Shown in pieces: positions 1-21,934 of a stretch of DNA of 21,934 nt (positions within the stretch are counted from its first letter, which is position 1; every line of letters starts with the position of its first letter). Under the pieces are notes generated by a model. That model worked only from the letters and a program-made list of their open reading frames with translations. It did not search any database and was not told where the DNA came from. The DNA is from a virus. The stretch lies in IMG/VR virus record IMGVR_UViG_3300037258_000348, positions 1 through 21,934 of that record; one strand, given 5' to 3'. The position numbers and the translations under genes were made by a program.

Positions 1-2
1 GC

Positions 3-302
3 GTGACCAAGGCCGTGATCAGCGCGTTTACCGCTGGCACGGTCCCCGCCGTGTCGGCCCAGGCGCCCCGGCGGAGGAGCGCAGGGCTCGCCGCGCTTAC
101 CGACCGCGAACGCGAGGTAGTCGCCCTGGTCGCGGCTGGACTGTCCAACGACGAGATCGCCACCCGGCTCGTGGTCAGCCCGCTGACCGCGAAGACGCAC
201 GTGAGCCGCGCGATGACGAAAGTGGCCGCCCGCGATCGTGCCCAGCTCGTCGTCTTCGCCTACGAGTCCGGTCTGATCTCCCCCACCAGGGGCGATCACT
301 AG
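3..302 (+). CDS. LuxR/NarL-type response regulator, C-terminal HTH part (cut by left edge)
   Basis: The product ends in a typical GerE/LuxR helix-turn-helix domain, about residues 32-95 of the visible part. It opens with the LTDRE motif, continues with GLSNDEIA and the recognition-helix region TAKTHVSRAM, and closes with VVFAYESGLI. NarL-type regulators carry an N-terminal receiver domain. The visible first ~30 residues look like the linker after that domain, so the GTG at position 3 is probably internal and the gene runs off the window. Such regulators bind DNA as dimers after phosphorylation by a partner kinase. It is unlike the phage genes that follow, so I take it as host chromosome flanking a prophage. 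A phage-encoded orphan LuxR protein is less likely. Confidence 0.75.
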   Translation: MTKAVISAFTAGTVPAVSAQAPRRRSAGLAALTDREREVVALVAAGLSNDEIATRLVVSPLTAKTHVSRAMTKVAARDRAQLVVFAYESGLISPTRGDH

Positions 303-365
303 AACCACTGCGCAGACTGGAGTCTACAGGAGCGCGCTGGAAGGCGTTGGAGGGGCTTGGAGACG

Positions 366-385
366 TTACATGTAAGGCTTACATG
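366..385. promoter_or_regulatory. Palindrome TTACATGTAA plus second TTACATG half-site
   Basis: A perfect 10-bp palindrome at 366-375 is followed by another TTACATG at 379-385, 13 bp downstream start to start. An inverted copy, CATGTAAC, lies at 839-846. In such GC-rich DNA these AT-richer symmetric sites stand out. They resemble operator half-sites for a dimeric regulator or arm sites for a recombinase/excisionase. The function is inferred. Confidence 0.35.
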
Positions 386-441
386 GTTGCTCGCTCCTCG
401 CGACGCCAAGAAATGTCAGACCCTCGCCGTACCGTTCGTAC

Positions 442-709
442 ATGGACGACTGCATTCCGTGCACCTGGCAGGTGGTCATCACGATCCCGCGCCGCGCCGG
501 ACCCGGCTCGCCCGTACCGGTGAGGCTCGCTGACGCGCTGCGGCGTGCCGAGTCGGTCTATGCCCGCGCTGGCCTGCTCAGCGTGTGGTCGGGCGTGGAC
601 GGCTGACCGGACGATCCTGAGCATGCTCGTCCGCGCTGCCAGCGAGGACACGGCACAGGCGGTGGGCCGTCTGGTAGCGCTCGCCGTTCAGCCCTGCGCG
701 GGCAGATGA
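442..709 (+). pseudogene. Small hypothetical protein, apparently frameshifted
   Basis: An ATG at 442 opens a 54-codon frame (MDDCIPCTWQVVITIP...) that stops at 604-606. The next frame (+1) continues from about 605 to a TGA at 707-709 and encodes DRTILSMLVRAASEDTAQ followed by GRLVALAV. The two halves read as one soluble alpha/beta protein of roughly 88 residues: hydrophobic periodicity and high-GC third positions carry across the break. I therefore suspect one gene disrupted by an indel near 600-607. The alternatives are two unrelated small ORFs, or a sequencing indel. I do not recognise the family. No convincing ribosome binding site precedes 442. Its place between the host-like regulator and the excisionase-like gene fits a decaying gene near a prophage junction. 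Confidence 0.35.
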
Positions 710-853
710 GATCCCGCGAGTGTGAAGCGCGATAGGCGAGCGTGACAGGTTAGCCGAACGCTATCCCGTGGCTGGCGCGCAGCATCCCCGGGCGTGTCGC
801 TCCGTAGTCACACGAATAACTTCCTGTACCGTCAGCCTCATGTAACCAAAGGC

Positions 854-886
854 GGCCGCCCACCTGTTGGACGCAGGTGGACGGCC
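854..886. promoter_or_regulatory. Hairpin upstream of the excisionase-like gene
   Basis: GGCCGCCCACCTG (854-866) pairs with CAGGTGGACGGCC (874-886): 12 of 13 pairs around a 7-nt loop. No U-tract follows, only TGTGAAAACC, so a classical terminator is doubtful. It lies 55 bp before the start of the first operon gene and could be a 5' leader structure, attenuator or binding site. The 710-853 stretch before it holds no gene I can support. Confidence 0.4.
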
Positions 887-940
887 TGTGAAAACCCGCA
901 CCCATTTCAACGACCAGTCTCCAAGTGTGAGGGCTTCGCC

Positions 941-1261
941 ATGCAATCTAACAGTTCTGTTCAGGGGTATACCGGTGAAACGCCGGCGGGCACCATGTTG
1001 CCTGGTGACGACTGTCACGTCGGCGCTTCATTCGGTGCCGAGGCCCTGAGCGAGACCGATCTCAAGTACCCGACCGAGCCCGTGACGGCCGCGCATTTCG
1101 GCTGCTCGACGCGCCGCCTGGCCGATCTCCGCCGGGCCGGGAAGATCCCGTACATGCGGACCGGCCGCGAGATCCGGTACCGCCGCGCCGATTATCCGCT
1201 GATCGAGGCGGCCATGACGTTCGGCAGCCGCACGGCTGCCCGCGCGGGCAAGCGGTCATGA
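941..1261 (+). CDS. Excisionase/MerR-like helix-turn-helix DNA-binding protein
   Basis: The 106-aa product has a disordered N-terminus. A short winged-HTH region of the excisionase/HTH_17 type follows at about residues 47-90: EPVTAAHFGCSTRRLADLRRAGKIPYMRTGREIRYRR. The pattern is an HTH, then a GKIPY turn, then a basic RYRR wing, typical of excisionases and small phage regulators. The ATG at 941 was chosen because GAGGG (929-933) lies 7 nt upstream; the frame is open further upstream without better signals. It is the first gene of the early operon and its stop overlaps the next start (ATGA). It may act as a recombination directionality factor or as a regulator binding the upstream palindromes; the sequence cannot separate these roles. 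Confidence 0.6.
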   Translation: MQSNSSVQGYTGETPAGTMLPGDDCHVGASFGAEALSETDLKYPTEPVTAAHFGCSTRRLADLRRAGKIPYMRTGREIRYRRADYPLIEAAMTFGSRTAARAGKRS

Positions 1262-1503
1262 TGATCGTCATCGCGTGGATGTCCACGCTCGCGCTTGCGG
1301 TGATCGCCACCGCGTCGGCGATCACCGGGTACTGGCGGTCACGGCTGGCCAGCCTGCTCGCCGCCGCCGCGCGGCACGCTGTCCCGTGCTCCGCGCCGTG
1401 CAACTGCGGTCAGGCCAGGCTCGCCGTGACGGAACTGGTCTTGCTCGCCGCGAGCCCGCCGAAGGCCAGTCACCTGATGTGGAGCACGGCCGATGACGCC
1501 TGA
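1258..1503 (+). CDS. Small single-pass membrane protein, unknown function
   Basis: This 81-aa protein begins with a hydrophobic stretch at about residues 2-22 (MIVIAWMSTLALAVIATASA), most simply an N-terminal membrane anchor. A short basic segment (YWRSR) and a Cys-containing region (PCSAPCNCG) follow. It overlaps the upstream stop by ATGA and the downstream start by 11 bp, so it is translationally coupled in the early operon. I do not recognise the family. Similar one-helix proteins are frequent in actinophage early regions. Confidence 0.55.
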   Translation: MMIVIAWMSTLALAVIATASAITGYWRSRLASLLAAAARHAVPCSAPCNCGQARLAVTELVLLAASPPKASHLMWSTADDA

Positions 1504-1837
1504 CTTCGGCCCCGCCCAGCTCGCCCGCGTGCTGCGCGGCGCCGCCCGCCTCCTCGAGGATCACGGCTGGACGACCGGCTATTTCCGGTCGCCGGAGGGC
1601 TGCTACTGCATCGTCGGGGCTATCCAGGCAACGGCCGGCGACGACATCGAGGCGGTGACCGCCGCGGCGGCGGTCTCGGCCTGGCTCACCGGCCACGGCG
1701 AGGACATCTCGCTCACCCGCTGGAACGACGAGCGGTGCCATTCAGGCGTCAAGGCGGCCCGGCTCCTGCGTACTGTCGCGGGCCGGCTCGCCAGCGTCGC
1801 CGCCGGGGACAGAGGAGCCTGCGATGCGACAGCCTGA
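1493..1837 (+). CDS. DUF6197-like small protein
   Basis: The 114-aa product has the layout I associate with DUF6197 proteins of actinobacteria and their phages. LLEDHGWTTGYF lies near the N-terminus, followed by CYCIVGAIQATAG and then a WNDERCHSG segment before a C-terminal helix (VKAARLLRTVAGRLA). Proteins of this group are short, helical and Cys/His-containing, and their function is unknown. The gene overlaps both the preceding gene and a possible mini-ORF at 1824. The family assignment is from memory of the motif pattern. Confidence 0.6.
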   Translation: MTPDFGPAQLARVLRGAARLLEDHGWTTGYFRSPEGCYCIVGAIQATAGDDIEAVTAAAAVSAWLTGHGEDISLTRWNDERCHSGVKAARLLRTVAGRLASVAAGDRGACDATA

Positions 1838-1901
1838 CCCGTCCGCCGCCACCGCACGCGATCACGCCCTAGCCGCCGAGGCCGCAGAAGGGAGCAGATG
1901 A
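1824..1901 (+). CDS. Possible 25-aa mini-ORF coupled to the nuclease gene
   Basis: ATG at 1824 has an excellent ribosome binding site, AGAGGAG at 1811-1817, 6 nt upstream. It encodes a 25-aa hydrophilic peptide and stops at 1899-1901, overlapping the ATG at 1898 of the next gene. It overlaps the 3' end of the upstream gene. It could be a real micro-protein, or a leader whose translation delivers ribosomes to the nuclease gene. Confidence 0.35.
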   Translation: MRQPDPSAATARDHALAAEAAEGSR

Positions 1902-2239
1902 TGACCAGCGCGGCGAAACGCATGGGGAGTAAGGCAGAGCGCGAGGTCGTGGTGTTCCTGCGGAGCGCCGGGTTCCCGCATGCTGAGCGGCGCATCGCCG
2001 GCGCGCGCCTGGACCGGGGCGATATCGCCGGCATCCCGGCCGTCGCTATCGAGGTCAAGGACCACGGACGGACCGAGCTCGCCGCGTGGGTGGACGAGGC
2101 CCGCGCGGAGGCCGGGAACGCGGACGCGCGGTGGCCGGTGGTCTGGCACAAGCGCCGCGGGCGCGGGTCGGCTGGCGACTGGTTTGTCACGATGGACGGG
2201 GCCACGTTCGCCGCGATGCTCGCGGAGGCCCTGCGGTGA
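1898..2239 (+). CDS. PD-(D/E)XK nuclease, Holliday-junction-resolvase-like
   Basis: The 113-aa product has the core of a small PD-(D/E)XK nuclease. A conserved N-terminal helix (GSKAEREVVVFLRSAGF, Glu near residue 14-16) precedes RGDIAGIP with Asp42. The EVK triad lies in AIEVKDH (Glu52, Lys54), and a later strand reads WPVVWHKRRGRGSAGDWFVTM. This size and order match archaeal-Hjc-like and actinophage resolvases, which cleave branched DNA during replication and recombination. It sits in the early operon before the replisome-organiser-like gene, which supports a replication/recombination role. ATGATG at 1898/1901 gives two possible starts. A restriction-like or VRR-NUC nuclease is the alternative reading. 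Confidence 0.7.
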   Translation: MMTSAAKRMGSKAEREVVVFLRSAGFPHAERRIAGARLDRGDIAGIPAVAIEVKDHGRTELAAWVDEARAEAGNADARWPVVWHKRRGRGSAGDWFVTMDGATFAAMLAEALR

Positions 2240-2532
2240 CCGCGCCGCCGAGGCGGGCGGTCGCGCCGCTGTGGACGCTGCCGCGCCGGTGGTTCCGCTC
2301 GGGTGATGCGGCGAGCATGGTCATCTTCACGTTCGCGCGGGACGGCGGCGGCGGCCTGCGGCTGGTGATGTCGTGCGAGGCGTGCGACACGCGCCGGACG
2401 TGGCGCCTGAATCCCGAGCACGGCGGGTTCTGCGGTGTGCCGGTGCCGGGTCAGGTGCTGGACCCGGACGAGGTGTGCTGGCACTGCGGCACGGCCCGCC
2501 GCTCTGAGGAGCCAGAGGAGTGGCCGTGCTGA
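2236..2532 (+). CDS. Zinc-ribbon-like small protein
   Basis: The GTG start at 2236 overlaps the nuclease stop (GTGA). The 98-aa product has a beta-rich N-terminal half and two CxxC pairs (CEACDTRRTW and, about 30 residues later, CWHCGTARR), a probable structural zinc site. It is otherwise unrecognised. Cys-rich proteins of this sort are common in the early operons of actinophages and may bind nucleic acid. The frame is open further upstream, but the overlapping GTG is the natural coupled start. Confidence 0.55.
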   Translation: MTAPPRRAVAPLWTLPRRWFRSGDAASMVIFTFARDGGGGLRLVMSCEACDTRRTWRLNPEHGGFCGVPVPGQVLDPDEVCWHCGTARRSEEPEEWPC

Positions 2533-2606
2533 CCGCGTGCCGGCGGCCGGCACGCGGCACGCCTGCGGTCACGCGGGTCCTCCTCAGCTCAGAGGGGGAC
2601 GTGTAG
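2526..2606 (+). CDS. Possible 26-aa mini-ORF
   Basis: A GTG at 2526 lies 6 nt after AGAGGAG (2513-2519) and opens a 26-codon frame ending at TAG 2604-2606. This is 2 nt before the next gene's ATG (2609). It overlaps the stop of the zinc-ribbon gene. No family is recognisable. It may only serve to couple translation across the gap. Confidence 0.25.
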   Translation: MLTACRRPARGTPAVTRVLLSSEGDV

Positions 2607-2608
2607 AG

Positions 2609-3193
2609 ATGCCGTGGGTCCGGTTCGATGACATCTGGCCTCTCCACCGTAAGGTCAGCGGTTTGTCGGATGCTGGTTACCGGTTGGCTTCCGAGTCCAT
2701 TTTCTGGTGCGCCCGCAATCTCACGGACGGGCGCATCGTAGAGGATGACCTGCGGAGTGTCAGCGCGGCAGCCCGCAACGGCAACGCTGTGACCGAGCTG
2801 GTGCGGAAAGGCATATGGCACGACGGCGCCACGCATGACTGCCCGTCCTGCCCTCGCACAGAGGACGGGTGGGTGATCCACGATTACCTCGACTACCAGC
2901 CGTCCAAGGCGAAGGTCGAGGCGGAGCGGGAAGCGAAGCGGAAGCGGCAGGGACGCTGGCTCGAAAAGCAGAGACGCGTCTCTAACGCGTCTGGAGACGC
3001 GTCTGGAGACGTGCCCCCGTACCCGCCCCGCCCCGAAGGACGGCGGGGCGCGTTGCGCGCCGTGCCGCGTGAGCATCCGACGCTGCCATGGTGCGGCCGG
3101 TGCGACGAGCGCACCCGCCTGACGACCAACGCCGACGACATGGTGTGCCGGTGCCCGGACTGCCACCCGCTCGCGGGTGGTGACGTGCCATGA
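2609..3193 (+). CDS. Replisome-organiser-like / phage replication protein
   Basis: The 194-aa product begins MPWVRFDDIWPLHRKVSGLSD and continues with a helical region (ASESIFWCARNLTDGRI, then DLRSVSAAARNGNAV). A winged-helix end (DGWVIHDYLDYQPSK) and a charged helix (KVEAEREAKRKRQGRW) follow. This is the N-terminal architecture of a widespread actinophage/prophage group that resembles replisome organisers. The C-terminal part is a short linker plus a Cys4 site (WCGRCDERTR, MVCRCPDC). ATG at 2609 was chosen because of the AGAGGGGGAC ribosome binding site and the conserved MPWV start. The gene contains an iteron-like cluster at 2971-3011, as an origin inside a phage initiator gene would. The replication role is inferred. 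Confidence 0.6.
   Translation: MPWVRFDDIWPLHRKVSGLSDAGYRLASESIFWCARNLTDGRIVEDDLRSVSAAARNGNAVTELVRKGIWHDGATHDCPSCPRTEDGWVIHDYLDYQPSKAKVEAEREAKRKRQGRWLEKQRRVSNASGDASGDVPPYPPRPEGRRGALRAVPREHPTLPWCGRCDERTRLTTNADDMVCRCPDCHPLAGGDVP
2971..3050. repeat. Iteron-like repeats and hairpin inside the replication gene
   Basis: ACGCGTCT occurs three times at 2974, 2985 and 2997, spaced 11 and 12 bp, about one helical turn. The last two lie in an exact tandem 12-mer (ACGCGTCTGGAG). GAGACGCGTCTC (2971-2982) is a perfect palindrome. A 9-bp hairpin follows immediately, with CGCCCCGCC (3024-3032) pairing with GGCGGGGCG (3042-3050). The arrangement resembles an initiator-binding site, but no AT-rich unwinding element is evident. 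Confidence 0.45.
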
Positions 3194-3495
3194 CCGCCGA
3201 GGAGGTCCGCCCGGCCGCCGCCGAGCTGGCCGCGCTCGCAGCCGCGTCCCGTGGCTGGGACGCGGTCCAGGTCCGGGGCATCCTGGCTGCCGCTGCCCAG
3301 GCCGGCATGACCTGGCCCCGCGCCCTCGCCGAGATGACCCGCATCATCCTCGATCCCGCCGCGCAGCCCGGCGACCTGCACCGGACTGCGATCGCACGGG
3401 GCCGAGGGATACCCGCCGAGCGGAACGCCGCGCTCGCCGCAGCCGCCCGCACCCTGCTCAACGAACGAATCCACGGGGAAGGAACCAACACGTGA
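3190..3495 (+). CDS. Hypothetical helical protein
   Basis: This 101-aa Ala-rich, almost wholly alpha-helical protein overlaps the preceding stop by ATGA. It contains a GWDAVQVRGILAAAAQAGMTWPRALAEMTRIILDP block and then a GDLHRTAIARGRGIPA segment with a second helical run. The pattern is seen in hypothetical proteins of actinophage early operons. I cannot name a function. Position after the replication gene suggests a replication accessory or simply an early operon passenger. Confidence 0.55.
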   Translation: MTAEEVRPAAAELAALAAASRGWDAVQVRGILAAAAQAGMTWPRALAEMTRIILDPAAQPGDLHRTAIARGRGIPAERNAALAAAARTLLNERIHGEGTNT

Positions 3496-3725
3496 CCAGG
3501 TACAAGCCCGAAGCGCTCTGGCGGCAGCGGTGCCGCGAGCGGTCAGCACGCGGCCTCGCCGCGACCGCGAAGGCCCGCATGCGCCCTGTCGCCTCGACGC
3601 TCCCGAGCGTCCTGCATGACCCGATCGCCGTCGACACCCTGCTGGCCCGCGTCCGCTGCATCGCCGACTGGCACGAGCTGACGCTGCTCCTGGCCGGCCG
3701 GGTCAGCGACAAGGACCGCAGATGA
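3492..3725 (+). CDS. Hypothetical small basic protein
   Basis: A GTG start at 3492 overlaps the upstream stop (GTGA) and GGAAGGAACC lies upstream as ribosome binding site. The 77-aa product is strongly basic at its N-terminus (RYKPEALWRQRCRERSARGLAA) with an amphipathic C-terminal helix (LLARVRCIADWHELTLLLAG). The function is unknown. The basic N-terminus is compatible with nucleic-acid binding, which is inference only. Confidence 0.5.
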   Translation: MTRYKPEALWRQRCRERSARGLAATAKARMRPVASTLPSVLHDPIAVDTLLARVRCIADWHELTLLLAGRVSDKDRR

Positions 3726-3937
3726 GACCGGTCCCGGACGCCGGGGACCTGCTCGGCGCGTACATGCACGTGTACGGCCCCGACGTAGCCGCGGCCTGCG
3801 TGCACGTCTGGGGCCGGCCGGGGCACACGGCACGCTCGTACATCGCGCCGAACGGGGCGACGCGGATGCGGTGCGACTGCGGGTTCGCTACCGGACCCGG
3901 CATCACGAACGGGGGAGATGACGATGACCGGACCTGA
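3722..3937 (+). CDS. Hypothetical small protein
   Basis: This 71-aa protein starts at ATGA overlapping the previous stop. It contains AYMHVYGPDVAAACVHVWGRPGHTARSYI and a CDCGFATG motif, with an acidic tail (GGDDDD). The scattered Cys and His residues could form one metal site. Family and function are not recognised. It is part of the coupled early operon. Confidence 0.5.
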   Translation: MRPVPDAGDLLGAYMHVYGPDVAAACVHVWGRPGHTARSYIAPNGATRMRCDCGFATGPGITNGGDDDDRT

Positions 3938-4136
3938 GCACTACGCGGCAGCGGAGGAGCTGATCGGCCGGGCGATCCCGCCGGGCCAGGACTACATCCC
4001 GGCACCGACGCTCGCGCTGCTGGCGCTCGGCCACGCGGTTCTGGCCGCGGCGGCCGCGATCGCCCTCAACGCCGAGCTGCCCGAGCGGTTCGCGTGGATG
4101 AAGGCCGCAGGCCAGCCGGGGAGGACCCTCCGGTGA
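3924..4136 (+). CDS. Hypothetical small helical protein
   Basis: The 70-aa product is mainly helical, with an Ala-rich hydrophobic segment (PTLALLALGHAVLAAAAAIAL). This may be a membrane segment or a packed helix. The family pattern TGPEHYAAAEELI ... LLALGHAVLAAAAAIAL is common in actinophage hypothetical proteins. ATG at 3924 is preferred over 3918 because GGGGGAG (3911-3917) gives a 6-nt spacing only to the second ATG. The function is unknown. Confidence 0.5.
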   Translation: MTGPEHYAAAEELIGRAIPPGQDYIPAPTLALLALGHAVLAAAAAIALNAELPERFAWMKAAGQPGRTLR

Positions 4137-4699
4137 CCGTGACCTGCGCCCGCGCCGAGGCGGCACGCGAGAGCCTGGCCGCCATCCCCCGCCTGTACGT
4201 CCGGCTGCACCTCGCGCTCGGCGTGCACGGCGGCGGCGCTGACCGGGCCGCGACCGCGACCGCCGCGCCGCTGCCGATCCGCCTCGACGCCTGGACCGCC
4301 ATGGAGGACATCACCCGGACCGTGGTGTCCTGGCACGGCCGCGCGCTCCTGCGCAGCGGCGCCCGCCGCTGCCCCGACCCGCGCACCGCCGGCCCGCGCC
4401 AGCTCGGCTTGTCGGCACGGTGGCTGGCGGGCGCGTGGGAGTCCGTCACCGCCAGCGATGACGGACCCGGCCTGTGCGAGTCGCTGATCAGGGTCGAGGG
4501 CCGCGCACGGCACGTCCTGAGCCTGGACAAGCTCGTGCACCCGCTCCCGGTGCCGTGCCCGCACTGCGGCGGGCAGCTCTCCCGCGCGGACGGCACGAGC
4601 GTGGTCCGCTGCCGCGGCTGCCGGGCGTCGTGGACGGAGGAGATGTACCGGCTGCTGGTCACCATCCTGGCCGCCGAGCTGACCGGGGCGGGCACGTGA
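4133..4699 (+). CDS. Helical protein with C-terminal zinc ribbon
   Basis: The GTG start overlaps the previous stop. The 188-aa product has an N-terminal helical domain of about 130 residues, then a C-terminal zinc ribbon: PCPHCGGQLSR ... RCRGCRASW, with four cysteines in two CxxC pairs. It ends with a helix (LLVTILAAEL). Proteins with this layout recur next to MerR-like HTH genes in actinophages and prophages, as here (the next gene). A DNA-binding or regulatory role is plausible but unproven. Confidence 0.6.
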   Translation: MTVTCARAEAARESLAAIPRLYVRLHLALGVHGGGADRAATATAAPLPIRLDAWTAMEDITRTVVSWHGRALLRSGARRCPDPRTAGPRQLGLSARWLAGAWESVTASDDGPGLCESLIRVEGRARHVLSLDKLVHPLPVPCPHCGGQLSRADGTSVVRCRGCRASWTEEMYRLLVTILAAELTGAGT

Positions 4700-4965
4700 C
4701 CGGCACGCCGCTGCTCACCGGCCGCGAGGCCGCCGCGCTCGCCGGCGTGTCCTACTCGGCGTTCAGGAACTGGGTCGCGGCCGGCCTGCTCAAGCCGGTC
4801 GGGAAGCAGGCCGTCCTGACCATGGATGGCCGTACCCGCTGGGTGCAGGTCTTCAGCCCCGCCCACGTGCGGGCCGCTGAGCAGGCGACACGCGAACGTC
4901 ACGCTACGTGGGGGAGACTTGCGCATCGTGTCCGTGCGGGACATGATGACCTCATGCTGGGATGA
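4696..4965 (+). CDS. MerR-like helix-turn-helix protein
   Basis: The GTG start at 4696 overlaps the upstream stop. The 89-aa product starts LLTGREAAALAGVSYSAFRNWVAAGLLKPVG, a clear helix-turn-helix of the MerR/excisionase superfamily (about residues 6-35). A wing-like strand (GRTRWVQVFSPAHVRA) and a C-terminal helix follow. It lacks the dimerisation and effector domains of full MerR regulators. It probably regulates transcription or recombination in the phage. It is coupled to the zinc-ribbon gene, so both are likely expressed together. Confidence 0.6.
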   Translation: MTGTPLLTGREAAALAGVSYSAFRNWVAAGLLKPVGKQAVLTMDGRTRWVQVFSPAHVRAAEQATRERHATWGRLAHRVRAGHDDLMLG

Positions 4966-4999
4966 GTGTCTGACCTGGGACTGAGCGGGGGCGCGTGAG

Positions 5000-5350
5000 G
5001 TGGAACGCGCTCCGCGCCCCTGCTCGACCCCGGGATGCCCCGGCGTCACGGCCGGCCGCGAATCCCGCTGCGGCACCTGCCGCGCACGCGCCGACCAGCG
5101 GCGCGGCACCCAGGCAGAACGCGGGTATGACGGCCGCTGGCGCAGGGTGATCCGGCCCCGGCAGCTCCGCCGCCAGCCGGCATGCGAGGGGTGGCCCGTA
5201 CCGGGCTCCTGCGGCCGGCCGGCGACGCAGGTCGACCACAAGGACGGCGACACCGCGAACAACGACCCGTCGAACCTGCGGAGCCTGTGCGCCCGCTGCC
5301 ACGCACGCCGCACCGCCGCCGACCAGCCAGGCGGCTTCCGCCTTCCCTGA
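5000..5350 (+). CDS. HNH endonuclease
   Basis: The 116-aa product contains an HNH core at about residues 76-101: QVDHKDGDTANNDPSNLRSL then CARCHARR. This gives the DH pair, the central Asn in PSNLRSLC and the final His of CxxCH. Upstream cysteine pairs (CSTPGCPG, CGTC) probably bind zinc. Small HNH proteins of this kind are usual next to the terminase/cos region of HK97-like phages, where they assist DNA packaging cleavage. Here about 5.9 kb of DNA-modification cassette separates it from terS, which suggests later insertion of that cassette. GTG at 5000 has a G-rich ribosome binding region upstream. Confidence 0.75.
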   Translation: MERAPRPCSTPGCPGVTAGRESRCGTCRARADQRRGTQAERGYDGRWRRVIRPRQLRRQPACEGWPVPGSCGRPATQVDHKDGDTANNDPSNLRSLCARCHARRTAADQPGGFRLP

Positions 5351-5371
5351 ACCCGAAAGGACCGGGCACCG

Positions 5372-5596
5372 TTGATCATCGCGCTTGCCGTGCTCATCGC
5401 CGAGATTGCCGTCATCGGAATCCCGATCGCCGGCGCCCTGCAGCACATCTCCGAGATCCTGGCCACCCCCGGCGAGGCCTACGCGCTGCGCGAATGGCTG
5501 ACCGCCTCATCCGGCGAGCCAGCGGGCAGCGGACGCGGGCATGTGCGGGTCATGCCCGGCTGCGCCCCCGCCGACGCAGACGCCGGGGACGCCTGA
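5372..5596 (+). CDS. Small N-terminally anchored membrane protein
   Basis: A TTG start at 5372 follows GAAAGGA (5355-5361). The 74-aa product begins with a long hydrophobic stretch (IIALAVLIAEIAVIGIPIAGAL), a probable membrane anchor. A helix (EAYALREWLTAS) and a polar Asp-rich tail follow. It lies just after the HNH gene and ends just before the terminator hairpin, so it is the last gene of the early operon. The function is not recognised; holin-like or anchor roles cannot be told from sequence. Confidence 0.45.
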   Translation: MIIALAVLIAEIAVIGIPIAGALQHISEILATPGEAYALREWLTASSGEPAGSGRGHVRVMPGCAPADADAGDA

Positions 5597-5605
5597 CAGC
5601 ATGAA

Positions 5606-5647
5606 AAGGCCCCTCGCCCCGACTATGACTCGGGACGAGGGGCCCTT
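5606..5647 (-). terminator. Strong hairpin terminator between convergent genes
   Basis: AAGGCCCCTCGCCCCGA (5606-5622) pairs with TCGGGACGAGGGGCCCTT (5630-5647) around a 7-nt loop, with one mismatch. Read on the minus strand the stem is followed by TTTT (complement of 5604-5607), an intrinsic terminator for the minus-strand gene at 5671. It can also stop the plus-strand early operon, though with no U-tract on that side. Confidence 0.7.
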
Positions 5648-5670
5648 GCCCCCGAAGCGCCTGGCGGCTC

Positions 5671-6168
5671 CTAGCTGGCCGCCGCCGCCTTCGCGCGTGA
5701 TGCACGCGGCGTCTTCGGCTTCGGCTCCAGTGCCTCCTCGGTCTGCTTGTCACGGTAGGCACGCGCCGCCTCCAGGCAGCCCGCGCACCACAGGTACGGC
5801 TCACCCGCCGACTGCTTGGCCGCCGCCAGCGACCGCTGCCGGAACACCGTCAGGTGCTCGGTGCACCGCGCGGCGTGGGTGAGGTCGTGGTCGGGATACA
5901 GGAACTCGGCCTCGGGCTCCCCGTCACCCTCGGGCCGGTGCGGTGACTTCAGGTTCAGCACCTCGACCCGAGACAGCGCCGGGAGCTTGCGGTACTCGCC
6001 CTGCACGTACCGCTCGTCCACCGGGATGTGAGCGACCGCCAGCTCACGCTCCAGCGCCTCGACCTGATCCTTCGCGCTCTTGAGCTGGAGCGCGACGTAC
6101 TCGGCCGGGTCCATGCCCTCGGGGATGCGGTTCGCGGCGGCGCGGGACCGGCTACGACGTTCTGCCAT
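5671..6168 (-). CDS. Hypothetical minus-strand protein with coiled coil
   Basis: This 165-aa protein is encoded alone on the minus strand, with a near-ideal ribosome binding site (AAGAGGAG on the minus strand) before its ATG at 6168. A basic N-terminus (ERRSRSRAAANR) is followed by a probable coiled coil (VALQLKSAKDQVEALERELAV), a middle domain, a CTEH ... WCAGC Cys/His group and a Lys/Ala-rich tail. I do not recognise it. It is divergent from the ParB-like gene and shares a 104-bp intergenic region with it. An independent promoter suggests expression separate from lytic operons, as in morons or regulators. Confidence 0.65.
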   Translation of the reverse strand: MAERRSRSRAAANRIPEGMDPAEYVALQLKSAKDQVEALERELAVAHIPVDERYVQGEYRKLPALSRVEVLNLKSPHRPEGDGEPEAEFLYPDHDLTHAARCTEHLTVFRQRSLAAAKQSAGEPYLWCAGCLEAARAYRDKQTEEALEPKPKTPRASRAKAAAAS

Positions 6169-6272
6169 CTGTCTTTCTCCTCTTCACGGTTGTGCCCGCC
6201 CCGGTCTGGGGCGGTGCGGACACCGAGGATACCCGGCGTAATCATCCCTGGCCCTTCGGCAGAAACGGAACC
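6169..6272. promoter_or_regulatory. Divergent intergenic region with hairpin
   Basis: This 104-bp gap separates two divergently transcribed genes and must hold promoters for both. It contains a 7-bp inverted repeat, CCGCCCC (6196-6202) and GGGGCGG (6208-6214), with a 5-nt spacer. GAGGATAC at about 6225-6232 could be a -10-like element for the plus operon, but no matching -35 at normal spacing is clear. Confidence 0.4.
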
Positions 6273-6899
6273 ATGCCCGATACCAGCACCGCGACCGCCT
6301 TGACACTCGTCACCGCAATCGAGCAGGCCCGCGTTGACTCCCTGGCCGAGTACCCGGGCAACCCCCGGATCGGCGACGTGGACGCGATCGCCGCGAGCCT
6401 GGCCGCCAACGGCCAGTTCGCGCCCGTGGTCGCGCAGGTGTCCACCCGCTACGTCCTGGCCGGCAACCACACCGTCAAGGCCGCCGCCCAGCTCGGCTGG
6501 GAAACCATCGCGGTGACGTGGGTCGACGTGGACGCCGCCGCGGCGAAGCGGATCGTGCTCGCCGCGAACCGCACCGCCGAGCGCGGCTCCTACGACCAGG
6601 CAGCACTCGCCGAGATGCTGACCAGCCTGGACGGCGATTACGCGGGCTCGGGGTGGGACGCGGGCGATCACGATGCGCTGCTCAAGCTCCTGGCCCCGCC
6701 GCCGCTCGATGACCTCGCCGGCAAGCACGGCGAGCCCACCGCGACGGGCCTGTGGCCCGTCGTCCGCGTCCAGGTCGCGCCGCATGTGCATGCCGCGTGG
6801 ACCGCGCACGTCAAGACCTGCGACGGCGACCAGGCCGCCGCGCTCGCCGCTCTCCTCGGCATCACCACGGAAGGGACGGACACCGTTGCGCACCTTTGA
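6273..6899 (+). CDS. ParB/sulfiredoxin-like nuclease-domain protein
   Basis: The 208-aa product has an N-terminal ParB-like (ParB/Srx) domain, about residues 18-95. It begins SLAEYPGNPRIGDVDAIAASL, continues NGQFAPVVAQVSTRYVLAGNHTVKAAAQLG and ends with TWVDVDAAAAKRIVLAANRT. The G-N-H-T motif corresponds to the G(E/N)xR/H signature of this fold, which can bind CTP, ATP or DNA or act as a nuclease. It has no ParB HTH domain, so it is not a partition protein. It opens the deazaguanine operon and overlaps the next gene by 14 bp. From memory, ParB-like genes accompany dpdA/que clusters in some mycobacteriophages. A role in guiding or powering base exchange is inference. Confidence 0.75.
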   Translation: MPDTSTATALTLVTAIEQARVDSLAEYPGNPRIGDVDAIAASLAANGQFAPVVAQVSTRYVLAGNHTVKAAAQLGWETIAVTWVDVDAAAAKRIVLAANRTAERGSYDQAALAEMLTSLDGDYAGSGWDAGDHDALLKLLAPPPLDDLAGKHGEPTATGLWPVVRVQVAPHVHAAWTAHVKTCDGDQAAALAALLGITTEGTDTVAHL

Positions 6900-7137
6900 G
6901 GGATGGCGGCCCCAGCCGCCGCAGGAATACGCCGCCAAGGGCATTACCAACGCGGGTGCCGCCCCCGATTACCAGGGCGTTATCTTCAGCGACGGCACCG
7001 TGTGCATCCGCTGGTGCACCGAGTACAAGTCGCACAGCACCTGGCAGTGCTGGGCCGATTTCCACCGGGTCCACGGGCACCCGGAGTACGGGACGCTCAT
7101 CAAGTTCAGCGACGGCGGCTCCGCCCCAGACGCGTGA
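6886..7137 (+). CDS. 83-aa protein of the deazaguanine operon, unknown function
   Basis: A TTG start at 6886 is supported by an AAGGGACGG-type ribosome binding site just upstream. The ORF overlaps the ParB-like stop by 14 bp and the dpdA start by GTGA. The product reads TFEGWRPQPPQEYAAKGITNAG, then a strand-rich core (GVIFSDGTVCIRWCTEYKS) and FHRVHGHPEYGTLIKF. It is a compact, aromatic-rich, beta-strand protein. I do not recognise an enzymatic motif. Its location between the ParB-like protein and the transglycosylase, in a tightly coupled operon, makes it a candidate accessory subunit of the DNA-modifying machine. Confidence 0.65.
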   Translation: MRTFEGWRPQPPQEYAAKGITNAGAAPDYQGVIFSDGTVCIRWCTEYKSHSTWQCWADFHRVHGHPEYGTLIKFSDGGSAPDA

Positions 7138-8033
7138 ACCTCGCCTACCCGGTCGACACCCTGGTCTCCTATCACTACTACGGCGGCGACGACATCATGG
7201 AGGCGATCACCGGGGCCGGGCGGCTGCGCCTGATCGGTGACAGCGGCGCGTTCAGCGCGCATACCCAGGGCGCCGTGATCACCCTCGGCGCCTACGCCGG
7301 GTGGGTCAGCCGATGGCAGGACCGCCTCGCGTGGGCGGCGTCCCTGGACGTGATCGGCGACCCCGACGCGACGTGGGCGAACTGGCTCCAGCTCCGCGAC
7401 GGGCACGGCGTGACCACCGTGCCGACCCTGCATGCCGGGACCGACCCGGCGTGGCTGGACCGGTACGCGGACGAGGGCGTGGACTTCGCCGGCCTGGGCG
7501 GCCTGGTCGGCAGGCAGGCCGCGGCGGTCATGCCGTGGCTGGTGCACGTGTTCCGGTACTGCCGCGACCGGCACCCCGCCATGCGGTTCCACGCGTGGGG
7601 CGTGTCCGGCCGCCGCATCCTCGACGCGCTGCCGTTCTGGTCCGCCGATTCCTCCTACGCCCTGTCCGCAGGGTGGCGGTACGGGAAGTTCTTCCTGTTC
7701 GACCCGCGCACCGCGCGGACCACCGGGTTCGCCCTCGACGGCCGCGACCCGTACCGGCACAACGACCTGATCAGCCGCATCTACGGCGCCGACCCCGCCA
7801 GCCTGACCCCCTCGAACCGGACCGCCTGCGTCAAGCTCGCCGCCGCGTCCGCCCAGCAGTACGCCGCGTGGCTCCAGGCCCGCCACAAGGTGACCCCGCC
7901 CGCGTCCGCGACGCTGACCGGCACCCGGTTCCACGTCGCGCCGTGCAAGAGCGAGGTAGCCAGCCTGCTGACCGGCCCGCGCGTGCACGTCACCACCGCC
8001 GAGAACGCCCTGATGAAACGGATCGCCGAATGA
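7134..8033 (+). CDS. dpdA: DpdA-like DNA 7-deazaguanine transglycosylase (TGT superfamily)
   Basis: The 299-aa product resembles phage DpdA proteins, relatives of tRNA-guanine transglycosylase that exchange guanine in DNA for a 7-deazaguanine base. Visible TGT-like elements are DSGAFS (Asp36, equivalent to the DSGGF catalytic Asp region), SLDVIGD (Asp72/Asp76), PTLHAG, the GLGGLVG glycine loop (about 120-126) and FHAWGVSG. It is shorter than tRNA TGT and lacks the CxCxxC zinc insertion seen in tRNA enzymes. The C-terminal ~80 residues are family-specific. It is coupled to its neighbours by GTGA upstream and ATGA downstream. Immediate linkage to queC, queD, queE and folE is the strongest support for the assignment. 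Confidence 0.82.
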   Translation: MNLAYPVDTLVSYHYYGGDDIMEAITGAGRLRLIGDSGAFSAHTQGAVITLGAYAGWVSRWQDRLAWAASLDVIGDPDATWANWLQLRDGHGVTTVPTLHAGTDPAWLDRYADEGVDFAGLGGLVGRQAAAVMPWLVHVFRYCRDRHPAMRFHAWGVSGRRILDALPFWSADSSYALSAGWRYGKFFLFDPRTARTTGFALDGRDPYRHNDLISRIYGADPASLTPSNRTACVKLAAASAQQYAAWLQARHKVTPPASATLTGTRFHVAPCKSEVASLLTGPRVHVTTAENALMKRIAE

Positions 8034-8689
8034 TCATCCTGCTCTCCGGAGGCATGGACTCCACCGTCCTGGCCGCGCACTGCCTCGCCGCCGGACTCCA
8101 TACCGAGGCGCTGACCGTCGACTACGGGCAGCGGCACGCCCGCGAGATCGAGGCGGCGAAGGCCGTCGCGTCCTACTTCGGGATCCGCCACGACGTGATC
8201 ACCCTCCCTGTCGGGCCGCTGCTCACGGGGTCCGCGCTCACCGACCCGTCCGTCGACGTGCCGGACGGCCACTACGCCGAGCCCAGCATGGCGGCCACGA
8301 TCGTCCCCAACCGCAACGCGATGATGCTCATGACAGCCGCAGCGGTCGCCGCCGCACGCGGTCACTCCCTCGTCGCCACCGCCGTCCACGCCGGGGACCA
8401 CCCGGTGTACCCCGACTGCCGGCCCGAGTTCGTCGAGGCCGCGTCGCGGTGCGCCGCACTCGGCACCGCCGGGCACGGTGACGTGGAGATCACCGCGCCG
8501 TTCGTGACCATGACCAAGGGCGAGATAGCCCGGCACGGCCTCCGGCTCGGTGCGCCGCTGGAGCTGTCGTGGTCCTGCTACAAGGGCGGCGAGCGGCCGT
8601 GCGGGACCTGCGGGACCTGCACCGAGCGGGCCGAGGCATTCGCCCTGGCCGGCGCCCCCGACCCCGCCATCCTCGAGGCGGGCCGGTGA
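8030..8689 (+). CDS. queC: QueC, 7-cyano-7-deazaguanine (preQ0) synthase
   Basis: QueC converts 7-carboxy-7-deazaguanine to preQ0 using ATP and ammonia. The 219-aa product has the PP-loop SGGMDS at residues 6-11, the VDYGQRHAREIEAA block, and PNRNAMMLMTAAAVAAARG. The C-terminal zinc site is Cys183, Cys191, Cys194 and Cys197 (SWSCYKGGERPCGTCGTC). Length and motifs match stand-alone QueC. There is no fused glutamine amidotransferase domain as in Gat-QueC proteins, so the product should be preQ0 rather than an amidated derivative. ATG overlaps the dpdA stop. It supplies the base used by the neighbouring transglycosylase. Confidence 0.93.
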   Translation: MIILLSGGMDSTVLAAHCLAAGLHTEALTVDYGQRHAREIEAAKAVASYFGIRHDVITLPVGPLLTGSALTDPSVDVPDGHYAEPSMAATIVPNRNAMMLMTAAAVAAARGHSLVATAVHAGDHPVYPDCRPEFVEAASRCAALGTAGHGDVEITAPFVTMTKGEIARHGLRLGAPLELSWSCYKGGERPCGTCGTCTERAEAFALAGAPDPAILEAGR

Positions 8690-9114
8690 CCCGCCACTCA
8701 GTCACGGTCAGGCACACGTGGGAGGCGGCGCACCGGCTCCCGCACCTGCCCGGCAAGTGCCAGAGCCTGCACGGCCACTCCTGGGCCGCCGCCGTCACCG
8801 TCACCGCGCCCGAGCTGGCCGGCGGCATGCTCGTGGAGTTCGGGCCGTTCAAGACCGCGCTCCGCGCCTGGATCGATGACAACCTCGACCACGGCGCGAT
8901 GCTCGGCCCCGCCGACCCGCTCACGGCCGCGCTGGCCGGCGAGCGCTGCAAGGTGTTCCCGGTGCCGGGCTGGCCGACCGTCGAGAACATCGCCGCCCTC
9001 CTCGCCGTCGTCGCGCAGCGGGAACTGGGCAGGCTGACCCGCGCGCCCGGCGCCGCCGTCGCCTGCGTCCGGGTCCGGGAGACACCCGTGAACGAGGCCG
9101 CGTGGCACCGCTGA
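8686..9114 (+). CDS. queD: QueD, 6-carboxy-5,6,7,8-tetrahydropterin synthase
   Basis: QueD turns dihydroneopterin triphosphate into 6-carboxytetrahydropterin. The 142-aa product has the PTPS fold signature: WEAAHRLPHLPGKCQSLHGHSW with zinc ligands His16, His29 and His31 and catalytic Cys25. The MLVEFGPFK strand, the NLDHGAML motif and PTVENIA follow, and VRVRETP closes the domain. The GTG start at 8686 overlaps the queC stop. The length is normal for the family. It performs the second step of the preQ0 pathway encoded here, between FolE and QueE. Confidence 0.93.
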   Translation: MTRHSVTVRHTWEAAHRLPHLPGKCQSLHGHSWAAAVTVTAPELAGGMLVEFGPFKTALRAWIDDNLDHGAMLGPADPLTAALAGERCKVFPVPGWPTVENIAALLAVVAQRELGRLTRAPGAAVACVRVRETPVNEAAWHR

Positions 9115-9803
9115 CCCTGGTCGTCTCCGAGGTCTTCGGCCCCACCATCCAGGGCGAAGGACCCAGCGCGGGCCGCTGCGCCGGGTTCATCCGCCTGGGC
9201 GGGTGCAACCTCCGGTGCCGCTGGTGCGACGCCGCGTACACGTGGGACGCGGCACGGTATGACCTGCGCGAGGAAACCCGCCGCCTGGCCGTCGAGGAGA
9301 TCGCGGCGCGGGCACTGCAAGGCGGCCCGCCGCTGGTCGTGATCACCGGAGGCGAGCCGCTGCTGCACCAGGGACAGCCCGGCTGGGACCTGCTCCTCGG
9401 CCGGCTCGCCGCCCGCGCCGAGATCGAGATCGAGACCAACGGCACCGTCATGGCCACCCCAGCGACCCTGAGCGTGGCACGCCTGAACGTGAGCCCGAAG
9501 CTCGCCCACTCCGGTGACCCGCGCGCCGCGCGGATCCGCCCCGCCGTCCTGGCCGGCCTCGCCGACACCCGCCGCGCCGTGTTCAAGTTCGTGTGCCGCG
9601 ACATCGCCGACCTGGACGAGGCCGAGGAGATCGCCGTCCGCGCCGCCATCCCCGCGCAGCGGATATGGATCATGCCCGAAGGCACCACCCGCGAGGAGAT
9701 CACCGCACGCCTCGCGCTCCTCGCCCAGCCCGCCGCCGACCGCGGCTGGAACATCACCACGCGCCTGCACATCCACGCGTGGGGCAACGAGCGGGGCCGC
9801 TGA
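9102..9803 (+). CDS. queE: QueE, 7-carboxy-7-deazaguanine synthase (radical SAM)
   Basis: QueE is a radical-SAM enzyme that contracts 6-carboxytetrahydropterin to 7-carboxy-7-deazaguanine. The 233-aa product begins with FGPTIQGEGPSAGR, followed by the cluster motif CNLRCRWC (Cys35, Cys39, Cys42; CX3CX2C). ITGGEPL then binds the SAM amino group, and later come EIETNGT, NVSPKLAHSGD and VFKFVCRD. The GTG start at 9102 overlaps queD by 13 bp. All key residues are present and the length is typical. It is the third step of the pathway in this operon. Confidence 0.93.
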   Translation: MAPLTLVVSEVFGPTIQGEGPSAGRCAGFIRLGGCNLRCRWCDAAYTWDAARYDLREETRRLAVEEIAARALQGGPPLVVITGGEPLLHQGQPGWDLLLGRLAARAEIEIETNGTVMATPATLSVARLNVSPKLAHSGDPRAARIRPAVLAGLADTRRAVFKFVCRDIADLDEAEEIAVRAAIPAQRIWIMPEGTTREEITARLALLAQPAADRGWNITTRLHIHAWGNERGR

Positions 9804-10378
9804 TGAACCTGGACGAGGCACGCAGCCACCCCGCCACCGCGCACGCCCGCGCCATGCTCACCGCGCTCGGCCTCGCGCCCTGCCGCGAGGAGACCGCCGA
9901 CACGCCGGCCCGGTTCGTCCGCGCCCTCGCCGAGCTGACCAGCGGCCTGGACACCGACCCGGCCCGGCACCTCGCCGTGACGTTCCCCCCGCCGTCCGAT
10001 GATCCCGGCCTGGTCGTCATCCCCGGCATCCCGTTCACCGCCGTGTGCGAGCATCACCTGCTCCCGTTCAGCGGCACCGCGACGGTTGCCTACCTGCCTG
10101 CCTCGCGCATCGTGGGCCTGTCCAAGCTCGCCCGCCTGGTGCAGGAGTACGCCGCCCGCCCGCAGGTACAGGAACGCCTCGGTGACCAGATCACCGCGGC
10201 GATCGTCACGCACCTCGACGTGCGCGGCGCCGCGTGCATCCTGCGCGCGGTCCACACCTGCATGACCCTGCGCGGCGCCCGCGCGGCCGGCGCGGTCACC
10301 GTCACCTCGCACCTGCGGGGCGCCCTCCGCGACGACGCGGCAGCACGCGCCGAGCTGCTGCGGTTCGCCGGGCCGTGA
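9803..10378 (+). CDS. folE: FolE, GTP cyclohydrolase I
   Basis: FolE makes 7,8-dihydroneopterin triphosphate from GTP, the entry step to preQ0. The 191-aa product carries VCEHHLLPFSG (Cys82 and His85, zinc ligands), RIVGLSKLARLVQEYAARPQVQERL, and HTCMTLRG with Cys153, the third zinc ligand. Length matches bacterial FolE. ATG at 9803 shares one base with the queE stop. A phage copy frees the pathway from host folate control. It is the last biosynthetic gene of the operon. Confidence 0.93.
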   Translation: MNLDEARSHPATAHARAMLTALGLAPCREETADTPARFVRALAELTSGLDTDPARHLAVTFPPPSDDPGLVVIPGIPFTAVCEHHLLPFSGTATVAYLPASRIVGLSKLARLVQEYAARPQVQERLGDQITAAIVTHLDVRGAACILRAVHTCMTLRGARAAGAVTVTSHLRGALRDDAAARAELLRFAGP

Positions 10379-10653
10379 CGGTGAAGATGGCCGCATCCAC
10401 CTGCGATGTGTGCGGCCTGCTGGACCTGTACGACGGCGCGGGCGACGGCATCGGCTCGTGCGACTGCCCGCGCTGCGAGGAGTGCGGCGAGGCGGCCGGG
10501 TCGGCCTGGTGCAGGGGATGCCAGCGCGATGACTACGAGCCAGACGGCGACGACTACACCCTCTGGTTAGGGGACGAGGCGCGACGGCACGCGCGGGTCA
10601 TCCCGCAGTCAGGTTCCCATCTCGGGTCAGCCGGACGGCCAGCGCGGCATTGA
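10375..10653 (+). CDS. Small Cys-rich protein at the end of the deazaguanine operon
   Basis: A GTG at 10375 overlaps the folE stop (GTGA) and gives a 92-aa product; GTG 10381 or ATG 10387 are alternatives. It has many cysteines, CDVCGLLD, CDCPRCEECG and WCRGCQRD, enough for two zinc sites, then an acidic stretch (DYEPDGDDYTLW). No enzyme motif is visible. The last ~18 codons overlap the convergent gene at 10598, and the tail reads as low-complexity sequence, so the true end may be poorly conserved. Its position makes it a possible accessory factor for base insertion, which is inference. Confidence 0.5.
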   Translation: MTVKMAASTCDVCGLLDLYDGAGDGIGSCDCPRCEECGEAAGSAWCRGCQRDDYEPDGDDYTLWLGDEARRHARVIPQSGSHLGSAGRPARH

Positions 10654-10984
10654 CGGGCAGCACATCAACTTCCAGGCTGTCGCCGGGACCGGACGTGAAC
10701 GGCGAGCGCGGCACGGCGATCCACCGGGCGCAGCCGTCGCGGCCGGCGCCGGGATCTCGCAGCACGTCGCACTCGATGACGCTTCCGTCTGCGCGGGTGA
10801 TGCGGACGCCTTCGGGCGGTGCGTCGTCACCGGTCCAGTCGTGGCACGCACCGCAGTAGCCCTCGCGAATGTCGTGCGGGTTGTGCGAGACCATGCCGCA
10901 GCGCGGGCAGCAGAAACCCGGCGGTGATTCCACGCTGGGCAGCGTACACCGGCACGGGCCAGCGCAAACGCACCGCAACGCCAC
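10598..10984 (-). CDS. Zinc-ribbon hypothetical protein, minus strand
   Basis: The protein contains FCCPRCGMVSHNPHDIREGYC then GACHDWTG, a CPxCGMVSHNPxDIxxGYCxxCHDWT signature that I recall from many actinobacterial and actinophage hypothetical proteins. A beta-rich region follows (VRITRADGSVIECDVLRD ... RWIAVP). I chose the GTG at 10984; the frame continues to a TTG at 11065 with low-complexity sequence, so the N-terminus is uncertain. It overlaps the plus-strand Cys-rich gene by 56 bp tail to tail. It is transcribed opposite to the modification and packaging operons, so it has its own promoter near 10990-11100. The function is unknown. Confidence 0.65.
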   Translation of the reverse strand: MALRCVCAGPCRCTLPSVESPPGFCCPRCGMVSHNPHDIREGYCGACHDWTGDDAPPEGVRITRADGSVIECDVLRDPGAGRDGCARWIAVPRSPFTSGPGDSLEVDVLPVNAALAVRLTRDGNLTAG

Positions 10985-11097
10985 TGTGCGCCTTGCTTCC
11001 GCTACTGCGCTGCTGCCGCCGCGAGGGGGTGGGGGGGTGGCAGATGGCGCGGCGCTACCCGGCAACCCCGGGCTAGTGATTTACGCGCGGACACCGA

Positions 11098-11186
11098 ACT
11101 GGGACTTTCACCAGTCGAACACCTGGCCCAGTAACCGTGCCTGCGTCTGAGAGCGACGCAGAACACCCCGCGTGACTCGCGGGGTG
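11098..11186. other. Tandem hairpins upstream of terS, candidate cos/packaging region
   Basis: The 198-bp gap at 11066-11263 holds no gene. It contains ACTGGG (11098-11103) able to pair with CCCAGT (11127-11132), CTGCGTC/GACGCAG (11141-11147/11155-11161, 7-nt loop) and CACCCCGCG/CGCGGGGTG (11164-11172/11178-11186, 5-nt loop). GAGACCGTCTC follows at 11209-11219. In cos-type phages the packaging site lies just before terS. Alternatively these are terminator or 5' leader structures. Confidence 0.4.
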
Positions 11187-11263
11187 CAAGTGCATCAACG
11201 TGACCGCAGAGACCGTCTCCGGTGCTCTCCGGGACGCACAGACGCAGAGGGGGGACCACCGCA

Positions 11264-11758
11264 ATGCCCAACCCGAGGGGGCGCCCCGCGCGCCCGACCA
11301 CGGTCAAGCGCCTGCACGGCACGGCCCCCGGCCGCCTCAACGACGAGGAGCCCGTGCCCGACCCGGCGCCGCCGGCCATGCCCGAGGGGTTCTCCGAGAC
11401 CCAGCGCACGCTGTGGGTGCGGGTGTGCGAGGACCTGCGGTTCATGGGCCTGCTGCACCGCGCCGATACCGAGACGATCACGGCGTACTGCGTGTGGGCC
11501 GACCGGCACGACCAGGCGCAGTGGGCGATCAACAAGACCGGCATGCTCGTCCGCAACCGCGACGGGGAGCCGGTCCCGAACCCGCTGCTCAAGAAGGCCT
11601 ACGAGGCGGACCAGCGGCGCACGACGCTGGCGCGCGAGCTGGGCCTGACCCCCTCGGCGCGGGCCACGCTGCGGCGGACCGCCGCCCAGCCCGGCACCGG
11701 GACCGGCGGCGGGAGCGGGCCGGGTGACCTGGCCGACGTGCGGGAGCTGTTCGGGTGA
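11264..11758 (+). CDS. terS: Terminase small subunit (P27-like)
   Basis: The 164-aa product starts with a basic MPNPRGRPARPTTVKRLHGTAPGR segment, typical of P27-family small terminases. The helical core follows (GFSETQRTLWVRVCEDLRFMGLLHRADTETITAYCVW, then LVRNRDGEPVPNPLLKKAYEA) and a C-terminal DLADVRELFG that usually contacts the large subunit. The small subunit recognises phage DNA and regulates the packaging motor. ATG at 11264 has AGAGGGGGGAC as ribosome binding site. The frame is open upstream, but the conserved start and this site support 11264. Confidence 0.85.
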   Translation: MPNPRGRPARPTTVKRLHGTAPGRLNDEEPVPDPAPPAMPEGFSETQRTLWVRVCEDLRFMGLLHRADTETITAYCVWADRHDQAQWAINKTGMLVRNRDGEPVPNPLLKKAYEADQRRTTLARELGLTPSARATLRRTAAQPGTGTGGGSGPGDLADVRELFG

Positions 11759-11886
11759 GGCGCGTGCTGTGCCTGCTCGGCGTGCGCCGCTACGCCGTGA
11801 TCACGTACTGGCGGGGTGAGGGCCGGGTTACCGAGCGACTGTGCCGCGGCTGCTGCCGTGAGCGCAGCGCCCTCGCGGGCCGCTGA
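11755..11886 (+). CDS. Possible 43-aa basic Cys protein between terS and terL
   Basis: GTG at 11755 overlaps the terS stop (GTGA) and opens a 43-codon frame, RRVLCLLGVRRYAVITYWRGEGRV then ERLCRGCCRERSALAGR. The peptide is strongly basic with a CRGCC group and runs through the terS-terL gap, overlapping the likely terL start. Coupling and composition suggest a real micro-protein, but no family is known to me. Confidence 0.4.
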   Translation: MRRVLCLLGVRRYAVITYWRGEGRVTERLCRGCCRERSALAGR

Positions 11887-13588
11887 CCGGCGCACGGTGC
11901 CCAGGCGGCGTGATGACGGCCCGCCGCCGTGCGACGCGGCGGCGCTGGCCCGGTTCCAGTCGGCGGCGCTCGGCCCGGTGTGCCGCAAGAGCGGCGAGCA
12001 CCAGTGCCTGACCCGGAGCCGGCACGCGGTCCTGTTCTTCGAGGCGGCGCTGTGCCACACCAAGGGCCGGTGGTCGCGGCAGCCGTTCACCCTCGCGACG
12101 TGGCAGCGCCGCGACATCATCCAGCCGCTGTTCGGGCGGGTGCGGTGGGACGCCGAGGCGGCCCAGTACGTGCGCCAGTACTCGATGGCCTGGATGGAGG
12201 TCGCCCGCAAGAACGGCAAGAGCGAACTGCTCGCCGGGTGCGCGCTGTACCTGCTGTCACAGGACGGCGAGGAAGGGGCCGAGGTCTACGGGGCGGCAGC
12301 GGACCGGGATCAGGCCCGCGTCGTGTGGGACGTGGCCGCGCGCATGGTGCAGCTGTCCCCGGTGCTGTCCAAGCGGCTGCGGGTGCGGGTGCACGAGCGG
12401 CGGATCATCGACGAGCGCAGCGGCAGCTTCTACACGGTGATCAGCCGGGATGCGGCCGGGAACCTGGGCACCAACCCGCACGGCATCATCTTCGACGAGG
12501 TGCTGGCGCAGAAGGACGGCAGCCTGTGGGACGCGATGCGCACCGCGATGGGCGCGCGGACCCAGCCGCTCATGCTCGCCGCGACCACCGCCGGGCATGA
12601 CGCCACCTCCTTCGCGGCGACCGAGCACGCCGAGTGTGTGAAGATCGCTGAGGAACCGGGCCGGGCACCGCACAGGTTCACCTACATCAGGGGACTGGCC
12701 CAGGATGCCGATCCGTGGGACGAGCGCGGCTGGAAGGACGCGAACCCGGCGCTGGGTGACTTCCTGAGCCTGACCGCGCTGCGGCAGGAAGCCGCCGAGG
12801 CCCGCAACGACCCGACCAAGGAGAACACGTTCAGGCAGTTCCGCCTGAATCAGTGGGTCAGCCAGGCGTCGCGGTGGATGCCGATGGAGGCATGGGACGC
12901 GTGCAGCGGCGAGCCGTGGCTGAAACCGGACTGGCGCGTCAAGGAGCTGCACGGCCGCGAGGTGTGGGCCGGGCTCGACCTGTCGGCACGGCACGACCTG
13001 ACCTCGCTCGCGGTGGTCATCCCGGACGGTCCCGACCCGGCGCACATCCTGTGGCGGCACTGGCTGCCCGAGGACGCGCTGCCGCTGCTGGACGAGGCGA
13101 CCAGCGGGCAGGCGTCGGCGTGGGCCCGCGCGGGCTGGCTCACGGTCCAGCCGGGCGCGGTGATCGATTACCAGGACCTGTGCGAGCAGGTCGCGGCGGA
13201 GCTGAAGCCGTACCGGCTCAGGGAGATCGCTTACGACAAGTGGTCCGGTGAGTACGTCCGCCAGTCCCTGGAGCGGCTGATGGGGCGGGTGCCGATGATC
13301 GCCTGCGAGCCGACCTACACCGGCATGACGCCGCCGCTGAACGAGCTGATGGCGCTGGTCAAGACGCATGGCATCGCGCATCACGGCAACCCGGTGGCCC
13401 GGTTCTGCATGGACGCGGCCGAGGTCATGCGCTCCACGATGGACCCGAACCTGATCAGGGTCGTCAAGCCGTCGCGGAGCACCGGGGAGAAGCGGATCGA
13501 CGCCGTGGTGACGGCCGCGCTCGGCGCGGGCGGATGGCGGATCCGCGGGCAGCAGCCCGCCCGCAAGCGCACCGGGCACGGATTCTGA
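11858..13588 (+). CDS. terL: Terminase large subunit (HK97-type ATPase/nuclease)
   Basis: This is the packaging motor. About 114 residues in, the ATPase domain shows the Walker A-like EVARKNGKSELLAG. AAADRDQARVVWDVA and the Walker B HGIIFDEVLAQ (about residue 210) follow, and TTAGHD is the coupling motif. The RNase-H-like nuclease domain carries WAGLDLSARHDLTSL, EIAYDKWSG and the final Asp in RIDAVVTAALG. The start is uncertain. GTG 11858 gives 576 aa and GTG 11897 gives 563 aa. The more distant upstream frame overlaps the small gene and looks non-coding. The poor ribosome binding site suggests coupling to the 43-aa ORF. Confidence 0.92.
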   Translation: MSAAPSRAADRRTVPRRRDDGPPPCDAAALARFQSAALGPVCRKSGEHQCLTRSRHAVLFFEAALCHTKGRWSRQPFTLATWQRRDIIQPLFGRVRWDAEAAQYVRQYSMAWMEVARKNGKSELLAGCALYLLSQDGEEGAEVYGAAADRDQARVVWDVAARMVQLSPVLSKRLRVRVHERRIIDERSGSFYTVISRDAAGNLGTNPHGIIFDEVLAQKDGSLWDAMRTAMGARTQPLMLAATTAGHDATSFAATEHAECVKIAEEPGRAPHRFTYIRGLAQDADPWDERGWKDANPALGDFLSLTALRQEAAEARNDPTKENTFRQFRLNQWVSQASRWMPMEAWDACSGEPWLKPDWRVKELHGREVWAGLDLSARHDLTSLAVVIPDGPDPAHILWRHWLPEDALPLLDEATSGQASAWARAGWLTVQPGAVIDYQDLCEQVAAELKPYRLREIAYDKWSGEYVRQSLERLMGRVPMIACEPTYTGMTPPLNELMALVKTHGIAHHGNPVARFCMDAAEVMRSTMDPNLIRVVKPSRSTGEKRIDAVVTAALGAGGWRIRGQQPARKRTGHGF

Positions 13589-13604
13589 GGAAGGGGCAGG
13601 TTCA

Positions 13605-15056
13605 TTGGTGATCGACCTGGATGACGCGGCGGGCCTGGCCTCGGAGATGGCCACGGAGCTGGGCGACCTGCGGCGCGGGTTCGCCGCGCTGGCCGCGTAC
13701 TACGACGGCGAGCACAAGATGATGTCCGAGCCGTCCCGGCTCACCGCACGCCACCGCGAGCTGCTCGCCGAGTCGGTCACCAACTGGTGCCGCCTGGTGG
13801 TCGACGTGGTAGCGGAACGGCTGATCGTCTCCGCGATCCGGTCCTCCGCCAATCCCGAATCCGATGACCAGGCGTGGAAGTACTGGCAGTGCAACAAGCT
13901 GGACGCGGCCAGCGTGCAGGTGCACACGGAGTCGCTGAAGCTCGGCGTCTGCTACGTCGCGGTGTGGCCGGGCAAGCGCGGCCCCAGGATCACGGCCGAG
14001 TCCCCGATGCTGTGCCATGTCCGCCACGACGAGGTGAGCGGCGAGCCCACAGCGGCGCTGAAGGTGTGGCAGTCCAGGTACGGCAAGCGTTACACCTACG
14101 CCACCTTGTACCTGCCCGACGCGGTGTACCGGTTCCGGTCGGCGGCCGGGGCCGGGGTCACCGCCGTGCCCTACACGCCCCGAGCTGACGTGAGCGCGCC
14201 GCTGTCCGGTACCCGCTGGATTCCCCGCGACGCCGATGACGACGGCGGCCCGGTGATCGCCAACCCGCTGGGCGTGGTGCCGTTCGTCAAGTTCGCCAAC
14301 CAGCCTGACCTGCTCGGCGGGTACACCAGCGAGATCGCCGGCATCCTGCCCGTGCAGGACCGCATCAACCGGACGGTCTTCCACCGCCTGCTGTGCCAGG
14401 AGTTCAGCGCGGCGCCGCAGCGGTACGTGTGCGGGCTGGATGTCGACACCGATGACGAGGGCCAGCCCCGGCAGCCCTATGACACGGCGGTCGACCGGCT
14501 CTGGATCGCCAGCGACCCGGAGACGAAGTTCGGGCAGTTCCCGCCGGCGTCCACCGCTGATCACCAGGCGGCGACCACGGCCGACGTGCAGGCGATCGCC
14601 ACCACGTCGCGGACACCGCCGCACTACCTGCTGTCCGGGATGGGCGTCTTCCCCAGCGGGGAGAGCGTCCGCGCGACCGAGCACGGCCTGTCCCGCAAGG
14701 TCGAGGACCGCCGGCAGGTCGACGGCGAGGCGTGGGAGCAGACGGTCAGGCTCGCCGCCCGCGCGGACAAGAACACGCGGCTGGCGACCGATGAGGAGCT
14801 GGAGATCGCCTGGAGCGATGTCGAGGCGCGCAGCGAGGGCGAGCTGGTCGACGCGCTGCTGAAGATGGCCAGCCTCGGCGTGCCCCGCCAGGTGCTGTGG
14901 GAGCGGTGGGGCGCCAGCCCGCAGGAACTTGACCGGTGGGCGGAGCTGGCCCGCGCGGAAGCCGACGAGGAAGCGGGCCTGCTCTACGATCCGGGGCTGG
15001 GCATGTCGATGGGCAAGGCAGGCCCGCCGCAGGCCCGTGACGCTGCCCGAGCCTGA
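13605..15056 (+). CDS. Portal protein (SPP1 gp6-like)
   Basis: The 483-aa product forms the dodecameric DNA channel at one capsid vertex. It begins with a helical clip/wing region (LRRGFAALAAYYDGEHKM, then NWCRLVVDVVAERL). The core includes NPLGVVPFVKFANQPDLLGGYTSEI followed by GILPVQDRINRTVFHRLL, a hallmark of this portal family. TSRTPPHYLLSGMG and then ATEHGLSRKVEDRR lie before the C-terminal crown. A strong GAGGAAGGGG ribosome site precedes TTG 13605 and GTG 13608; either could be used. Order terL-portal-MuF is standard. Confidence 0.9.
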   Translation: MVIDLDDAAGLASEMATELGDLRRGFAALAAYYDGEHKMMSEPSRLTARHRELLAESVTNWCRLVVDVVAERLIVSAIRSSANPESDDQAWKYWQCNKLDAASVQVHTESLKLGVCYVAVWPGKRGPRITAESPMLCHVRHDEVSGEPTAALKVWQSRYGKRYTYATLYLPDAVYRFRSAAGAGVTAVPYTPRADVSAPLSGTRWIPRDADDDGGPVIANPLGVVPFVKFANQPDLLGGYTSEIAGILPVQDRINRTVFHRLLCQEFSAAPQRYVCGLDVDTDDEGQPRQPYDTAVDRLWIASDPETKFGQFPPASTADHQAATTADVQAIATTSRTPPHYLLSGMGVFPSGESVRATEHGLSRKVEDRRQVDGEAWEQTVRLAARADKNTRLATDEELEIAWSDVEARSEGELVDALLKMASLGVPRQVLWERWGASPQELDRWAELARAEADEEAGLLYDPGLGMSMGKAGPPQARDAARA

Positions 15057-15753
15057 CCCGGCCGCGTACCGGCGGACGCTCGCGGCGGCACGGCGGCGGG
15101 TCGCGGTGCTGCTGGCCCGGAGCGCGGCTGTGTTCCCCGGCGGCATCCCCGGCCCGGGCGCCACCCCCGCGCAGTGGGCCGGGTTCACGTCGAAGGCGGC
15201 GGAGATCGCCGCGGCGGCCGGTGACCTGGACGCGATGATCTCGCTGCGCTGGCTCGCCCTGCACGCGCTCCGCGCCGGGCACCTGCCCGAGCACCGCATG
15301 TACCTGTTCGCGTCGCTGGACGCATACACCGAGGCCGCGCGGCTGGCACGGCTTGGCCGTGAGGAGCTGGCCCGCGAGCAGCACCGCGCCCTGGACGGCA
15401 TGGAGCACACGACGCCCGGCACGTCCTGCCTGCGCCGGATGCTCCGCGCGGCGCAGGCCGCCGCCGAGGCCCAGGGCCGCAGCGTGGTCGCCGCCGCGTT
15501 CCTGTCCCAGGACTGCTTCCGCGGCTACACGCGGCTGACCTCGCCAGGTGCGTGCGCGCTGTGCCGCGCCGCCGCCGCACGCGGGCCGCGCCACGCAGAC
15601 AGGCCGTGGCCGTACCCGCACCCGAACTGCCACTGCGGCGCGGCGCCGGTCACCGCGCCGCCTCCCGCGATCCGCCCGTCACGCCGGCAGGTCGCCGCGC
15701 ACTGGGACATGGTGCAGGACCTGACCGCCAGCGCCCGCGCCGCCCTGCGCTGA
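15037..15753 (+). CDS. MuF-like minor head protein
   Basis: The GTG at 15037 overlaps the portal gene by 20 bp. The 238-aa product is helical at the N-terminus and has a C-terminal Cys/His motif: FRGYTRLTSPGACALCRAAAA ... WPYPHPNCHCGAAP. The CxxC plus HPNCxC pattern is characteristic of MuF/SPP1-gp7-like head proteins (often labelled capsid maturation protein in actinophages). These bind the portal and may be ejected with DNA. No recognisable protease or toxin domain follows. Confidence 0.75.
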   Translation: MTLPEPDPAAYRRTLAAARRRVAVLLARSAAVFPGGIPGPGATPAQWAGFTSKAAEIAAAAGDLDAMISLRWLALHALRAGHLPEHRMYLFASLDAYTEAARLARLGREELAREQHRALDGMEHTTPGTSCLRRMLRAAQAAAEAQGRSVVAAAFLSQDCFRGYTRLTSPGACALCRAAAARGPRHADRPWPYPHPNCHCGAAPVTAPPPAIRPSRRQVAAHWDMVQDLTASARAALR

Positions 15754-15761
15754 CAGAACGT

Positions 15762-15780
15762 CCCCGGCCACGTGCCGGGG
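15762..15780. other. Short hairpin before the scaffold gene
   Basis: CCCCGGC (15762-15768) pairs perfectly with GCCGGGG (15774-15780) around CACGT, 67 bp before the scaffold ATG. No U-tract follows. It may be a processing or attenuation structure in the 93-bp gap. Confidence 0.35.
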
Positions 15781-15846
15781 CTGATGCACCCCCGTGCCGC
15801 TGAGGCCGGGGCACCGCCCACCCGTTTCCGCCGAGGAAGCCGAGCC

Positions 15847-16386
15847 ATGCCTGAAGACAGCACCACCACCCCGCCCGCCGAGGGCGGGACACCTGCGGTA
15901 ACGCCGCCCGCCGAGGGCGACCCTGCGCCGCCCGAGGACGACCTGGCCAAGAGCAGGCGGCAGGCCCGCAACTGGGAGATCGAGGTCGGCAAGGCCCGCA
16001 AGCGCATCGCCGAGCTTGAGGCAGCGACCCAGACCGACCAGGAGAAGGCGCTGGCCGCCGCACGCGCCGAGGGAGCCGCCGAGGCCCGCACCCGGTACGA
16101 GCAGCGCATCATCGCCGCCGAGGCGCACCGCGCCCTGACCGGGAAGGTCTCCAGCCCGCGCCTGGCCCTGCCGCACCTGGACCTGTCCCAGGTGACCCTC
16201 GCCGAGGACGGCACCGTCGACGCGATGGCGCTGGACACGGCGGTCACTGCGCTGCTGGCCGAGTTCCCCGAGCTGGCCAGCCCCGCTGAACCGCATCACG
16301 CGGACCTCGGCCCCCGGCAGGCACCAGGCAGCGACGGGAAACACGACCCGAACGCCCTGCTCCGCGCCGCGTTCCGGAGCCACTGA
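15847..16386 (+). CDS. Capsid scaffolding protein
   Basis: The 179-aa product has the composition of a phage scaffold. A Pro/Glu-rich disordered N-terminus with a near-repeat (TTTPPAEGGTPAVTPPAEGD) comes first. A charged coiled coil follows (about residues 33-80: DDLAKSRRQARNWEIEVGKA, then RIAELEAATQTDQEKALAAA), and a C-terminal capsid-binding segment ends KHDPNALLRAAFRSH. Scaffold directs assembly of the procapsid and is then lost. The gene lies directly before the major capsid gene, as expected. GAGGAAGCCGAGCC serves as ribosome binding site. Confidence 0.85.
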   Translation: MPEDSTTTPPAEGGTPAVTPPAEGDPAPPEDDLAKSRRQARNWEIEVGKARKRIAELEAATQTDQEKALAAARAEGAAEARTRYEQRIIAAEAHRALTGKVSSPRLALPHLDLSQVTLAEDGTVDAMALDTAVTALLAEFPELASPAEPHHADLGPRQAPGSDGKHDPNALLRAAFRSH

Positions 16387-16426
16387 AGGCCCGCACACCA
16401 GCAAACGAGAAAAGGAGGCACAGCAG

Positions 16427-17413
16427 ATGCCCATCAAGCCGGTAATGAGCCGCGCCGACGCGATCGCCCTGATCGTGGAGGAACGCGGCGCCGAGGTCGT
16501 CCAGCTCGCCGAGCAGCAGTCCGTCGCGATGGCCGCGTTCACCAAGCAGCCCATGGGTACCAGCATCCGGGAGATACCGCTGCTGGAGACCCTGCCGTCC
16601 GCGTACTGGCTGGACAGCGGCGACCAGGGCGACAAGACCGGCGCCGCCGCGAAGGACGATGCGGTCAAGCCGACCACCAGCATGAAGTTCGGGGTCAAGA
16701 AGCTGGTAGCCGAGGAGATCGCCTGCATCGCGGTCATCCCGGAGGCGGTGCTGGAAGACGCCCACTACGACCTGTGGGGGTTCATCCGCGCCCGCGCGGC
16801 CGAGGCCATCGGGCGGGCCGTCGACATGGCCGTCTTCTTCGGCGCGGCCGTCGACTCCAAGGGCACGGTCGGCACCGCGCCCGCCTCATTCGGCGGCGGC
16901 CTGTTCAAGATGGCCACCGACAACGACCACGTCCACCAGGCGGCCGAGGACCCCGACATCGGCGAGGACTTCAACCTCGCCATGGCGCTGATCGAGGACG
17001 ACAACTACAACCCGGCCGCCGCGTTCTGCGGCAACTCCCTCAAGCCCAAGCTGCGCGGGCTGCGGGACAAGAACGGGAACCCGATCTACGCGCCGGGCCT
17101 GCGCAACCAGCCCGGTGTCGCGTCCGCCGACGCCGTGTACGGGGTGCCGACCCGGTACTCCACCAACGGCGCGTGGGACCCGACCAAGGCCGTCGCGATC
17201 CTCGCCGACCCGCAGTACTGCATCATCGGCGTCCGGCAGGACATCCAGGCGAAGTTCCTGGACCAGGCCACCATCCAGGGCGTCAACCTGGCCGAGACCG
17301 ACCAGCTCGCGCTCCGCATCCGCGCCCGGTTCGGGTTCACCGTCCTGTGCCCCAAGGGCCTGGGACAGTCCGCCAAGCCGTTCCCGGCGGCGGTGATCAG
17401 CCCAAAAGCGTGA
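16427..17413 (+). CDS. Major capsid protein (HK97 fold)
   Basis: The 328-aa product has features of the HK97-fold capsid family. An N-terminal helix is followed by E-loop-like SIREIPLLETLPSAYWLDSG, the spine (VKKLVAEEIACIAVIPEAVLED), an A-domain section (DFNLAMALIEDDNYNPAAAFC, then KPKLRGLRDKNGNPIY) and the ending DQLALRIRARFGFTVLCPKG. AAAAGGAGG gives a near-perfect ribosome binding site, fitting high late expression. Two codons before its stop lies the slippery heptamer C CCA AAA (17401-17407). A -1 shift there would give a 374-aa form ending in an Ig-like half-domain. Confidence 0.92.
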   Translation: MPIKPVMSRADAIALIVEERGAEVVQLAEQQSVAMAAFTKQPMGTSIREIPLLETLPSAYWLDSGDQGDKTGAAAKDDAVKPTTSMKFGVKKLVAEEIACIAVIPEAVLEDAHYDLWGFIRARAAEAIGRAVDMAVFFGAAVDSKGTVGTAPASFGGGLFKMATDNDHVHQAAEDPDIGEDFNLAMALIEDDNYNPAAAFCGNSLKPKLRGLRDKNGNPIYAPGLRNQPGVASADAVYGVPTRYSTNGAWDPTKAVAILADPQYCIIGVRQDIQAKFLDQATIQGVNLAETDQLALRIRARFGFTVLCPKGLGQSAKPFPAAVISPKA

Positions 17414-17446
17414 CCCCGGAGCCGGGACCGTCCGTGACCGGGGTCA
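17401..17446 (+). promoter_or_regulatory. Programmed -1 frameshift site at the end of the capsid gene
   Basis: C CCA AAA at 17401-17407 fits X XXY YYZ in the capsid reading frame (CCA = Pro, AAA = Lys). TGACCCCGG (17411-17419) pairs perfectly with CCGGGGTCA (17438-17446), a 9-bp stem just downstream. If the first three pairs melt, the spacer is 6 nt. A -1 shift bypasses the TGA at 17411 and enters the frame ending at 17550, which encodes IPT/TIG sequence. The similar appending of Ig-like domains to phage capsid and tail proteins by frameshift is known. Confidence 0.75.
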
Positions 17447-17550
17447 GCCCCAGCTCGGGGGCCTCCGCCGGGGGCACCCAGGTCACGATCAGCGGCACCG
17501 GGTTCCGGGCCACGACCAGGACCAAGACGAAGGGGGCCAGCAATGGCTAA
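17410..17550 (+). CDS. N-terminal half of an IPT/TIG Ig-like domain, capsid frameshift extension
   Basis: This 46-codon frame is -1 to the capsid gene. It encodes PSVTGVSPSSGASAGGTQVTISGTGF, the first two strands of an IPT/TIG domain, followed by a basic tail (RATTRTKTKGASNG). The GTG at 17410 overlaps the capsid stop, but expression through the 17401 frameshift is more likely, which would fuse it to capsid subunits. The domain lacks its second half, which lies in the next ORF in another frame. TIG domains on phage particles are thought to bind host-surface or environmental polysaccharides. Confidence 0.7.
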   Translation: MTPEPGPSVTGVSPSSGASAGGTQVTISGTGFRATTRTKTKGASNG

Positions 17551-17719
17551 CACGCCAGCAGTGACGTTCGGCGACCAGCCCGCGACCGATGTCGCGGTCG
17601 TGTCGGACACCGAGATCACCTGCACCTCACCAGCCGGCACGGCCGGCACGGTGGCGGTCACGGTGACCGCCGGCGGCAAGGATGCCTCGCTGCCCGACGG
17701 GTTCACCTACACGGCCTGA
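17543..17719 (+). CDS. C-terminal half of an IPT/TIG Ig-like domain (58 aa)
   Basis: ATG at 17543 has GAAGGGGG (17529-17536) 6 nt upstream. The product AVTFGDQPATDVAVVSDTEI ... TAGTVAVTVTAGGKDASLPDGFTYTA corresponds exactly to the second half of an IPT/TIG domain, from strand C to the end. It is in frame +1 (equivalently -2) to the preceding half-domain ORF and overlaps it by 8 bp. It may be an independent small protein that complements the capsid-fused half, the product of a second frameshift, or a remnant of a broken domain. The good ribosome site favours independent synthesis. Confidence 0.65.
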   Translation: MANTPAVTFGDQPATDVAVVSDTEITCTSPAGTAGTVAVTVTAGGKDASLPDGFTYTA

Positions 17720-17736
17720 CCCCGCAAGAGAACCGC

Positions 17737-17773
17737 CCGGGTCCGCGCCGCCACAGCAGCGGCGCGGACCCGG
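17737..17773 (+). terminator. Perfect 15-bp hairpin after the capsid/Ig genes
   Basis: CCGGGTCCGCGCCGC (17737-17751) pairs with GCGGCGCGGACCCGG (17759-17773) around a 7-nt loop. It is one of the most stable structures in the window and follows the capsid block in a 121-bp gap. No U-tract is present, as is common in high-GC actinobacteria. It probably lowers transcription of downstream genes or protects the capsid mRNA 3' end. Confidence 0.55.
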
Positions 17774-17840
17774 CGTCATCCCCGGCGCCGCCGCGCGCCG
17801 CAACCCAGCACGGAACAGCGAGAGGACACGGGGCAGCGCA

Positions 17841-18113
17841 ATGACCGCAACCGTCAAGTTCGGCACCGCCGAGGCGACCGGCGTCACCGTCAGGAACGAC
17901 ACCACGATCGAGTGCACGACACCGCCCGGCGCCGGCACCGCCGACGTGTCGGTCACCACGGACGGCGGCACCGCCGCCAAGGCCGGCGGGTTCACCTACC
18001 AGCCGCCCCCGCCGCCCGAGCCCACGGTGACCGCTGTCGCGCCCGCCACCGGCCCGGCCGCCGGCGGGACCGCGACCACCATCACCGGCACCGGGTTCAA
18101 GGAAGGCAAGTAA
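17841..18113 (+). CDS. Permuted IPT/TIG protein: C-half, Pro linker, N-half
   Basis: The 90-aa product begins with the second half of an IPT/TIG domain (ATVKFGTAEATGVTVRNDTT then IECTTPPGAGTADVSV ... GGFTYQ, residues 3-54). A PPPPPEP linker follows, then the first half of another IPT domain (TVTAVAPATGPAAGGTATTI, GTGFKEGK) and stop. No complete domain is present in the usual order. The N-half and C-half could pair within the chain as a circular permutant, or with half-domains on the capsid-fused and tail-tube proteins. ATG at 17841 has a G-rich upstream region (AGAGGACACGGGGCAG). I know of no named family with this order. Confidence 0.65.
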   Translation: MTATVKFGTAEATGVTVRNDTTIECTTPPGAGTADVSVTTDGGTAAKAGGFTYQPPPPPEPTVTAVAPATGPAAGGTATTITGTGFKEGK

Positions 18114-18118
18114 ACCCC

Positions 18119-19039
18119 ATGAGCCGCGTGAGGAACACCGCGTGCGCGCTGCTGACGGCGGCAGCACTGGCCGCGCCCGGCGTCACGGTCAGCGCCGCCC
18201 CGCCGCCGCCGCTGGACAGCACGGTCATCAACGACGGAGCCGTGGTCCCCGCGGTACCCGCCGCGCAGCAGGCACCCGCGGTACCGCTGCCCGCAGGCGA
18301 GCAGGCCGACCAGGGGTCAGCGCTGCTGCGCCGCGTGCTGGCCGAGGCCCGCAAGTGGACCGGCACCCTGGAAGTCCCCCGCGACTCCAACCGGACGATC
18401 TTCGGGCAGGACTACGGGTGGGACGGCGTGGCCTGGTGCGCCATCTTCGTGTCGACCATCTCCCAGTGGGCCGGCGCGAAGGCCGGCGTGGTGTACCCGC
18501 GCACCGCCTCGGTGGCTGCCGCCCGCGCGTGGTTCCTGAAGCAAGGCCGGTTCGGCCGGCAGCCCGAACCGGGTGACTGGGTGATCTTCGGCCCCACGGG
18601 CGCCGATCATGTCGAGCTCGTCGTGAAGGTCACCGCGACGCAGATCGAGACGATCGGCGGGAACACCAACGTCGGCCCGCAGTCCCACGGCGGCGCGGAC
18701 GGCGTATACGAGATCCGGTACCTGCGGACCAACCCCGCGATCGACGGCTACGGCCACCCGCTCTACGCCGCCCCCTCAGGCACCGCCGGCAGCGGGCACG
18801 GGCCGCTGCCCGGCCCCGCCGGGCTGCTGCCGGTGACCGGCGGCGACCGGGACCGGCTTGCCGTCCTGGCCTGCCTGGGAGCGGCGCTGCTGGCGGGCGG
18901 TACCGGACTGCGGTACGCGTGGCGGCGGCGCGGCGCGCACCAGCGGCGCCTGCACGTCATCGCGGCGTGCGCCGCGATCCTTGCAGCGGCAGCCGCCGCC
19001 GGGACGCTCGCCGCCGCCCTGGTACTGGCGGCCACGTGA
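18119..19039 (+). CDS. Secreted CHAP-domain cell-wall hydrolase with LPVTG sorting-like signal
   Basis: The 306-aa product starts with a signal peptide (RVRNTACALLTAAALAAPGVTVSA, cleavage near residue 26). A Pro/Ala linker leads to a CHAP amidase/endopeptidase domain, about 68-205. Cys107 in AWCAIFVS, His164 in ADHVELV and Asn182 in GGNTN are the likely catalytic residues. LPVTG follows at 237-241, then a hydrophobic helix and WRRRG, resembling a sortase signal, and then a second hydrophobic helix at about 275-304. It is 5 nt after the split-Ig gene, inside the structural operon, not in a lysis cassette. It could be a surface-anchored hydrolase of the lysogen or infected cell, or a virion-associated enzyme. 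The second helix argues that it may simply be a membrane anchor. Confidence 0.75.
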   Translation: MSRVRNTACALLTAAALAAPGVTVSAAPPPPLDSTVINDGAVVPAVPAAQQAPAVPLPAGEQADQGSALLRRVLAEARKWTGTLEVPRDSNRTIFGQDYGWDGVAWCAIFVSTISQWAGAKAGVVYPRTASVAAARAWFLKQGRFGRQPEPGDWVIFGPTGADHVELVVKVTATQIETIGGNTNVGPQSHGGADGVYEIRYLRTNPAIDGYGHPLYAAPSGTAGSGHGPLPGPAGLLPVTGGDRDRLAVLACLGAALLAGGTGLRYAWRRRGAHQRRLHVIAACAAILAAAAAAGTLAAALVLAAT

Positions 19040-19512
19040 GCGGCGAAGGCACCCGCACCTGGGCGACCGCCGGGGACTGGGCCAGGCGCACCGGCCAGCC
19101 GGTCCCCACCGGAGATGACGCGGCCCGGATACAGCAGCTCCTCGACGACGCCGCCGCGCTGCTGGCCCTGCACATGCCCGCCGGGTGCCTGGCCCGCGCC
19201 GACGCCGGCGATGAGGCGCTGCTGGCGATCCTCGCCGCGCTCACCTGCGCGCGGGTGACCCGCCTGGAGAACGCGCCGCCCGGCATCGCCAGCGAGAGCG
19301 TCGGGTCGGTGTCGGTCACCTACGCCGGCGGCCTCCGCGCCGGGACCGCCTCCGACGCGTCCGCGCTCACCCCGTCCGAGAAGGCCACCCTCGCCCGTGC
19401 GTGCGGGCACGGCGGCGGCCTGATCATGGCCGGGATCATCAACGGCGGCGGCACCCGCCGCGACGGCCCCGCCACCGCCGCGCCCCTGCCGCCGTGCCGG
19501 GGCTGCTCGTGA
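19036..19512 (+). CDS. Head-tail connector/adaptor protein
   Basis: The GTG overlaps the CHAP stop. The 158-aa product has the helical pattern of head-completion adaptors (HK97 gp6 / SPP1 gp15 type): DDAARIQQLLDDAAALLALH then ALLAILAALTCARVTRL. These are followed by the characteristic GIASESVGSVSVTYAG strand pair and LTPSEKATLARACG. Such proteins form a ring under the portal. A Gly/Pro-rich tail ending CRGCS is atypical. Position as first of four small connector genes supports the call. Confidence 0.75.
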   Translation: MSGEGTRTWATAGDWARRTGQPVPTGDDAARIQQLLDDAAALLALHMPAGCLARADAGDEALLAILAALTCARVTRLENAPPGIASESVGSVSVTYAGGLRAGTASDASALTPSEKATLARACGHGGGLIMAGIINGGGTRRDGPATAAPLPPCRGCS

Positions 19513-19844
19513 CCTGGCTGGACGCGCTGATGACCGTCCCGTGCCAGGTCATCACCAGGCACGATCCCGGCGACGGCTCGCCGCCCGCCGAGACCAGCCA
19601 CGACATGACCTGCTACGCGCAGGTCTGGCACGCCGCCGAGGACGGGCTGGGCCGGGCGTCGGTCACCACATGGCGGCTGTGGCTGCCCGCACGCGCCGCG
19701 CTCCTGCCCGGGTTCGACACCTTCGCCGCGATCATCGTGCACGGCCGCCGCCTCGAGGCCGACGAGCCGCCCGTCCTGTACTGCCTGCCGCGAGGCAGCG
19801 TCCCCCATCACGTCGAGGTCCTGGCACGGGAAGGAACCGCATGA
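19509..19844 (+). CDS. Head-tail stopper protein
   Basis: The 111-aa beta-rich product (CQVITRHDPGDGSPP, MTCYAQVWHAAEDG, SVTTWRLWLPA, DTFAAIIVHGRRLEAD) has the size and strand content of the SPP1 gp16 / HK97 gp7-like stopper that closes the DNA exit channel. Identification rests mainly on order: adaptor, stopper, tail completion, tail terminator. The GTG start overlaps the previous stop. Confidence 0.65.
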   Translation: MTWLDALMTVPCQVITRHDPGDGSPPAETSHDMTCYAQVWHAAEDGLGRASVTTWRLWLPARAALLPGFDTFAAIIVHGRRLEADEPPVLYCLPRGSVPHHVEVLAREGTA

Positions 19845-20167
19845 GAGCGAGCATCGACAGCCGCGCTGTCCGTGACCTGGCCCGCGAACCGGGCACCGGG
19901 CAGGCGGTGGCAGCGGCGGCCGCGCAGGTCGCCGCCGCCGCCCGCACGCTGGCCCCGGTACGGACCGGCGCCTACCAGCGCAGCATCGCCGTCCTGCGCC
20001 GCAGCGGATACGCCTACGTCACGGCGCGGGACTTCAAGGCGGGCTGGATCGAGCGCGGCGCCGGGCCGTCCCCGGTACGCGGCGGCCGGCCCTTCCCCGC
20101 GCGCCGCGTCCTGGAACGTGCCGTGACCGGCCGCGGCCTGCGGTTCAAACCGTCCGCGAGGAAATGA
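19841..20167 (+). CDS. HK97 gp10-like tail-completion protein
   Basis: The 108-aa product matches the gp10-like family: an N-terminal helix (VAAAAAQVAAAARTLAPVRTGAYQRSI, including the APVRTGxxRxSI motif). Strands follow (VLRRSGYAYVTARDF) and PFPARRVLERAV ends the fold. This family joins head to tail in HK97-like phages. GGAAGGAACC provides the ribosome site. The short gap to the next gene contains GAAGGAGCC, its ribosome site. Confidence 0.75.
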   Translation: MRASIDSRAVRDLAREPGTGQAVAAAAAQVAAAARTLAPVRTGAYQRSIAVLRRSGYAYVTARDFKAGWIERGAGPSPVRGGRPFPARRVLERAVTGRGLRFKPSARK

Positions 20168-20177
20168 AGGAGCCCCG

Positions 20178-20618
20178 GTGACCGCTGTCCCGCCGCTGAT
20201 CCTGGCACCCGACATCGAAAAGCTCATCTCGGCGTTCCTGCGCGCTACCCCCGAGGTGGCCGCGTTCTGCGATGACCGGGTGTACGCCGACCCGCCCGCA
20301 GCCAAGCGCGCCTATCCCCTCGTCCTGGTCCAGCGCGCCGGGGGCGGCCCGGTCCTGACCGCGCCGGCGTGGCTCGACCAGGCCATCGTGCACCTGTGGT
20401 GCCTGGGCGGCCGGCACACCGAGGCCGAGCGGCTCGCCGCGACCTGCTGCGCCGCCCTCGCGCAGCGGCTGCGCGGCGCGTGGCCCGGCCATGCCGCCGT
20501 CGTCACCAAGGTCGCCGTGACCGATTTCGGCTACGACCCGGACCCCGACGCCGAGATCACCGGCACCGCACGGCCCCGGTACCGGGTGAGCGTCACCGTC
20601 ACCAGCCACCCCGCCTGA
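20178..20618 (+). CDS. Tail terminator protein
   Basis: The 146-aa product has an N-terminal helix (DIEKLISAFLRATPEVAAFC) and RVYADPPAAKRAYPLVLVQRAG. Strand-helix elements follow (DQAIVHLWCLGGRHTEAERLAATCC) and a final strand (RYRVSVTVTSHP). This alpha/beta pattern and the position directly before the tail tube gene fit the tail terminator of siphoviruses, which caps the tube. GTG start at 20178 with AAGGAGC 6-12 nt upstream. Confidence 0.7.
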   Translation: MTAVPPLILAPDIEKLISAFLRATPEVAAFCDDRVYADPPAAKRAYPLVLVQRAGGGPVLTAPAWLDQAIVHLWCLGGRHTEAERLAATCCAALAQRLRGAWPGHAAVVTKVAVTDFGYDPDPDAEITGTARPRYRVSVTVTSHPA

Positions 20619-20701
20619 CCTGACCTGACCCGCACAGCCAGCCCGTCCGGGACTCCCCGGCCGGGTCCGTCAGCAACCCGATTTCCAGGAGGTAATCCGC
20701 C

Positions 20702-21448
20702 ATGCCCGCTGCTGCACCCGCGCCAGTTACCGGCGCCGTGACACCGCACGCCCCGTCCGGGGGAACCGAGATCGTCCTGCCCGGCGGCGCCGCCGGCATG
20801 CCCGTGGTCGCGGGCAACGGCGACATCTACGTCGCGCCCGCGCTCACCCCGTGCCCCAGCACGCTCATCGCCGAGCCCGCCTCCCCGTGGCGGCGCCTGG
20901 GACTGGTCACCGAGGACGGCGTGACGTGGACGCCGCCGAGCGAGGAAACCGAGGAAGTAAAGGCCTGGCAGTCCAGGTACCCGGTCAGGATCGTGACCAC
21001 CGGCCTGTCCACATCGGTCGGGTTCAGCCTGCTGGAATGGTCACGGACCACGGTCGAGGTCACCCTGGGCGGCGGGACCTGGGAAGACTCCGGTGAGCTG
21101 GTCATCTACAAGCCGCCGCCGGCCGGCGCGGCCTCCGAGGTCGCCCTGTTCGTGGCCGCCGTCGACGGCAGCAGGATCTACGGGATCTACCTGCCCAAGT
21201 GCAAGGTGACCGAGCGGGACGACATCAATTTCAAGGCGGACGCTCCCGCGGTCCTGAACATGACGCTCGCGATCGTGGGCCAGCTCGGGCTGGACCCGTA
21301 TCAGCTCGTGTTCGGCAAGGACACGCTGCCCGGCGCGGTAGAGGTGACCGGCGTTGACCCGGCGGCCGGCGCAGCGGCCGGCGGCACCCAGGTCACGATC
21401 ACCGGCAAGGGCTTCGGGCCTGCGACTCAGCCGGCGGTGCGCAAGTGA
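20702..21448 (+). CDS. Major tail tube protein with C-terminal IPT/TIG half-domain
   Basis: AGGAGGT (20687-20693) lies 8 nt before ATG. The 248-aa product has an actinophage tail-tube core: NGDIYVAPALTPCPSTLIA, PWRRLGLVTEDGVTWTPPSE then EVKAWQSRYPVRIVTT, SLLEWSRTTVEVTLGGGTW, YGIYLPKCKVTERDDINFK. The last ~36 residues (213-248) are VEVTGVDPAAGAAAGGTQVT, ITGKGFG and a short tail: the first half of an IPT/TIG domain, ending at the same loop as the other halves in this window. The DNA segment coding GGTQVTI is nearly identical to that at the capsid, suggesting recent copying between genes. Confidence 0.85.
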   Translation: MPAAAPAPVTGAVTPHAPSGGTEIVLPGGAAGMPVVAGNGDIYVAPALTPCPSTLIAEPASPWRRLGLVTEDGVTWTPPSEETEEVKAWQSRYPVRIVTTGLSTSVGFSLLEWSRTTVEVTLGGGTWEDSGELVIYKPPPAGAASEVALFVAAVDGSRIYGIYLPKCKVTERDDINFKADAPAVLNMTLAIVGQLGLDPYQLVFGKDTLPGAVEVTGVDPAAGAAAGGTQVTITGKGFGPATQPAVRK

Positions 21449-21822
21449 CCCGCCCGCCGATCAACCTGGACGCCCGGGCCGCCGCGCACCGCGAGGCACG
21501 CGGCGAGCCGCCCGCGCTCATCTTCCGGGGCCGCGAGTACGCGCTGCCGGTGACCCTCACCCTGGACCAGGCAGAGGTGCTGAACAACGCCGGGGAGGAC
21601 ATGCGCGCGGTCGTCCTCATGCTGCTCGGCCCGGAGCAGGCCGCGATGTTCCTCGCGTCGGACCCGCCGCCGGACCTGGACGACATGGTTGCCCTGGCCG
21701 AGGTGCTGAGCGAGGCATACGGCGCCGACGCGGGGGAATCACTGGCCTCGCCGGCATCCTCGCCGAGCACTGGGACGCCGCCGAGGCCAGTTTCGCCGCC
21801 GTCTACGGCCTCCGCCTGTTGA
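21445..21822 (+). CDS. Tail assembly chaperone, gpG-like upstream frame
   Basis: GTG overlaps the tail tube stop. The 125-aa product begins PPINLDARAAAHREARGEPP then ALIFRGREYALPVTLTLDQAEVL, the usual start of actinophage tail assembly chaperones, and has a helical core (LMLLGPEQAAMFL, DLDDMVALAEVLSEAYG). The end after the slippery site (SPASSPSTGTPPRPVSPPST) is low-complexity, as expected for the unshifted frame. It should bind the tape measure during tail assembly. Confidence 0.85.
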   Translation: MTRPPINLDARAAAHREARGEPPALIFRGREYALPVTLTLDQAEVLNNAGEDMRAVVLMLLGPEQAAMFLASDPPPDLDDMVALAEVLSEAYGADAGESLASPASSPSTGTPPRPVSPPSTASAC

Positions 21823-21866
21823 GCGGCGCGAAAGATTCCCATGGTTTGGCCTGTTCGCGTCACTGA
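21445..21866 (+). CDS. Tail assembly chaperone, -1 frameshift (gpGT-like) product
   Basis: A slip on G GGG GAA (21732-21738) moves the ribosome to the -1 frame. The frame then reads ITGLAGILAEHWDAAEASFA then AVYGLRLLSGAKDS and stops at 21864-21866, giving about 140 residues. LAEHWDAAEASFAAVYG is the typical start of the T segment in actinophages (EHWDxVEADFxRYYG). The T part seems short, and later codons look less well biased. The tape measure gene is beyond the window. Confidence 0.65.
21732..21738 (+). promoter_or_regulatory. Slippery heptamer GGGGGAA in the tail chaperone gene
   Basis: The chaperone frame reads GCG GGG GAA here, so the heptamer is positioned for a -1 slip. GGGGGAA is a slippery sequence I recall from mycobacteriophage chaperone genes. 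The conserved EHWDAAEA sequence appears only after the shift. Confidence 0.7.
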
Positions 21867-21934
21867 ACGTACCGACGTACGGTGCGGCTGCAGCATGCTG
21901 GTCGGCGGCGGCACCGTACCGATGACGATCCGCC
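21841..21934 (+). CDS. Possible partial gene at the right edge
   Basis: ATG at 21841 opens a frame that continues off the window (MVWPVRVTERTDVRCGCSML then VGGGTVPMTIR). Third positions become strongly GC-biased after the first ten codons, and the CGC pair hints at a Cys-type metal site. It would overlap the chaperone frameshift product by 26 bp. It has only a weak ribosome site (GCGAAAG). An alternative frame (VERRERFPWFGLFASLNVP...) also crosses this region and stops near 21930, so the reading is uncertain. Confidence 0.3.
   Translation, partial: MVWPVRVTERTDVRCGCSMLVGGGTVPMTIR
21877..21919. repeat. Inverted repeat with central palindrome at right edge
   Basis: GTACGGTGC (21877-21885) and GCACCGTAC (21911-21919) form a perfect 9-bp inverted repeat. 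Between them CAGCATGCTG (21891-21900) is a 10-bp palindrome. It could be an RNA hairpin after the chaperone frame or a protein-binding site. It overlaps the possible partial gene. Confidence 0.4.

Follow-up and report, generated by a model that had tools for sequence, protein, structure and literature searches.

The window analyzed here is the whole of virus record IMGVR_UViG_3300037258_000348, a stretch of 21,934 bases classed as "linear", with a GC content of 72.7%. Early-type genes are followed by terminase, portal, scaffold, major capsid protein (MCP), an IPT/TIG region, connector genes, and a tail tube protein, and the contig stops shortly after entering the tail assembly chaperone region. 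MCPs of Microbacterium phages share ~40% identity with the MCP encoded here, and the portal is most similar to those of Arthrobacter and Streptomyces phages; from these similarities, the host is probably an actinobacterium. Elsewhere in the window, a run of open reading frames (ORFs) at about 6900 to 10400 (plus strand) resembles, by eye, queuosine/deazaguanine genes (QueC-, QueD-, QueE-, and FolE-like) and also includes a possible DpdA-like protein, which suggests DNA base modification.

The zero frame of the MCP gene (PF05065 and phrog_10 by profile matches; 16427 to 17413, plus strand, as are all window features given below) ends in ...AGC CCA AAA GCG TGA. Within this end, and in register ahead of the stop, lies C CCA AAA (17401 to 17407), a canonical X XXY YYZ slippery heptamer for −1 frameshifting. 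CCCAAAA occurs only once in the 21.9 kb, counting both strands, and its AAA is unique among the lysine codons of the MCP, the other 17 being AAG. A stem-loop with a 9-bp stem (TGACCCCGG...CCGGGGTCA, 17411 to 17446) follows closely on the 3′ side as a candidate stimulatory structure; its z score of −1.0 makes it no more stable than shuffles of this GC-rich sequence. The −1 frame continues the MCP by an extension (17408 to 17550) composed of a linker, the N-terminal half of an IPT domain (VTGVSPSSGASAGGTQVTISGTGF), and a basic tail, with a match of 32.3 bits to positions 1 to 31 of the TIG profile. We found that the slippery site at the MCP end opens into an Ig-like (TIG) frame, while a whole Ig-like domain is absent from the frameshift extension, as only TIG positions 1 to 31 precede its TAA stop (17548 to 17550).

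This TAA overlaps the ATG of a small gene (17543 to 17719; ATG at 17543, TGA at 17719) encoding a 58–amino acid protein, which is a free IPT C-half (TIG profile 32 to 82, 40.3 bits). Inside the coding tail of the N-half, about 6 nt upstream of the ATG and thus at an initiation-like spacing, lies the Shine-Dalgarno sequence AAGGGGG (17530 to 17536, approximate by a base). It pairs at seven of seven positions (GU allowed), a score that only 4 of 196 ATGs in the window reach, one of them being that of the MCP. The reading frame composition changes at the same place: third-position GC in the −1 frame stays near 1.0 up to about 17520, and the signal passes to the frame of the 58–amino acid protein around 17545 to 17565, at the overlapping ATG and TAA. 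The switch in composition, together with the top-scoring Shine-Dalgarno, argues that the capsid N-half really ends at the TAA and that the C-half is started separately, rather than that a simple indel divides them. The separate translation of the C-half, as proposed from the sequence-only reading, is thereby supported.

The same region also bears on a rival history, in which ancestral capsid and tail IPT domains were broken by indels or recombination, or by a sequence or assembly error, and persist as relics without a joint function. If one base of the GGGGG run near 17532 were changed, the capsid N-half and the 58–amino acid C-half would be fused in frame, restoring the capsid domain as a long-loop IPT that resembles the one found in another phage locus (L175), and a single-base error in this run is possible in a lone record. 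Such decay or error, however, would not be expected to let the frame signal switch where an ATG with a top-scoring Shine-Dalgarno lies.

Downstream of the 58–amino acid gene, a strong GC-rich hairpin (GGGTCCGCGCCGC...GCGGCGCGGACCC, 17738 to 17773) occupies the intergenic space, and the region around it (17717 to 17845) has a z score of −3.25 against shuffles. The hairpin could set a different expression of the capsid and 58–amino acid genes from that of the genes downstream. The next gene (17841 to 18113) encodes a 90–amino acid protein that consists of an IPT C-half, a PPPPPE linker, and an IPT N-half, and matches TIG in two stretches (53 bits). This layout corresponds to a slice of a tandem IPT array, phase-shifted by half a domain, and alignment to such slices in tandem arrays of bacteria gives up to 61% identity. 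PHROGs contained no family for either the 58– or the 90–amino acid protein. Between the 90–amino acid gene and the connector genes lies a gene for a CHAP endolysin-like protein (PF05257, phrog_9589; 18119 to 19039), an odd member of a head cluster. It starts with a signal-like hydrophobic segment and carries an LPVTG motif (18827 to 18841), after which come a second hydrophobic segment and several basic residues, an arrangement resembling that of a sortase-anchored wall protein.

The tail tube protein (PF25681 and phrog_117 by profile matches; 20702 to 21448) likewise ends in an IPT N-half, and the following gene starts at 21445, overlapping its stop. No C-half follows it downstream. The overlapping gene is a tail assembly chaperone ORF (21445 to 21822), with a −1-frame ORF reaching to 21866 (about 21733 to 21866) that follows a GGGGGAA stretch and resembles the second frame that tail chaperone genes usually have. 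The record is probably a fragment, ending soon after the tail tube gene, and further half-domains may lie beyond the contig end.

A search of the whole record with the Pfam TIG profile (PF01833, curated cutoff 20.9 bits) returned exactly five matches, all above the cutoff and all half-domains. In the DNA search, the N-half of the capsid extension (17428 to 17517) covers profile positions 1 to 33, the C-half of the 58–amino acid protein (17549 to 17710) positions 31 to 82, and the C-half that begins (17841 to 17999) and the N-half that ends (18021 to 18110) the 90–amino acid protein positions 31 to 84 and 1 to 30, respectively; the N-half of the tail tube protein (VTGVDPAAGAAAGGTQVTITGKGF, 21344 to 21415) covers positions 3 to 26 with 23 bits. 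Protein-level hmmscan agreed, placing the capsid extension at 1 to 31, the 58–amino acid protein at 32 to 82, the 90–amino acid protein at 33 to 84 plus a second stretch, and the tail tube protein at 3 to 26. None of the five forms a complete IPT/TIG domain in a single chain, since the pieces span only positions 1 to 33 or 31 to 84. The N-halves comprise strands A and B and the C-halves the remaining strands, so that every cut falls in the B-C loop, after the GTGF of strand B and before the TFG/KFG of strand C, at profile positions 26 to 33. Thus, both the five half-domains and their common break point, which had been proposed from the letters of the sequence, were confirmed.

How much this common break says about its origin is another matter. 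The sequence-only reading had held that random decay would not account for five copies broken at the same point. We estimate that five breaks, if independent and uniform over 84 positions, would coincide within ±4 with a probability of about 1e-4, although the copies are related and their independence is not assured. The argument from the shared cut is weakened, because the halves are paralogous and could all descend from one split, and because the B-C loop in domains of other phages is naturally tolerant of long insertions. Insertions of roughly 10 to 16 residues were found there in intact phage IPTs at three loci (L175, 4611 to 5297; L177, 4965 to 5960; L265, 6980 to 7990), which marks this loop as a tolerant place for cutting. 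The halves are ~50% identical to each other and keep the core TIG residues in all five cases. Their pairwise dN/dS values, all below 1 (about 0.24 to 0.83), are suggestive of constraint, but weakly so for pieces that are very short and GC-biased.

To place these breaks among other IPT domains, we assembled 260 control loci (from viral contigs, genomes, and annotated phages) and searched every frame with our own TIG profile. The scan yielded 226 distinct IPT domains that are intact, spread over 83 loci, and only two broken ones, of which one (L203) is broken elsewhere than in the B-C loop. The other is a tandem array (L182, 5560 to 5800) with a single-base, indel-like break at the B-C loop and an ATGA start/stop overlap; it is most likely a one-base indel, though both the place and the overlap echo the window. 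This case resembles what decay or error would produce at the same loop, and that explanation gains further from the lone N-half of the tail tube and from the fact that all split-domain observations come from one genome in one virus record. Against it stand the 226 intact control domains, the core residues retained in all five halves, and the inability of a single indel to yield both the C-N order of the 90–amino acid protein and the N-half on the tail. On balance, we regard decay or error as rather unlikely.

No relative with IPT halves in the same order was found in the viral or genome contigs searched. Among the loci around capsid relatives, no IPT lay near the MCP except for one weak match, and the closest tail tube relative, the only contig recovered by the tail tube profile search (L006), carries no IPT domain. 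In the viral contigs, the 90–amino acid query matched only intact IPTs. In 395 genomes of the class Actinobacteria, a set chosen through a Bifidobacterium genome, nearly all of the matches listed for this query were tandem arrays in large open frames. Searches of the annotated phage collection by tblastn with IPT queries gave no match even with a consensus IPT, while a less repetitive IPT matched; low-complexity masking is the probable reason, and these negatives are therefore uninformative and were left unused.

We asked how the two capsid-proximal halves would fold together, modeling the capsid extension and the 58–amino acid protein as one chain read through the overlap (the four-letter word GGCT). 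AlphaFold2 predicted a complete IPT fold with a mean pLDDT of 82; the blocks of both halves reached about 88 to 93, and only the loop joining them, within residues 38 to 49, fell below 50. In Foldseek, this model was closest to solved TIG structures from EBF1/EBF3, plexins, Met, and CAMTA1. Because the input alignment consisted of intact IPT domains and so biased the prediction toward this fold, the fold itself is unsurprising, and the useful point is that the cut falls in a disordered loop.

The model shows the adjacent N-half and 58–amino acid C-half to be compatible as one chain, which is also what would be seen if the domain were completed in cis. Here, a −1 shift followed by a +1 shift would produce a full capsid IPT, the 90–amino acid protein would be a self-closing circular permutant, and the tail N-half would be a mere tail. 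Single-frame IPTs with long B-C loops, such as those described above, fit this idea. We considered GGC TAA as the site of a second programmed shift but did not retain it, as it has no recognizable +1 slippery sequence. In prfB, a Shine-Dalgarno–like stretch lies close to the shift codon; the AAGGGGG of the window instead lies at its initiation-like distance from the ATG. The 90–amino acid protein points the same way. Its model unites a well-folded C-half, which taken alone has structural matches at about 1.4 to 3 Å, with an overall arrangement that matched no closed IPT structure; the best matches of the whole were tandem-IPT proteins across two domains, at an rmsd of 8 to 10 Å. The linker, with seven residues from FTY to the next domain against three to six in the tandem arrays sampled, is likewise of the kind that joins neighboring tandem domains. 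The predicted structure thus leans against a self-closing permutant, and we consider completion in cis unlikely.

A further explanation is that the halves are independent short β-hairpin or adhesive tails, acquired by modular recombination and working without pairing. Phage Ig-like domains are thought to spread by non-homologous recombination (review PMC5009743), and the tail N-half does stand alone. Left unpaired, however, an A-B hairpin or a C-half would have its hydrophobic core exposed, and conservation of the core in both types of half would be surprising if they never met. We find this explanation quite improbable.

What is unusual at this locus is that each decorated site carries the A-B half only and that the complementary halves are encoded as free small proteins. 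Completion in trans is the simplest working model. The explanation we favor over any other, with about an even chance of being right, is that a split IPT domain, translated as separate halves, is reassembled in trans to decorate head and tail. A fraction of ribosomes would slip at CCCAAAA and place N-halves on some of the capsid subunits. The shifted ribosomes would stop at the TAA overlapping the ATG of the 58–amino acid gene and might re-initiate there; since only they reach this TAA, such a coupled restart could match the supply of N- and C-halves. On the assembled head or tail, the 58–amino acid C-half would then complete the fold without a covalent link, in a donor-strand, pilin-like manner. 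The 90–amino acid protein could pair with one N-half while presenting another of its own, allowing short non-covalent chains that the 58–amino acid protein would end. That capsid and tail indeed bear such Ig chains of variable length, with N-halves as sockets, 90–amino acid links, and 58–amino acid ends, is a tentative extension that we hold with considerable doubt. The likely role, by analogy with other phage Ig-like domains, would be weak binding to the host surface or the environment. Counting against reassembly in trans are the nearest capsid and tail relatives, which lack IPT domains at these sites, the single-base change that would join the halves, and the unremarkable stability of the stem-loop. 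The interpretation first drawn from the sequence is, as a whole, partly supported.

If reassembly in trans is true, two genes of the virus together supply one Ig-like surface domain, with parts common to head and tail. Beside the covalent Ig-like decorations already known there would then be a non-covalent route that can be adjusted, and protein display would gain a natural split-Ig pair.

We found no split IPT or Ig decoration of a phage in the literature searched. In chaperone-usher pili, donor-strand complementation completes an incomplete Ig-like fold with a strand from another chain and so builds non-covalent chains. Here, in contrast, the two N-terminal strands rather than the G strand are absent, there is no usher, and no sequence relation is shown.

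It is well established that MCPs and tail tube proteins can carry Ig-like C-terminal extensions, which often arise by frameshifting (PMC5009743; PMC8718954). Those of T3, A2, A118, A500, PSA, and SPP1 gp17.1* share with the window a C-terminal Ig-like addition to the MCP or tail tube and, on the MCP, a −1 shift. They are described, however, as one-chain Ig-like domains, while the extensions of the window hold only the first two strands, with the rest in separate genes. The decorated sites themselves are ordinary, as Streptomyces phage Gilgamesh carries IPTs on both its head-cluster protein gp57 and its tail tube protein gp64. Proteins of these two Gilgamesh types, each ending in an intact IPT, were seen among L209 (5170 to 5631), L205 (3416 to 4249), and L241 to L255, and many related viral loci (L241 to L255) share the form on the head-cluster protein. 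Unlike those of the window, all of the IPTs in Gilgamesh and in L241 to L255 are intact and in one frame. Last, T4 Hoc also displays Ig-like domains from the capsid, to which it binds through its own C-terminal domain (PMC10385173); its string of domains is a single polypeptide, unlike the separately encoded halves described here.

Follow-up and report, generated by a model that had tools for sequence, protein, structure and literature searches.

A probable frameshift signal at the end of a phage major capsid gene and split IPT/TIG half-domains: candidates for Ig domains completed in trans

Introduction

The work of Fraser et al. of 2006 is reportedly a reference on Ig-like extensions that are added to phage proteins by frameshifting. 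According to excerpts of PMC5009743 and PMC8718954, a frameshift near the stop codon adds a C-terminal extension, often of the Ig type, to major virion proteins of phages. An earlier note on the DNA analysed here had taken frameshift-appended Ig-like domains on phage structural proteins as known, and these excerpts establish the point. Such extensions are present in T3, Lactobacillus A2, Listeria A118/A500/PSA and SPP1 gp17.1, and in the same excerpts they are described as domains (Ig-like or FN3).

The DNA analysed here (the window) comprises a virus record of 21.9 kb without other contigs. Its major capsid gene resembles the above systems in that a frameshift near the stop codon would add a C-terminal extension. 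In contrast to them, the extension corresponds to half an IPT domain, and the rest is encoded by a separate gene. The tail tube protein of the window shows a similar feature. It belongs to the same family (PF25681) as gp64 of Streptomyces phage Gilgamesh, which has an IPT domain at the same place. The domain of gp64 is whole (TIG profile 1-82 of 84), whereas the tail protein of the window covers only positions 3-26. In chaperone-usher pili (donor-strand complementation) and in SpyTag/SpyCatcher, one chain supplies a segment that completes the Ig-like fold of another. Unlike in the pili, no chaperone is seen in the window, and the context is that of a phage capsid and tail. Among the titles and abstract beginnings listed in searches of the open-access literature, no report of a phage capsid with a split IPT/Ig domain was recognised, and the excerpts of PMC3706429 and PMC7150772 contain nothing on a split IPT/Ig domain. 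Thus, the frameshift itself is a known type of device, and the split half-domains are a new feature. Docking in trans, once demonstrated, would count as a new mechanism.

Results and discussion

The slippery heptamer and the extension of the capsid protein

The features of the window are collected in Table 1. The 3' end of the capsid gene reads agC CCA AAA gcg tga, and the single codon GCG separates AAA from TGA. The heptamer therefore lies in the phase, and just before the stop, where the earlier note had placed it. No in-phase X XXY YYZ sequence other than C CCA AAA occurs among the 2,976 codon positions of ten window ORFs (including 6903-8033, which has no Pfam match). CCCAAAA occurs once on the two strands of the window. 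Shuffled sequences contain 0.19 copies on average, and at least one copy was found in 18 of 100 shuffles. Thus, the presence of CCCAAAA alone is weak evidence, and its strength comes from phase and place. In nine window ORFs, counted without the heptamer site, Pro is encoded by CCA in 4 of 192 cases and Lys by AAA in 2 of 70. The heptamer site is therefore made of rare codons.

Read from 17401, the -1 frame gives PKSVTPEPGPSVTGVSPSSGASAGGTQVTISGTGFRATTRTKTKGASNG and is ended by the TAA at 17548-17550. The extension adds 47 residues after ...SPK, and a slip on CCA AAA would give a capsid form of 374 residues, in agreement with the length of about 374 residues predicted earlier. The assignment of the -1 frame to IPT/TIG sequence holds as well, with a match to TIG (PF01833) at an E-value of 9.8e-8 and 32.3 bits. 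The third-position G+C of the extension in the -1 frame is 0.98. The match covers profile positions 1-31 of 84 before the -1 stop, and a whole foldable Ig domain is not encoded there. The view that the frameshift adds just half a domain is thus correct for the extension itself and incomplete for the locus, as the remaining half is encoded next door.

Table 1. Positions of the capsid gene, the candidate frameshift elements and the IPT/TIG half-domains in the window. L007 is a related viral contig and L013 a more distant one.
Feature	Position	Strand	Evidence and remarks
Major capsid protein, zero frame, 328 aa	16427..17413	+	PF05065 E 2.3e-21; phrog_10 E 1.3e-42
Slippery heptamer C CCA AAA, -1 phase	17401..17407	+	Sole in-phase X XXY YYZ; conserved in L007 (7251-7257) and L013
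Predicted -1 frame extension: linker and IPT/TIG N-half, then short basic tail	17401..17550	+	TIG 1-31/84; G+C3 0.98
Perfect 9-bp stem with 18-nt loop, possible stimulator	17411..17446 (17411-17419/17438-17446)	+	Inverted repeat; not conserved in L007
orf2, 58 aa, IPT/TIG C-half, own ATG behind GAAGGGGG	17543..17719	+	TIG 32-82/84, E 3.2e-10
Perfect 15-bp hairpin between orf2 and orf3, no T-run	17737..17773	+	Repeat search
orf3, 90 aa, C-half then N-half, resembling the junction between tandem IPT domains	17841..18113	+	TIG 33-84 and a second stretch, E 3.5e-14
Tail tube protein, C-terminus (about 21326-21445) an IPT N-half	20702..21448	+	PF25681 E 1.1e-27; TIG 3-26/84, E 7.2e-5

Conservation in relatives

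To find relatives of the window, viral contigs were scanned for capsid and portal matches. L007 is 65% identical to the window in the portal protein and 53% in the capsid protein, and L013 is 44% identical in the capsid protein. The earlier note had suggested looking for the heptamer in relatives, and CCCAAAA is in phase near the capsid stop in both contigs: the capsid gene ends with ctC CCA AAA gcc ccg taa in L007 and with ggC CCA AAA gcg ggt ccg taa in L013. Each contig contains one copy, and the opposite strands contain none. The -1 frame is open past the capsid stop for 45 codons in the window, 39 codons in L007 and 235 codons in L013. As L007 and L013 share the heptamer, its place and the -1 extension, a programmed frameshift is well supported computationally. 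From these comparisons, we consider a -1 programmed ribosomal frameshift at CCCAAAA near the capsid stop to be very probable.

L013 is like the window in having the same in-phase heptamer and a -1 extension with an Ig-like region. It is unlike the window in that its -1 frame is much longer, the IPT-like region is unsplit, and no C-half gene follows. The extension of L013 has no match in Pfam, and its match to our own IPT profile, which was built from bacterial IPT domains, is very weak. An IPT protein whose gene lies beside the capsid gene in L076 shares 43% identity with the IPT-like part of this extension.

A perfect 9-bp stem immediately downstream had been counted as a further sign of frameshifting. 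The stem exists and begins 3 nt past the heptamer. Its fold is unexceptional for the G+C content (z -1.30; 19 of 200 shuffles were equally good), and the fold of 80 bases including the heptamer gives z -0.44. In the 53 bases after the heptamer, L013 has a hairpin (z -1.57), and L007 has no close structure (z +0.63); in a longer, 80-base stretch of L007, a stable structure is located farther off (z -3.26). The stem was rejected as the main evidence for the frameshift, because the fold is unexceptional and not conserved. It is a possible stimulator.

An in-phase heptamer at most five codons from the stop, with more than 30 residues of -1 frame beyond, was found in 7 of 84 capsid loci with a stop, which represent 76 distinct capsid sequences. 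L081 (no stop in the contig), the contig repeats L001, L006, L008, L012 and L092, and also L009-L011 are left out of this number. The seven loci are the window, L007 and L013 with CCCAAAA, L046 with AAAAAAC, L074 with CCCTTTA, and L040 and L091 with GGGGGGT. An eighth locus, L044, has an in-phase heptamer, but its -1 frame gives just 6 residues. The device is therefore absent from most relatives, yet recurrent. Even if the halves described below do not join, the conserved CCCAAAA frameshift and this recurrence would represent a habit of the capsid family. In a capsid search of 394 genomes of one class, two matched at E 1e-25 (the known Bifidobacterium locus and L120). The -1 frames of L046, L074, L040 and L091 are open for 34 to 132 codons past the capsid stop, and by eye, the extensions of L046 and L074 resemble small helical SAP-type domains.

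Half-domains in the window and in L007

Besides the extension with the bit score given above, orf2 (40.3 bits), orf3 (53.0 bits) and the tail protein (23.1 bits) match PF01833, and all four scores are above the curated cut-off of 20.9. No single chain contains a complete PF01833 domain; the matches cover profile positions 1-31, 32-82, 33-84 and 3-26 of 84. The extension and orf2 thus cover adjoining parts of one profile. Our own IPT profile agrees with Pfam, and in orf3 it is matched at positions 23-81 and then 1-29 of 81. The window ends 486 bases past the tail gene, and within it no C-half is located downstream of the N-half of orf3 or of the tail protein. Therefore, only a partner in trans could complete these N-halves. 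As a separate observation, the 15-bp hairpin that separates orf2 from orf3 might regulate the dose of the genes downstream.

In L007, the extension is followed by a gene starting at ATG 7385, which encodes a C-half and an N-half and is 58% identical to orf3. Further on, AAGGAGG and ATG 7664 precede the start of another C-half, and then the contig ends. The extension and the next gene differ by a frame step of +1 in the window, whereas L007 has a step of -1. The split thus recurs in L007 in another frame arrangement, and the halves should therefore be separate proteins. A sequencing or assembly error behind the split was rejected, because L007 is an independent contig with the same break and another frame relation. 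An intron joining the halves was rejected as unlikely, the gap being only about 50 bases. Judging from the contigs compared, the full split layout is present in two related genomes only, the window and L007. The dN/dS values between them are mixed (extension 0.40, C-half 0.46, orf3 about 1.07, capsid 0.79) and rough, because about 0.9 or more of the third positions are G/C and dS is compressed.

Viral contigs were searched for further split domains. A DNA pattern of CCCAAAAG followed by an IPT N-half was found in L007 only. A scan for N-halves gave 21 loci: the L007 contig, 16 loci with intact domains only, three without a match to our own profile, and L155, which has intact domains and one split domain. 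An IPT search in the class of genomes used for the capsid search above gave matches in 61 of 394 genomes, and among the matches listed, long tandem ORFs prevail. Searches of phage records by tblastn with orf3 and with the joined halves gave no match. This null result shows little, because the low-complexity filter masks these domains; a self-search with the Gilgamesh domain recovers just residues 27-83 of 84.

L155 belongs to another phage. At 4561-4800, a gene for tandem IPT domains, adjacent to a capsid-like gene, stops after GTNFS, and the next gene, which starts via an ATGA overlap, carries the rest of the domain, with the same split point. This split is unrelated to the window and L007 and could be a one-base indel, and we take it as a hint only.

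Proposed mechanism and alternative explanations

We propose that the -1 frameshift at C CCA AAA would give a fraction of the capsid subunits the N-terminal half (the first strands) of an IPT/TIG domain, and that the C-terminal half would be made separately by orf2. orf3 would be a connector composed of a C-half and an N-half, and every tail tube subunit would end in a further N-half. The halves would most likely join non-covalently in trans, complete Ig domains would be formed, and the N-halves of capsid and tail would thus be docking stubs that capture the small C-half proteins. We give this trans-complementation about even chances. For the locus as a whole, a frameshifted N-half on the capsid that is completed by C-half proteins seems to be the best explanation, one that we consider somewhat more probable than its negation. 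More tentatively, proteins of the orf3 type could extend the array head to tail, orf2 could be the cap, and a non-covalent Ig chain could grow on both head and tail. We regard such a decoration as conceivable and would not expect it with confidence. Isolated Ig half-domains may be unstable, which argues against the proposal.

Alternatively, the halves may be debris, that is, recombination scars or a decayed decoration array of formerly tandem IPT domains, and the split would be functionless. This explanation agrees with the shuffling of IPT domains among phages, with the dN/dS near 1 of orf3 against L007, and with a full layout in just two genomes. Decay does not readily account for a common break point. 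All five N-half ends (three in the window and two in L007) are located 3-14 residues past G-x-G-F, in two genomes with capsid proteins of the identity given above. The third-position G+C is of the coding type, and Shine-Dalgarno-like starts are present at orf2 and at the L007 genes. In the bacterial control loci L096-L118, 89 of 95 IPT matches are full, and no N-half was matched at the end of an ORF. Two matches of the C-half type start at the edge of the stretch, and our own profile was trained on these loci. We therefore consider debris unlikely, but not negligible.

Proteins of the orf3 type might instead complete themselves as a circularly permuted IPT domain, in which case only orf2 would dock on the capsid N-half. 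AlphaFold was run with two-row alignments on orf3 and on an intact relative. In favour of self-completion, the model of orf3 contains seven strands, at low confidence (pLDDT 67.7, pTM 0.59). The intact relative was also modeled with low confidence (66.3), and IPT/TIG chains are its top structure matches. Among the matches listed for the low-confidence orf3 model, there is no IPT chain or Ig-fold, at an alignment depth equal to that of the relative; this is a weak point against self-completion, as sequential aligners are poor with permutations and the alignment is shallow. The two ends of an Ig domain sit at opposite poles. The linker of the connector is like those in tandem IPT arrays and is very short in L007 (AKPPP), which is difficult to reconcile with closure of a permuted domain. 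In the PDB, connector proteins align across the IPT-IPT joint of plexin A1 and MET. The joint alignment and the short linker fit successive domains of an array better than a permuted domain closed on itself, and we judge self-completion to be rather improbable.

The extension could also be a separate small gene, in which a terminating ribosome restarts at GTG 17409 and produces a free N-half peptide. This GTG overlaps the capsid stop (GTGA), and the tail protein and the next gene have the same type of overlap at 21445-21448. In L007, however, there is no start codon at the overlap, and the only candidate, ATG 7275, has no Shine-Dalgarno sequence. L013 offers only TTG 2558, one base past GGAG. 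A separate gene also leaves the conserved rare-codon CCCAAAA in three contigs unexplained. On these grounds, a restart is quite unlikely. Although the halves adjoin in both the window and L007, a second recoding event (frameshifting or bypassing from the extension to orf2) that would link them into a single chain is highly unlikely. A second programmed frameshift was rejected for want of a conserved shift (+1 needed in the window, -1 in L007), and within the window neither orf3 nor the tail protein is followed by a C-half to which its N-half could be joined.

If completion of the N-halves by separate C-half proteins is true, the locus would encode a natural two-part fastener on an Ig fold, with a dose set by the frameshift on the capsid and a full dose on the tail. 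In genetic terms, it would be an easy way to obtain exchangeable or growing arrays on the phage surface, it would be a ready split tag for display, and the function of phage Ig domains would become testable by removing one half.

Other genes in the window

Amid the structural genes, 18119-19039 encodes a CHAP-domain protein (PF05257, E 2.5e-7) with a signal-like start. Its C-terminus consists of LPVTG, a hydrophobic stretch and RRR, a motif which we presume to resemble that of a sortase-anchored wall protein. The region 8000-10378 contains genes for QueC, PTPS (QueD-like), radical SAM (QueE-like) and GTP cyclohydrolase I proteins. These genes perhaps represent a preQ0-type pathway for 7-deazaguanine modification of DNA.
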